Of a DNA stretch of 64,000 bases, positions 1-64,000 are shown piece after piece (position 1 is the first letter of the stretch; every line of letters starts with the position of its first letter). The position numbers were made by a program, and so were the translations under genes. The stretch spans positions 62,001-126,000 of the forward strand of contig VKHL01000079.1 in NCBI GenBank assembly GCA_015146655.1, read 5' to 3'. The notes under the pieces were generated by a model. The model ran no database searches and was not told the origin of the DNA. It worked only from the letters and a program-made list of their open reading frames with translations. This DNA comes from Ochromonas danica (lineage: Eukaryota > Sar > Chrysophyceae > Chromulinales > Chromulinaceae).

Positions 1-71
1 GATAGGATTACAACGAGTCAAAAAGAGAAGAGGAATGATGTAAAACAAAATGGTTGTAAATAATGATGTAC

Positions 72-521
72 CTCTAGTTTATGTAAGGCAGGTAGACTAT
101 CATAGAGTTTGCCAGGTGCAACTTGTAAGATGAGGCGATGTTCAACGTCTAACATGATCTTACGAGACTCGCGGTAATTACGAATGAGATCATGTAAGGT
201 GTCACAGTTTGGCACCCAACCAATGAGTCCCACAGCAGGTGAGACAGGAATGACCGCAAAACGCTGAATCTGGAGGTCATCCCCATTAACTCCCGTGCGA
301 CGATCGTGATAGAGCAAAGCATTTACAAGACCAAAGAGTTGCATAGCTCGTTCATCTTGACGCAAATCCTCATGACCCTGAAGGAAGAACAACAAAGCCG
401 CCATGAGGATGAGCATCATGAGCATGAGCATGAGCATGAGAATGACAACAACAACAATAACAACAATAACAATAACAACAACAATAACAACAACAACAAC
501 AATAACAATAACAATAACAAT

Positions 522-559
<38 letters not shown>

Positions 560-3500
560 CCAACAACATGATAACGATTATGATGATTATGATCACCTTT
601 AACAGGAAAGCAAACTCTTGTCCTTCTTCACCAATTACTCTTAATCGACGAGGACGTTGTTTCGATCGAATAACTTGAATAATATTATTGAAATTCTTAA
701 TTCGTATAGCATTAGTACTCACTGTATAAGTACCTGGAACACCTAAATCCAAATCCGTTGCACTGAACAAGGCTGGTGAAGATGATTGTAGATCAAAGGC
801 ATTAAAGTGTGGTAACTGTGTATTAATACGTTTGAACATGGTATAGTAATAATCCCAAGCTTGTGCTATCATCATTGTTTCAGGTTGATTTTGACCTGTC
901 TTTTGTGTTGGGATAGGTAAACCTTTCTCTGTCATTGCCTTTTGATAAGCTTTCAAGTTCTCCCAAGCTTGGAAGATTTCATGACGATATCCTTCTACAA
1001 AGGCAGCTTCACGAATCGTCGTGGGACCTAATTCAATAAGTTCATGCAATGGTACTAACGTATGAAGCATAGCTTGCACATTACCCTCTCCAAAATACTG
1101 CCTGCTTGCTTCTTCTAATGCCCAATGCCATTTCTCTTCCCATAGAATCGCAATACGAACTAATTCCTGAGAGACCATGAGAGCTTGATCAATGAGCTTG
1201 TTGCTATGTTGACGAAGACTATTCATTAGACTCTCAGCTGCCTCTTTGCGATCACCTAAAGGACTCTTCAAGGCCACTGATAATGGATAGACTAATGCTT
1301 GTGCATGTTTGACACCAATACGGATCAATAGATTATGTAATAACATACGAGTGTCTTGATCAGGATGATCAATACGAGCAATCAATTGTGGTAGAACACC
1401 TAACCAATTATCCAATGGTACAGATTGTAAACCATTTTGTAAGGCAGCATTAACCTCACTGTGTTTACCACAAGTAAACCATAGACTAAGAATACAAAGC
1501 ATATCTTGAGTCACTGAAGAACTAAATCGTCGAGTACCAAGCATTAATGCACGCATAAAACCTTTCACTGCATTAGCAGCTAACATGTTGATCTGGTCTT
1601 TCGCGAAGATGGGGATCTTTGGAGATTTGTTTCCACTATTACCATCTGTCAAGCTATTGTTGTTGTTATTGCCAGTGGCGGTAGCGGTGCTTTTCTTGCC
1701 AAAGGCTCTTGCTTCTTCAATCGCACGATAGTTGGACAATCCCCACTGATGCCATGCCTGATAACTATTGGGATCTACTAGAGTTGCCTTTGAATACAAC
1801 GACAACACCTCCAAACGGGTAGAACTATCCACAGTTTGTCCAGGATCAAGAATAGCAACTTTCCATTCTCCTAACTTGAGGAGACAGCTCAGATAGGAAT
1901 GATCACCTTCAATGGAGGAGGTTGATCGAGAGTTACGAACTAAACTCTCCAATCCTTGTAAAGCACTCTGTTTCTCTCCTATTGACCACTGTTGCTTCAA
2001 CATAGCAAACTGGATGCGTAATTCCATATTGGCTTCATCTTCTGAAAAGGATGAGGCAGAAGCAGCAGCAGTCGACGATGTGGAGGAGTAACGTCCACTG
2101 AATGCTGACTGTTTCGTCATGGCCAAAACGCGATCTGCTAATGTCAAGTTCTCTCCATTGCGACAAAGAGAGACAAAGTCTAGCCAGGTATCCAAATCTT
2201 CTTTCTCGGAGACCACCATACGTCGTCCATTTAATAAATGCTTCCAATAAGGAATAGCGGCTCTTCCCGTAGAAGCACATCCGCGAATACGTCGGCGCCA
2301 CTTCTCAGTCAACATAGCTTTCCGACGAAGAGCTTCTTGTTGAATAGCCTGTATGTTAGGATTGGTGCTATTCACTGTAGGGGCACCAGAGTTGGCACTG
2401 TCAGCATCTGAAGCTGCAAGATGGTGAGAAAGTGTTTCATGGCGATTATTACGTCGTGGTGCAGAGATCATCATGTCCAAAAGCTCAGATTGATTTTCAT
2501 AGTTGATATCAGGACTTACGAACGTCGTCATGGGGCTATTACCACTACCAGCACCAACGGGAGGAGGAGAAGATGACGCGGGCGAAGTTAGCACACTATT
2601 ACTATTGATGGCATCGCGTAATGATCCATTACCATCTTCGATGAGATTGGCTTCCTTTAGAAACATCTTATACTCTGTAATCTCTTCTAATTCAGAGCAT
2701 TGTTGAGCCATAATCAATGGCATATAAGCACGACCATATGATTCAGTCATTAAAGAGGAAATGGTTTTATCCAAACGTTTCCTGGTCTCTTCCAACAAAC
2801 GACATGATTCTTCATAATTCTCATTATGAACAGCTAAGACTGCCTTTAAGAATGATCCATCGACATTGTCAGGTGGTAGTTGATTGACACAGTTATCCAT
2901 TAAAGACCATTCATTTAATGACCATGCAGCACGTGCTCCAATGACCGCAGCTTTGGTATGAGTATTGCTTTTAGAAGCTTCACACTCTACACGCATACGG
3001 TCTAGATGCTCTTCACACAATTTCACCGCTTCTTCCCATCGACCTAACGATTCCAAACATTTCATCTTCCCTGCTATAGCAATGCTATCTCTAGGATTAA
3101 TCGCAAGTTTTTCATCATACTTTTGTAAGGCTTCATCCCAATAACCTAACTTAGCTAACCAACTCTCTTGTACAGTATAAAACTCTTTTAATTCAGGATA
3201 TTTCTTTTGTATCTGAGTAGCTACTTTCAATAATCCTGAAGCAGCTTCATATTGATCTAATTTCTTATTGATATTAATCAAATTCTCAAAACAACCAGCA
3301 GGATTGTTTTGATATTCAACTTCACGATAATGTAATGCTTTCGCATAAGCATGTCCCTTTTGTGCATGTTCTGCTAAGATAGACAAGCTGATTGGTAATG
3401 CTTCTGCATCATGTTCCATAAATTCAGCTAAATTTAATAAATGTTGTAAGATATCCGATGGGATGGTGGATGAGCGGAAAGCAGTTTGTAATGCACGGAC

Positions 3501-6500
3501 AAGACTTTCTTGGTAGCTTTCACTTAATTCATGCCAACAAGAAACAAATGCTGCATGGAAAAGTTCTCTAGCTATAGGTGGATAAGCTTGTGCTAGTGGA
3601 GCACAAGCACGCAGTGTAGGGGAGGGACTTTCACGTAACAAATCAACATTAAATCTCCATAACCATTCATTCCAATCATTCGCTGTACTACGTTGTGAAA
3701 CATCCCATGATCGTGCTAGTTGTTGTTGATTAAGAAGAAGCTTTGGAACACCTGCATAGAGATTACTATTGGTATTGTTATAAGTCATTGTCATACGATC
3801 TTCTAGATCATCATGAATCATTATCCCACTTTTCATAATACCTACGAGATTACTTTCTTCTTGATGACGATATGTAATCGGACTTCCTTCCTCTAAATCA
3901 GCATAACTCATCTCATCCCATAAACCAGAACGAATTAATGCTGAGACCTCACGATATGTTGAAGTATCAATCCCACGACCATCTGTTGAACGTAAAATTA
4001 AACTATCAAACTTTAAGATACGTGGTCCACACTGTTGGGCAAGGATAGTCAAAGTATTCATACACTCTGAATAGATCTCAAACGTTGGAGGGTAGTTAGC
4101 CGCAAGATATTTCAAGATTGATCGACATAGAACATGAACTAACGTACTAAGAATGACATGACTTTGCTCTACTACTGCTCCTTTCGATCTAGAGACAAGA
4201 TATCGTAATGTCTGGACAACTAAAGTCTGTGTTGGAAGCGATGCTTCCATTCCTAAATCTTGTAACTCCGTCATTAACTTGCAAAGAGGAGGAACAAAGA
4301 GATGAATATGTGGACGTAAAGCAACTCGTAAAACGCGTAAGGAGTTCAAAATCTCTTCTAATGGTTTCAACATCTGAGGGTCAATACGATAGAGTGCAGG
4401 TGTAATATCATCAGGAAGAGTGAGACTGGATAGTAAGAGAGGCAAGAGAGTGGGAAGATAGGAGGTGAAGGTGTCTGCAGTAGTCATGGCGACTTGTTGA
4501 ACAATGGCTAAAACATGTTCAAGGTGTTCAGACCAATAATCACGTAGAATCTCTAAGATAGCAGGAAGGTACGGTGTGACATAATGTCCAATAATCGCTA
4601 CTAACTGGGATATTTGCTGTAAAATACTCTCACGAAGACCAGAAGTGGACTTCTTGACAATCTATCAATGGCAAAAGTCAATCAATCAACAGTGTCAACA
4701 CAAGTATCAACAACTACTCCAACAATAAAGCGGATATTTACCTGAAGGAAATAGGGTACAATAAGCTCTAAGAAAGGCACACATCGTACTCCAAGACTAC
4801 CAAAGATTTGAATAATTGTTTGTGTTGCTGTAGAATGATGAACACTAAGAGATGGATCTTGTAAGATTCGTAACAATGCAGACAACGCAACTCTCGGGAA
4901 GAAATCAGAACTACTTGGTGTCTGTTTGTTCAACATGAGCTTTTCATGTGGTGGGTCACTAATTGCTCGCATGACAGACTGCTCATACATGAAGAGATGA
5001 GAAGGTGCATCAGCGTTATCACCTTGTAATAGGATATCTGATCGAATGATATCTTCATTCTCTAATCCACCACTACTGGTAGTGCGACGATCTACACCAG
5101 AAGTGCGATACCCATCACCAGCATCAGGTCGGTTAGTCGCGGAGAAACTTTCTGTTCGTTCCCGTTCTTTTTCTTTGTTTGTCCCTGTTTCCGTATGTCC
5201 TTGACCTCCAGCAGCACGTACATGATCACTTAAACTACTTGCCAGTGTGACTGCCATGGCTTTCTTGTCACCGCCTCCTTTATTAAGAGCATTTCCATCG
5301 CCTTCACCATCTTGAACATGCTTCTTCTTATTCTTACCAATATTATGCATGAATGAGACGATGGCAGCATAACGAGAAGGTTCCAAAGCACCCAATAAAC
5401 CCAATGTGCGTAATAACTCCAATCGAAAGGACATGGGTTTATGCATCGAGTTTCGACACAGCAAATCCAAGGTCTTCGGGAGAAGCTGTGGATATTGCAA
5501 GTAAGGTCTGACAGCCAAGCCTGTTGACTTGCTGAATTGTCCTAATGTCCTCACAGCAACCTCTTGCTTCTTCAGCGATGATGAATCAAACATATTGCTA
5601 ATAATAACAGGCAATAAGGTGTCAGCATACGGTGTCAACTCGTGTTGCAAGACAACAGCTAGTTCTCCCACTGTTTCCAATGCTGAAGTTGTAGCTCGAA
5701 CATCTAATCCTCGTAAAGGCAGAGATTCTAGTAAAGTCTGCATGATAGGCTTGACCAAGAAATGGAATTTGCCAAATTTCATAAAGCTACATAACATCGC
5801 AGCGGCTTCTTCTATCATGCGGTAATCTGGACTATTGCGAAGCTCAGATAGGAGGCGATGAAGATGTGCACGAATAGGTGGCAAGACAGCGGCAGCATTC
5901 TTAGAAGAAAGACGACCTAGGGTCTTCAATGCTTCTAATCGAACTTCAAAAGCTTCGTCTGCGAGGAGTAACATCACTGTCTCGATATGATGAGGTCGAG
6001 CCAAATACTTGTCGAAATCTTCAGTCAAAGATCTTAACACAGCCAATCGAACCAAGGAAGAGGTATCAGAGACAGTGACCTCCAGTAAGCGATTGACTAT
6101 TTCCTCCACTGCAGCTGCTGTGGGGCCTTTACATGCACAAACCCCGACAATAGTAGCAACCATCTTGGCACAAGTCACAGCTGCTTGCTGCCGCACCGTG
6201 TAATCATCAGAACTTAGGTATGGAATGACACTCTGCTGCAAGATGAAGATGAGGTTGTGATAAGGAATGGATAAGGATCCCAAGGTCTTCAATGACAGAA
6301 GCACAATTTCATTCGATTGATTGCTCACAGAAGGGCCATCCATCTCAGATCCCAAGCCAAGTCCCAGCCCAATAGCAGCTACTCCCATACTGGCGGTATT
6401 GGTAGTATTCTTTGAAGCAGATGCAGTATTGCTTGACTTGGAAAACTGCATGAAGGAAAAGGCTTTCTTAGCTCTCGACATCTTGGCAGGCGTGGCAGCT

Positions 6501-8349
6501 GGGGGCGCAGGAGAAGGAGCAAGTCTCACTGACGATGACCTCACTGAACTACCTTTAGCACCATACTTACTGCTGAGATTCACTGATGAAGTGCCAAGAG
6601 GAGTACCGTTAATAATAGAGGCAGCACTGGGAATGGGTTGCACAAGAGAGCCTGGCAGTGGACTACTGCCATCAACAGTACCATTGCCTAATATAGTCCC
6701 AGAAGCTGAAGCCTGTAAGGTATAGATTATCTTGGGTTTCCTTTCTCCTCTTTTCGCCCAACTATAGGTATAGTCAGGCTCTACAATAGGAGGTCTGCTT
6801 TCTCCACCAAGAACCTTCGTGACCTCCTCCAACAAGCGAGATTGCACTAAAGCCTTCTTGCTTGGCATATATGCAGAGATGACTGCTAACGTATCGATTA
6901 GTTCCGGGGTAAGGCCTGATTGAAGCATAGGTTCTAAGAGCAGGAAGATGCGGTCATGGAAAGGCGCACCAAGGCCTTGTACCATATCTGAAACACAGAG
7001 TAATGCCTCTGGGACCACATCTCCTTGCTTGCCTGACTTTTTAAATGCTTCTCGAAGGATATTCATGACTTCATCAATACGACTAACTAGATGAGATCCC
7101 ACTGCTAGACACAGTTTGCCTGTTGATAACAATGCTTGTGGACGTAATTCAGTGTTTTTAGCACATTTAAATAGAAACTCTACTGATTCATCCATATGAG
7201 CCCGAGCAAATGCATCTGGACAAAGGTTAGCCAAGGATGGCAAAATGGAGATAATGGCTGAGCGAACGAGTTTGGATTTGTGATCTTTCAACTGCATAAT
7301 AGACTTACAAACTTCTTTGAAACGTGGAATCATAAAATCTCCTGTATACTTTAATACCTCTGCTACGACAATTAAAGAACCATGTACAGCTTCTTCAGAG
7401 CCACTACGTAGTCCTTCTTGTAATTGATCATAGATGAAACAATACCATTGAAGATGATAAGTTCTCTCCTTTAAGACAGCCAAGCAAGCACTTAATGCCT
7501 TTCCTGCTGCCACACGAATGATCTCTTTATTATCCCACATGGGACTCCAAATTAAATCAAAGAATTCATTAATCCGTGCAAAGAAGATGGTCGGGGCATT
7601 TTTGGCCATTTGCTGTAATACAGTACAAGCCGCAAATCGTCTTTGCACAGCCTGCTTTGATGTCTTGAGCCATTCCAAGGAGCGACTAAGCTCACTCTCT
7701 AGATAGTCAACATCAGAGATTGGGCTGTTCCTAGCCATGTGTCCCAGAGCATCTGCGACTAATTCAATCAAACCGAAATCTGTGCTGGTGCTCAGAAGCT
7801 GAGAGAGGTTCTTGGCAAACTTAATGACTTTGGTTTCAGCTGAAGAAGAAGTACAATCAATCAACTCTCGGATGGCTAAGATACCACCAATCTTCTCTCC
7901 AATGTTATTGCCATTGACATAGGACAAGATGTTCTATTGACAGACAACAGCAATAGCAAGCAGGATATCTTGTGAGTAAAGACAAGCAGACAGAGGGGGA
8001 AGGGGCTGTGGACACAGAATAGACCAACTAGCAAACCAGCCAATAACAACAGCTACTACAGTATTATTCATTCACTTATTGTTCATTCGTCATTCACCTG
8101 GTAGAGCTCGTTCTCAAACTTGGCAAAGCGTTCCAGAGAGAGCTCTCTTGCTGCCAACTCCACATGCATTTTCAAATCAGAAGCAGCTCTATTTCGATCA
8201 TAAGATTCCATGGATTAGTTGGAATTATTTCACCGTGTGGGTAAAGTAGCAGGATTGTTCTCTTACTTGGCACGAATAAGATCATCTTTCCCCTGCGTGA
8301 TTGTAAGTAGACAATCATCTAATAACTTAAAATCAGTGTATAAATTCAT
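72..8349 (-). CDS. TOR: Target of rapamycin (TOR) kinase, 3' end outside window
   Basis: TOR is the PIKK-family Ser/Thr kinase of TORC1/TORC2 that couples nutrients to growth. I read five exons: 8349-8267, 8188-8098, 7933-4742, 4661-597 and 377-72. All joins keep frame, giving about 2579 residues before the cut. N-terminal HEAT repeats fill about residues 1-1400, including a GGILAI motif typical of TOR. A TPR-like FAT region follows. The FRB domain is near 2285-2385 (ILWEEKWHWALEEASRQYFG). The kinase domain opens with RIKNFNNIIQVIRSKQRPRR, the ATP-binding lysine in FAFLLK, then GHEDLRQDERAMQLFG and LIGWVPNCDTLHDLI. The DFG/HRD part and FATC lie left of base 1, beyond an intron starting at 71. 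The start at 8349 was chosen because splicing 8266-8189 restores the conserved RAKAASDLKMHVEL reading. It is divergent from OGG1. Family call is very secure; exon edges are inferred. Confidence 0.96.
378..596 (-). other. In-frame TOR intron filled by a microsatellite
   Basis: This 219-base segment lies between FLLK and GHEDLRQ, which are contiguous in other TOR proteins. It has a GT start (GTGATC) and a pyrimidine-rich TTCCTTCAG end. Its length is a multiple of three and it has no stop, so retention would add 73 mostly Val/Ile/Leu/Met residues. Most of it is AAC/AAT trinucleotide repeat on the plus strand (about 451-560) beside a CATGAG hexamer run (about 415-444). Confidence 0.85.
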
Positions 8350-8440
8350 GGTGTCAATAAGTCAGTCATTCAAAGCAAGCACGGTGAAAAAGGAGAAGAC
8401 GTTCGACCTCTTGCTTGCTCAGTCCATCCCACACCAAGGT

Positions 8441-8518
8441 TTAACTTCCGTCCAGATCTCCAGAATTCCTTAACATCCGTCTAGAACTAGTTAACTTCCT
8501 TCCAGACTGCCAGATCTA
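8441..8518. repeat. Three imperfect TTAAC-TCCGTCCAGA units in TOR/OGG1 promoter
   Basis: Three copies of a TTAAC(T/A)TCCGTC(C/T)AGA-like unit begin at 8441, 8470 and 8491, inside the 187-295 bases that separate the divergent TOR and OGG1 starts. They may be promoter elements or a decayed tandem repeat. Only the repetition is seen; the role is inference. Confidence 0.5.
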
Positions 8519-8536
8519 ATCGTCATTTAGCAGACG

Positions 8537-9835
8537 ATGATGATAATCATCTATGGTATGATAACAATTATCTCCTCTATAGTCTTCCCGTTAAACCAAG
8601 CTTATAGAATCTTATCATCCCAGCAAAGCTTCATAGCACGAGCAATGGCCTCCTCCTCCTCCTCCTCCTGTCTGCTCGAGAAGGACTTGGAATGGATTGA
8701 TTTACAGATTGACCCAACGGAACTTCGTCCCTCTGCTTCTTTGATCATGGGTCAATGTTTCAATTGGAAGAGACTAGAGTTTCAGCATAGCAGCAGCTGC
8801 GCCAGACAGGTCTGGGTGGGAGTGCTGCAGGGACGAGCCTTGGCTGTGGAGCAAACCACTGCCTCCACACAAATCACTGAGCTGGCCTCCCCACCTACCT
8901 CGACAGAGCAACAGAGAGTGACCAGAGAGGGTCTGGAATGTCTTTTCCGCGACTACTTCCAGGTGAGTCATTCCCTACACCGCCTCTATGAGGTGTGGGC
9001 CAGCAGGTGTGATCGTCTGCGAGCGGTGAGTGGCGCTCTGCCTGGCGTACGAGTGCTGCGACAAGATCCCTGGGAATGTCTAGTCTCTTTCATTTGCTCA
9101 TCTAACAACAATATTGGAAGAATCACTTTGATGCTCGATCGGTTGAGACGAAGGTATGGCCACTACCTCTGTAGTGTGCGCACTAGAGAGACAGAGGTAG
9201 AGGTTTCCTACCACATGAATATCAATGACCATTCAGCTTCCAAGCCCATGACGAAGAAAAGGAAGGTCGAGGAGGAAGAAGGGGCAGAAGAAGAAGGGGA
9301 ATGGGTCCACCTTTATTCCTTCCCTACACCTCTTGAGTTAGCTGCCGCCAGTGAAGATGAATTACGAGAGCTTGGGATGGGTTATCGAGCGAAGTTTATT
9401 GTGGGATCTTCGAGGTTTGTTGTAGACAAAGGAGAAGGTTGGTTGTGTGATCTTCGCAGCAAAGGTCCTGCAGAGCGACTGGCTGTGCAAGAAGAGCTTC
9501 TCCAGCTGCCAGGCGTTGGACGCAAGGTAGCTGATTGTGTTGCATTATTCTCATTGGACCAGTCCGAAGCTATTCCTGTGGATACTCATGTTTGGAGTAT
9601 CGCCATTCGAGACTACGCCCCCGACCTTCGAGGTAGTCGCAGCCTCACCCCCGCCATCTATGAACGAGTTGGTCAAGTCTTCAGAGAGCTCTTCCAAGAG
9701 AAGGCTGGTTGGGCACACAGCTTGCTTTTTGCTGCAGAGTTACCACCTTTTCGGCCTCTCTTGCCGCCTAATCTAGTGAAGGAGATGGAGCAATTCAATC
9801 TTTCCCAGAAAGCGTTGAAAAAGTCGTCGAAATAG
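8537..9835 (+). CDS. OGG1: 8-oxoguanine DNA glycosylase/lyase OGG1
   Basis: Removes 8-oxoguanine opposite C and nicks the abasic site (base excision repair). From ATG 8645 it is 395 residues. The N-terminal OGG domain (DLEWIDLQIDP, GQCFNWKR) is followed by the HhH-GPD core: DPWECLVSFICSSNNNI, then the hairpin LPGVGRKVADC holding the Schiff-base lysine (about residue 294) and IPVDTHVW with the catalytic aspartate. An acidic, KKRK-containing insert at about residues 195-220 could be a nuclear signal. An in-frame ATG at 8537 would add 36 residues rich in Ile/Ser/Arg and almost free of acids, plausibly a mitochondrial leader, so two starts may serve two compartments; the coordinates include the longer form. 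No introns seen. Confidence 0.95.
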   Translation: MMIIIYGMITIISSIVFPLNQAYRILSSQQSFIARAMASSSSSSCLLEKDLEWIDLQIDPTELRPSASLIMGQCFNWKRLEFQHSSSCARQVWVGVLQGRALAVEQTTASTQITELASPPTSTEQQRVTREGLECLFRDYFQVSHSLHRLYEVWASRCDRLRAVSGALPGVRVLRQDPWECLVSFICSSNNNIGRITLMLDRLRRRYGHYLCSVRTRETEVEVSYHMNINDHSASKPMTKKRKVEEEEGAEEEGEWVHLYSFPTPLELAAASEDELRELGMGYRAKFIVGSSRFVVDKGEGWLCDLRSKGPAERLAVQEELLQLPGVGRKVADCVALFSLDQSEAIPVDTHVWSIAIRDYAPDLRGSRSLTPAIYERVGQVFRELFQEKAGWAHSLLFAAELPPFRPLLPPNLVKEMEQFNLSQKALKKSSK

Positions 9836-9918
9836 AGCAGACAGACAGATGACACAGCACTCGCTAGCATATTATTAGAGTGTTCTATACTGTATATATA
9901 CAATAAGTCAAGTGAGGT

Positions 9919-10770
9919 TTATGAGAAGCCTTGTTTGGACAAGGCTGCCAGTCGTTTGGCGCGAAGTTCTTCCTTGCGAGCTGCAGCGGAAGAGGCAGGA
10001 GGAACAGTGGGTTCCAGACTAGCCGCTATCGCTCTGGCTAGAGCCGCTTCCTCGTCATAGTCCTCACTCAATGGGTTGATGTTGGAAGATTGAGGAGTCG
10101 GTGAGCCACCATCACCACCAAGACGATGGCTTTTCCCTTGAAAGGCACGAAACCCTCCCTCCACTTCCCCATCCGGCCCGGCCTTCCGACCACCTCCACC
10201 ACCGAGAAGATCCACTTCTTCAAACCATTGTCCAGTGATAGAGCTGGCTTGAATATCGAGCATTTTGTCGGGATGGTTTGACTCAGGGATATCCCCATCC
10301 ACTATGAAGACCTGGAAGCCATCGTCTCTTAGTTGCGATAGCAAGGCTGTGAGGTAGAAGTCTGAGATGACTTCAGGCCGCTCATTGACACTATTGAGGT
10401 TCCACCATCTCCCATGGATCTTACGTATAGTCAACCAGTGTTGAGAGCGATTGACAATGAAGGCCTTCTGTTGGCTGGGCTCGTCCGTCGGATTGCCACT
10501 CCCACCTCGAAACCAAACACGCAAATCCACTCCATTAAATCTTTGCAAAGCTGATCTTAATACTTGAATCGAGAAATTCCCCGAGTCATCAACATTAGCT
10601 GAGGCATGCAGACTCTCCTGCTGCCCCAGGGCAACCTCTTGGGCATCGAGCTCTGCAGCGATCTCACTGAGGTCTACAGCAGTGAAATAAGGACCTTGCA
10701 AGAGATTATTCAGACAATGCTGTCCACAGAGAGCACTTTCTTGTTGTTCATGGTAGATGTAGTTCTTCAT
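9919..10770 (-). CDS. ATXN3: Ataxin-3-like Josephin deubiquitinase
   Basis: A 283-residue cysteine protease that trims ubiquitin chains, usually with p97/VCP in protein quality control. The Josephin domain covers about residues 1-160: catalytic Cys15 in QESALCGQHCLNN, His111 in SQHWLTIR and Asn124 in WWNLNS. A Gly-rich linker follows, then one ubiquitin-interacting motif (EEAALARAIAASLEP) near residue 265. There is no polyglutamine tract, unlike the human protein. The start is the ATG giving MKNYIYHEQQ, matching the family N-terminus; the longer open frame upstream has no ATG. It is head-to-head with NSUN5, 147 bases between the starts, and converges on OGG1. Confidence 0.94.
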   Translation of the reverse strand: MKNYIYHEQQESALCGQHCLNNLLQGPYFTAVDLSEIAAELDAQEVALGQQESLHASANVDDSGNFSIQVLRSALQRFNGVDLRVWFRGGSGNPTDEPSQQKAFIVNRSQHWLTIRKIHGRWWNLNSVNERPEVISDFYLTALLSQLRDDGFQVFIVDGDIPESNHPDKMLDIQASSITGQWFEEVDLLGGGGGRKAGPDGEVEGGFRAFQGKSHRLGGDGGSPTPQSSNINPLSEDYDEEAALARAIAASLEPTVPPASSAAARKEELRAKRLAALSKQGFS

Positions 10771-10917
10771 AACAATTTGTTGCTTCTCAGTTCTTCTTCG
10801 TTTCTCCAAAGTCTGGCAATCTGAAGATTTGGAATAACCTAGATATCCAGAGTTTAGCTGTTTGGGGTGAGAGTTGAGTTGATAATTAGTCTATTTCCTT
10901 GGCTGAGAAAGAAGACG

Positions 10918-12576
10918 ATGAGCTTTCACTACCTAGCAGCTGCCAAGCTATTGGAGCAAGTGAAAGATGGTCAATCATTGAAGAAGATAGTCTCCAAATC
11001 CAGCCATGTCAATAAAACACAGTATGCACTGGTTATGGAGACGTTGAAATACGAGGAAGTGCTGGAAGAGATTGCCAGGCGAGCAGGATGTCCTTTATCT
11101 GAAGAAGAAGAAGAGCGACAGCCATATCTTAAGCTAGTCATGCTCTATGACCTCTTATTTGGCAAAGGGAAGATTGAAGGAGGAGGGTCTGTGAAAAGGA
11201 GTATCTTGGAGGGACAGAAGTCACTTTTTCAGGCAAGGGATGAAATGATGACCAATCGAAAGCATTTCACAGAGTTGTTAGACTCTGCAGTGGTGGAAGC
11301 CTCTTCTCTGCCTCTCTATGTTCGCATCAATGAAGTGAAGGTCAGCATGAGAGAAGGCATGGAATACTTGCAAGCACGATGTGCTAGTTTACTGCGGGGC
11401 AGTGATGGAAGTGACAATAATGACCAAGAGACACTAGAAGCAGTGCATCTCGATGAAGATATCCCAGCTCTTGCTGTACTCCCTTCCACTGCCCGAGCTA
11501 TCTGCCAAGACAGCTGGGTGAAGGAAGGAAAGCTGATTGTCCAAGACAAAGCCAGCTGCTTCCCTGGTCAACTTGTCTTTGACGAGTGGCTCACCTTATC
11601 CAATTCCAATTCCTCTAGTGGTGGAGGGGACTGTATTGATGCTTGTGCAGCTCCAGGCAATAAAACTAGTCACTTGGCTGCTTTACTCTACAAGCATCAA
11701 CAAGAAGCTGTTGGTAATACTTCACTAGCAGCCACTGTTTATGCTTTTGATAAGAGTAAAGAGCGTGCACAGACTTTGCAACGTCGTCTCTTAGAGGCAG
11801 GACTGACGAAAGAAAGAGTCAAGGTGACACATCGCGATTTTCTGACTGTCGATGTGCAAGAAGACAAGTACAATGAGGTTCGTTGTGTTCTATTGGACCC
11901 ATCTTGCTCTGGATCAGGAATAGTGAGGGATTTAGGAAGGCTAGTAGAGAACTCTCGTAAAGAAGACGAGAATAACGAGGAGAGCACTGCCCGATTGCTC
12001 AAATTACAGAGCTTTCAGTTGTTAACACTGCAAAAAGCAGCTTCCTTCCCAGCTGTGGAAGCGATTGTATATTCCACCTGCTCGATACATGAAGAAGAAA
12101 ACGAGCAAGTCGTTGCTTCATTTCTACGATCAGAAGTTGGGAATGACTGGGAGTTGAAAGGTCCACAGAGACTGAAGAATTGGAAAAGAAGAGGAATATC
12201 TCATGATGGCCAAGCGACTGGTTTGACTCTGTCCACTGAGGAAGCGAGGAAGGTCGTGCGCTGCAGTGTGGAGGATGGAACCAATGGATTCTTTGTAGCT
12301 GTTTTCAGGCGCAAGGCGGGTCGACCTCGTCTCGTCCCACCAAAGATGCAAAGTGAAGGTGTTGTGTCAAATACTGAAGCATCACTGAAGAGAACGTTAT
12401 CTCGTGAGAAGAATGAAGGGGACAAGAATGGTCACGAAGAAGAAGAAGAAACTCCCAAGAAGAAGACCAAAGGTGGTAAGAAAGCCAGTGCTGAGACTAC
12501 CCAGTCCTCCTTCTTTGCTCCGAAGGGTTTTCATATCGGCAAGCAGAGCAAGAAGCGCTTTCACAAAAGGAAATGA
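10918..12576 (+). CDS. NSUN5: rRNA cytosine-C5 methyltransferase NSUN5
   Basis: SAM-dependent RNA m5C methyltransferase of the NSUN5/Rcm1 branch, which modifies large-subunit rRNA. The 552-residue protein has the SAM motif DACAAPGNKT, motif IV DPSCSGSG and the catalytic-cysteine motif YSTCSIHEEEN. The N-terminus (YLAAAKLLEQV, then a QYALVMETLKYE segment) fits NSUN5 rather than other NSUN types. The C-terminal ~60 residues are Lys/Arg-rich (KKKTKGGKK and a KKRFHKRK end), a likely nucleolar signal. The start is the first in-frame ATG. It shares an intergenic promoter with the ataxin-3 gene and converges on NOC4, another ribosome-biogenesis gene, 78 bases away. No introns seen. Confidence 0.95.
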   Translation: MSFHYLAAAKLLEQVKDGQSLKKIVSKSSHVNKTQYALVMETLKYEEVLEEIARRAGCPLSEEEEERQPYLKLVMLYDLLFGKGKIEGGGSVKRSILEGQKSLFQARDEMMTNRKHFTELLDSAVVEASSLPLYVRINEVKVSMREGMEYLQARCASLLRGSDGSDNNDQETLEAVHLDEDIPALAVLPSTARAICQDSWVKEGKLIVQDKASCFPGQLVFDEWLTLSNSNSSSGGGDCIDACAAPGNKTSHLAALLYKHQQEAVGNTSLAATVYAFDKSKERAQTLQRRLLEAGLTKERVKVTHRDFLTVDVQEDKYNEVRCVLLDPSCSGSGIVRDLGRLVENSRKEDENNEESTARLLKLQSFQLLTLQKAASFPAVEAIVYSTCSIHEEENEQVVASFLRSEVGNDWELKGPQRLKNWKRRGISHDGQATGLTLSTEEARKVVRCSVEDGTNGFFVAVFRRKAGRPRLVPPKMQSEGVVSNTEASLKRTLSREKNEGDKNGHEEEEETPKKKTKGGKKASAETTQSSFFAPKGFHIGKQSKKRFHKRK

Positions 12577-12654
12577 TAGCTACAGTAGAATTAATTGCTG
12601 TGTGTTCGTCTTCACTTTGTAAATAGTCAAGCACGTTAGTTCTTCCTTAACATT

Positions 12655-14588
12655 CTAACCAAAGAGTTTTCTAACCAAACTATTCTCTCCACAGAAAGTC
12701 TGAGGCTTCTTGTAGTTCATCGCCACGTTAAGCTTCTTTTTCTTCTCCAAGTCATGCTCTATGAGAGTGCCATAGGTCTTTCCAATCACTGCCTCATCGA
12801 TAACCACAGGCAAAGCAAGGGGATTTGTTGACTCAACATCACGGAAACTAGCGGACAATTTAGCCAGATCGAAGAGATAATGTTGCTCCAATGCCTCTAG
12901 CTCCCATAGTGAGGAGTCCAAGGCATGGGCTTTCTCCAAATCTTGCTCTTCAGTAATATCGAAGTCTGAGCCAGAAGGGCTTTCGCTCTTCTTCTCACGG
13001 TGGAGAAGCGTCAAACATTGCTGATGATGCCTCATGAGCCACTGAATTTGGAGAACACAGAAATGCCCCAAAGGAGCTGAGCATTGTAATGCCAAGCCTG
13101 CCAAACGTTTGATAAAAGAAGCGACGAGATAGGCTGGCAAGTTAGCCGATCGTAATGACATATGCAGCAACTTCAAGAACTTGCCATGATACTTGGCATT
13201 GAAGACTGACACTGTACATAACTTGTATATAGAGAGAAAGAAGTTGGGATAATCGAGGTTGTGTTCCACAATCAACTGGAACAAACTCTCCAATGCTAAG
13301 ATGGCTACAATTCCTCCCAAGTCATAGCTACGAGTAAGATAATCCGCAAGAAGTAAAGGATTGGCAAGATAGGGCATCACATGTTGGGGTAGATGCTTCA
13401 GAATAACCTTTTGATCGGCAGCGGAGAAGGGCAGGGAGAGGACTAGCAGCCATGTTTGACTGAACACTTCCCGGTAGTGATCCACAGAGCGTAACTTCGT
13501 GCCGATCGACGAGTTGTTACTCAACCGAGGACGCTTTTTTGACTTCAGTAAGATAGAAGAAGCCCCACGCTTATTGGTCTTAACTCCTTCCTTCTTCTTC
13601 TTACCTGCCGCTTCTTCTTCATCACTGCTGGCATCATCATCCAAGACTTTCTTATTCTGACCAGCGCTCTCGTCAGATGTTGGGGCAGGAGGAGGGAGAA
13701 AAAACTCTTCATCTTCTGGTACTTCATCAGAGAAAGGAATGACACGAAGAATATCGAGCACATTCTTCATTCGCTTGACCAGGTCAGTCGATGGGCCAGA
13801 CGACACTTCTTTGATATCCTCCTTTAACTCTTCTGTCAACTCTTTCAAAAGACTAAGTCCAAAATAGGCACAGTCGTGATATTGGAAGACTTCATCCTTC
13901 AACAGTAATAACAGATCAACATCGACTTCTTCTCCTCCATTGATCAAGGCTTGGAAGAGAGCACGATAGGTCACCAAGCCAAAGCGAATACCTTGTATTT
14001 CCTCATCTTCACGGATAGCAACATCCCACTTCAAGAGCTACCAACAAGGGAATCGAAGGTTATAATCCTCTCATACAGAGCAGCAGTGAGTGAGGGGCAG
14101 TGATTGACTTACTTCCAATAGGGTGCGAATGGAGAGAGCATGAAGCCAGTCAGTCTCCACAGAGGATAACGCCTTGCATAGCATGTCTATGAATTGATTG
14201 TATTGAGTGTTAAACCACTTCTTCAACTTCGTGGTGGCAGCTTCATTGGGCTTCAAAGTGGCCAATTTGTTGTTCTCCAGGTAGTCCACATACAATCGTC
14301 TATCCATTGAGACCAGCTCATTAGGAACACTTCTCCAAGGATCATTGGAAAGAATGCTCACCTCAAAGAATGAATAGCAGCGATGCGAACCTTCTTGGCC
14401 TTGTCATCATTTGTCACAGTCTGTAGTATGTGGAGTAAGTCAATGTTGTTTTATGACTTCAAGGAAAAGAATGGTCAAATGAAAAGTATTGGACTTACCT
14501 GGTAGATAGTTTTGATATTGTTAATATTCTTAATATCATCAATAGCAGCGAGCTCTAGCTCATGAATTTGACGAATCTCCTCCTCCAT
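12655..14588 (-). CDS. NOC4: Nucleolar complex protein 4 (NOC4), small-subunit assembly
   Basis: NOC4 pairs with NOP14 during 40S subunit maturation. Four exons keep frame: 14588-14499, 14420-14362, 14299-14113 and 14037-12655, coding 572 residues. The C-terminal CBF/MAK21 domain is clear: HYREVFSQTWLLVLSLP, PYLANPLLLADYLTRSYDLGG, FFLSIYKLC, NLPAYLVASFIKRLAGLAL and SLWELEALEQHY, the last typical of NOC4. A middle segment at about 215-270 is acidic then Lys-rich. The N-terminus MEEEIRQIHELELAAID is a helical start preceded by no better ATG. The third intron (14361-14300, 62 bases) is the least certain splice. Its neighbour NSUN5 also acts on ribosomes. Confidence 0.92.
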
Positions 14589-14944
14589 TCTTCAAAGCTA
14601 TTTTGTTGTTTGCTTTGCTCACCCACTGGCAATTTCTCCCACCTGGGAAGAATCGGAAGACAAGAGGGAAGAATTGCAAAGACTATTTTAACATGTTTTA
14701 ACATGTTTTTGCATGGTATTTGCGCACTGATCAAAAACTGTTATATTAAGAGATAGAACTCACAAATTGCTACTATGAGAACTCCTCTCATGCTGGTAGT
14801 CATGCTCTGTCAGTCTGTCTGTCTAATTACCTCCTCCTGCAATCTTTTCCTAACTGCACCAACAAGAAAGACAGACAGACGGAGAAAATATCTTAGGATT
14901 CTCTTAGTATTCCTATTTCCTCTCTTTGTGAATGATATGAAAAA
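14589..14944. other. Divergent intergenic region, NOC4 / DysF-syntaxin
   Basis: 356 bases between two divergent starts. It holds a tandem TTTTAACATG pair near 14690-14705 and short pyrimidine tracts. I see no convincing gene; a small open frame on the plus strand (14775-15068) overlaps the SNARE start and looks like chance. Confidence 0.5.
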
Positions 14945-16174
14945 ATGTCAGAGACTTGCACGGTGGAAGTCTATGAAAATCAACTGTACCATCGATCACG
15001 AGGATGGATTGCCCATCATGAATTACCATTCACTCTCAAACCATCCAATATCCCTTGCAAACCTTTAGAAGAAATATCTCTTCCTAATGCAGACTGGATG
15101 TGGATGACCAATTGGAAAACCAATAAGATGCCTGGTGTGACGGACAGTGACGGCTGGGAATATGCCAGCAAGTTCGCACGATTCCAAAGTCAAGATCGTC
15201 CTCCTAAACCTGAAGCACGATGGAGCCGTGCTAGAAGACGACTATGGATTCGTATCATGCGCAGAGATGCCACCATCAAGTCTGCGGACCTGTCCAAAGC
15301 CTTGTCCAAGGTCCAGCTGGGTCTCTCTAGTGTCCACACAGCACGAGTCAAGATTGAACAAGTGTCTAAACAAGCACCTGATGCTATTGAAAGTGAACAA
15401 ATGGTTTCATTAGCCATGTCAGTTCAAAAGAATATTGCAGATTTATTGAGTGTCCTCGATCAAGCAGAGAAGCAACCTGGTCGTACTGATATCTCTCCAG
15501 CTGCTGTCAAGAAGTTAAGAAATGAGATCTTACGAGAAGAGCAAGCTATTATACGAGCATTAGAAAAACAGCAGCCTGAGATCACACCATTAAATGGATC
15601 GAGTCGCTCTGGTGGGAGACGTCTCGAGACTAACGGTGGTAATGGATCATCGTCCACAAATGATGGCCATGTAGTCGCTCAAAATGTGTCATCGAAAGGT
15701 GGTGTCCTTTCAGGCCAAAAGGGAGCTTTTGACCCACGAATCTTCAGTACGCCTTCAAATGGAAACCTCTTGGATGGAGAGCAGGATGGAGTTTTTGTTG
15801 AGCGATCTATTCAAGAACAGATCATAGACCAAAAACTGGTTGCCATTGACGAGGCCACAATAATGCAGGAGATTATTGAAGATCGTTCAACAGAGATTCT
15901 AAAAGTTCATAAAGGTTTGGTTGAGTTGAATGAGGTCTTTGTGGAGATTTCTAAACTAGTCAAGGAACAAGAGGTAGGAGTTATCATTTCTTCCGCTATA
16001 ATACCCTTTGCTGCTCTAATCTGTCACCTTGACTTGTTGTTGCTTCTACTTTAGACCGATATGAATCAAATTTTAGGCAATACGGATGATTCACATACTC
16101 GAACCAAAGAAGCTTATGCCCATATTTTGGAAGCTAACCGTCTTCATGCTCAGGGCAATTGTGTTATCAGCTAA
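14945..16174 (+). CDS. DysF-domain Qa-SNARE (syntaxin-like) ending in a CaaX box
   Basis: Two exons, 14945-15973 and 16055-16174, give 382 residues. Residues about 7-106 form a dysferlin/peroxin (DysF) module: VEVYENQ...RGWIAHHELPF, then DADW-like NADWMWMTNW, GWEYASKF and the RWSRARRRLWIRIMRR end. A helical region (110-205) resembles a syntaxin N-terminal bundle. A Qa-type SNARE motif (about 300-370) reads RSTEILKVHKGLVELNEVF...KLVKEQET, with the zero-layer glutamine kept in KEQE. No transmembrane segment follows; the protein ends GNCVIS, a CaaX prenylation motif. Inference: a membrane-fusion factor held by a farnesyl-type lipid. DysF modules occur in ferlins, Pex23-type peroxins and TECPR1; I do not know this combination from well-studied organisms. 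Skipping the intron would remove half the SNARE motif and the CaaX. Confidence 0.88.
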
Positions 16175-16796
16175 AGCCTGCTGGGTTCTTCTTAGTTGGT
16201 TTAGCAGAGATTAGTTTGTTGTACATAGATAAAAATGTCATAGCTTTATGACAGCTGAGATGAGCTGTTCTTTTAGTTGGCCTGGATGTCTTTCATGTCA
16301 TCATGCCTTACGTGATCTGATCGCCAGATGCGGAGTAGCAGACTGTGCTGTGTACCAATGACACAGAAGTTTTGTTGTCATTCGTTATGAGACATCTATG
16401 GCATAGTGTTGCTGCTCACAGCTCATATAATACTCTTTAATAGCCTTTTAAGACCCCACAGAGATGAACAACTGGTTGTTTTAAGTATTTACTTCCACTT
16501 CCTATATTACACGTGGCTTCCTAATTCGCTGATTCATTTCATTCATTCGAACCAGGTCGATAATACTATTTGTCCCACTTCCACAAGCACTACCATTATC
16601 TCTAACAAAAAGAAGTCAGAGTTTTCCAATAAGGATCATACATCATATAAACATAACAGACACTATCAAAAATACATTTGACAAACAACGATTAAAATAG
16701 CACCGCACTTAAAACTAAACCACTTGCATTTGATAGTCGTGCAATGAGGTCGAGAAATTCGTAAATAACACGAAAGAGCGCAAGAAAATAGAGAAC
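16175..16796. other. Convergent intergenic region
   Basis: 622 bases between the ends of the SNARE gene and the minus-strand unrecognised gene. AT-rich, with an open frame on the plus strand (16406-16681) that lacks an ATG and resembles no protein I know. Probably two 3' UTRs. Confidence 0.5.
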
Positions 16797-18266
16797 TCAG
16801 GCGGTCATTTCGGTGTGAACTTGAGGTTGGATAACCACCTCAGGATGCATGACAATCCCAGGCAATGCTGCTGCGACTCCGGATGAAGTAGCAGTCGGCG
16901 CTTGAGATTGCTGATGGTCGGTAATAGTTGAGAGACGAGTTGATCGTCTTTCCGTGCCTTGATGCAGCTGATTAGACATATGAGGTTGCTGTATTCCAGT
17001 AATACGTCGCACAGAATTGTTATTTCCTGCCATTGGACTGCCAGCCATACTGCCGTGTTGCAAAGTGATTGTACTAAGGCGTGTACTTTGCTGTCTAGCG
17101 GAGATTTGCTGACCGAAGCTTCTTCTTCGACTCTTGTCGGCAGATTTTTCTTTATCCTTTTCCTTCTCTTTATCATCGTCTTTCTGATTGCTTTCGGCCG
17201 CACCAGGGGAAGCAGGAGAAGAGGCCTCTGGAGGTGTGTCAACAAGTGTTTTCACAGTATTGGCTCTACTAAAGAAAAAGTCATAAACATGTCTTTGGCT
17301 GGGAGTGGATGTAAGTGCTGGTAGAGCGACAACTTTGGTCGATCGAGCAGACATTGGAGTTAGTTTCTCAGGTGTTGTCTGAGAGACATGAATATTAGTT
17401 GAAATCTCGGGTAGTGTGTGTGCCATCGAAAGTTGCCGGGAAAAATAGGCATGATCTGAAGCATTGTCTACATCACCTTGCGCATCCCGAGGACTAAAGC
17501 TGCTAACACTAGCACGTGGCGTGGAGCGATCGGTGGTGCTAAACTCACCGCTATCACGAATATTACCAGATTGAAGCCACACTTTTCCCAAGATTTTGTT
17601 CAATCCTGCAGATGACTGAGTCTTTCTTGTAGGAGGAGAAGATAGATTTGCTCCCAGCATTGAATCCAGCTGTGATCCTATTGGTTCCAAGGTAAGTTTC
17701 TCTTGCGATGAGTTCTCTTGATCTGATGGAAGTTTGCTATTAATAAGTCAAGAAAATACAGGGTCAATCGCAGAAAAAAAATCAAAAGTCTAAATCAACA
17801 AGCTCTCTCACCTTGAGATATCATAGGGAACTAACCCTTCGGGCGGCTGGGTAAGGACTACAGTGGAGATATCAATCGAAGCTCGCCGTTTGGGTTGCAT
17901 TTGATGTGCGGGGGTGTTTGCAGCAATAGCTTCTAACACCGAATCTTTCCGAATAGACAGACACCAACCAAGAGGATTCGTGGGATGAGAACCGAGTTCC
18001 AAGCTTTTCAACAGACAGTCAACAATGGTGTTGATTCTCTTCTGTGACCTTTGCTCCTCTGTTTGATCTTTGCCCATGTCATTTGGTAAGAATGGCAGTA
18101 AGGCCGAGTAGTCTAAATATAGATGGATAACATCCTCATTGATACCCACAACGTGGCAGATTATCTCTAAACATTGAAACTTTGCTCGAAAGATAATGAA
18201 CAAATCAGTCTCAATCTGAGATATCATCGTGATTGCATTGTATAGAACATATGCTTCGTTAGACAT
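16797..18266 (-). CDS. Unrecognised 464-residue protein with disordered tail
   Basis: Two exons, 18266-17812 and 17736-16797, join in frame (TCA-AG/C-AAA). I do not recognise it. The first ~100 residues look like a helical folded domain (MSNEAYVLYNAITMISQIET, then hydrophobic stretches around CLEIICHVVGI and LYLDYSALLPFL). From about residue 120 it is low-complexity: Ser/Thr/Pro-rich with several R-R/K-x-S basophilic phosphorylation-like sites (RRASID, RRSFG, RRSTRLSTI), and a Lys/Asp/Glu run (DDDKEKEKDKEKSADKS). RxSTRLSTI occurs twice, about 50 residues apart. The tail suggests a regulated scaffold, but that is a guess. The start is the first ATG; the frame continues upstream only after a stop. 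Confidence 0.7.
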
Positions 18267-18753
18267 TTTACAATTCTGGAATTGTAAGGATGATTGATTC
18301 TCCTGGATCTTGCACTTTTACAAAATTTATAAAACAAAATCCGATTTCCCTTGGCACCAAACGATCAGAAAGGATAAGACAGATAGGATGATAGAAGGGA
18401 TGGAAGAGTGACAGAGTCGCCTCTTTCTTATGATTTATAGGTTCAGGAAGTTGCGCCACAAACTGTGCGGGAATACAATCAAAACAATCACTGCGCGGTG
18501 CAACCGCCACGGTGTCGGCTTGTCGGAAAACCGCACCGACTTTCTGTTGTTGTTGAAGCTGTCTTGGTGCGGGTTATAAACCCACTTTATGCAGAAATAA
18601 CTTCAAATTTTTATGCTTTCACCTCTGTCTGTCCTGGAAAGTGACGCAAGATTTGGCAGTCTGGCCAGGAGCAGAACATTCACATGAACCATTGACCAAA
18701 AGAGAAAAGGTAAAAAATATATATAGATAGTGAGATAGATAGGAGGATTGATA
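18267..18753. other. Divergent intergenic region
   Basis: 487 bases between the divergent unrecognised gene and the alpha/beta hydrolase. It includes a GC-richer patch (18480-18540) with repeated GCGGTG/CACCG words and a minus-strand open frame (18268-18510) without ATG. Likely promoter and 5' UTR. Confidence 0.5.
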
Positions 18754-19791
18754 ATGCAGCTGTTCGTCAAACTCTTCATCTTCTCTATTATCTATGTTTT
18801 ATGCTCGTCGTCTTCTCCTTCTTTCACTGTGAGTGAGAGGATCTTGACCAGTCATCACTCTGCTGCTTTGCACACTCCCAAAGTTCTCTATCACAGTATA
18901 TTACTGGCCAACAATGCAGAAAATCTCCCAACCAAGGAACCTATTGTCGTGCTTCATGGTTTACTGGGGTCTTACCGTAACTTTCAAACATGGGCAAGAA
19001 TTCTACGCCAGAAAACCAAGAATGAGCATGATATCATTTGCATTGATTTGAGAAATCATGGTCGTAGCTCCATCTATGGTTCCTTGCCAATCACTTATCA
19101 CTCTATGGCTGCTGATGTTAAGCATACCCTTCGAACTCTCCGCATACCAAAATGTCACCTCATTGGTCATTCCATGGGCGGCAAAGCAGCAGCTGCAGCA
19201 ACTTTGCTAGCCACAGAGCTTCCGACCGTCCTCTCGCTCACCATCATGGATATCTCACCCATAACATATCAGCCTAAAGATTTTCAAAGTGTCATTGAAA
19301 CTGTGAAGACCCTCTCGGAACTGTCAGAAGTGATGAAGATGCAGGACATGTCGAAAAATCAATTAGCCGAGTTGGTAGGGAAGCACTTTCCTGATGTCTC
19401 TTTAGCTCAATTTATATTATCGAATGCTATTCGAGAGAAGGATCGCTTCAGATGGTCTTTTAATATAGACTCCATAGCGTCGTCGATGAATGAGATAATG
19501 GAGTTCCAGACCCAGCCGAGATATGATGATTTCAAAGAAGTCGCTCGTGAAGTGGGAGCTTCATCTTCTTCTCTTGCCCCCACGCTTGTATTGAAAGGCT
19601 CAAAATCGGATTTTGTGAGGATGGGTCATTTGAAATCAATTGCTGAGCTCTTTCCGCGTTACACTTTGGCAACGGTAAGAGATGCTGCTCATTGGATCCA
19701 TTTTGAGCAACCGGATCAATCAGCAGAAAAAGTTGCTAATTTTTTGGAACATGTGAAAAATCTGTTGGCGGAGGAAGCCAATCAGTCATGA
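18754..19791 (+). CDS. Alpha/beta hydrolase with signal peptide (ABHD11/YbfF-like)
   Basis: A 345-residue serine hydrolase. The fold is shown by VVLHGLLGSYRNFQTW (oxyanion region), IDLRNHGRS, the nucleophile elbow GHSMGG (Ser140) and the C-terminal DAAHWIHFEQP carrying the catalytic histidine; the acid is likely in LKGSKSDFV. This pattern (LHGLxGS..NW, D.RNHGRS) matches the ABHD11/YbfF esterase group. The N-terminus MQLFVKLFIFSIIYVLCSSS is a signal peptide, so the enzyme enters the secretory route or, if the following SPSFTVSER serves as a transit start, the plastid. Substrate unknown, probably a lipid ester. The start is the first ATG; 161 bases separate it from the mevalonate kinase gene downstream on the same strand. 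No intron. Confidence 0.88.
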   Translation: MQLFVKLFIFSIIYVLCSSSSPSFTVSERILTSHHSAALHTPKVLYHSILLANNAENLPTKEPIVVLHGLLGSYRNFQTWARILRQKTKNEHDIICIDLRNHGRSSIYGSLPITYHSMAADVKHTLRTLRIPKCHLIGHSMGGKAAAAATLLATELPTVLSLTIMDISPITYQPKDFQSVIETVKTLSELSEVMKMQDMSKNQLAELVGKHFPDVSLAQFILSNAIREKDRFRWSFNIDSIASSMNEIMEFQTQPRYDDFKEVAREVGASSSSLAPTLVLKGSKSDFVRMGHLKSIAELFPRYTLATVRDAAHWIHFEQPDQSAEKVANFLEHVKNLLAEEANQS

Positions 19792-19952
19792 TTCACTCTA
19801 TCATTTGATTTGTAGATATTATTGTTCTTTTTTGAAATCCGTTGTAAGTTATCAAAGCTCAGTTTTGTACAGCTATCACTTGTTGATTGCTTCGCATGTG
19901 CAACTCTTTCACCATTCGCGTCAATATTATAAAGCACCAACATTAGTGGACG

Positions 19953-21572
19953 ATGTGGACTAGTTTGTCATTCTTTGCCATTAACAGATCTATCCCGCGC
20001 ACCACAGCAATAGATCAGACAGAAAACAATCCAATGAGTGCTTTCAATATTACTGCCACTGCGTCAGCGCCTGGCAAAGCAATTCTCTTTGGAGAACATG
20101 CTGTGGTCTATGGAGTGACTGCTATCGCTGTGGCATTGTCTGATTTGCGGCTTTTCGTTGAAGTGGTGAGTCTTCTTCATCCTCTCCCTGACATAAACCA
20201 AACTCATCATTCTACCTTCCAGAAAGTAAACAACGCAGGGAATGGATTACTGCAAGCTTTGTTTGAGGACATCAAAGGTGAAGATGGTCAGCCCACATCA
20301 GCTCAAATCTCTCTCGCTGTCCTCCGCGATTCTCTCAAACTTGGTATGACAGGCTGACCATTCAACCGTCTTATTGAAAATCCTGTGCTTATTTTGGGTT
20401 TCTTCTGTACAGATAGCGATCCTTTAGTCCCCAACAACCCATCCAACGAAGTGCAGTCTTTTCTTCAGGCAACGTTTGCTCATTATCCCTCGGCGGCTTG
20501 TCAAGGCATGATGGCGATCTCATACATGCTCGCGAGCATTATCTTGCCTTCGCTTAGTCGAAGTGATCCACTCTTGTCAAATGTAGGCGTTGAGATGAGA
20601 ATGTGGTCCGTCGGCTTGCCAATTGGTGCGGGATTGGGTTCCTCGGCTGCTTTTGCCGTGGCAGCGGCGGGTGCTTTGATTCAATTATACAGCAAACTCA
20701 ATACAGATCATGGATTACAAGGAGATAATAACGAGACCTCTCTATCTCAAAGCACCAAAGATTTGATTAATGCTTGGGCATATGCTGGAGAAGTGCTTAT
20801 TCACGGCTTGCCTTCTGGTTTAGACAATACCACCTCGTGTTATGGTGGAATGGTCAAATTCACTCGTCGAGAAGGCAATCAGAATGAGTTTGAAAGCTTG
20901 GACAAGCTTCCAGAACTGGATATCCTCTTAACCAACACATTTGTCCCTCGCGGCACCAAGGTGAGTTGAATCACGTGATGAATGAATGGTGCCTGGCCCA
21001 CAGCTTATTGTTGCTTCTGACAGGTTTTAGTGGCTGGAGTGCGTCAACTGAGAGATACATTTCCTACTATTGTCAATCCTATCTTTCAAAGTATCCAAAA
21101 TATCACGGATACCTTCCTAGACAAGGTTAATAGTGTTCAAGGGATCAGTGATGATGAGATGGTGAGTATGATTGGCCTTGTGAATGAGAGTGCGTAATTG
21201 ATTTTATTGATTGTTCTATTTTCTGTGGGAACTGTAGGCAAGTCTTGTTTCAATGAACCATCACTTGTTGTTTGCTCTTGGCGTGGGGCATCAGTCTCTA
21301 GAACGTGTTGCCCAGGCCTCTGTGTCTCAAGGATTTGCCTGCAAACTAACCGGAGCAGGAGGAGGAGGGTGTGCCATCACATTGTTGAACAACACTTCTG
21401 ACAGAGATGCTAAGACTGCTGCTTTAAGGAGCGAATTGAGGTATAGTCTATATGATCGATCTGATTGATGGGGATGATGCACTGACCACTGATGCTGATT
21501 TGATTATTCAGTGAGATTGGCTATGAGGTTTTGCAGACGAGGATTGGTGGTCAGGGAGTTCGATGGCATTAG
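19953..21572 (+). CDS. MVK: Mevalonate kinase
   Basis: GHMP kinase that phosphorylates mevalonate in cytosolic isoprenoid synthesis. Six exons (19953-20165, 20223-20343, 20413-20960, 21024-21161, 21238-21440, 21512-21572) code for 427 residues. Motif 1 is [17 protein letters not shown]; motif 2, the ATP loop, is [16 protein letters not shown]; the catalytic-aspartate region is [13 protein letters not shown]; motif 3 is [12 protein letters not shown]. The first ATG adds 27 residues before [15 protein letters not shown]; the second start matches the usual family N-terminus, so either may be used. The first intron is only 57 bases and stop-free in frame. A plastid-bearing organism with this gene keeps the mevalonate route beside whatever the plastid makes. 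Confidence 0.93.
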
Positions 21573-21916
21573 ACTGCTTGAAGAGCTTCTCGTTGAGATG
21601 GTTTGGACTCGTCTTGTGGTGCTAGTATTTTCATAGATACTGCGCGATCAACTATCGTCGCTTAGTCGTAGAGAATGTTACCATGAATTGTTACCTCTTT
21701 CCGAGGCGACTCATGATAAATAGATACTAACTTGCAGCAGAGCTGAAATGGTTGAATTGTGTGGATTTGGGATGCAGTTTTCCATGGAATAGGTCAGTAT
21801 TCCATGGACTAATCCACTCACCAAAAATCTCATCGTCAACGACATTTGATTAATACCAGCGGTTATTAGCGGTTATTCACTGTGGTAGCGACAGAGAGAG
21901 AGAAGGAAGAGTGTCT
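21573..21916. other. Intergenic region MVK / RBR ligase
   Basis: 344 bases between tandem genes. It holds a direct pair of TTCCATGGA(A/C)TA words near 21780-21810 and a tandem AGCGGTTATT duplication near 21860-21875. No gene seen. Confidence 0.45.
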
Positions 21917-24273
21917 ATGGACTCAATCACAAGATTTGAAGGCGACGCCGTAAATACAATCAATTTGATCGAAGAGGATAGCGATAGCGATGACCAAGAG
22001 CCCACTAGGAAGAAGTCCAAATTGGATGACGGCATCATCACTTTGAGTGATATGAAAAGCAATTTTGCTACTATTGATAACTTCCAATTCAACACACGCT
22101 TGAGAGGTGCCCAACCTCTGCATATCCGCAAAGCAGTGACACGTGTCTTAGCAGCACGACCGCAACTCTCTAGGGCAGTGGTCTTAGACACTGTCCAGAC
22201 CTATTGCAGAGATCATCCTAACGAGAGAAACACTGCGGTCATTGTCAAATACTCCTTGGACACTCTCGATCAATTGGACGAGGCTGTGGATATCTCTGCC
22301 ACGGAAGATGATCTCGTCGTCATCCAACCCACCCCAATAGGAGGTACAGACGAGAAGGAGGCAAGCAAGAATGAAGAAGTCGAAGTTGTCAGTACTAGCA
22401 GGTTTAGTCCATTAGGCGAAGTGCTGAAAATCCTCCCTGATGCCAAGCCATCCTTCGTCACGAATCTCTTAAACCAACACAATGACAATGTAGGCATTGT
22501 CATGGAGCTTATGCTAGACAAAGGCTATGAGAAAGATGTCGTCATAGAAGAAGTCAAAGAAGTCATTCCAGTCGTGGAAGAGAAGGATTTCACCTCTCAA
22601 AGTTGGACAACTTCATCGCAATATCGAATCGATGCACTCAATATGCTCAATCGAAACTTTCCTTTCTTGAAAGTCAGTCATATTGAGAAGATGTTTTCTT
22701 GTCATCAATTCCATTATTATCCAACACTTGTTGAATTAGAGAAACTGTGTGAAGTTCAAGCTGTCTTAGTCGATTGTCATACTAATAGTAGGCAAGAACG
22801 AAAAACAAAATGTCATTCAAAACCCTTCACCAAGACTTCCTTACAAGAGATGCAAGCACTATTAAAGAAGAAGAAATCCTTTCTGCATGTTAATGCATCT
22901 GCTCGTGACTATTCAACACCAGTTAAACTCTCTGACCCTGTGGCTGAAGCTGAATTAGTTTGGCTGGTTAATAAGAGAAGAAGAGAATTAGAGCAGAAGG
23001 ATGAACAACTAGCTGATGAGCTCAACGAACAACTAGCAACAGAAGAAGGGTCGTTGATTGAATGTGGTTGTTGCTTCTCAGAGCATCCTTTCGAGCGGAT
23101 GGTTCAATGTAGTGAAGGACATTTGTTTTGCAAAAACTGTTTGAAACATTATGCCGAACAGACAGTGTTTGGTAATGGGAGATCTCATTTACAGTGCATG
23201 AATACCACGGGAGATCCCTGTTCAGGGTATTTCCCCGACTCTATGCTTCAGTTAGCTTTGCCTCCAAAAGTGTGGGAGAAGTACTCCGAAGCTCTGACTC
23301 GTGATGCTCTAAAAGCTGCTCAATTAGACGATCTTGTTGTCTGTCATGACTGTCAGCTACAAGTGGAGATGCCTGAGGAAGCAGGGAATATCCTCACTTG
23401 TCCTGAATGCCACAAGAGAACGTGTCGTCTTTGCGGAGAAGAAGCACACATTCCTCTCAAGTGCAGCGAAGTTGAGAAGAAGAAAGATGCCCACAAGAGG
23501 TTGAGTATTGAAGAAGCATTAACCAAAGCGAGAGTTCGTGAATGTCCTCGCTGTAAGACACCATTCTTCAAGACAGAAGGATGTAATAAGATGACTTGTC
23601 GCTGTGGTTTGCTCATGTGTTATATCTGCCGTGCTGACATCTCCAAGACAGGCTATCAACACTTTTGTCAAGTTCCTCATTGTACACATAAAGATTGTAA
23701 AAAATGTCGTCTTTTCACTAACTCTGAAGAGGATGATCGAAGAGCAATGTATGAAGCTGGACTCAAGACCTTAGAGGAACTGCAAAAAGAAGAATTAGAA
23801 GAGGAACAAGAAGAAGCTTCTACTGCGAAGGAACTTTCCAATGAACCGCTTGGCAAAAGTAAAAACAATGGCGAGGAGACGGCGGTTGACAAGGTAAGTG
23901 TAGCTCTTCTGTTCTGTGCTTCTTGATTCTGTTTGAAGTTGTGTGTCTGTCACTCTTGTATCAGAACATTTTAGCAAAGTTGTTGGACGGTGGCATTCCC
24001 AAGAAGGCTGTCCAGCCAGCACAGCATCAACAGCATCAACAACAACTGCAGCATCAGCAACAACAACTGCAACAGCAACAGCAACAACAGCAAGCAATAT
24101 GGCAACGGCAACGAGCACACATGGTATTTGGTATTCCTTTTAACCCACCACCCCCATGGCTCATTAATGGAGAAGTCCATTTACCACAACCTCTAATAGT
24201 TAGAGACAATCCACCTCCAAGGCCAGCAGTGAACCCTCCTCCTCCTCCTCCTCCCCCTGGACGACACAAGTGA
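21917..24273 (+). CDS. RNF216: RNF216/Triad3-type RBR ubiquitin ligase
   Basis: RING-in-between-RING E3 ligase that passes ubiquitin through a catalytic cysteine. Two exons, 21917-23893 and 23965-24273, give 761 residues. A SUMO-interaction-like motif near the start (INLIEEDSDSDD) is also usual in RNF216. The RBR spans about 382-595: RING1 ECGCCFSEHPFERMVQC...HLFCKNC, an IBR with CPECHKRTCRLCGEEAH, and RING2 ECPRCKTPFFKTEGCNKMTC followed by CGLLMCYICRADI. Two helical repeats before it resemble the CUE-like segments of the family. A Glu-rich coiled coil follows, then exon 2 adds a Gln-rich run and a Pro-rich tail. Start is the first ATG. The protein end converges on the ABC-F gene. Confidence 0.93.
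24028..24099 (+). repeat. CAG/CAA glutamine-coding repeat in the RBR ligase
   Basis: Mixed CAG/CAA codons with a few CAT/CTG codons encode a Gln/His/Leu run in exon 2 of the RBR ligase. A CCT run at about 24236-24257 encodes eight prolines downstream. Mixed codons suggest a fairly stable repeat. Confidence 0.85.
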
Positions 24274-24502
24274 ATTTAGGACAGCACGTAGACTTGAGCC
24301 TGCAATCCCAATGTCGGCTGTCTTCATCACTGTCTAATGGAGGGGGGAATGAAGATAGATTTCAAGCGTTGATATGGTGTCACAGCAAGTCAATGGGAGG
24401 CCATCGGTTGAGTTGTGGCTGGCTGGTAACAACGTCAACTCTCGGTTACTGGTTATTGGTTATTGTTACTTCTACCTACTGGTCTACTACTACCCTACAG
24501 TA

Positions 24503-26119
24503 CTACGAACTTCCTAAATCTATCACATGGTCCAGTTTCAATTGAGAAACAAAATCTTCGTCATGCGAAACTATCAGCAAGGCACCACCAAACTTGTCCA
24601 AACTTTCAGCAAGAGCAGGCAAATGTCGGAAGTTAATGTGATTGGTGGGCTCGTCCACCACGAGAATGGCTGGCTCTTGCAGGGTAAGGCAGGCGAAAGA
24701 CAAGAGACCTTTCTGTCCCTCCGAAAGGGTTCTAATCGGTTGATTCACTATTTCTTTAATGAGGAAGAACTGCGCGGCAATGCTGCGGATGTGTTGTTCG
24801 CTGTGTTTATGGTTGGATGCCTGCCGTAAAGCACTGATGGCCGTCTGGTCGAAGTCGAGGTTATGGAAATCCTGGCGATAATAGCCAATGCGAGCACGTG
24901 GATTGATTTTCACTCCAGGTGCTTCATTCTTGACGATTGACTCTAAGAGAGTGGTTTTCCCGATACCGTTTGGACCTTTGATGCGAAGACAGCTGCCTTG
25001 CTCCAGTCGCATAGGAGTTAGTTCGAAGTCAATGGTCTTGCCTCGGCCAATATGCTCAGGGAATGTGATAGAGTTTATAATCATAAGCTTGGTTCCAACA
25101 GTATTCCCTTCATCTCCATTCGTTCCTTGGAAAGGGATGATGAAAGGTCTCAATGCTTTGTCTTCTTTGCGCACAGTGATCTTGTTGCTCTCGAGATTCT
25201 CCGCACTTTCTCGCAACTTCTTGGCCATCTTGCGCATGTCTCCACCCTGTTAAGAACCATCACCATAAGCATCATTCTGACTAAGACTCTGTCAGTCTGT
25301 TTGTCTCACCTTGTTGGCAAAGCTGCTAGCTTGTTCCTTCTTGCGCTGTGCCTCTCGAGCAAGTCTGGCATTCTCCGCGTTCTCTTTCGCAATACGCTTA
25401 GTGATCTCTTCCTTGACATAGAGATAGTTCCCAGCATAGGTCTCGACAACCTTAGCCAGGGTATCAAGGTAGAGCACGCTGTCAGTGAAGGAGTTGAGGA
25501 AGTCTTCGTCGTGGGAGATGACCAGACAAGTCTTGTCTGATTGCTGGATGATCTCTCTTAGCACTTCAATACCTTTCACATCCAAGTTGTTAGTAGGCTC
25601 GTCAAGTAAGAGGATGTCAGGCTCGACAATGAGAGCAGAGGCGAGCAGAAGTCTCGCTTGTTGTCCGCCAGAGAAGCTGCCCACCAGACGATCATGTGGT
25701 GCTTCCAACTTCACCTTCTGCAAGGCTGATGCGATTCGACTCTCAATACCACTCGTTGTACCATGTAAGTAGTGAGCAAAGAACTCTAGAACAGTTCGAT
25801 TTCGATCTTCTGGTGTGATGACCTGCAGGGCAGTGGAGACAGCGAAGCCCTTCTTGATGTTGATCGCACCTTGCTGAGGCTTCAGACTGCCATTGATAAG
25901 CTTCAACAGAGTGCTCTTTCCACAACCATTCTGTCCCATAATCGTCACTTTACTGCCTTCTGACACGTTAAAGCTGACATTTCGTAGTAGAGGCCAAGTA
26001 GGGCTGTGGTCGAAACTCACATTCTTAAAGGAGAGGATCGTCTCTGACAGAGACCGTAAGGAAGCATGTCGAAACGAAGTAGTACTAGAGGACAGAAGAA
26101 GTCTCGATCGTGACCACAT
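24503..26119 (-). CDS. ABC-F ATPase with mitochondrial-like leader
   Basis: Twin-cassette soluble ABC protein, 517 residues from exons 26119-25310 and 25246-24503. Cassette 1: Walker A GQNGCGKST, signature FSGGQQAR, Walker B ILLLDEPTNNLD, H-loop ISHDEDF. Cassette 2: GPNGIGKTT, LSEGQKG, ILVVDEPTNHIN, VSHDEDF. The linker is a charged helix (EEITKRIAKENAENARLAR...), as in ABC-F proteins that act at the ribosomal E site or in translation quality control. The first ~24 residues MWSRSRLLLSSSTTSFRHAS have Arg, Ser and no acids, a textbook mitochondrial presequence, so an organellar ribosome partner is likely. Cassette 2 has Asn-His-Ile-Asn in place of the usual NHLD. The upstream open frame lacks an ATG. 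Confidence 0.92.
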
Positions 26120-26198
26120 GATGACAGAGAGATAGAGGGAGGAATGTTTCTTTTCTTCTCTTCCACTGATCAATTGTGGAGTGTGGGAGGAGGTGATC

Positions 26199-26236
26199 TG
26201 GCCTGGCCTGGCCTAGCCTAGCCTAGCCTAGCCTGG
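26199..26236. repeat. Pentamer tandem repeat (GGCCT/AGCCT)
   Basis: About seven and a half head-to-tail five-base units, shifting from GGCCT to AGCCT and ending GGCT, in a divergent intergenic region. Confidence 0.85.
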
Positions 26237-26440
26237 CTATTTGGAAACTAGAGATCTAGCTGAAGAAGAGCTGTGATAACCATTTCTCAAATAAATGACC
26301 AAACAAGATAAATGTACCAAAGACGAGCTGTCAGAGAAGAGCCTTCTTTGTTGACATGGTTGCGATATTACCACTACTAATCACCCCACCCCCATGAACA
26401 AAGAAAGGATGGAGGAGGAGGATGGCAATTTGGCTATCTG

Positions 26441-26480
26441 GCGGTCTGGCGGTCTGGCGGTCTGGCGGTCTGGCAGTCCA
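26441..26480. repeat. 8-base tandem repeat GGCGGTCT x5
   Basis: Four perfect GGCGGTCT copies and a fifth variant (GGCAGTCC), about 115 bases upstream of the propeller-protein ATG. Confidence 0.9.
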
Positions 26481-26593
26481 CATTCATTGGCATTGTGAGG
26501 TGAACCATTTCGGTGCAATTCCAGATTTGCTTCTCGAGTCCTCCGCTCTCTCTCCTCTCCACCTGCTCTGCTCCTCTCTCTCACTACTCTTGG

Positions 26594-28189
26594 ATGTATC
26601 AGTCTGTAGGCGGTGAAGCTCCTGTCAAAGGAAGTGGTGGGACTGACAAACCTCCCAAGATTCCCAATCGTTCAAATCGTAACCCTCCACAGCCTCGTCT
26701 GCAGTCCATTCCCATCCCACAAGATGACGCAGATCTTGATGAGAGACACCCTCTTTTGACCTCTCTGCCGAACTACCCCAGTGCCTTGCCTCATGGCAGC
26801 GGTCCCTCGTCTTCTCAGAACGGCAGCAACTTCCTGCAGCCCTGTTACCTCCTGCTGTACCTCGCCACTTTCCTCTTCGTTGCCACCGTCTGCTATGGTA
26901 TTGTTGCTTTCACACAGTCCTTAGCTTGTGCAGGCCCACCTTATCTGTACGTGACACACAAGGGCAGTCGCAATGTGATGAAATATTCACGCGATGGCTG
27001 TCTCATGCACGAGAAGGTCCTTTGGGGAGTGAACAACCAACAAGCTGACCTACGCTCTATGGTCTTCGGTACTTACAAAGGAGATGAAGCGCTCTTTGTT
27101 GCTGATGCTAGTCGCAATTCTTCGGGTGTGTTGATCTTCGGCAATTGCTTCCAGTCCACTAGTTTGCGCCCATTTGTCGCCCGTGCCATTGGAGCAGATC
27201 TTCAGACACATAATGCTGCCATCCAGCATACATATGGTCTAACAATCGATCAGAATGGTGACCTCTATGCCTCATTTCAGGACAGCAATGCTGTCTTGCG
27301 ATTTGGTCTTCAGACAAGTCCCAGCGGATCGACAGCCTTCCAAGCCTTGGCACTTCCTCCAAACCTCGCTGAGCTCTTCCTCGCCAAGCCCTCTGTCCCC
27401 AAGAATAACTCCAAGCATAATGCAACCCTTCTTCCTCTCTACCCTTTTCCTTCTCCTGCCCCACTCCCTGTGCCAACTATTACTTCCTCGAATGATACAC
27501 AAGAAGAGAAGAAAAAGAAGAAGGAGAAGAAGCATCACAACCACACTTCATCAGCTGATATTGAAGAGGATGGACTACCAACTAACCTCAGAAGACGTTT
27601 GCATGGACACAAGGATGATGAAGATGATAGTAGCAGTACTGTAGTTCGCCCACCGGGCACCTATTTCCCTGGAACTTTCGTCCAGTTCGCCATTCCTGAT
27701 AATGGTGTTCGTTCCATTGCTTGGGTGCGCAACTATACTGAGCTCTGGATAGCACAGGAGAAGATCGATGCAGTGGTCATTGTCAACAAACAAGGCCAAA
27801 TGCTGAGTCACATTGAAGTAGTTAATCCCATTGGCCTGCATTATCCTGGCAGTGGTGGTTATGGAGCTAATGAACAAACAGGCCAACCAAGTGCTAACAA
27901 TCCCCACAGTCAAGTGGTATTTGTGAGCAGTAAAGCGAGCAAGAAGAAGAGTGGAGGGGCCGTGTATGCTATAGATATTGAAAGCCGAGCTATCGTCAAA
28001 ACTTTCCATGCTTTGGGTATGAAGCATCCTGCTGGAGTTACTTCGCATCGAGATGTTCTGTATGTGGCTGATCAGACTCGCAAGGCAATCATTGCATTCA
28101 ACATCACCACGACACGTATTCTTCAGGTTATTGTGCCCAAGCAGCATCTTTCCGGACCAGTTGAGCAGCTCATTCTCTCACCTTGCTGA
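26594..28189 (+). CDS. Type II membrane protein with NHL-like propeller
   Basis: 531 residues without introns. A Pro/Gly-rich cytosolic head of ~80 residues (with an acidic di-leucine-like DERHPLLTSL) precedes one membrane span (CYLLLYLATFLFVATVCYGI, about residues 83-103). The remainder is extracellular or lumenal, with repeated beta-propeller-style blades: PPYLYVTHKGSRNVMKYSRDG, TYGLTIDQNGDLYASFQDSN, RSIAWVRNYTELWIA, HPAGVTSHRDVLYVADQTRK. These look like NHL/SMP-30-type blades. A low-complexity Lys/His loop (about 325-355) interrupts the propeller, and NxT/S sites are frequent. Ligand unknown. The start is the first ATG; the frame is open further upstream without one. It converges on the SDR gene. 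Confidence 0.72.
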   Translation: MYQSVGGEAPVKGSGGTDKPPKIPNRSNRNPPQPRLQSIPIPQDDADLDERHPLLTSLPNYPSALPHGSGPSSSQNGSNFLQPCYLLLYLATFLFVATVCYGIVAFTQSLACAGPPYLYVTHKGSRNVMKYSRDGCLMHEKVLWGVNNQQADLRSMVFGTYKGDEALFVADASRNSSGVLIFGNCFQSTSLRPFVARAIGADLQTHNAAIQHTYGLTIDQNGDLYASFQDSNAVLRFGLQTSPSGSTAFQALALPPNLAELFLAKPSVPKNNSKHNATLLPLYPFPSPAPLPVPTITSSNDTQEEKKKKKEKKHHNHTSSADIEEDGLPTNLRRRLHGHKDDEDDSSSTVVRPPGTYFPGTFVQFAIPDNGVRSIAWVRNYTELWIAQEKIDAVVIVNKQGQMLSHIEVVNPIGLHYPGSGGYGANEQTGQPSANNPHSQVVFVSSKASKKKSGGAVYAIDIESRAIVKTFHALGMKHPAGVTSHRDVLYVADQTRKAIIAFNITTTRILQVIVPKQHLSGPVEQLILSPC

Positions 28190-28344
28190 AGAGTTTTACT
28201 CTTGATGTCTGTGAGTGTATATATACCACCAGCTTGTCTTTCTCTGCCCCCACCTAGTTGTAGTGTGAGACGTTAATGAAATCGTGTGTACCCTAATCTC
28301 AAGTTGGTGGACCTTCAGATTGAATTATTATTGATTGCCAGTAG

Positions 28345-29670
28345 CTACAGATTCAGCTCACCCAAATCTTCATCACCTGGGAGCCAAAGAGCACTTTTTT
28401 CTTTCTTGTGGGCTTTTTTGAGTTCCTCGCGAGTGGGAGGGGCAGGGACAACCTCGCCACCAAGCTCGCGCATGTACTTGCGGAAGGAGGGACGAGACGG
28501 TTTCCAGCCGAGATACTGACGAGTCTTGCAATCGTCCACCCGCTTGCCTATGGCTCCATGAGAATGTTCAAAGTGAGGTGTGGGGCAGTCAGGAAAGAGG
28601 CCCGACGCTAGAGCGGAAGAGACCAACTCTTTCCTGCTCACTGGCTCATCGTCAGCACCGATGAAGATGCGCATTTCTTCTTCGTCATCCTTCGCTTTTT
28701 CCACATGGGGACCATGCAGAATAGCCAGTACCAGACGAGCAGCATCTTCATAATGTAATAGATTAATCAAGCCATCTTCATTCGACGGTATAGTCTTGCC
28801 TTGCTTGGCAAGCCGCAGATAGTACGAGTGCGGTCCGCGATGATCATTGTAAAGACCTGCAAGTCGCACGACTGATCCCCCACGGAGAATCACAGCCTCC
28901 TCAGCAGCAATAAGCTTGGTCGAAGATGCTGTGCGGCTATCAAGTCGAAAACTCTCATCCACGACTTGGCCGTTTGCTTCGCCATAAACACCGATGGAAG
29001 AGGTATAAACTAGGCGGCCACCAGCCGAAGGACCAGCCCATAGACGACACCCGTCACTCAATTCCGCGTCAAAGTCGCTAGAGCTGGAGGGTGGCAAGCA
29101 AATGACAACTTGTCGAGCAGTGCGTTCCACCTTCTGTTCTTCACTTTTCTCCTCTCGCTCACTTCTCAAACGAGGAGTGACTCCTAGAGATCGATAATAC
29201 TCGTGTCGTGTGGTTGATTGCGTCTCCGCTATAATCTTGGCATGTGGGTGAAGCGCACGGTACTGTTTGGCTATGAGCTCGCCAAGCGTGCCAGCACCAA
29301 CAATCCAAAGATCGTACTTGACGTTGCGCGGAGTGTCATCCGCAAAATTTGTTCTTGACGAGACGGTCGGTAGTGGACCCACAGGCTTACCGAATATGTC
29401 ATCGGCTTCATCCTCCGTTCCTTCTTCTCCCTCAGACTCTTTTCCTCCCAGCCAAAGGCTATCCTTATTCATGGCCAGTGGAGATCGCAAGGCAAGTGCG
29501 GGTTTTCTGAGCCTTCCCAGTGAAGAGGCACGCTGCCAAGCTTCTCCCAGCAAGACAAGGCAAGACAAGAGCAAGACTGCGCAGCTGACCTGCATCAAGA
29601 CAACTGAAAACTGAAAATGAAGATACTGCTGTCTTCCTTTTCCTTTTCGCTTGCAGAACGATAAAAACAT
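28345..29670 (-). CDS. NAD-dependent epimerase/SDR-type protein with bipartite plastid leader
   Basis: Extended SDR-like protein. The coenzyme motif is altered to VGAGTLGELIAKQY, and an active-site-like YTSSIGVYGEANGQVVDE (with the usual Ser and Tyr region) and VVRLAGLYNDHRGP follow; this layout matches the YeeZ-like NAD(P)-binding branch. The C-terminus has a DDCKTRQYLGWKPSRPSFRKYM end typical of epimerases. Two starts compete. ATG 29670 gives 441 residues with a basic head. ATG 29595 gives 416 residues beginning MQVSCAVLLLSCLVLLGEA, a clean signal peptide followed by WQRASSLGRL, an aromatic-first transit-like stretch. An AAAAACGCG motif at 29676-29684 lies 81 bases before the second start, a spacing shared with other genes here, so 29595 is favoured. 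Substrate unknown. Confidence 0.82.
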   Translation of the reverse strand: MFLSFCKRKGKGRQQYLHFQFSVVLMQVSCAVLLLSCLVLLGEAWQRASSLGRLRKPALALRSPLAMNKDSLWLGGKESEGEEGTEDEADDIFGKPVGPLPTVSSRTNFADDTPRNVKYDLWIVGAGTLGELIAKQYRALHPHAKIIAETQSTTRHEYYRSLGVTPRLRSEREEKSEEQKVERTARQVVICLPPSSSSDFDAELSDGCRLWAGPSAGGRLVYTSSIGVYGEANGQVVDESFRLDSRTASSTKLIAAEEAVILRGGSVVRLAGLYNDHRGPHSYYLRLAKQGKTIPSNEDGLINLLHYEDAARLVLAILHGPHVEKAKDDEEEMRIFIGADDEPVSRKELVSSALASGLFPDCPTPHFEHSHGAIGKRVDDCKTRQYLGWKPSRPSFRKYMRELGGEVVPAPPTREELKKAHKKEKSALWLPGDEDLGELNL

Positions 29671-29755
29671 GCTCTAAAAACGCGATACTACTGATGACGT
29701 TGTTTGTGCTATTCTAGCTACATGTAGCTAGTATACTGTACTGTATATAGTTAAC

Positions 29756-31636
29756 TTACGAATCACGAACAATGGTGGTTATCCGACGCAGTGTCTCTTG
29801 CACTTGCGCAAGTTCAGATTCTACTCTATGCAACCGTTGTTTCAGTAACTTGTTCTCCTGACGCAAGAACTCCATGCCACCCTCGCCTTCAACACCGTCC
29901 TCTTGCATATCCACCACAGGAGGAGGAGGAGCACGAAGGGGAATGGGGTTAGCACGAGCACGAGTCTCAACGTTGCGGCGTATCGCATCCAAATTAGTCT
30001 TCAGATCACGTGCAATGCGTCCCTCGATCAAGTGGACAGGCAGAAATCCCTTGGGTCGGATCTCTACAGCATAGCTTAGCCTGGTGGCTGGCCGCTTTTC
30101 ACTACCATACCGACAATTAGGAAGGGACTGTACCCGCCAAAGACCTTGATAGTGATCAAAGTCACCTTCCCCCTCCACGTTCTGCATCGTCAGATCGCGG
30201 TGAGGTAGAGCAGTGCGAGCATAAGGACGAGGGAAGACGCCACGCACAAGAGGCGTAGTGGAACTATCCTGACCCACACCCAAGAGACAAGCAGGAGGGA
30301 GAGGATCATCTTCTGGGTACAGTGCAACATCGAGAACTGTTTTTGCCCGGAAAGTCAATCCCGGCAGCACTTTAGCAGCTCCAATCTGCAAGAGACGCGC
30401 GCCACCACGAGAGTCTCTCTGCAAGACCTCATTGCGCACAAGAGAGGGGACTACATCTTGAAGATGATCATAGTCTGTAAGCACTGCCCAAACTTCTTCT
30501 ATGTCTGCCTCGATGTCAACGCCAGTATAGATTCGCCTGGCATTGCCTGGGGCAGCCTCAATGCGCACCTCAGGCTCTGCTCCAGGCAACAGGCAGACAT
30601 CATCAGAGAGGAAGTCCAAGGGAGCCTCCTCGCTATGCTGATGATAGCGAACATTATTACCACTCAGCTTCTTTTCCTCTTGTGTAGGCACCACTTTCCG
30701 CTTCACATATTCTGCATCCATCACTTCCTCTGGCACTACCTCCTCCTTCACCTCTTCTTGGGGCTTTCGCTCCTCTTCCTCTTCCTCTTCCTCTCCCTGT
30801 TGCTCCTGCTGCTGTAAGGGTTCACCTTCTATCTCATTCTCAGTAACTGGGGCATCTTCCTGGTGATCCACATGAGCAGGCAAGGCGGGCAATGAGCCCA
30901 TCGCCTGTCGCTGCGCTCGATAGGATGCACTGGTAGCCCAATGATGGTAATCTCTCGCCAAGGACTGTACAAAGGCGTTTTCGATCTGCCTCAAGGCAAT
31001 AGAGAGCGCCAATGATCCTGTATTCTCCAAGATTGTCTTGCCGAAATACTTGAAAGGAGCTGGTGGGTCCACCTCCACATCTATGCGAGAACGACTTAAG
31101 ATCGCCTTGTAATCAGGATTATCCACCCATTTAAAAGAGGACTGAATGTGTATGTTAAAGCAGCCATTGAGTCCCTCGACATAGGGCGAGCCGCGCAAGA
31201 GGCATGTCTGGGAGGAAATGTTGACACTGTCCGTGCTCTGCGTCACCTCGCAGAAGAGAGTGGGGGACACGTCTAGATGGAAGAACCGCACAGGTGGGAC
31301 AGTGAGGTTAAACTTACTCCCTCCTATCCGAGATAACGTGGCATTTAATGGCATCTCCAAGCAAACATACTGATCCACTGGCAACTGCATGTAGTCAGTG
31401 AGAGAGATGCCCGGGTCAGACTCCAGATTGCACTTGGCTTCAAACTTAGACTTGACTTTAACAATAGTATCAAACTTCATGCTGAGTGCAGAGCGTGGCA
31501 AGATTGGCTTTGACGATGTTGGAGCACTCCTCGCCCTGGTCTTCAACATCTTCAAAGAAGGTGCAAAGTGGAAAGCATCAAGCCAGTGAGAGAGAAGAAT
31601 TAAATACCACAATAATAAACAAGCAAAAGCAGTCAT
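29756..31636 (-). CDS. Plastid DUF1997 + COQ10/START-like fusion protein
   Basis: 626 residues, no introns. The leader MTAFACLLLWYLILLSHWLDA/FHFAPS is an almost ideal secondary-plastid signal. Residues about 55-235 match the DUF1997 family of plants and cyanobacteria (KFEAKCNLESDPGISLTDYMQLPVDQY..., a lipid-binding-like fold). A Glu-rich linker (about 290-315) follows. Residues about 370-565 are an SRPBCC/polyketide-cyclase domain (VDIEADIEEVWAVLTDYDHL, then SYAVEIRPKGFLPVHLIEGRI). The end is a short coiled coil (ENKLLKQRLHRVESELAQVQ). Both domains may bind lipids or pigments; the ligand is unknown. The hAT element sits 107 bases upstream. A longer frame starts at ATG 31744 inside the transposon boundary, but its 36 extra residues spoil the signal peptide. 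Confidence 0.85.
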   Translation of the reverse strand: MTAFACLLLWYLILLSHWLDAFHFAPSLKMLKTRARSAPTSSKPILPRSALSMKFDTIVKVKSKFEAKCNLESDPGISLTDYMQLPVDQYVCLEMPLNATLSRIGGSKFNLTVPPVRFFHLDVSPTLFCEVTQSTDSVNISSQTCLLRGSPYVEGLNGCFNIHIQSSFKWVDNPDYKAILSRSRIDVEVDPPAPFKYFGKTILENTGSLALSIALRQIENAFVQSLARDYHHWATSASYRAQRQAMGSLPALPAHVDHQEDAPVTENEIEGEPLQQQEQQGEEEEEEEERKPQEEVKEEVVPEEVMDAEYVKRKVVPTQEEKKLSGNNVRYHQHSEEAPLDFLSDDVCLLPGAEPEVRIEAAPGNARRIYTGVDIEADIEEVWAVLTDYDHLQDVVPSLVRNEVLQRDSRGGARLLQIGAAKVLPGLTFRAKTVLDVALYPEDDPLPPACLLGVGQDSSTTPLVRGVFPRPYARTALPHRDLTMQNVEGEGDFDHYQGLWRVQSLPNCRYGSEKRPATRLSYAVEIRPKGFLPVHLIEGRIARDLKTNLDAIRRNVETRARANPIPLRAPPPPVVDMQEDGVEGEGGMEFLRQENKLLKQRLHRVESELAQVQETLRRITTIVRDS

Positions 31637-31891
31637 CTTCCTCAGAGTATTGAGGGGCACTTGGAGGTAGACAAGGCAATCAATCACGTCTCTCCAGCAG
31701 GGGCAGTAGCAGCAGGTTGCAGCGAAGGGTACACGCTCATACATAGGGGCAGGTATCGGTTGGTTTTTGGGGGCCGATCGATACTTTGGCCGAAAAAGCC
31801 GATACCACCGATACGATACGATACTTGACCTCTTAAGTTAACATATACAAAGTCAGATGCAATCATCAAAATATCAAGCATAAATACGTAT

Positions 31892-32140
31892 TTAATCAAT
31901 CTCAACAATAGTTGAGTCATTGTTTTCTTCTTCCTCCACTCGAGGTCTTTTTAAAGAACTAGAACGCAGGGGATAGCGAACATCGGTTGACACCCAATTA
32001 GCACGGAGATAGATCAAATTTCTTGCCAAGCTACTACCAAGAGTGCTCCTTTCGCCAGCAATTGTTCGTCCAGACAAGGAAAATAATCTCTCCGATGAAG
32101 CAGCAGTTGCAGGAATGCACAATACTTTGCGAGCAATCAT
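31892..32140 (-). pseudogene. hAT transposase C-terminal dimerisation fragment
   Basis: Residual coding frame of the hAT element: the SSERLFS...R..L.....L..N.IYLRANW pattern of the dimerisation domain, then an acidic tail. Without the catalytic core it has no enzyme function. Confidence 0.9.
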
Positions 32141-32383
32141 ACTCAGACACGGGTATTTGTAAGCATTCTCTCCTCACCACAATAGTGGTTCCCGCTCATG
32201 CAACTCCGTAGCAGCTAGCTTAGGAATAGACAAATAGCGATACAATTCGTCTACAGAAGAGTCTGCCTCTTGCAGAGATACAAACATATCGCGAAACAAC
32301 ACCGAACGCTTTTCTGATTTAGTCACAGCAGGAGTAGGGTTAGTAGGAGTAGGTGTGCTGGTAGTAGTAGCTGTGGGTACAGG

Positions 32384-32690
32384 CTACTTGATGGCAGCTA
32401 CCATAGCCCTTAGCTTCTCAACAATGCTGCCCTTCACCTCGTCCCCCATCATGTGACCTTTGTAGTACGGATCCAACACATAAGCCAGCCAAATGTTGTC
32501 AGGCAAATGCGAAATCCCATTCATAGTGAATAATCTCTTTAATATTAGATCATAGTCAGCGGGATGGTGACTTCTCAGGTGCTTCGCGAGCCCCATCGTG
32601 TTTCCATCAGTTCGTGGGACTTTAAAGCTCACCTTCTTGCATTCTTCGTTGTTGCAATAGGCACACCCCTAACTAGTGGTGAAATACCGG
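32384..32690 (-). pseudogene. hAT BED zinc finger fragment
   Basis: C-x2-C ... H-x4-H BED-type finger (CAYCNNEECKK, then GLAKHLRSHH) joined after few residues to a stretch that normally lies hundreds of residues later (LAYVLDPYYKG), then a stop. A stop also precedes the finger, so the 5' end is lost. Confidence 0.85.
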
Positions 32691-33008
32691 CTCCAGACTG
32701 ACATTATTTTAATTAGGTATCTTTATTTGGATACAAAGTCAAGCTCTTCGCGACTAAAGACTTCATGACTGGGCACCTTTCCGTATCGTATCGGTTTTGG
32801 GGGCTGCCGATCGATACCAATATCGGTATCGTATCGGGTCAAAAACGATACGATACGACACCGATACCTGGCCCTACTCATACAGCAGCTGTACACAGCC
32901 AGATGGCCAAACAGCCAGCCCAGCCCAAAAAGGCAAACTTCCAGCTTCTCAGATCTGGCACGGTTGGCAGCCAGCAGCAGCAAACCAGCAAAGCAGGCAG
33001 TGATAGTG

Positions 33009-33452
33009 ATGATGATTGGCGTCTTACTGTCCATTATCTGCTTGCTATGCATTCAATATGCTTGCACCTACCAATGGCCCTCGATAAAAGCGAGTGGAAG
33101 CTTGCAACGATTTCGTTCGCCTGTCGCCCTAATGGCTTCAAAGCCAGGCGACTCCTTCCAACGCTGGACCAATAGCAGATACAGTGAGGAAGACTTGGAA
33201 AAGATGTGGAGAGATCATGACTTCTTGCTTACAATAGGCTCGAATGGCGTGTCTCCCTCTCATGGGAGCTCGTTGAAAGACTTGATCAGCCACCACTCGG
33301 TGGTCAAGGTGAAGCTGGCCTCTGACCGCCTCAACCCTTTGGACATCTCCAAGCAGCTGCTAGCTGTGAGTAATTTACAAGACGTTGTAGAGATATTGGA
33401 AATAAGGCGAAGGGGGTTTTCATTAGCTAAGAAGGCAGAGGCTGGGGTGTAA
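33009..33452 (+). CDS. Single CRM (YhbY-like) domain protein, plastid leader
   Basis: 147 residues. The C-terminal ~80 residues fit the CRM/YhbY RNA-binding fold: FLLTIGSNGVSPSHGSSLKD, a VVKVKLASDRLN strand, DISKQLLAV and VVEILEIRRRGFSLAKK. In bacteria YhbY binds pre-ribosomal particles; in plastids CRM proteins act in group II intron splicing or ribosome maturation. The N-terminus has a hydrophobic signal (IGVLLSIICLLCIQYACTYQ) followed by a Ser/Arg stretch, consistent with plastid import. Two adjacent ATGs (33009, 33012) are both possible; the frame upstream has no ATG. The hAT element ends about 130 bases before it, so its promoter has been displaced or split by the insertion. Confidence 0.78.
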   Translation: MMIGVLLSIICLLCIQYACTYQWPSIKASGSLQRFRSPVALMASKPGDSFQRWTNSRYSEEDLEKMWRDHDFLLTIGSNGVSPSHGSSLKDLISHHSVVKVKLASDRLNPLDISKQLLAVSNLQDVVEILEIRRRGFSLAKKAEAGV

Positions 33453-33938
33453 CTTTATTCATGCAAACATGTGCACCGAACAGACAGTAGACTATCCCCC
33501 TCACACCGCGGCATAGACAAATAGAGTCACAGAGAGTCCAGCGATCATCTAAGAAGAGTTGTTGTACGACCACTAGAGAACATCGAAACAGACATTTCCT
33601 CGACCAGATGCTGCGGTACTATCTTCAACCACTTCCACTACTACCAGAATCTTTCTTGTCCATAACAACACTACAAACTGTCAGATTGAAATAGTGGCTA
33701 GTAGCTACAATTAAGTTGTACACCAATAGGCGACTGTAGCTATCCTTCTCCCTATTTATCTCCTCATAAAGGAAAGTGATAGATCACGAGTTATATTACA
33801 AGAGTTACAAACAATGCTATACATTACAGTAATTGACGGAGAAGAAGCCAGTCTCACACTGGCTCTAATTGATTTAAGTGCTATATACAATAACATGTAT
33901 ATAATATGTATGGAGACAATAAACTGCCTTGCAGGTAT
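33453..33938. other. Convergent intergenic region
   Basis: 486 AT-rich bases between the CRM gene and the small secreted protein gene. I see no gene, only likely 3' UTRs. Confidence 0.5.
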
Positions 33939-34271
33939 CTAGACAGTGATGATAGTGTCAATCATGTTTTCTAGACGATAGGAGTACTCGTCAGAGAGAG
34001 GCTCAGAGTGCAGCGAGATCTTCCTCTTCTTGGGGGACCACGCACTGGCTGCACTACTGGAGAAGGCCTTCACCTGCTGGCCGATGATCTTCATGGAGTT
34101 CAAGGCCAAACTATAATCTAGAGACCTGGCTTTGCGGATGGAATAGCTATAGATGGGCATACTGGATCCTTCAATACGATGGACACTGCCTCTTCGGGCG
34201 ATCACAGTATGGAGAAGCAGAGAGACAGCGATAAATAGAGAAAACAGAAACGTTGAACGGCTCCTCGACAT
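33939..34271 (-). CDS. Small secreted or plastid protein, unrecognised
   Basis: 110 residues from a real ATG. The N-terminus MSRSRSTFLFSLFIAVSLLL is a signal peptide, with possible cleavage after TVIA. The mature part is basic and Ser-rich (RRGSVHRIEGS, AWSPKKRKISLHSEP) and ends in a short hydrophobic strand (DTIITV). I recognise no family. It could be a secreted peptide or a small plastid or endomembrane protein. Supported by leader and length only; no intron. Confidence 0.5.
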   Translation of the reverse strand: MSRSRSTFLFSLFIAVSLLLHTVIARRGSVHRIEGSSMPIYSYSIRKARSLDYSLALNSMKIIGQQVKAFSSSAASAWSPKKRKISLHSEPLSDEYSYRLENMIDTIITV

Positions 34272-34691
34272 CGTAAAAGAGAGAAAAAGGGTATGATATA
34301 GGGTCAGTGAATGTCAGTTCAGTTGGGCTTTTGATTGTGTCCAGGAGGAAATCAATGCAATTAATTCTCTTGGAGAAGGGCGAGAATTCTGCCGTGCCGA
34401 TGGCTGAAAGCGCTCAGAGCATTCTGGCTCCCTGGATTTCTGACTCTTCTCTCCTCCATCTGGCTTTAACATCCCCTTCAACAGGAGTGCAACATCTTGC
34501 ATGAAGTGAAGCTGCTGAACAACAAGCAGGACGAACAAATAAGATGTTGAGGTAGGCACACAACCCACGGGTCTAAGAACTCGACTCATGCGGAGTGTTC
34601 TTCAAGTGGGGCAGAAGAGAACCATTATGGTATCTCGTCACTTCAGTCACAATCAAATCATCTCTGACTCTACTAACCTAACTTGATCAAC
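34272..34691. other. Divergent intergenic region with a doubtful 91-codon frame
   Basis: 420 bases between the small secreted gene and the SDR. A minus-strand frame from a true ATG (34589-34314) codes for a 91-residue peptide with one hydrophobic stretch (YLFVLLVVQQLHF) and a Ser/Lys/Glu-rich rest. No family is recognised, so I do not call it as a gene. Confidence 0.4.
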
Positions 34692-35574
34692 ATGACTCAC
34701 TCCAGAACTTTCCTCATCACTGGTAATTGCAGTATCTTCCAGTAGTATTGTGCAAGCATACCTCATGACCTCATACCTGATTCTTTCATTCAATTTGTGT
34801 GGTCACGTAGGTGCTTCGCGAGGTATTGGCCTTAATCTTGTCTCCCATATCCTGGCCACTCACTCTCAGGATCGAGTGATCGCAACCTATCGCGATCTGT
34901 CTTCGAGTCCGCAACTTGCCGAGCTGACCAAGACCTACTCCAAAGACCGCTTACTCATCTTTCCCTTGGAGGCTTCTTCTGAGGAGTCTCACTTGAAGCT
35001 AAAGGAAGCTGTGGAGGCAGCAGGTGTGACAGCAATTGATATCCTCATTGCCAATGCTGGTGTGATGGGATCAAACTATGGCTCTGCGGTGACCACCACA
35101 GCAGCAGATTATGAAGACGTTTGGAGAATCAATGTCTTGGGCTGTCTCTATACTTTGCAGACCTTTCATGAGCACGTCTTGAGAAGCAAAGTGAAGGTGG
35201 CGGTCGTGGTATCGTCCATATTGGGCTCTTTGACTATTCTCCCTCAAACTGTTGGCCTTGGAGTGGTCTCAGCTTACCGTGTATCCAAGACAGCGCTTAA
35301 CATGCTTGCTGCCACCTACGCTGAGGATACTAACTTCAAGACCGCTGGAGGAAAAGTGCTCATTCTTCATCCTGGATGGGTGCAGACCGAACTTGGAGGT
35401 GCCAAAGCTCCCACTACAGTGACAGAAAGTGTTACCGGCATCTTGCAAGTTCTTGACCAAGCCACTCAAGTTCAGCTTCTTGGGAGCGTCAAGGACTCCT
35501 CAGACTATGAGAAGAAATTGAAGGAGCAATCTCATGTTTTCGTGGATTTCCAAGGCAACTTATTGCCCTGGTAG
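34692..35574 (+). CDS. Short-chain dehydrogenase (C-factor/sniffer carbonyl-reductase group)
   Basis: 264 residues from exons 34692-34722 and 34811-35574; the intron splits the coenzyme motif, which reads TG/ASRGIG after splicing. NANAGVMG-type ANAGVMG, the catalytic serine in VVSSILGS, and YRVSK with Tyr and Lys complete the SDR set. HPGWVQTELGG is the typical C-factor ending. This subgroup reduces carbonyls with NADPH. The first ATG MTHSRTFLITG starts directly at the fold, so the enzyme is cytosolic. Substrate unknown. It converges on RBMX2. Confidence 0.92.
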
Positions 35575-35779
35575 AGCGCGTATCTTATTGCCTGCCGTCT
35601 AAATCAAATACAGAATAACCTGATCGCCAAGCATTGTATATGATGTACAGTGCGGTCTCCATGATAGTTAACTTCATGATAATTAAACTACAATCATAAC
35701 CTTTGTTTAGCCACCATCATACATGTCGTGTCACCTCACTGTACATCCAACTAGGATTAACACTCCTCTGCGTCATTCT

Positions 35780-36808
35780 TCACCTCACTCTATTAAGTCC
35801 TGCTATACCAGACAACTCATCTCTGCGTTTCTCTGTCAAGCCTCCAATTTCTTCTTTCGAATGCAACACTTTCCCCGTGGCAATACTGACCTTCTGCTGA
35901 GGGGCCACGGATGGGTCGCGATTGCCTCTCCAGGAAGCCACAGCACCCTCAGTGAATGGAGGGAAAGAAGAAGAAGGGTTGGGAGGATTTCTTCGAGATG
36001 AAGATCCTCGCTGATCGTCGACAGAAAGACTTTGCACTGCCATGACTCGGTCATCGCGTTTATATTCCTCATGATGAAGCCTGCGACTAGGAGATCTCGA
36101 CTCACTCCTTCTCTCCTCTCTAGCTCGTTCCTCTCTATCTCTACCTTTGCCTCTACCCTCCTTGAGGTCGCTATCTTCCTCTTCTTCTTCCTCCCGCCTC
36201 CTCTTCTTGTGCTTTTTGCTCTTCTTCTCCTTCTTTTTCTTCTCTTTCTTCTTCCCTGATCTACTACTCCTACCGCTATCTTCCTCATCTATATCTTCTT
36301 CCTTCTCCTTGGAGTTATCCCAGAGGTTGACTCCTTTGACGATGTCGTGGTGGCTGGCCAGCTCTTGGTTCTTGTAGGCGTGGCCTGGCCCCAGGCGAAG
36401 CTCAGCCTGAGGGTTGCTCTTCAGCATCTCCTCCTCCTGCTCCCGAATATGCTTGGGAAGTTTATAATTTTCCACGTGATCACACCTTAGCATTCTGCCC
36501 AAGAGCTTCATGCCATTGAAGTTGTCCACAGCAAGGATGGTGCTGCGGTGGTCCTCATATTTGACAAAAGCAAAGCCCTTGGACTTGCCCGTTTCTTTCT
36601 CACGTACAAGATGAATATCTTCAATCTCACCCCATTGACTCATGACACAGATTAAATCTCCTTCGGTCAACTCATAGGAGAAGCCTCCCAAGTAGACCCA
36701 GGCACTCTCTTGATACTTCTCATGCCAGGAGCCTTTGGTAATTCCACCAAGAATGCCATTCTTCAGCTCTTGTTCATTTATGCTCTCCACATTTCGAATG
36801 TTGTTCAT
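35780..36808 (-). CDS. RBMX2: RBMX2/Ist3 splicing factor
   Basis: Subunit of the RES complex and 17S U2 snRNP that helps early spliceosome activation. The 342-residue protein has an N-terminal NEQEL..G, SWHEKYQESAWVYLGG, then an RRM with RNP2 VYLGGFSY and RNP1 KGFAFVKYE (about residues 37-115), and LRCDHVENYKLP after it, all diagnostic. The rest is Lys/Arg/Glu/Ser-rich (nuclear localisation and disorder), with serine-arginine stretches. The ATG at 36808 is unique. It shares a 156-base divergent promoter with the JmjC/TPR gene, which carries TTAAGTTAATAAAAACGCG and a TTGGCGCCAA palindrome. No intron. Confidence 0.94.
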   Translation of the reverse strand: MNNIRNVESINEQELKNGILGGITKGSWHEKYQESAWVYLGGFSYELTEGDLICVMSQWGEIEDIHLVREKETGKSKGFAFVKYEDHRSTILAVDNFNGMKLLGRMLRCDHVENYKLPKHIREQEEEMLKSNPQAELRLGPGHAYKNQELASHHDIVKGVNLWDNSKEKEEDIDEEDSGRSSRSGKKKEKKKKEKKSKKHKKRRREEEEEEDSDLKEGRGKGRDREERAREERRSESRSPSRRLHHEEYKRDDRVMAVQSLSVDDQRGSSSRRNPPNPSSSFPPFTEGAVASWRGNRDPSVAPQQKVSIATGKVLHSKEEIGGLTEKRRDELSGIAGLNRVR

Positions 36809-36884
36809 TGGCTGGCCTTGCTTTCTTCTTCTTCTTCTGCTCCTCTATCCTGCTTTGTTGGCGCAGCAGTTTTTCAGTGCGATG

Positions 36885-36955
36885 TCTTCTTAAGTTAATA
36901 AAAACGCGTTGTTTGCTTGCTTTTCCAACCCGCAGGAGTTGAAATTGGCGCCAAT
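36885..36955. promoter_or_regulatory. Divergent promoter motifs: TTAAGTTAA, AAAACGCGTT, TTGGCGCCAA
   Basis: Between the RBMX2 and JmjC/TPR starts lie TTAAGTTAATAAAAACGCGTT (MluI cell-cycle-box-like core) and, about 40 bases on, the palindrome TTGGCGCCAA (E2F-like). Function is inferred from resemblance only. Confidence 0.45.
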
Positions 36956-36964
36956 TACAGGGGA

Positions 36965-38434
36965 ATGAGTGTCGGAACGGAGAATCCGAGAATAAGAAGG
37001 AGCGGTCTGCAAAGTAGTTTGACCCCTAGAAGAGTTGGATGGGCGGATCCTTCTCCTCCTCCTTCGCCTCCCCATCCAGTAGGAGGAGGAGGTGCAGGAT
37101 CACCCGCAAGGTCTCCTGCTTCATCATCGACTCAATGGAGCCGCACCTCTTTCAAACTCTCCAAACCCAGGCCTTCTAAAACAAGATACCTCACTCGTAG
37201 TGAGGTCTTAGGGATCTCCTTGTCCATTGTTTTGTCCTTCCTCGTGGCCGCCTCTGTGGCTTTCATCATCTACCTCGCCACCCCCTTGGCCTACCACCAC
37301 ATCAACCTCTTCGTCAGTGATGTCACTGAGATTGCTCAAGCTATGCGAGACGGCCCATCTTCCCCTCGAAACAGTGCGGGGAAGCAGTCCACGAAGATCT
37401 TCTCTCTGCGCTCCATGGATAAATCTCTCTTACCCTCTACACCAGCTCTGATTTCTCTTTCTGATGGCGCTGCCTTGGAGAAGAGGCTAGAAGAGATGTC
37501 ATTTGCCAGTGGATGGAGGGATATCTCGATTTGGTCGATGGGCAAGTGTTTTGATCGGAAGGACTCCTCGCCAGCAGCTCGCATTTCCCTCCACTTGCTC
37601 GCCTCGAACCACTCCTTTGATCTTCCTTCGTTAAACTTGGAGAAAGGTCAACATTACTGTGCTATAGAGGATGAGAGTATGCTAGTCGAGGAAGTGATAG
37701 GGGAGGAAATGGGCATTGGTGGCTCTTTTCTTGACTTGAAGTATCTCAGGCCTGCGGTGCGTCTGTCTGTCGAAATAATGCAGCCAGAGCTGAAAGGTAG
37801 CAATTTCCATGCCGAGCCCGCTAGTTTGACCTACCTGGTGGAAGGGAAGCGGCATTGGGTGCTCTTTCCTCCTCTTCATGGGCCGCATCATGGTTACAGT
37901 CCACAATGGCCACTGCAGTTGTGGCTTAGACGGAGAGATGAAAGAGATGGGCATATGATCAGCATAACCCAACACGCTAGACAATGGATCTATGTACCTG
38001 ATGGTTGGTTGTGGGCTACTATGACCGAAGGCGAGGAAGCATCTATTGCGCTTAGTCTTCTCGCCAGGCAACCTTCCAGGCAAACCTTTTTATACTTCCT
38101 TATGGAAGGTGACATCAAAATGAAGCAGGGAGACTATACTGCCGCAATTCGCATCTATAAGCTGGGACTGGGCGTATCACGCCATATTGATCTTCTTCTT
38201 CGATTAGCTGAAGCACACATCGGTCTGCAAGCCTTTACAGCTGCTGAAGAGCTTTTGCGAGATGCTATTCGCCTCAATCCTCGACACTGTCTTGCGTATG
38301 GAAAGCTCATTGAGATTCTAGTACTCCATGGGAATCGAGATGTCAGCGATGCCATTGCCGATTTGCTGCACCAAGCAGAGTCTCATGGTGTGAAGGAAGA
38401 GGTTCTTCGTCTCGCAGACGAGGCTTTGCGCTGA
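36965..38434 (+). CDS. Membrane-anchored JmjC/cupin-like protein with TPR tail
   Basis: 489 residues, no introns. A Pro-rich cytosolic head leads to one membrane span (ISLSIVLSFLVAASVAFIIY, about 85-110). The lumenal part has a JmjC/cupin_8-like core: NFHAEPASLTYLVEGKRHWV, where His and Glu match the first two iron ligands, and WIYVPDGWLWATM, where the position usually holding the third histidine (GWWH) is Trp. So hydroxylase activity is doubtful. The tail has about two TPRs (GDIKMKQGDYTAAIRIY..., HIGLQAFTAAEELLRDAI). ER or Golgi is likely. The start is the first ATG; the fold call rests on the WVLFPP and VPDGW landmarks. Head-to-head with RBMX2. Confidence 0.72.
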   Translation: MSVGTENPRIRRSGLQSSLTPRRVGWADPSPPPSPPHPVGGGGAGSPARSPASSSTQWSRTSFKLSKPRPSKTRYLTRSEVLGISLSIVLSFLVAASVAFIIYLATPLAYHHINLFVSDVTEIAQAMRDGPSSPRNSAGKQSTKIFSLRSMDKSLLPSTPALISLSDGAALEKRLEEMSFASGWRDISIWSMGKCFDRKDSSPAARISLHLLASNHSFDLPSLNLEKGQHYCAIEDESMLVEEVIGEEMGIGGSFLDLKYLRPAVRLSVEIMQPELKGSNFHAEPASLTYLVEGKRHWVLFPPLHGPHHGYSPQWPLQLWLRRRDERDGHMISITQHARQWIYVPDGWLWATMTEGEEASIALSLLARQPSRQTFLYFLMEGDIKMKQGDYTAAIRIYKLGLGVSRHIDLLLRLAEAHIGLQAFTAAEELLRDAIRLNPRHCLAYGKLIEILVLHGNRDVSDAIADLLHQAESHGVKEEVLRLADEALR

Positions 38435-38803
38435 CTGCTGCGATCATTTTCTCTCTTGTGCTCATGTTGTATATAATTCACATATGCCTTTGTTGTGGTG
38501 CAGAACTTAACTTAATGTGAAGAAGTTTATCAAGTTTTTTGTTAATTAAAGAAATCCAGATTGCGGCAGGCAGTACATTAGTGCCGGGGATGCGGCATTA
38601 AACGTGCCCGCTCAATACACATTATCATTTTGCCTGATAGCCGATTTTATGACAACTAGCCAGACGGAAGGAGACAAATAACTACTACAGGCTATAATAC
38701 ATCTAAGAATAGGCAAAGGCAGAGAGTATAAACAGTAGCGGCAGGGTAAAGACCAACAAAATTCAACCCAGAGAAGAATGGAAGAAAATGAAGCTCAGGA
38801 GAC
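38435..38803. other. Convergent intergenic region
   Basis: 369 bases between two converging genes. Contains a near-repeated GTGCCGGGG.../GTGCCCGC stretch near 38580-38610. No gene seen. Confidence 0.45.
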
Positions 38804-39979
38804 TCACAAGGCTTCAGCAATGACACGCACTATCTGGTTGTATTCGTCGAAAATGAAGTCTGTCTTGCGGCGATAATTGACAAGCCCTTCCTTCAGAACA
38901 GTTGCTTCCATCATGCGGGTAGGTCGCAACTGAGTGGACCGAGAAGGTTGCGTTCTGGGAGTCCCCATCTTATTTTTATGCAGATCATCGTTGTATGTGG
39001 TCTTATTTTGAAGTTCAGGAAGCACATCAGCGGATAAAGAATTAGAAGAAGAATGATGTTGAAGGCTCTGTACGCGCTGACTTTCTTGGAAACGCTCAGC
39101 CACTGTTGGATGCACACGCTCTGCAATATCATGAACCAACTGAATGCTCGCCATTGCAGGAGTACTCGACATGTAAACGTCCTTGTTCATGTGGGCTTTG
39201 ATCTGTTTGAGGACGGTCTCGAGAGGATAAGGGAAAACCTTGGTACCCCGGAAATTGTAGGTACAGGCAACTTTATCTTCCTCATTTTCAGTGGAGACGA
39301 CTTTCCACACGCCATCAGGGAATGCTTCCATCATGAGGGAATAGGAGATCATAAGATCTGCTTTGCCATAGATAGGATCCTTGATGTCGGGCGACATGTA
39401 CATGACTCGTTCATGACAGTTCTCGCGAATGACCTTAGCCAATGTGCCCATGTCACTGAAGTTGAGGCATCTCATGAACTTGACCACAATATCCTTTCTA
39501 ACTTTGCAGCGCTCTTCGAAGGTCATTTGGGGAACAACTGGTCGAGCAATCTTCTCCGCAATAGAGCTGACTTTCCCTCCACTCGCTGCCACGGACTCGG
39601 CAATAATTCGTTCGAAATTACTAGGACGCATCATTTTGACCATTTGTGCCGTCTCCTCAGCCTCATAGGAATAGATATCCGAGCAGAATGAGTTATACTT
39701 ACTACTATGAATAGGTGCTGTTGTTACAATCTGTTTTGAGGCAACAGGAGGAGCAGGAGGCAGAGGCTGCTCTCGCTTGTGCTTCCGGCTGGTGGAGTTG
39801 GCCAAGGAGGACTCATCCGAATCGACCATATCAAAGAAATCAAAACCATCGTTGGTTCCCATGTCATTGGCAAACAATGAGAGGACTTGATCATAATCTG
39901 TAGAGTCTGTGAGGGCTTCCCAATCGATATCAAACTGATCGAATTGGTCGTGATGAGACTGCTGCTGTTGATAACTCAT
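38804..39979 (-). CDS. NTF2/SnoaL-like domain protein, unrecognised family
   Basis: 391 residues, no introns. The Gln/Asp-rich N-terminus (MSYQQQQSHHDQFDQFDIDW, then a DFFDMVDSDES acidic stretch) resembles an activation domain. A basic patch (SRKHKREQ) and a Pro run follow. Residues about 165-265 look like an NTF2/SnoaL cone: VVKFMRCLNFSDMGTLAKVI, HERVMYMSPDIKD, GKADLMISYSLMMEAFPD and a WKVV strand. The C-terminus ends KTDFIFDEYNQIVRVIAEAL, which fits the last strand. I cannot name the family; lineage-specific NTF2-like proteins are common in stramenopiles. It could be a nuclear regulator or a scaffold. The start is a unique ATG. The 709-base region upstream is shared with leuB. Confidence 0.62.
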   Translation of the reverse strand: MSYQQQQSHHDQFDQFDIDWEALTDSTDYDQVLSLFANDMGTNDGFDFFDMVDSDESSLANSTSRKHKREQPLPPAPPVASKQIVTTAPIHSSKYNSFCSDIYSYEAEETAQMVKMMRPSNFERIIAESVAASGGKVSSIAEKIARPVVPQMTFEERCKVRKDIVVKFMRCLNFSDMGTLAKVIRENCHERVMYMSPDIKDPIYGKADLMISYSLMMEAFPDGVWKVVSTENEEDKVACTYNFRGTKVFPYPLETVLKQIKAHMNKDVYMSSTPAMASIQLVHDIAERVHPTVAERFQESQRVQSLQHHSSSNSLSADVLPELQNKTTYNDDLHKNKMGTPRTQPSRSTQLRPTRMMEATVLKEGLVNYRRKTDFIFDEYNQIVRVIAEAL

Positions 39980-40688
39980 TTTTTCTGAAGAAAGACTTTA
40001 TTTCCTTGGCACAAAAATCACTGTAGAAAGAGAGAAAGAAGAGAGCGCGTCCTGCTCTGCCTAAGAGGCAGTAAGATGGAGGAGGAGGGATGGGGCAGAA
40101 AAAAGATGATGACCGAATAGATTCTGTCCAGGTCAGCTCACCACAAAGAAGGCGTGGGCAGGGCGGCGGCGGGGCGAGGCTGCGGGGTGAAGGGCTTAAC
40201 TTGCCCTTCCCAGGCGGTGTGCCACGAGGGGGAGGCTTCCATGTTCAACCGCAAAGGCTTGGCTATTTGGAAATCTAGCTGAAATTAATAAGCAGGAGAA
40301 ATGGTTACACTTTAATGGACCAATTAGCAAAACTATACGAAAATTAGCTATCATTTCCAATGAAATAATCAACAATACTTTCTCAAATTAAGAACACCGA
40401 GTGATAAGCAAGGAATGTATAAATCACATTTCTAGAGATAATAAACTAAGTGTCCTACCATTTAATCTAAATATCAATATGGTATATTCATAACGCTAGC
40501 GCTCTATTTAGGCATTCACAGCAGTTCGCAAAACATGTCATCACTTTTGCTCACCCAGTCAAGCATATGTGTGCAAGTGCAATAAAACGCGTTTCTTTGA
40601 AGTGAGCGAGCAGCACTCTGCCGCTGTCATGCAGTTGCAATTCGACTAGTCCAAAGTGAAGATATTTCTCAACCACCAAGCAGATCTC
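39980..40688. other. Long divergent intergenic region with GC-rich patch
   Basis: 709 bases between the NTF2-like gene and leuB. A GC-rich patch (40140-40240) contains a 62-codon plus-strand frame from ATG 40090 that I do not trust. GGCTATTTGGAAATCTAGCTGAA at about 40257 recurs in part near 26233. AAAACGCGTTT lies at 40584-40594, about 100 bases before the leuB ATG. Confidence 0.55.
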
Positions 40689-41924
40689 ATGAAGTTCCGA
40701 ACTTTATTTCCTTTGTTTTTTGTCATCTTAGGCCTTCTTTGTGGCCAAGCCTTTGTGCTGCAGAAATCTCCCACTGGGATGCCAAGATCTTTCTCTCAAT
40801 TCTCTAGAGGTCGTGTAGTGATGGCCACCGATGCCAAGACAGACTACACCATCACTCTTCTGCCAGGCGATGGGATTGGACCCGAGATCATTAGTGCGAC
40901 CATTCCAGTCTTAAAAGCTGTCGCTACGAAGTTCAACTTCAAGCTTCACTTCCACGAGGCCGACATTGGAGGCATTGCCATCGACCGTCACAACGACCCT
41001 TTCCCACAATCATCCTTTGAACAGTGCATGAAGAGTGACTCGGTGTTGCTTGGAAGTATTGGAGGGTATAAATGGGACAACCTTCCTCGCCAGATGAGAC
41101 CTGAGACAGGCTTGCTGAAGATGCGCAAGTCTATGGGCCTCTATGCCAACTTGCGTCCCGCGAAGGTCATTCCCCAACTCATTGATGCTTCAACTTTGAA
41201 GAAAGAAGTGATAGAAGGTGTGGATATCATGGTGGTACGAGAGCTTACGGGTGGTATCTACTTCGGCACCCCAAAGGGAATCGAAACCGATGCACAAGGT
41301 GTGCGAAGAGGCTACAGCACTGGCGCTTACACAGAGCCGGAGATTGAGAGAATTGCCAAAGTTGCTCTTCATATTGCTAAACGCCGCCGAGGAAAGTTGT
41401 GTTCTGTTGACAAAGCGAATGTGTTGGATGTCTCTCAATTGTGGCGAGAGGTTGTCATCAAAACTGCTGCCTCGGAGCCCTCGGTTGAACTCAGCCACAT
41501 GTACATTGATAACTGCGCTATGCAACTGATTCGCAATCCTCGCCAATTCGATACGATAGTGTGTGGCAACATGTTCGGTGATATCTTGTCAGATGAGGCC
41601 AGCATGTTGGTGGGTTCTTTGGGTATGTTGCCCAGTGCTTCTCTTGGAGATGCTAGCACTCCGGGTGTATTTGAGCCTTGCCATGGATCTGCACCAGACA
41701 TCGCCGGACAAGACAAGGCCAACCCATTGGCTCAGATTCTCTCTGCAGCCATGATGTTGAGGTATGACCTGAGCCAGAGGATAGCTGCTGACACAATCGA
41801 AAGCGCCGTCGAGGTGGTTCTCAACAAAGGTCTGCGCACAGGAGATATCTTCCAACCCGGATGCACCTTAATAGGATGCCAACGCATGGGAGAGGAGGTA
41901 GCGAAGGCTGTAGAGGAACTGTAG
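40689..41924 (+). CDS. leuB: Plastid 3-isopropylmalate dehydrogenase
   Basis: Third step of leucine synthesis: NAD-dependent oxidation and decarboxylation of 3-isopropylmalate. The 411-residue product starts with the signal peptide [21 protein letters not shown], cut before [20 protein letters not shown], the classic signal-plus-transit leader with Phe first. Enzyme motifs: [54 protein letters not shown], the catalytic [10 protein letters not shown] lysine/aspartate region, [13 protein letters not shown] and [17 protein letters not shown] and not isocitrate dehydrogenase because of the short [12 protein letters not shown] and IYFGTPKG loops. The leader makes the 40689 ATG certain. No intron. 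It converges on the RA-PH gene. Confidence 0.97.
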
Positions 41925-42007
41925 TAGAATAAATTTAAGTTGTGATTGTAAACTTAATAGCCAGCGTTAAGTTCGTGCAGCATATCATACGTACGAATGA
42001 AATGTGT

Positions 42008-43852
42008 TTATATTACACAAGAAACAAAATTCCTCGAAGCTAATGCTATTTGAAGCTCCTCTATACTATCGTCGAAGAGCTCCATAGGAGGCGCTGCAGG
42101 CAGATTGTTGTCATTAGCGTCCTCTACGGGAGTCTTTTCGGAGGTCGTGAGTGAACTTCGTGATGATGAAGCTTGCCTGCTCACTTGCTGTGTAGCGGCG
42201 AGAGGCGTATTAAGACCAGAGAATGACCAGGAAAAGATACTGCCACTCCCTGGTGGACTGTTCGAGGACTGCTTACCGGATGAGGAGGCAGACAATTTTT
42301 TGGGCGAAGTAACCACTGGAGCTGCCTTCTTGCTTGATTTCGACCCTGCTTGTCTCATTCTTAATAGCTCGTTGTCATCAATACAAAGGTTCATTTGCAC
42401 TTTCTTCAAGGTATCCAAGGAAATACCCCATGGCCGGGTAGCCGAAGGCTTTGGCTTGGCAGTTGATTGTACAGCTTCTGGTACATCCTCTTCCTTTTTT
42501 GTCGAAGAATTATTCTCGCTTGCTTGCAGGGAGGATATTTGCGGCCAAAGATACTCTGCGAAGACTTTAACAGCTTTCTGCCTTCGCCTGGTAGGTGCGA
42601 CGAAAAGGTCATGACGGAATAGCTCCTTGTAGTCAGCCACATCCACGATAAATTGGAAGATCTGAGCAAGATGAGGAGCATGTTCATGCAATCTGTGGAT
42701 GCATGGTTGTTGGCGACTGCGATCGAGAGGGTGGATCAACTTCTGTTCCTTCGATCCAGTCGCTTTTGGTGAACTCAGCGAAGATGATGAGGATAATGTA
42801 GATGACTCCACACTCAAAATCTTGGAGCTTCCATTCTTTTTCGAGTTCTTAAATGGAGAGCGCTTAGATTCTCCATGGCGAGTTGAAGTGTTCTGCAGGG
42901 TGTTGGCGAAGATTATTTCCTCTTGACGCAACTGTCGATAATCCGTGAAACACTCCTCATAGACTGAGTCAATATCGAGTAAACAAGACAATTGCTTTTC
43001 AAACCGTTGACTACGAGATTTCTCCTCGTCAGTGATGATGACTTCGGCCATTTTAAAGCTCTCGTTGTCTGCGCCAAAGAATGTCCTCCAGTTTAACTCT
43101 TCTATCCACTTCTTCTGATGATCTATGTCTAATACTCGGAAAATATGCGCTCTTTTAGTAGAGTTGATGATGATATTTTGGATTTGGTTAGCAGTGATGG
43201 TGCCCTCCTTGTATCGAATCACTCCAGACAGCTTGATGCAGAGACTACGCGCAGACTGGCTATTCAAGCCAAAGCACCAGAGATGGTCAGTCAGGATGCA
43301 ATACCATTTCCTCCACAAGTTCTGATCGCGACTAGATCGTCGAAGAAGATATCCTTTGCATTCTGCTTTAGTGGTGAGGTAGGCCAAGTCGCTGGGGGTG
43401 AGCAGCTCGTCGTCGTCATCGTCAGAGTCCACCTCACCTACCACGTCAGTCCCGTCGCCCAAGACCAATGGAGTCAAAAGAACATCTTTGTAATACCATC
43501 TCATTGAGCTTTTCAATCTAATATAGTCAAGAATCTGATAGCGCTCCATCAATAGGAGAAGGAAGTGATTCATGACCTCCAAGACCCGTTCGTCTTGCCG
43601 TAAGGTGCGGAGACAGAAGATTGGAGTGTTTCGTACACTATCAGGCACCTCACAGACTAAGACCAGCGCGAAGGAAGTACAGTCTTGCTTGGCCAGATCG
43701 AGTTTCGAAGCGATGTCAGCGCAGAGATCTTTGGCAGTGGTCAACTTGTCTTGTACTCTCACTGTAGTGAAACACGAGTCCCTATCATAGATGGTGACAT
43801 GCATGATGTACTGGCTGTCATCGTCATTGTGATCATCGACGGTGGCTGACAT
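42008..43852 (-). CDS. RA-like + PH domain protein
   Basis: 614 residues, no introns. Residues about 15-110 resemble a Ras-association/ubiquitin-like fold (MHVTIYDRDSCFTTVRVQDK, TAKDLCADIASKL). A PH domain follows at about 165-265 (KGYLLRRSSRDQNLWRKWYC, then HIFRVLDIDHQKKWIEELNW). After a helix (about 275-330) the protein is Ser/Lys-rich, with another folded piece (CIHRLHEHAPHLAQIFQFIV, about 385-435) and a long disordered tail. RA followed by PH recalls the Grb7 and RIAM/lamellipodin groups, where the pair links Ras-family GTPases to membrane phosphoinositides; the animal SH2 or proline tails are not visible. A membrane-signalling adaptor is the likely role. First ATG used; 167 bases from the C2 gene start. 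Confidence 0.7.
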   Translation of the reverse strand: MSATVDDHNDDDSQYIMHVTIYDRDSCFTTVRVQDKLTTAKDLCADIASKLDLAKQDCTSFALVLVCEVPDSVRNTPIFCLRTLRQDERVLEVMNHFLLLLMERYQILDYIRLKSSMRWYYKDVLLTPLVLGDGTDVVGEVDSDDDDDELLTPSDLAYLTTKAECKGYLLRRSSRDQNLWRKWYCILTDHLWCFGLNSQSARSLCIKLSGVIRYKEGTITANQIQNIIINSTKRAHIFRVLDIDHQKKWIEELNWRTFFGADNESFKMAEVIITDEEKSRSQRFEKQLSCLLDIDSVYEECFTDYRQLRQEEIIFANTLQNTSTRHGESKRSPFKNSKKNGSSKILSVESSTLSSSSSLSSPKATGSKEQKLIHPLDRSRQQPCIHRLHEHAPHLAQIFQFIVDVADYKELFRHDLFVAPTRRRQKAVKVFAEYLWPQISSLQASENNSSTKKEEDVPEAVQSTAKPKPSATRPWGISLDTLKKVQMNLCIDDNELLRMRQAGSKSSKKAAPVVTSPKKLSASSSGKQSSNSPPGSGSIFSWSFSGLNTPLAATQQVSRQASSSRSSLTTSEKTPVEDANDNNLPAAPPMELFDDSIEELQIALASRNFVSCVI

Positions 43853-44019
43853 GGATCCAAGAATCCAGTTTTTCTCTTGATGGTTGATACCGCCAGTCCA
43901 GTTCCCCAACACAGCGACAAGTACCGCACACGCGGAAAAACCACCCAAGCTGAAGAAACGGTCTTTTCATTGTATGCAACCGCTGCTGTTCTTTCCAAAC
44001 ATCATTCAATAAGACAAGA

Positions 44020-45870
44020 ATGAGAAAGGGAAGGGAAGAGTTAGGTGTCGATTACTACCAAAGCAAGAATCGAAACATGATGATGGCGCAGTGCCCTCAG
44101 CTGCATGAGAAAGGTGTCTTGGTGGTGGGCAGTGTCTTGGAAGCGTCTCTCTCACCCAGCAGCGAATACGACTCCAGCGCTGCAGCAGCCTCGTTCAAAG
44201 TCTTGTTCATTGAGGGAGATGCCTCTCGACCTTTAGTCTTCCGATCCAAGACTTCGGTTTATTCTAGTCCAGCAGTGCCAAGTGAAGAAAATCATCCTAC
44301 CTGGCCAGACAATTCGTTTCGCTTCGATCTGATCCTCTCTGAACAAGGCCAACTGGCAGGTGATATCATGATCTCCTTCTATCGATCTCGACCAAATGGG
44401 GGAAATGATCTGGTAGGTCAAGCTACCTTCAATCTGCCGCACTTGGCGCAGACAGGCACTGTGGAGGTTTTCCATCGAGACTTGGAAGGCAGGTCAGTAG
44501 CCGGCAAACACACGCTCTACTCCACAGATCAAAGTGCAATGGTTGGATATGTCATTCTCCAGCTGAATATTGCCTGGAGAGGTGGAGGAGATGTGTATGT
44601 GGCCCCTCCTCCAGTGGTGAATACCGCGCCAATTCGAGTTGGGGGTGGGAGTATAGCCGGCCACTCAACGACCTCTCGTCCTCGCTCAGCCAGTGCAACT
44701 GCAACCAGAAGAGCTGGTGGTTCAGTGAGCAATTTGAATGCTCGAGGTGCCAGCCCTCCACGCAAGATTGTCAGCAAGTTCATGCTCAAGCAAGAGAAAG
44801 AGGCACGACGAATAAACATGGAGAATAAGAAGCTCCAGCAAGCATTGGCTAAAAATGCGGTGAAAAGCAATACGAATGCAGGTCTAGTTTATGCTAGTGA
44901 CGCCAAGGAGACGCTTCGTCGACCTGTTTCTGAGGACAAGTCTCGGTTAGGTAGATCGAAGCAGATGTCAGAGGAGAAAGATGATGTGCTCTTTGATAAG
45001 CTCAAGGGGGCACATGACCAATTGAAATCTTCCAATGCAGAGTTGGAGGCAGAGATTGTTAGTCTGCGCGCCAAGTTGAGCAATCTCAATATTCAGATGC
45101 AAAAGATCCAGAATGGCATAGAGCGAGGAAGGGCACTGGGAGGCGGGAAGGAAGTTCAGCCAACAACTGCTGCAAGAACCTCCACTCCTCAGAATACGAC
45201 AGATGATATAGTGGATCTCGAATACCAGCAGATCAAGGAAGAGTATGATATCTTACAAAACATCCGACGAGGCTTTCTGGAACGTATCAGCCATGCGAAA
45301 CAGGCGCAAATCAATGCCACGAAGCTGCAAAGTAGCATTGAGCAAGACCAACAAAGCATGCGAACGCGAGTTTTTCACTTCTACAACGAGTTTCGTCCTT
45401 TCTTTCTTGTCTCTCCGCAGGCAGCAGATGGACGTGAAGAGGAAAAGGAAAGTCTGCTCTTGTATGATCAGCTAGTTTCCTTGAGAAGCGAGCTCCGTCA
45501 GTTACAGATTCTAAGGCAGTACGACTGTCTGGACGATATGAGCGTGGTGAGCTCCCGTCGAGAGCTTGAGGCAGTTTTAAGCTTTTTGCAGCTCAAGGTG
45601 CGCACTCTTCGGTCTGAAGTGGAAAAGCTGCGCAGCGAGGAAGATCGACTGGGCTCTGAGTCACAGGTGCAAACAACTGCCAAAGCTCTCCTTCACAAGC
45701 GTGAATTTCTGAAGAAGCTAAAAACATTAGAGTTCTCTCTGGCTAGCGAAGAACGCCATCGAATAATTTCCCAAGCTATCAAAAGAAATGAATTGGGTTT
45801 AGTGAAATTACGATCTCTGGCAAGAGAGAGAAAGATAATATTAGATCCACATGCAGAAGAATTGCTGTAA
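44020..45870 (+). CDS. C2-like domain and coiled-coil protein
   Basis: 616 residues, no introns. Residues about 30-185 resemble a C2 beta-sandwich (GVLVVGSVLEASLSP..., FRFDLILSEQGQLAGDIMIS, DLVGQATFNLPHL), without the full set of calcium-binding aspartates. A Ser/Arg/Pro linker (215-255) leads into long coiled coils (FMLKQEKEARRINMENKKLQ; HDQLKSSNAELEAEIVSLRA; VSLRSELRQLQILRQY; LRSEVEKLRSEEDRLGSE) that fill the C-terminal half. C2 plus coiled coil is common among centriole and cilium scaffold proteins, but no family was recognised. Head-to-head with the RA-PH gene. A later ATG (MMMAQCPQ) is another possible start. Confidence 0.68.
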   Translation: MRKGREELGVDYYQSKNRNMMMAQCPQLHEKGVLVVGSVLEASLSPSSEYDSSAAAASFKVLFIEGDASRPLVFRSKTSVYSSPAVPSEENHPTWPDNSFRFDLILSEQGQLAGDIMISFYRSRPNGGNDLVGQATFNLPHLAQTGTVEVFHRDLEGRSVAGKHTLYSTDQSAMVGYVILQLNIAWRGGGDVYVAPPPVVNTAPIRVGGGSIAGHSTTSRPRSASATATRRAGGSVSNLNARGASPPRKIVSKFMLKQEKEARRINMENKKLQQALAKNAVKSNTNAGLVYASDAKETLRRPVSEDKSRLGRSKQMSEEKDDVLFDKLKGAHDQLKSSNAELEAEIVSLRAKLSNLNIQMQKIQNGIERGRALGGGKEVQPTTAARTSTPQNTTDDIVDLEYQQIKEEYDILQNIRRGFLERISHAKQAQINATKLQSSIEQDQQSMRTRVFHFYNEFRPFFLVSPQAADGREEEKESLLLYDQLVSLRSELRQLQILRQYDCLDDMSVVSSRRELEAVLSFLQLKVRTLRSEVEKLRSEEDRLGSESQVQTTAKALLHKREFLKKLKTLEFSLASEERHRIISQAIKRNELGLVKLRSLARERKIILDPHAEELL

Positions 45871-46072
45871 TTGTAGTAAATCATTCGTTCGTATATACGT
45901 ACACATTGTGGGCATCGAGATGAACCTGGTTAATAATATTGTTGCAGGGATTACACCATCAGGATCCAAAATCTGGAAATTAAGCTTTCTGGCGACTCGC
46001 ACTTTCATCAACCATCTTATTCCATGCAGAGCAAGTGTGGAAAATCATCGGAACTCCCATTCTTTATCTAGT

Positions 46073-46630
46073 ATGCTGTTTTTGCAGACTTTGTTTCTCT
46101 TGGTGGGATGCATGGTGGTGGTCTCCTGGGGATTCACTCTCAGATCCCACTGTCACTTGCAACGCGGTCATTCTGCTCGTCACCTCCTCACCATGACCAA
46201 GACAGAGGAGACTGTCATCCCTCCTGTGACACAGCTGGGAAGAGTAACTATGTATAAGAAAGATAGTTGTCCTTACTGCCGGAAGGCGAAGGAGCTTTTG
46301 GAGGGCAAATACAGGCTAGTCGTCAACTACGTTGACATCGAAGAACCTGACCCGTAAGTACCCTGCCCTTACCACCCCTTTTTCCACCAATAATTTTCCA
46401 TCTTTTCGTTTGTTCTTAGAGTGAAGCGGGAAGAGATCTTACAGCAGATGCGCTCTTTCAGTGGCGGACGAAACACTGTCCCACAGATCTTCTTCAATGC
46501 TGAGCATCTCGGTGGAAATGATGACGTGCAGAAACTCGATCAAGATGGGCTTCTCATTGAAAAAGTAGAAATGGTGCGAAAGACTCCCATTTCTCTGATG
46601 ATGGATCATTGGTATCATCCTTGGTACTGA
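46073..46630 (+). CDS. Plastid-targeted CPYC glutaredoxin
   Basis: 163 residues from exons 46073-46353 and 46420-46630. The leader MLFLQTLFLLVGCMVVVSWG/FTLRSHCHLQRG is a signal peptide with Phe-first transit stretch. The glutaredoxin fold follows: VTMYKKDSCPYCRKAKELLE with a dithiol CPYC site, then after the intron RNTVPQIFFNAEHLGGNDDV, containing the cis-proline (TVPQIF) and GG.DD glutathione-binding turn. The end (DHWYHPWY) extends past the usual fold. It should reduce disulfides or glutathionylated proteins in the plastid. The frame is open upstream, but only this ATG places a signal peptide at the terminus. Confidence 0.93.
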
Positions 46631-47097
46631 TGAAGGGTATTCGATGGGTACTGGCTGCACGAGGACTATATTTACAGATTGTATTATCTTTTTAATTTCA
46701 CCCTACACTAAGTTAAGTCTTAGCTGCAGCAGCAGCACCTTTTGTTGTTTTCAATCAATATTTGATGTGAAGGAAAGAAGGCAGCCTCGAGTCCACAATA
46801 GAACGAAAAGCCTTGCTATCGCTTCAAAACAAAATAGGAGTACCTGGAGTACATACGTCATACACGGCTACCTCACTGTACTTTCTAATAGTGCAGTTAG
46901 TTTGGTGTATTGTTCTCCCTGAGTAGAAGATCACCTTTAATTGGCAATCAATGGTTCCAATTAAATAGTTAGAAAGTGATCCCTTTTCACCTTCCGTTTT
47001 TGCGCGGGAGTTCCGTTGGAAGGCAAAGGGAACATGATTTATATAGTCCAGATTCCACAAACAATTGATAACATCCCTGAAAATACCACTATATCCT
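46631..47097. other. Intergenic region carrying direct repeat copy A
   Basis: 467 bases between glutaredoxin and DUF924 genes. The segment 46791-46885 and the block at 46997-47023 recur at 48132-48208 and 48271-48297. The second block is TTTTTGCGCGGGAGTTCCG plus TGGAAGG. Confidence 0.8.
46791..47023 (+). repeat. Direct repeat copy A flanking the DUF924/PheRS island
   Basis: Two conserved blocks: GTCCAC(A/T)A...GAACG(A/G)AAA..., CGCTTCAA(A/G)ACAAAAT(A/C)GGAG and a 19-base perfect TTTTTGCGCGGGAGTTCCG. Copy B is at 48132-48297 in the same orientation; the middle is longer here (about 111 versus 62 bases between blocks). Confidence 0.82.
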
Positions 47098-47846
47098 ATG
47101 CTTGCTAAAAGAGTCATCGAGTTCTGGTTCACAGATTCATTGAAATTGATATCGTCTTCTCCACCCACCCCCATTCCTTCCACTGCTTTTCGCTTGTGGT
47201 TCGGGAGTGACCGGGAAACAGACCGTCTGATCGAAGATAACTTTGCCCATGACCTCGAATCCCTCGTTAGCGATTCCCAAAAACGGGAAGAAATGCAGGC
47301 TTCTCCGGAAGGCGCCGTCGCTCTCCTCGTCCTCTTCGACCAATTCACCAGAAACATTTTCAGAAATAAGCCGGAAGCGTTTGCCTATGACCAAATCGCC
47401 CTCGATACGGCTAATTGGATTCGCTCGCGTGGATGGGACCGGGAAATGAATCCTATTTATCGTGGATTCGTCTATTTGGTAAGCAAACTTGTCGATCATC
47501 TTCTTTTGATGTTGATGATGTAATTGCTATCTATATTCTATTCGTTATCTTAACTTGCTGTCTATTTTAGCCGTATGAACATTCCGAGAAAATGAGTGAT
47601 CAGCTCATTTCTGTTCAACTTTCCAAGGACCTGCGTCAAGAAGTTGCAAGCGTCCCAGAAGTCGAAAAGGTCTACGGCCAATTCGCCCAGCAATGCCTCC
47701 ATTACGCCACCCTCCACCACGACATCATCGCCAAATTCGGTAGATATCCACATCGCAATTTCATCCTCGGCCGCACTAGTACTCCCGAGGAAACGGAGTA
47801 TTTGGAGAGTGGAGCGGAGACATTTGGTGTCACAAAAACTAAATAA
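47098..47846 (+). CDS. DUF924 family protein
   Basis: 218 residues from exons 47098-47478 and 47571-47846. It matches DUF924, a TPR-like helical family widespread in bacteria and found in many eukaryotes, function unknown. Landmarks in order: RVIEFWFTDS, RLWFGSD, VALLVLFDQFTRNIFRNKPEAFA (the LDQFPRN motif), FVYLPYEHSEKMSDQ across the splice, HHDIIAKFGRYPHRNFILGR and TSTPEETEYL at the end. Arginine codons are unusually often CGG and CGC for this window (neighbours prefer CGA/CGT), as in the adjacent PheRS exon. It is bounded by two direct repeats. The first ATG is used; there is no targeting leader. Confidence 0.92.
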
Positions 47847-47902
47847 AGAATTGATGATGTGCAGTTGTTTTTTATTGATCAGAGCCAATTAGCGCAATAT
47901 TA

Positions 47903-48044
47903 TTAACAAGTCTGTGGCGCATTGTTGCCGGATTTGGTCTGAATCGCATTAATTTCCTCATCTGTCAAGGTCCGGTCAATGGCCCGAAAAACAATCCGAT
48001 AGCATTGACTCGCTTTTCCCAATTCATTCCGGAAATTATCAATC
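47903..48044 (-). pseudogene. Orphan C-terminal exon of mitochondrial-type phenylalanyl-tRNA synthetase
   Basis: After a CTTTAG acceptor at 48045 the minus strand reads 47 codons: IDNFRNELGKASQCYRIVFR, then AIDRTLTDEEINAIQ, then TKSGNNAPQTC and stop. The first two blocks are the anticodon-binding (FDX-ACB) end of single-chain PheRS, whose family end is longer (a helix and a final strand). No other PheRS exon lies within the bases up to the next gene, so it is a displaced fragment with a replaced end. It converges on DUF924 and shares its CGG-rich arginine use. Confidence 0.78.
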
Positions 48045-48131
48045 CTAAAGCATGCATTAAAAACAGTTGTTATTATATTATCATTATACTAATTTCACTA
48101 AATTTCCAATTTCCAGCTTTGTGACGGAGGA

Positions 48132-48297
48132 GTCCACTAGAGAACGGAAAACGCTGTCGCTTCAAGACAAAATCGGAGTGCAAACATTATACACCTCATT
48201 GCACTTTCCCATGGTTAATCGTCCACGTTCACACTTCCCTTCGCTGTCCCTTTGTTGGTGTAAAGAGCAGTTTTTGCGCGGGAGTTCCGGTGGAAGG
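48132..48297 (+). repeat. Direct repeat copy B
   Basis: Second copy of the repeat at 46791-47023, same orientation, lying just upstream of the App1-like gene. The 19-base TTTTTGCGCGGGAGTTCCG is identical; the rest has drifted and lost about 50 bases in the middle. Confidence 0.82.
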
Positions 48298-48399
48298 GGG
48301 AAAGAAGGGGAATTTGTCGTCTGTGTCAGCAGAGTGTCTGTCTGTAGTGCGTCCTGTCTTGGGAGATTCGACGAACAATCGCTAGGAATCTCTGCTGTG

Positions 48400-49527
48400 A
48401 TGGGCTGCTGTTCACAGTTGTATTATCTTGGAACACTTGTCGTAATTATCATGGCAGTGATATCGAAAGGTGGTTCGGCTATTCGCTTTCCCCTTCTTCC
48501 ACGATCGCACAAAGCAACCCCTCTCCGCTCATCCAAGTCCTCACTTCTCTTGCTCAACAAGCCTGTTGATAAGAAGTGTCAGACCACTGTAGGATTCTGG
48601 AGACTGCTTGGTAAATCCAGACCTCCAGTTGTGACGAAGGTGATTACAGATATCGATGATACGGTGGTTTCTTCGGGTGGGCTGAAACTATTTGGCATTG
48701 CTCTGGGCGGTATTGATAACCTCTATAAACGTGGTCAGTTCTATCCTGGTGCTATGCAGTTTGCATTGGAGCTGTCCTTTCCTTTTCGCAAAGCGGTCTC
48801 CGATCTTCCTGCGCGTGTGGCAGTGCTGACAGCGAGAGCGCGAGAATTCAAGTTTGCTCTAGAATTACGACCTTCGGGCAAGTTATGCTCTGCCTATCGC
48901 CGCATTGGCGATGCAAACGGCTTGGATAATTGGGGGATAGGAGAGGTCTACTATGGCTCAGTTGCTGAGTGGATACTGCACCATCGAAAAGGATGGCGGA
49001 AGTTCTCCAATTTCGAGCGCATGCTACAAAATGATGATCTGAACTCTAAACATCGGCATCATTATATTCTCATAGGTGACACGGGAGAAAAGGACGAAGA
49101 AGCAGGAGAGCGAATGGCTGAGAAATACCCTGACCGTCTACGGGCGATCTTTATGCACACGGTATACAATCATAATGCTCCCCCATCTTCAGTACCTAAA
49201 GATCGCAAGTCAAATGGTGTTCCTATTTTCTATTTCCGTACGTATGTTGGCGCCGCTATTAAAGCTTATGAGGCGCGCTTATTGGATCGTCAAGCGGTCA
49301 TCAGAGTAACAAAACATTGTGTGCGGGATCTACAACGGTTAGATGAGGTGTTGCAAGCACCCAAGATGAAGATGTTGAACAAATTTCCTGGTGGTCGGAG
49401 GATCTATGCTAAAGCTGCTGAACAGCAAAGTCTGCGGTGGGCAGAGCTCTTGGCCGATGCACAGCCTTGTTCTTTTCTTCTTCCCCTATTCCCGTCGCAG
49501 AGTGATCATGAAAAGTCAATTTTGTAG
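48400..49527 (+). CDS. App1/DUF2183-type phosphatidate phosphatase-like protein
   Basis: 375 residues, no introns. A HAD-like phosphatase core starts KVITDIDDTVVSSGG, with the DxDxT nucleophile pair; ARVAVLTARAREF (motif II) and YILIGDTGEKDEEAGERMAE (motif III) match the App1/DUF2183 catalytic domain, which in yeast dephosphorylates phosphatidate at actin patches. The N-terminus MGCCSQLYYLGTLVVIIMAV is hydrophobic: a signal peptide or anchor. It could be plastid-directed (RFPLLPRS follows), or lipidated because Gly2 and two cysteines follow Met. The frame is open from farther upstream, but those codons lie inside repeat copy B. The copy-B TTGCGCGGGA motif lies 120 bases before the ATG. Substrate unproven. 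Confidence 0.85.
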   Translation: MGCCSQLYYLGTLVVIIMAVISKGGSAIRFPLLPRSHKATPLRSSKSSLLLLNKPVDKKCQTTVGFWRLLGKSRPPVVTKVITDIDDTVVSSGGLKLFGIALGGIDNLYKRGQFYPGAMQFALELSFPFRKAVSDLPARVAVLTARAREFKFALELRPSGKLCSAYRRIGDANGLDNWGIGEVYYGSVAEWILHHRKGWRKFSNFERMLQNDDLNSKHRHHYILIGDTGEKDEEAGERMAEKYPDRLRAIFMHTVYNHNAPPSSVPKDRKSNGVPIFYFRTYVGAAIKAYEARLLDRQAVIRVTKHCVRDLQRLDEVLQAPKMKMLNKFPGGRRIYAKAAEQQSLRWAELLADAQPCSFLLPLFPSQSDHEKSIL

Positions 49528-49621
49528 TGTACAGTATAGTAACATGTGTTGTGGTGTGTGTTCGAAGGTGTAATTCAATTGATTGTTCGCACTTCACTTA
49601 CACAGAAATTCGTTAAAACTG

Positions 49622-49632
49622 CTTGCGCGGGA
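49622..49632. promoter_or_regulatory. TTGCGCGGGAA motif upstream of TXNDC9
   Basis: About 70 bases before the TXNDC9 ATG. The same TTGCGCGGGA core precedes the DUF924 and App1-like genes. It resembles an E2F/DP site (TTTSSCGC). Confidence 0.45.
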
Positions 49633-49698
49633 AGCAATAATACCACTGCTAAAATCAAACAATTGATTGTCGTGAACTGAAGCAGCAGCGAGCACAAA

Positions 49699-50526
49699 AT
49701 GGACACAGCCAATATGCAGGAATCTGTCGCCGAAGAGGTGAATCGGCGTTTGGGTCGAGCAACTGAAGAATTGGTCGAGAAGTATGCTCGAGGCGAGGGA
49801 GGACAGGATCAATCCGTTGACGGCCCCACTGGTCAAGCCTACAAGGAAAAGTATATGAGAGAAGCCGCGGGAAAGCGGCAGAATGACGCACCAAGCAAAG
49901 ATAGTGGAGAGGACTATGTACAAGGAGGCGCGGAGGATGGAGAGGGAGGGCAGGACGAGGATCACGAGCTGCGCTCCCTCCGAGAGCGTCGCATGAGACA
50001 ACTTCAACGAGCACAGAAGGAGAAGATCGAAAACTTGGGTCGAGGGCATGGACAGTACCGCGAGATCGCTCAAGATGAGTTTCTGGCGGAGGTGACTAAC
50101 TCAGACAAGGTCGTCTGCCACTTCTACCACAGAGACTTTCCACGCTGTGAAATCATGAACATGCACATCGAAAAACTCGCGCCGAAACATATCGAGGCCA
50201 AGTTTATCAAAATCAACGCAGAGAAGACTCCCTTTTTTGTGGATAAACTCAAAATTCGCACTATCCCTTCGCTCATTCTCTTTCATGATGGGGTAGCGAA
50301 GGACAAGATTCTAGGATTCGAAGGATTGGCAGATACACAAGAGGAAGGCAAAGAAGACGAGTGGCCAACAGTCCGATTGGCTCGCTTGTTGGCATCCAAG
50401 GGCATGATAAGAAAGGACTTGATTGTCGACGAAGAGCAAGTTCAGCAGCAGAAACTGGAAGAGATGCGACGAGCAATTATGCTCTCCACTTTAAATGACG
50501 GTGATGACGATGACTTATCTGATTAG
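49699..50526 (+). CDS. TXNDC9: TXNDC9 (phosducin-like protein 3)
   Basis: 275 residues. Phosducin-like proteins of this class bind the CCT/TRiC chaperonin and assist tubulin and actin folding. A charged N-terminal helix (ELRSLRERRMRQLQRAQKEK) leads to HGQYREI and a thioredoxin fold: KVVCHFYHRDFPRCEIMNMHIEKLA, KFIKINAEKTPFF, LKIRTIPSLILFHDG. No CxxC is present, as expected, so it is not a reductase. The C-terminus is acidic (GDDDDLSD). The first ATG is used; no intron. GCP4, another tubulin-related gene, lies downstream. Confidence 0.95.
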   Translation: MDTANMQESVAEEVNRRLGRATEELVEKYARGEGGQDQSVDGPTGQAYKEKYMREAAGKRQNDAPSKDSGEDYVQGGAEDGEGGQDEDHELRSLRERRMRQLQRAQKEKIENLGRGHGQYREIAQDEFLAEVTNSDKVVCHFYHRDFPRCEIMNMHIEKLAPKHIEAKFIKINAEKTPFFVDKLKIRTIPSLILFHDGVAKDKILGFEGLADTQEEGKEDEWPTVRLARLLASKGMIRKDLIVDEEQVQQQKLEEMRRAIMLSTLNDGDDDDLSD

Positions 50527-50841
50527 TGGACTGTAATAAGATAATTCTCCATCTAATTTCGACTCACTCACCCCCAAGCCAAGTTAAACCTGTGATTTGT
50601 CGGTAGAGAAAATCCGGCGTTTCTAAACGCAATGCAAAACAGACTGATGTGGTTTGAATAAGTGTAGTGATTATAATTCAATTATATATAGTCTGCATCA
50701 TAAATTAGTCTGTAGCATACACTGTTCTTCATCACTCACACGTGTAGATTCAAATGCGTGGGGCAGTAATAATAACGACCATGACAGCAACACTCTTGAT
50801 CGTCTTGATCTTGATCATTTGGTTCGTCTCGACAACTGGCC
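50527..50841. other. Intergenic region, tandem genes
   Basis: 315 bases between TXNDC9 and the coiled-coil gene. CTTGATC words recur near 50790-50815. No gene seen. Confidence 0.45.
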
Positions 50842-53800
50842 ATGATAGGAAGACTAGGTCTAGGCAATGGAGGCAATGCACAACCAGCACAGCCGCAGAG
50901 TAACTCCTCCAATCAATCAGCTAAGAGTGGAGCGGCTGGGAGATCTCTAGGAGGGATCCAATCGATCTCCGCCATCACTATGTCCAAGATGAAATTCACT
51001 GACATCACCAAGAAAGTTAGTGCTGGATTAAATCTTCCGTTAGGACATGATCAGGATAAGAAGGCAAAGGTTGAGGCCGAGGAGAAGGAAAGGAAAGCGC
51101 AGATGATGCAGGCACTGGCAGTTCTGGAAGATGTCCATCTGCAGGCTCCACCTTCTCATTCCGGAATAATCGTGGCCTATTATGGTCGCACTATGTCCCC
51201 TGTGATGCATCCAGGGATCAGGTTCACTTGGTTCCGCATGAGTGGCGAAGACCGCGTGGATCAAGTGGATGAGTCCTCCAAAGCCTGGTACGCACCCACG
51301 CTGGATGATATCGGCTGCGTTATATGTGTGCAATGTGAGGATAACTTTGAACAAGGGTGTTCACGCTATCTTGAGGTATGCTTCCCCTTCTTTCCATCCA
51401 CATGGCTGCCTCTCATCTCTCATCAACTGTTTAATAGTGTGGACCCATTCGAGCAGACCAATTGCTGGTGTCTGCCAGTGAATCTGTAGTAAACTATGGT
51501 ATTCATGAGACAAAAGATGTCTGTGTAAGCTTTGGTTTGGGGGAGGGAGAGCCATTTGAGTCTACTCCATCCGCCTCTACCACCATCCCCTTGGCCACTG
51601 TTCTCGACCGAGATTTACCCTTCTTGCAATTGAACGGGCGCAGCCATATAGAGGTCGATGAGCAAGGTATTTTTATTTCTATCCCCACTTTCCAGCCATC
51701 AGCACCAACCACTGCAGCTAAAGGAAGAACTGCCAGTGTCAGTGGCAAGCCTACGTTCAATACTTCTCGACGAGGTTTGCGTCTCCCTGCATCAGCCACA
51801 ATGAGTGTATCGTGTAGTCAGCCATCATCGATGATCTTACGTGTGCCAATCAGGAAGAGCATGGAAAGCGAACAACAATCGACTGCCTCAGAAGCAGTTG
51901 CTTCGGTTGATATTTCACTTCAACAGACTTCTTCTTCTGATGGAAAATTGCCTGCTGAGGTTACCGATGCATCGAATAGTGGTGCACTAGAGTCAAAAGA
52001 CAAGTCAGATGGTGTGGGTGGCAGTGGATCAGTGGCTGCTGAGGACGAGAAGATGCGGCAGTTCTTATCATCTTCAATTTTGTCCATCCCTTGGGTCTAT
52101 GAAGGCCACAATCTATCTCCTGCTGCTTATATTGCCGAGAACGAAGCTCGCCTCAGTCCAGAGGAGCGCGAGCGAATACTAAAGGAAGCTGAAGAAGACT
52201 CCATTGTCTTCGCTAATACTGTTTGTGCACTCACGGAGTTTGTCTCTTCCATTCCCGAAGGCACGAGTGAAATTGTGATATGCTTCTCTTGCACTGATCG
52301 AGCGAATAGAGACCTTCTAGCAGTTAGCATGCGAACGCTTGCTTGCCAAGCCCCTAACACCACTCGATATGATCGTTGCAAAATGTTGCCTTGGTTCCAG
52401 GGTGAAAACGAAGATAGTGAAGAAGCACGAGAACTGATTGCTGATAATGGTGAATCAGACCACGATTTACGTCGAAGATTGAGGTCTTTGGAATCAGAAG
52501 TTATTGAACTTCGTAGAGAGCGCAACGAGTTGACTATGCAGCTGTTGGAAACGCGAGAGAGTCTGGCAACAGCCCAAAAGGCTGCCGCTTCTGGCCGGTT
52601 CAGTGACAATACGAGCAGTTCTTTTCGGGGGCCCATTGACACTGCAGCGGAAGATTCAGTTCACTCACTCGCCCATTCTCTGGAGGGCGAGGCAACGGTT
52701 GTGGATGGTGTGAACCCGGCAGATGATCGCGAGCCTCTATCTTCGCTTGACCACAGGCAATTGCAGAGCAAGATTATTGACCTGGAGAACAAGTTGAATA
52801 TTGTGGCGAAAAAGGAGGTAAGAGTTCTTCTATTGTTCTCACGCTCAGCCCTTTTTGGAATCTTTCATCATTGTTCGTAAATTGCTTTTAGACGGAACTG
52901 ACTAAAGCTCGATTGGAATTGGAGCAGCGCAACAGCAAGATTTCCCTCGAATTGGAGAAATACAAGCGGCAAGCTGAAGATCTCCTCTCCAAGAATAACT
53001 CGCTTCAAGCGCTATTCGATCGACAAGAGCAATCAGTGCAATCATTAGAAGATCTGCAGGCTACCACTTCTCGAGAGATTGACGACTTGAAAAGGCGAAT
53101 CAAAGAAGTGGTCAGATGGCAACACTCTTCTCGCACAATGTTTCCGTTGGTGATCTAATGTGTGTTATCGCTGTGATTGGTAGGATATTCTCAGGACCCA
53201 ATTGGATGAAAAGGAGAAGGATGTGTTAGCATTGCGCAAGACCTTGGAAGATCTCAAGGACCTGAATGGCGCCTTGCAAAAGCAAGTTGACCAAAACGGC
53301 GTGGAAACTGCTAACCTGAGAAGTCAGCTGGAGTCACAGACTAAATCACACGAAGAAGCCACTTCTCTGCTAGAAGAAAAGGTATATTTGTTAGTTCATT
53401 AGCTTTGGGTTGCTCTTAACTCGTTCTGTTCAGCTTATTGAGGCCTCACGAGAGATGGAGCGTTTGCAAGATGAAAAGAAGGAACTGAAAGCGCTGGTCG
53501 ATTCCCAGCAGGAAAAGCTTTTGAATACCAAGAAGCTGGAAGAACAGTTGCTTGAATCAGAGGAAAAAGCAGACCAATTGGCAGGTAAATGAATGAAGTT
53601 GACTTATTTGACAGAACGCAAGGCAGTGTGACTAACATGACACATGGTGCTTGAACGTGTTGTACTAGCTGAAATGAATCATCTGCTGAGAAAGTCTGAG
53701 AGTCAATCCAGAGACATGAAGAAAATGATGATCGATAATGCTGCAACTATGTCTGAATTTGAGAAAGCGCTTGTGCGTAAATCTGAAGAATGCAATGTAA

Positions 53801-54182
53801 GGTGTTTATGCCGTGGCTCTGGTGAATATACTAACTATCGTATGCATAGGATCTTTACTTTAAAATCAATGAGCTCAAAGACCGTGAAGCGATGCGCTCA
53901 CAAGCAGAAGCGGCGGCTCAATCGAACAATCTAATCGCAAAGTTTGCCTCGCGTATTAACACCAGCATCACTAATCTCAACAACGCAAGCAGTCATGACG
54001 CGGCGGCTGTTAGCTCCGCGGCGGCTTCCTCCTCTGTGGAAAGTGGTGAAGGCAATACACCGCGTCGTCTGACTCAGACGGCAAGCAGTTTCTTTCGAAG
54101 GCTAAGTGGGGCAGATCGCATGCCAATGACTGCTTCGGGACATGATAGCGTCGTCAGCGATACAGTTGAAGATCGAGCATAA
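50842..54182 (+). CDS. Seven-exon coiled-coil protein with an A9/AIR9-like domain
   Basis: Exons 50842-51375, 51438-52817, 52892-53107, 53184-53381, 53434-53584, 53669-53796 and 53850-54182 code for about 979 residues; the third exon end may be 53110. Residues about 108-185 resemble an Ig-like A9 repeat of plant AIR9 (GIRFTWFRMSGED, WYAPTLDDIGCVICVQCED), completed across the first splice. A Ser-rich stretch (about 270-370) precedes a second folded region. The C-terminal half is coiled coil (SLESEVIELRRERNELTMQL; then three exons of leucine heptads). The end is Ala/Ser-rich with RRLTQTASSFFRRLS. AIR9 repeats bind microtubules in plants, and GCP4 lies next door, so a cytoskeletal role is a reasonable guess. 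No family name is firm. Confidence 0.7.
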
Positions 54183-54419
54183 TTAGCGCAATGCTGTTGA
54201 TAATTTTTCCGCACTAAGATGAGTAGAGGTTCCAATGTGGTATAGTAGTATAGACTAATGGCATAACATTTCGCATCTTAGTCTAGTAGATGTCTACTGT
54301 GCAATGGTTGTCTACAGTAGTGAGTGAGCACAATATGACCCACGCGACGCAATAATAGTTCAGCTTCTCCAGCAGAGAGTTTAAAAATAGTCTAGCATTC
54401 TTGTTAAAACTGCTAGACT

Positions 54420-57400
54420 ATGCCCCCTTCCGAAGACCTCCATTCGATTGTTCTGCATGATTTGCTTTTCGCTCTTCTGGGGTTTCCAGGAGATATCATA
54501 ATCTCAGAGGTTGATTGTGTCGCGTCTCAGCAAGAAGTGGCAGGAGCTGGTCGAGACTGCTTGCATCTTTTCCAGCCGGGCACCTTCCGAGTGAAGGATG
54601 GATATTCTGAGATCAGCGACGCCGAGAGAGATCAGATCAACCGTCTTGTCCCTCTTGGTCGATACTATCTGTGCTTCACTAATTATGCCAAGCACTATAC
54701 GGTGGGATGGCGACGAGATCGTCGGCCCAGACAACTTTATCGTCTTGCGCTGGCCAGCGCATTAAGAGACTTGCTACAAGAGTACGAGCAGGATATTGGA
54801 GAACTCGAAGTGGTGGCAGTGGAGGAGGCCTGCCTGCCCCTCAGCCATTTGCTGCAATTCCTGCAGAAGGTCAGTCAGTGGCAGTCAGTGGCAGTCAGTC
54901 ATCATCTCTCCCTTACTCTATCCCTCTATCCCTCCCTTACTCTGTCTGACCCTGTGCCCCGTGCTCACTTCACTGTCTGCCTCCTGTCTGAATAGTATTT
55001 GATTGCCTTTCCGCCGCTATTCTCCATGTTGCATGAAGTGGAAAAGAAGCAATTGGTTGGCTGTCAGCTCTTGGACTATTTCGCTCTTTTCTCTTCTGGT
55101 TTGCCAATTCTCACTCAGATTATCAATAGGTTGGTCTGTGCCCAATGTTTTAGTGTCCCCTTGGCATTGTCAGATCTGTTAATATGGTTCTGTTAGGATT
55201 CTTCTTCGCCAGCGCGCTGTGTTGGTGAAGCAAACCTTCAGCTGGATGGTCTTCGGTGAACTAACTGATTCAGCGCATGAGTTCTTCATCCAAGCATCCG
55301 AGTCACACAGTTCTCAGCAAGACAGTTTGGATGAGTTGATAGTGAATCACGCAGAAGAGAAAGGTCTATCTGCGCCTCTTTTGGACTGGAACAACTCCTT
55401 CCGTCTCCTTCTTCCGCTGCTCCCTTCTTCACACATGTCAGCCTCGGTGGCCAGCAAGGTAAGCGCTTTGGTATTGCGGAATTGGATATTATGAGCTAAT
55501 GGAGAAGATGCTCACTCAATAGGTGCTGTTCTCCGGTAAGGCAATGCTCTTGCTGCGACAAGCTGATCGCTCTGAGACACATGAAGAGAAGGCAAGTTCT
55601 GTTCCAGGCAGCAGTAGCAGTAGTTGTCTGGACTATCTGTCAAAAGGATGCCTTGTCGTTGAAGATAGCAATAGTAATGAAGGCGTTGGCCGCTGGAACT
55701 TCACAGCTGACGAGGTGAAGCAATTCGATGAAGCTTTTGAAGGCGCTCTTCAGTCGTGCGACCCGCAGCGAAGCGCTTCCTGTATGATTGATAACCACCG
55801 CATGGTGCAGCTATTTGAGGAGGTGGTGAACAACATCGCAGAAGCAGCGTCACTGCGACTATGGAGACTTCTGCAATGCCAACTTGACTTCTATCGCTAT
55901 CTCTTCGTCTGTAGGAATGTCTTTCTGCTGGGTCGCGGTGAAGTCGTACAAGGACTGTTGGATGAGCTTTATATTCTTGCTAATCGCACCGCTGAACAAA
56001 AAGTTGCCACAAAGTCTGTCGAGGAGATCAATCACTCGCTTGGCCAGGAAATTCTTCCCAAAGTGATGAAAATGGTGGGCGTCGTTCAAGAGGAAGAAGA
56101 AATAGCTCGTCTGCTTCTGCTTTCTGTAAGCAGTCATCGAGTGGTTCTTGACCGCTGGGATGACCTTCAACGACAGCAAATCTCTCTTGTCGGCCAAGCA
56201 GGATATGTATACCCACACCTATCCCCACCACCTCCAGAGGGATCCTCTGAAGCTAAGGCTAGACTCGCCACAAGTTACTCGCTTAGTCAGAAAGTGTTTC
56301 ATCCTATTGGGGTGGACCTCACTGCCGTGCAACACGTCACTCCCACGGAAGTGAATTTTCATCGAGGTTTACAACTTTTGCACATACAAGGAAGAGATGA
56401 CGAAGAACGTGTCAGCTATGGGGAGGAAGATCAACCTTTGTCCTATCTCAATGGTGGTCTCTGGCTTCATGAAATGAAGAGCGTAGCTCGAGGCTTTCGG
56501 TGTAAAGTTGCTTTTACATGGCCATGGGCCTCGCTTCAGCGTTGGCTCACCGCTAAGACGCTACTTAGGGGTGCTAAAGAGTGCGTTCTTGCTTCGATTG
56601 CAACTTGTGTCCACAATGATCCTCGTGCTGGGCAAACGATTGGTCGTGGAGCACTCAACGAAGGCATTACCAGCTCGCTCTCAATCTCTGCCACCCTGTA
56701 TGGTGAGTATTGTAGTCCATCCATCTTTCCTGTCGCCAGCTTATTTCTCGGTTGACTTGTTTCCATATAGCTAAGCTACAAGGTTCGACATTGGACTATT
56801 TCGTGAAGTTATCGCTGATTCGAGGTCGCATGGAACACTTAGCCACGAAGGCATCTCCTACTGGTTAGCGACTTCTCACCTCCTTCGTATTGTTTACATT
56901 TACGCCATTTTCGTTAAAATAGATGAAGTGCTGGCTGAGAAGACGATCGTTGTTCGCTCAATTAATGACAATAAAGATCAGGAGAAGTAAGACATTATTG
57001 TGGATGTTTGCCATTGTATGTCTCATTTCCTTCCCTCCTCTTACAGGGTGCTGAACATGGTGGACAGCTATCTCTTGGAAGTGGACTTCACTCGACAGGT
57101 TCGCTATCAGCCACAGCGTTCATCCAGCACCTCTACTGCTCCATCAGAAGCCAGCACAGTCTCGCTCAAAGGCAGTGTGAATTATATCCTGCGTGCTCGT
57201 CTGTCTCATGAACAAGCGGAGAACTACGGCAGTAGAGATGCAAGTAATGCAGATGAGATTTGGGATCTACAGCACAGTCTGGAGACTTCCGAGCTCGTCA
57301 TGAGCAGCGCTGCGGGCTTCTCATATGTCGGTGTCGTGGCATCGAGTCAGCTGATCGACAAGCAGCCTCTTCAAGGCACTACAGAAGATATCCTGGAAGC

Positions 57401-58478
57401 TGAAGATCAAGAGGAGGATGTTCGTCTGCTGGATGGGAGCTACTATCGGTCTATCGTGGTTTTCAAGACTGAGATTCAGAAGTTGGTCTTCGAGAGCATG
57501 GCGTCCACTTCAGGGACCGTCTTGTCCCATCCAGTTTGCTCAGCTTTCACCAGCACTCATCACCCGGAAACATACCTTGCGCTCGAAGCAAAGCTTCAGC
57601 ATTACCGTCTTTTCTTCACGCAGTTGAGGGTGCAGGTCTCCTTCCCTCCAATTTTGAGCATTGTCTTTGATTCAGACACTTGTCGTCAGTATGAGCGACT
57701 CTTTCAATTGCTTATTAAGGTCTGATCCATTGCTCTTTCGCTTTGATGTAATATGAATGATAATGTGAAGTGATTGTGGTCATCCATAGGTGCGAAGTGT
57801 AGCATACGGCCTTGAACATCTCTGGATGCATGGGAACAAGATGCAGACAGATAGAAGTCCCTCACCTTTCTCCTCCGCGTCCATCTCCGACCCTGCGACA
57901 GATCGCAAGCTTTGTCATATTCGCCATGCTATGCATTTTTTTGTTTCCAATTTGCTGTACTATCTTCAGGTGAGTGGTGATAGTCTAGTTTATTCCTATT
58001 ATGGAAGAAGAAGCATCATTTGATTGAACTGTGCGTTGTTTAGGTTGATGTGATGGACTCAGAGTTCACACGTCTGTTGGATGACCTGAAAACTTGCAGA
58101 GATTTCCAATCCGCTCTGACCAACCATAGACATTTCTTGGCCAATATTGTGCGGTTGACGTGGTTAGATCAACTGGCATTGCAAGAGAATATTGATCGCA
58201 TTTTGCATCTGTGTTGGAGGTTCGTTGCTTCGTATCAACTGCTTGTTCAAAGCTGTGGCTTCGGAAGCACCAGTGCCGATGATGTTTCCAGTGGCAAGTA
58301 CAACCCCCCTGTAATTGTGCCAAGTCAAGAGTTCGATAATATCATTCGTGACTTTTTCCAACAAGTACAATATTTGGTTCATATGATGCGCAGCACAGAG
58401 ACGAGAGGATTCCTATTCCGACTCGATTTCAATGGCTACCTTTCTCAATTTAGTATTACGAAGGGCTTTAAGGGTTAG
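54420..58478 (+). CDS. TUBGCP4: Gamma-tubulin complex component 4 with lectin-like insertion
   Basis: Subunit of the gamma-tubulin ring complex. Nine exons: 54420-54869, 54996-55129, 55197-55458, 55523-56702, 56771-56863, 56923-56986, 57047-57719, 57790-57969, 58044-58478, total 1156 residues, against about 670 in humans. The start matches GCP4 (HDLLFALLGFPGDI), with GCQLLDYF, FSWMVFGEL, VLFSGKAMLLL and RNVFLLGRGEVVQGLLDELY in GRIP1; GRIP2 has FFVSNLLYYLQVDVMDSEFT and NHRHFLANI. Between them, about residues 555-940 hold an extra domain resembling L-type (ConA-like) lectins: GGLWLHEMKSVARGF, HNDPRAGQTIG, GITSSLSISATLY and AGFSYVGVVASS. Its six exon joins keep frame, so it is expressed as one chain. 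TXNDC9 and the coiled-coil gene are upstream. Confidence 0.92.
54870..54995 (+). repeat. Intron 1 of GCP4 with CAGTCAGTGG and CTCTATCCCT repeats
   Basis: The intron opens with about three CAGTCAGTGG-type units (54870-54902), then a pyrimidine tract with repeated CCCTTACTCT/CCCTCTAT words. Confidence 0.7.
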
Positions 58479-58679
58479 ACGAGTATTTCTGCCGCTCGCA
58501 TATTTCCATGATATTGTCAGATGAATGGTTGAGGAATGGCTCTTGGATTTATACTGTACAGCACTAGTTTCATCTGCCATGTCTCAGGATTGTAAATAAG
58601 GGAAAGACCTTTTGATTCTTCATCACGCAATTCTAGATATTCGCAAAACAAAATCGGCCTGACATGCACATATTCATAT

Positions 58680-59357
58680 TCAACACTTTCTTTCCTCCTT
58701 CCTCTCGTCCTTCTGACCAACAATCGAGGCCAAAACATCTCCTAATAGTTTGCGACGCTTTTTGGGTCCGCCTTTCACAGCAAAGTCTTCAGTGGGATCA
58801 TCACCACGTAAAATAGTTTCATATTCATGCCTCGTGCGACCCAATTCTTCTTCTGTTTTCTTCCAAGTTCTCTGCAGCTTCTTCTCTTCGCGCTTGCGCT
58901 TCTCCTCGAGAATATTCTCCAGACTGCCGAATCGCTTGATCGCGAGACTTTTGACTTCTTTCCGAAGAAATAACTTCATTGGAGTCCATCCGGGGTTATG
59001 AGGATTGTTTTTGGTCACAAACCGAAGCAATTGGAAGGAGTCGCTTGGGATCAGATAGTTCGCCATGCCATCGGCTTTCGTGACCAGATCGAACTCGTCT
59101 GTCAGTCGACGGCAAGCTATGCAAACCTTCACTCCGAAAGACTCAAACAGGGAATTATCAATTGGGTTCCTCTTGCATTGGTTTCCTTCTTCGTTTATCT
59201 GCTCGCACTGCGGGACTGGTTCTGACGAGAGCTGGCACGAAGAGTCTTGTTCGAGAAGGCAGTCGACAGCTTTCTCCGCCTCCTTCTCTCGCAGTCTGAG
59301 TAAAGCAGCTTGCCTTTGCTGCTCGATGCGATCCAACTGCTCTTGAGTCAGATCCAT
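58680..59357 (-). CDS. XPA: XPA/Rad14 nucleotide excision repair protein
   Basis: 225 residues. XPA verifies DNA damage and joins TFIIH, RPA and ERCC1 at the repair bubble. The N-terminal helix DRIEQQRQAALLRLREKEAE is a typical XPA start. The DNA-binding core reads FGVKVCIACRR (second zinc pair), DEFDLVTKADGMANYLIPS, KNNPHNPGWTPMKLFLRKEV and AIKRFGSLENILEEK. The first zinc pair, usually CxxC just before, appears as CEQINEEGNQC (C-x9-C), so the metal site is altered or formed with other residues. The C-terminus is basic (GGPKKRRKLL). ATG 59357 is unique. The upstream promoter carries two TCTTAAGTTAACAC-like copies. Confidence 0.88.
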   Translation of the reverse strand: MDLTQEQLDRIEQQRQAALLRLREKEAEKAVDCLLEQDSSCQLSSEPVPQCEQINEEGNQCKRNPIDNSLFESFGVKVCIACRRLTDEFDLVTKADGMANYLIPSDSFQLLRFVTKNNPHNPGWTPMKLFLRKEVKSLAIKRFGSLENILEEKRKREEKKLQRTWKKTEEELGRTRHEYETILRGDDPTEDFAVKGGPKKRRKLLGDVLASIVGQKDERKEERKC

Positions 59358-59392
59358 GTATACACTTTTGCTTTCGGCTATATTTTGCTCCC

Positions 59393-59437
59393 TCTTTTAA
59401 GTTAACACTGATGAACAAGTTCCTCTTAAGTTAACAC
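59393..59437. promoter_or_regulatory. Two TTAAGTTAACAC copies upstream of XPA
   Basis: CTTTTAAGTTAACAC (about 59394-59408) and CTCTTAAGTTAACAC (about 59423-59437) lie 36-80 bases before the XPA ATG. The word recurs between RBMX2 and the JmjC/TPR gene and between the helicase and aroD starts. Confidence 0.5.
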
Positions 59438-59609
59438 AATAGAACCATCTACATCTAGCACATCTACCAACTAGTACTAGAATGTCTTCCATTTCCATGT
59501 CTGAGTTCCTTCAGTTGAAGTTTCCAAATGAAGTGCGTACATTGCTGGTTCAGTTATTTTGTGACCATGAAAAGCCGATATCGGCAGCTAAATTTGACAG
59601 TTCTTATTG

Positions 59610-62600
59610 TTAATTGTCAGCCGGGTCCGCTGGTGGAAGGGAGTCCGCAACAACTTGAAGCAGATGCACGTGAACTGGCCCAGTCGCACCAACTCTATGA
59701 GCTCTGCTAATAATTTGATTTCTTAGCGCAGGGTCGTGAATTCGTTCGAGGAGGAAAATATGCGTTGCAAAGCTGAGATCAAGGCCGACACTTCCATCCT
59801 TGGTGAGTAACAGCACCATGGCATCCTCTGCTTCAACCTCCCAGCGCACGCGCGACAAAATATTGCTACCATGCCAACTACTATTACTTCCGCTACGTAC
59901 ACCACCGCAACGACGCCATTGCTTTATTACCGCTCTTCCACCCATCCGCCCTCCGCTCCACAAAAGAGGGGAAAGAGACCCCTTCTTTAAATCAGAGCCA
60001 AGCGAACAATCAGCTTGACCCGAAGCATCCACAGATGCATCTTGAGGAATAATATACACTTCTTGTCCAATCTGCAGGTCAATTCCAAGAGACCACCCAC
60101 GAATGTGTTCAGCCGATACCAAAGCAAAGTTAGGATTGACCAAACTCTGAGGCGATGCAGGATCGAAAAACGGATTGGGGTAACCATTGCACGTCTCCAC
60201 ACATCCGATTGGACTACACAAACAACGTCCCACATAATGACCACCGGGTCCAGCAGCCCCATGACCACCTCGCTCAGGGCCAGGAACAGGCAAGCCAGCC
60301 GCAAGTTCGCCGCTGGCCCAAGGATTCACGAAATCAATGTATTCCACCAAATAAAGAATCTGCTCACAGTATCGCTCCTGTGTGATGCCATTTTCGCAGC
60401 CACATAAGGGGCATCGCCTGAACTTTCGTTTCGAATGGCGAAAACGGGACAACTCACTGCTTTGGTATTTTCCAAAATGCTCACAGACATTACTGTCACC
60501 CAACATGGAATAGAGGAAATGCCCTACACCCTATAGAAAGGAAACATAAAATTACAAACAATTTGGTCATTTAGATTCATGAAAGATACCTGAAGATCGT
60601 TGAAATATTGAGAGAAAACAATGGCTTTAGGTCTCCTGGGATAGACTTCTCTTGTTTTGTTGCCACGATCAAGTTTCGGAGTGCCCGATAAGCTCACTCT
60701 TAGTGATGAACGAATGAAAGCTTCCGAACTTTGTCTCTTGAATTTGATCCACTTATCCTTAGCGTCTCGCAGAGTGTTCACAATGTGATGCGCCTTAGCG
60801 CGGTCATCTGCAAGAACAGAAGCTTGGCCCGTGACGAAGTCCTCATCAGCAGATATTGAATCCAAGTTGACGTTCAAATGAATAGGGCGGAAGAGATTGA
60901 GATCATCCTGCAGGAACGTTGAGACACGGAACATAAGAGCAATCAGGTAGAAACAGAAAAACCATATCGTCGGTTACCTTGATGTGTCTGATCATAATCT
61001 TGTTGATAATTTGAGCTACTTTGTCCCATGCCACTTTGTCTTGCCTCAAGCATGGCTCAAGAATATTCTTTTTCCAACTTGCAATCGCATTGGAACCACT
61101 GGCCATTCCAAAGTCAGGGTGGCGAAGAAAACTCAACAGGACAAAGAGCTTCTGGAGTCCACTTTCAGCACTTGCTCCAGTCGTTGGAGTACCACTCATT
61201 ATCCACCTCCGTTCCGCAGCAATCATGGTGATGAATCTGGAGGCAAAATAAAGAGTTTTATTCAATTTGTCCTCAGTATGCACAGCTCGGGATGACTTGG
61301 AAGGCTTTTCCAAGGTCAGTTCATGGCCCTCATCAACTATGAGACGGAGCCAACGTAGTTGCAGCAACGCAGAACTGGTAGCTGTTATATCTTGCCAATT
61401 GCAATCTTCTTCGTGTAGACCGCATGTCTTGCTTTCCATAGCGCATCTCTCAATCGTGGTCACAACAAGGACGTAGTTCGAAACTTTCTCGATGCAATCA
61501 ATCACATTGTTTGGATTGATTTGGAGTCTGGAGATAGGAGCCTCCACATCGACAATATCTCCTAGACCATCCAAATACACTAACCCTCTCTTATCATCTC
61601 CCGCAGCGAAATAGAATAGGTTGAGATGTAGCAAAATCTGCTCATACCAATGCTCAAGCAAGGCGAGTGGCACAACCACTAGTGTTGCACTACTGGGACA
61701 TAATTGTCGCTCAAATGCTGAGCGGGACTTGTTTGCGCGATTATGCGCAACCTTGCGCTGCTTAGAGTCCAGCTTTTCTTTCACCTTATTCATCTCTGTT
61801 AACACAAAGTCCACACAGTGAAAACTATATGAACACCCTGACTCATGTAATAACTTACCGAAGAAAAAAATGTCACGTAGAATTTGTCTTTCTGAAGAGG
61901 AAAGTGAAAGCATTTCGCCAATGGAAGACCGAACTGACGACAAACACCATCAACCATCAGCAATGCCGTCAAACAAAACAGGTCGTGGAGATAACAATAC
62001 CTGCGATTTCGAACCCTCTAATAGTTATCTTTTGTTGGTTTCTCGGATAATTAATCTCTCTCCTCAAATTCAAGAGAAAGATAGGTTGTGGCTTATGATC
62101 AGCGAGAACAGAGGAACGCAGCAAGCGGTTCACCACTGGCAGTAGCAGCTCTGCATGGTGATCACTCAATGCTGCCCACTTCGTCTCTAGCTCATCTTCA
62201 TTCCAGAAATTGCTTGGGCGTTGTGGATAAAATCCTGCTGTGGCAGCGATTAAGGCCAGAACTGTGACTGTTTTGCCCAGCCCAGGCTCATCAGCGAAGA
62301 TTCCTCCTCGTAGCGCCCCAAAGCTCATAGAAGAATTTTCCATGTGAATCATTGAATTCAAAGAGACTTGCTGGTGTTCATAGAGTCTGCAGCTCATCTC
62401 ATAGCCATAGGGTGTTTGAAACAATCCAGGCAAGAACAGCGCACGAGACTGAAAGAACTTGCGCAGGCCCCTGGACAGACGGAATATTACTCCATAGAGG
62501 TCGCCAGCTTTTAGATAGGATGAAATGTTTATCATTGAGAATGTCGAATGAAGAACCTCCGAGGAGAAGATGGAGGCGAAGGATCGCTCCGCCGCTGAGA

Positions 62601-63042
62601 GCGCTTTGATCACTTCGCTGTCCAGCTGTTCCAGAGGAGGGCGTAATTGGGCGTAAAGCTTGTCCAAACTGTTAAATACAATCTGATCATGACTTTTCTG
62701 CAGCTCAGCTAAGGGAGAGAAGAAAGAGCAGAGGTAGCAGGTCCAGAGATCCTGTTGGCGCACATGATTGGCCTCCGACTCTCCGAAGTTACGAGCTACA
62801 CAGTTCGTGCAAAAGGAATGAACACATGAATCGCACATAAACAATTCACAGCCATCGCTTTGCCCGCACCAAATGCAGGACACCTCGTTCTTCTCCTCCA
62901 CTCGGAGATCTCGAGCTGAGACTGACAATTTGCATTCTCCACAGATGGGCACCTTCAAAACAGGATGAAGATGCTCAGCGAAGTTCCCATTATAACAGGC
63001 AGTGCATTCCACATAGAGATTTCTTTTCCTTTTGAGAGTCAT
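59610..63042 (-). CDS. SNF2-family helicase with ADD and RING-type zinc domains
   Basis: Five exons (63042-62001, 61933-61859, 61795-60978, 60907-60590, 60530-59610), 1057 residues. Residues about 8-115 are an ADD-type zinc module like that of ATRX/DNMT3: VECTACYNG, PICGECK, SCIWCGQSDGCELFMCDSC, FCTNCVARNFG, WTCYLC. The ATPase lobe follows: RLYEHQQVSLNSMI, DEPGLGKT (Walker A), VVVPLALLEHW, LIVDEGHEL (DEGH box) and RRWIMSGTPTTG. A zinc stretch (FRRCPLCGCENG) and the second lobe (VLLLTKDGSVGLDLSFATHI, SRAHRVGATGPV) complete it. The core resembles the plant F-box/SNF2 helicases (At3g54460-like) and SHPRH/Rad5 families. An ADD module reads unmethylated H3K4 in ATRX. The last ~20 residues do not match a family; an unseen final intron is possible. 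The start is the ATG just before the ADD module. Confidence 0.88.
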
Positions 63043-63127
63043 CTCCTGAAGGAAATCAAAATCAAGAAATGTTTGGAAATGGTCACGAGGGACAGAGACC
63101 GAGAAGAGAAGACAAGAGAAGAAGAAA

Positions 63128-63200
63128 CAAACGCGTTTTACAAAAAACATCTGAAACGGGAAACGTGCTGTGTTGTGTGTTGTGTGGCTAACAGTTAACT
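63128..63200. promoter_or_regulatory. Divergent promoter motifs helicase/aroD
   Basis: AAACGCGTTTT at 63128-63138 and CTTATTAAGTTAAC (reverse strand, about 63193-63206) lie between the helicase start (63042) and the dehydroquinase start (63244), as in the RBMX2/JmjC promoter. Confidence 0.45.
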
Positions 63201-63243
63201 TAATAAGAACAGTCTGAGTTGCTTTTGCATTCATCTTCTAAGA

Positions 63244-64000
63244 ATGAGCTGGTTGCTACCTTTGCTCTATTTATTGATATTTTTCGATATTGCTGATGCT
63301 TTGCGCATAAATTCGTTTTCTTTTCCACACAAAGGTCGGTTGTCCATCAAGATGTCGTCTCTAGGGTGGAGCTCCAGTGACTGCCGGACCTCGAAGATCA
63401 TTGTTAGAGCCGATCTCGAACAAAGTCAAGAACAGTACCTAAACGATCTCATTCAATCCTGCTCGTCTATTTCCTGGAATAGAGTTTCTCAATCAGATTC
63501 GGTGGCTGCCAACGACCACCAAATAGTGCAGGTCAGCCACTCATGCACTCTGTCGCCTACTGCTTGCATTGACTGGGACGCCCTATTCGCATGGTTGATA
63601 GTCACTCTTCGTGTGGTTTGAGGGCCAATCGCTGGGCGAAGGAGCTCAACACCAGCGAGAGAAATGCAAGTACAATCTAATGCTCTTCCCCCCAACTGCG
63701 ACAGATGCCTCAAAGAAGAACACTTTCTTATTGAACACTTTCTTGGCAAAGATCTCTCTCGATTATCCTCGGAAAGCGGTTGAATTAGAGGCTGGTGAGT
63801 GGTCACACTTCCTCGCGTTGACTGTTCCAGACGTCGCCGCCAATTTGGGTTTATTACCCGAGGTATGCAAGGGAGTGGACGCACTGGAACTCAGAGTGGA
63901 TTTATTGAATGATCGATCTTCTGAAAATGTCCACAGACAGCTATCCTATATTCGATCTGTCAGTCCTCTGCCAATTGTTTTCACTGTGCGCACCAAGGGA
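63244..64000 (+). CDS. aroD: Plastid type I 3-dehydroquinate dehydratase, 3' end outside window
   Basis: Shikimate-pathway enzyme that dehydrates 3-dehydroquinate through a lysine Schiff base. Exons 63244-63531 and 63602 onward keep frame. The leader MSWLLPLLYLLIFFDIADA/LRINSFSFPHKGRL is a signal peptide plus transit-like stretch, putting the enzyme in the plastid. The dehydratase opening strands are visible: HFLALTVPDVAANLGLL, KGVDALELRVDLLND and SPLPIVFTVRTKG. The catalytic His/Lys lie beyond the edge. About 125 residues between leader and catalytic domain (FVWFEGQSLGEGAQHQRE..., YPRKAVELEAGEW) are unrecognised. In plants this domain is fused to shikimate dehydrogenase; whether the same holds here cannot be seen. 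Head-to-head with the helicase gene. Confidence 0.88.

Follow-up and report, generated by a model that had tools for sequence, protein, structure and literature searches.

A predicted Qa-SNARE that joins an N-terminal DysF domain to a C-terminal CaaX box

Introduction

Whether fusion pores can open only when SNAREs are anchored by membrane spans has been debated mostly on the basis of engineered constructs. A gene in a stretch of Ochromonas danica DNA (the window, 64,000 nucleotides in all) raises the question for a natural one. An earlier note, made from the DNA letters of the window, read this gene as a syntaxin fused to a DysF module and closed by a CaaX box. Is the gene built as read, is its unusual ending kept in relatives, and what might such a protein do? 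Sequence and structure models give the predicted protein, here called DysF-SNARE, the order DysF, Habc-like bundle, linker, Qa SNARE motif and CaaX box, without a membrane span.

A single gene encodes the fusion

The coordinates proposed earlier, 14945..16174, proved right: splice reconstruction places the start ATG at 14945 and the stop codon at 16172-16174, with one GT-AG intron between them. The spliced product of 14945-15973 and 16055-16174 has 382 residues with the C-terminus GNCVIS, and it matches the public EukProt protein P0001 letter for letter over its full length. P0001 does not count as independent evidence because it may be a gene model from the same species. The features are as follows.

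14945..15973, forward strand: exon 1, codons 1-343 (open reading frame and splice reconstruction; identical to P0001)
14951..15265, forward strand: predicted DysF domain, residues 3-107 (phmmer, profile, AF2, Foldseek, Trp/Arg ladder)
15281..15565, forward strand: predicted three-helix bundle, residues 113-207, Habc-like by position
15572..15790, forward strand: predicted disordered linker, residues 210-282 (pLDDT < 50), variable in length and sequence among members
15851..15973, forward strand: N-terminal part of the SNARE motif, residues 303-343 (phmmer, AF2, profile)
15968..15970, forward strand: codon of the central (zero-layer) Gln342, invariant in 28/28 aligned members
15974-16054, forward strand: intron of 81 bp, GT-AG, phase 0, directly after Gln342-Glu343
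16055..16174, forward strand: exon 2, residues 344-382 and stop, with the rest of the SNARE motif and the CaaX box (identical to P0001)
16160..16171, forward strand: CaaX box CVIS, Cys379-Ser382, with Cys at -4 in 36/36 complete homologues

Exon 1 carries the DysF domain, the three-helix bundle, the linker and the SNARE motif as far as the residue after its central Gln, so that splicing is needed only for the last 39 residues. Because everything from DysF through Gln342 lies on one uninterrupted exon, the fusion of DysF to the SNARE is not a mis-joined exon. The possibility raised in the earlier note, that the SNARE exon belongs to another transcript, is countered by the SNARE core lying, up to Gln342, within the DysF exon; transcript-derived homologues, described below, also carry the whole protein. 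In four homologues (P0002, P0003, P0006 and P0021) the sequence seems to continue into an intron at the point where the window gene has its own.

The build recurs in a divergent family

We searched 5.8 billion proteins in three rounds and collected 64 distinct homologues. Of these, 36 have the whole SNARE motif, and all CaaX and tail counts below are based on them; the remaining 28, which break off sooner or continue into other sequence, do not enter those counts. The central Gln is present in all 36. A tree of 31 of the complete members has long branches, with 19 of its 28 inner branches well supported, and pairwise identity among these 31 aligned members falls to about 29%. The same DysF-SNARE-CaaX build is, as far as the protein sequences tell, kept over deep divergence in the family.

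Two members come from named organisms, Ochromonas (taxid 2985, Chrysophyceae) and Ochromonadaceae sp. CCMP2298. P0005, P0011 and P0058 are complete, have CaaX ends and bear names or sources from MMETSP, a transcriptome project. Where the sources name the homologues at all, they call them 'hypothetical protein' or give a bare gene or transcript id. Annotation surveys may have missed the family because of these uninformative names and because Pfam hmmscan matches neither the DysF nor the SNARE domain in the window protein. Since a word-based protein search may miss very distant forms and most matches are unnamed, we do not claim that the family is confined to stramenopiles. None of the 72 stretches that matched our patterns in a scan of 84,980 prokaryote species, nor of the 91 that did so in viral contigs, was confirmed as a relative.

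The N-terminal domain has the DysF fold

The DysF module recognized in the earlier note is borne out by comparison with solved structures. A single-sequence phmmer search matches TECPR1 (8p5p, E 1.9e-4) and dysferlin (4cah, E 1.7e-3), a 28-member profile reaches dysferlin at E 1.1e-9, and Foldseek aligns the AF2 model with 8p5p (E 4.2e-6, target-normalised TM 0.75); residues 1-110 form a block of this model with pLDDT 83-96. To compare sites we aligned 30 of the 64 homologues, excluding fragments and near-duplicates. All 30 keep the equivalents of four stacking Trp of TECPR1 (Trp116/118/122/138) and of three of its four stacking Arg (Arg159/161/165), while the Arg167 position is Met in 25/30, possibly through a one-residue register shift. 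The domain is therefore placed, by sequence and by model, among the DysF domain proteins, whose fold stacks Trp and Arg.

Pfam and NCBIfam scans of single members were of little use. Over 28 members at E <= 0.1, PF06398 (Pex24p) was found in 16 and PF05739 (SNARE) in 3; on recheck, PF06398 covered residues 4-106 in 5/6 members and exceeded its cut-off in only 1. A second AF2 model, built for the distant member P0043 from 10 sequences (mean pLDDT 57.5), reproduces the helices, with a DysF region that is not confident.

The predicted lipid-binding tip is more basic than that of TECPR1

Since the DysF domain of TECPR1 is the best structural match, DysF-SNARE could be a responder to membrane damage, its DysF domain reading sphingomyelin on broken endomembranes as in TECPR1 and its SNARE motif patching the site. 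According to PMC10476172, changing any of twelve tip residues of TECPR1 (R76, W77, C84, L88, L89, S90, I142, D143, K152, K153, W154, C157) abolishes recruitment. Two positions speak for the damage reading: the Trp154 position is Trp in 23/30 members, window protein included, and the Trp77 position holds Phe or Tyr in 14/30. Each of the eleven tip residues other than Trp154 is identical in no more than 10/30, so that among the 30 aligned members only Trp154 is often identical and the sphingomyelin-reading set is not found. The Leu88 and Leu89 loop falls in gaps in 30/30, the Asp143 position is K/R in 28/30, and Ile142 is replaced by Ser in 29/30. Cys occurs in 0/30 at both the Cys84 and Cys157 positions, the latter being K/R in 23/30; Arg76 is matched by Arg in 3/30, Lys152 by Lys in 6/30 and Lys153 by K/R in 12/30. 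We regard the damage-responder reading as improbable, the analogy with TECPR1 in repair being weakened by this alignment of binding sites, and the roles in membrane repair, peroxisomes or autophagy put forward for DysF-SNARE are guesses.

The DysF domain of Pex30 binds phosphatidic acid (PMC12101078 and PMC12101077), the placement of Spo73 needs a basic loop (PMC4863634), and recruitment to damaged membranes was not seen for the inner DysF domains of dysferlin and myoferlin (PMC10476172). The more basic tip of the aligned members suggests binding to an anionic lipid. Because most of the residues that bind sphingomyelin in TECPR1 are absent and the tip is more basic, a Pex30-like reader of anionic lipid (phosphatidic acid) is a likelier predicted role for this domain than a sphingomyelin damage sensor.

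A Qa-type SNARE motif follows a three-helix bundle

Beyond what the earlier note described, a predicted three-helix bundle lies between DysF and the SNARE motif, as in syntaxins. For both models, Habc domains rank among unrelated bundles, and the Habc reading is for this reason not specific.

The complete SNARE motif spans residues 303-375. Its single-sequence phmmer matches are Tlg2, Sso1 and syntaxin-1, and the family profile reaches syntaxin at E 1.5e-13; among the 54 chains listed at E <= 0.01 in the profile search, the natural SNAREs are Qa syntaxin types. Phe at layer -3 marks a Qa-SNARE, and Phe332, like Gln342, is invariant in 28/28 aligned members. The motif, with its central Gln and this Phe, is accordingly assigned from its residues to the Qa type, as the earlier note had read it. 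Because the profile matches spread over syntaxin 1, 7, 13 and 17, Sso1/2, Vam3-type proteins (among which we take the 'SNAP receptor-like protein' of 5buz/9zcs to be Vam3) and Tlg2, we claim no Qa subclass. Rows for spike proteins in the profile search fell on the helical bundle and were ignored as coiled-coil matches.

A CaaX box replaces the membrane span in every complete homologue

The CVIS-then-stop ending of the earlier reading stands: P0001 ends identically, and all 36 complete homologues close on a CaaX box. Residue -2 is aliphatic in 36/36 (I 28, L 3, V 3, M 2), residue -3 is T, N or S in 8/36, and the last residue is S in 19, C in 7, M in 4, V in 2 and A, L, T and Q in 1 each, so that S, C, M, A, Q or T stands there in 33/36. 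By these residues, the very C-terminus bears the C-a-a-X signature of prenylated proteins. A C-terminal transmembrane helix, usual though not universal for Qa-SNAREs, is found in 0/36 complete members, the best 19-residue hydropathy of the last 40 residues being <= 0.52 in each; homologues with a transmembrane end, which would have spoken against the original reading, are thus not among them. Judged by their predicted tails, none of the complete members that we found departs from this unusual ending.

Could the missing span be an artefact, a further downstream exon adding a hydrophobic tail? Splicing from weak GT/GC sites in exon 2 can be contrived so as to encode a hydrophobic tail (the highest mean hydropathy is 2.15 over 17 residues), but by eye these alternative donor sites look poor, P0001 ends CVIS, and the CaaX box recurs in 36/36 complete homologues, among them the transcriptome-derived P0005, P0011 and P0058. 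Splice reconstruction and the homologue ends led us to reject alternative splice ends that restore a span, and we give the artefact almost no credence. It is also very unlikely that the box is real while its Cys bears another modification, such as an acyl group. Certain span-less SNAREs are acylated on cysteines; here, however, the Cys sits exactly at -4 with an aliphatic residue at -2 in 36/36 and belongs to no cluster, no other Cys being present in the last 15 residues of any of the 36 complete members and thus no second Cys before the box.

Sister proteins P0007 and P0041, which are 90% identical, end CAIL and CSIS, so that the two members of this one close pair may differ in predicted prenyl group, geranylgeranyl in one and farnesyl in the other.

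Other SNAREs and the prenylation machinery of the same genome

We searched the genome for SNAREs by exon and scored only the best candidates, which yielded four other Qa-type frames (L001-L004). All four have hydrophobic ends, with 19-residue hydropathies of 2.77-3.29 as against the <= 0.52 of the complete DysF-SNARE members, and their PDB matches at the thresholds used are confined to Qa-type and engineered t-SNARE chains, that of L004 being weak (best E 5.8e-4). A PF14523 search of this genome gave no matches, but PF14523 matched nowhere, and absence is not implied.

Genes for the beta subunits of farnesyltransferase (E 1.6e-92) and GGTase-I (E 3e-55) are present, as are prenyltransferase alpha-type (PPTA) repeats at G000:C79:23317-23601 on the reverse strand. 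With these prenyltransferase genes, the cell can prenylate. The genome also has matches to the ICMT and Rce1 families, but their Pfam families match in 5/14 and 11/14 prokaryote controls as well, and we therefore do not regard either gene as firmly identified. The PPTA repeats lie on the same contig as the window, outside it and ~53 kb from the DysF-SNARE gene.

The Ykt6 of this genome (L028, G000:C107:72131-72301; best E 3.7e-36 against solved YKT6 chains) ends CCAVL. By its last residue this is a geranylgeranyl-type box, unlike the CVIS of DysF-SNARE.

Relation to known systems

Like the Qa-SNAREs syntaxin 1, 7 and 13, Tlg2 and Sso1, DysF-SNARE has a predicted three-helix bundle, a linker and a Qa motif with its central Gln; it differs from them in its N-terminal DysF domain and in the CaaX box that replaces the transmembrane helix. 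Ykt6 is likewise a span-less SNARE with a CaaX end, but it belongs to the R-SNAREs, carries a longin domain and has two adjacent Cys (CCaaX), whereas DysF-SNARE has a Qa core, a DysF N-terminus and a single Cys, a second being found in 0/36. Vam7 is a span-less Qc SNARE that carries a PX domain and lacks a prenylation signal; it resembles DysF-SNARE in that an N-terminal lipid-binding domain brings the SNARE to the membrane, a role that is predicted in our case. TECPR1, Pex30, Spo73 and the DysF-bearing ferlins share the DysF fold with its Trp/Arg stacking ladder; we know of no SNARE motif or CaaX box in any of them.

The literature searched (titles and abstract starts, mostly non-subscription) held no description of a protein with DysF plus SNARE or of a CaaX Qa-SNARE, in agreement with the earlier statement that no protein with this set had been described. 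Closest in wording were papers on Ykt6 (PMC6464585) and on a mosquito CaaX-box protein whose binding partner is a Plasmodium syntaxin with a membrane span.

Proposed mechanism

We consider it probable that DysF-SNARE is a prenylated Qa-SNARE of new architecture, recruited by two weak membrane contacts, its lipid tail and its DysF domain, and acting in fusion. From established biochemistry and the residues of the box, Cys379 would be prenylated, mostly by farnesylation across the family, after which Rce1 would cut the CaaX box and ICMT would methylate it. One prenyl group is a weak membrane anchor. In Ykt6, lipid can likewise be attached to a second Cys, which precedes the box (PMC6464585). Because a single prenyl group is weak and a second Cys is missing throughout the complete members, DysF is the obvious second contact; it would bind head groups in the target membrane, probably of an anionic lipid such as phosphatidic acid, and the choice of membrane would therefore need both contacts. 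The protein would cycle reversibly between the cytosol and the target membrane. Once both contacts are made, the SNARE motif would join Qb, Qc and R partners, which would allow a tethering complex to drive fusion, with the three-helix bundle gating the protein as in other syntaxins.

Some assays with lipid-anchored SNAREs show fusion, whereas in others such proteins fuse poorly or inhibit fusion (PMC5247469). Because this evidence is mixed, we think a fusion role the likeliest, with inhibition or tethering as its main rival. In the latter, which is possible though rather unlikely, DysF-SNARE would occupy Qa sites or bridge membranes, its lipid tail falling short of full fusion. Such a role would accord with the blocked or stalled fusion seen with lipid-anchored SNAREs in several assays (same source), and the long disordered linker and extra domain suit a regulator; against it, the SNARE motif is highly conserved, the central Gln and a number of C-terminal positions included, and a pure tether would have no need of it.

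A broader form of the fusion reading, to which we give about even chances, is that this is a lineage-wide natural prenylated Qa-SNARE, span-less in every complete member, that finds its membrane by coincidence detection, its DysF domain reading a lipid while its prenyl tail inserts, and for which a span is dispensable in fusion. If true, it would provide a t-SNARE arm that could be attached to a membrane and released again, and a natural case of fusion without a Qa span. A Qa-SNARE family whose lipid-anchor signal is kept over deep divergence makes the anchor question testable on a natural protein, and DysF, a lipid reader in TECPR1 and Pex30, would here be joined directly to the fusion machinery in one chain.

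Genomic surroundings

The long frames flanking the DysF-SNARE gene, 12655-14403 and 16797-17747, lie on the opposite (reverse) strand. The first is a divergent neighbour whose frames look like a nucleolar NOC4-type protein, as we take it to be. Farther off, the long frame at 18-4661 of the window (reverse strand), presumably a TOR-type kinase, contains a run of I/V/L codons, and a repeat-rich intron may sit there. Three other PF06398 (DysF-region) matches occur in the genome, L007 (G000:C162:16306-16653), L008 (G000:C17:270574-270891) and L006 (G000:C28:40413-40736); two lie inside very long frames of 2878 and 2225 aa, which we presume to be VPS13-like, and one in a 783-aa frame.
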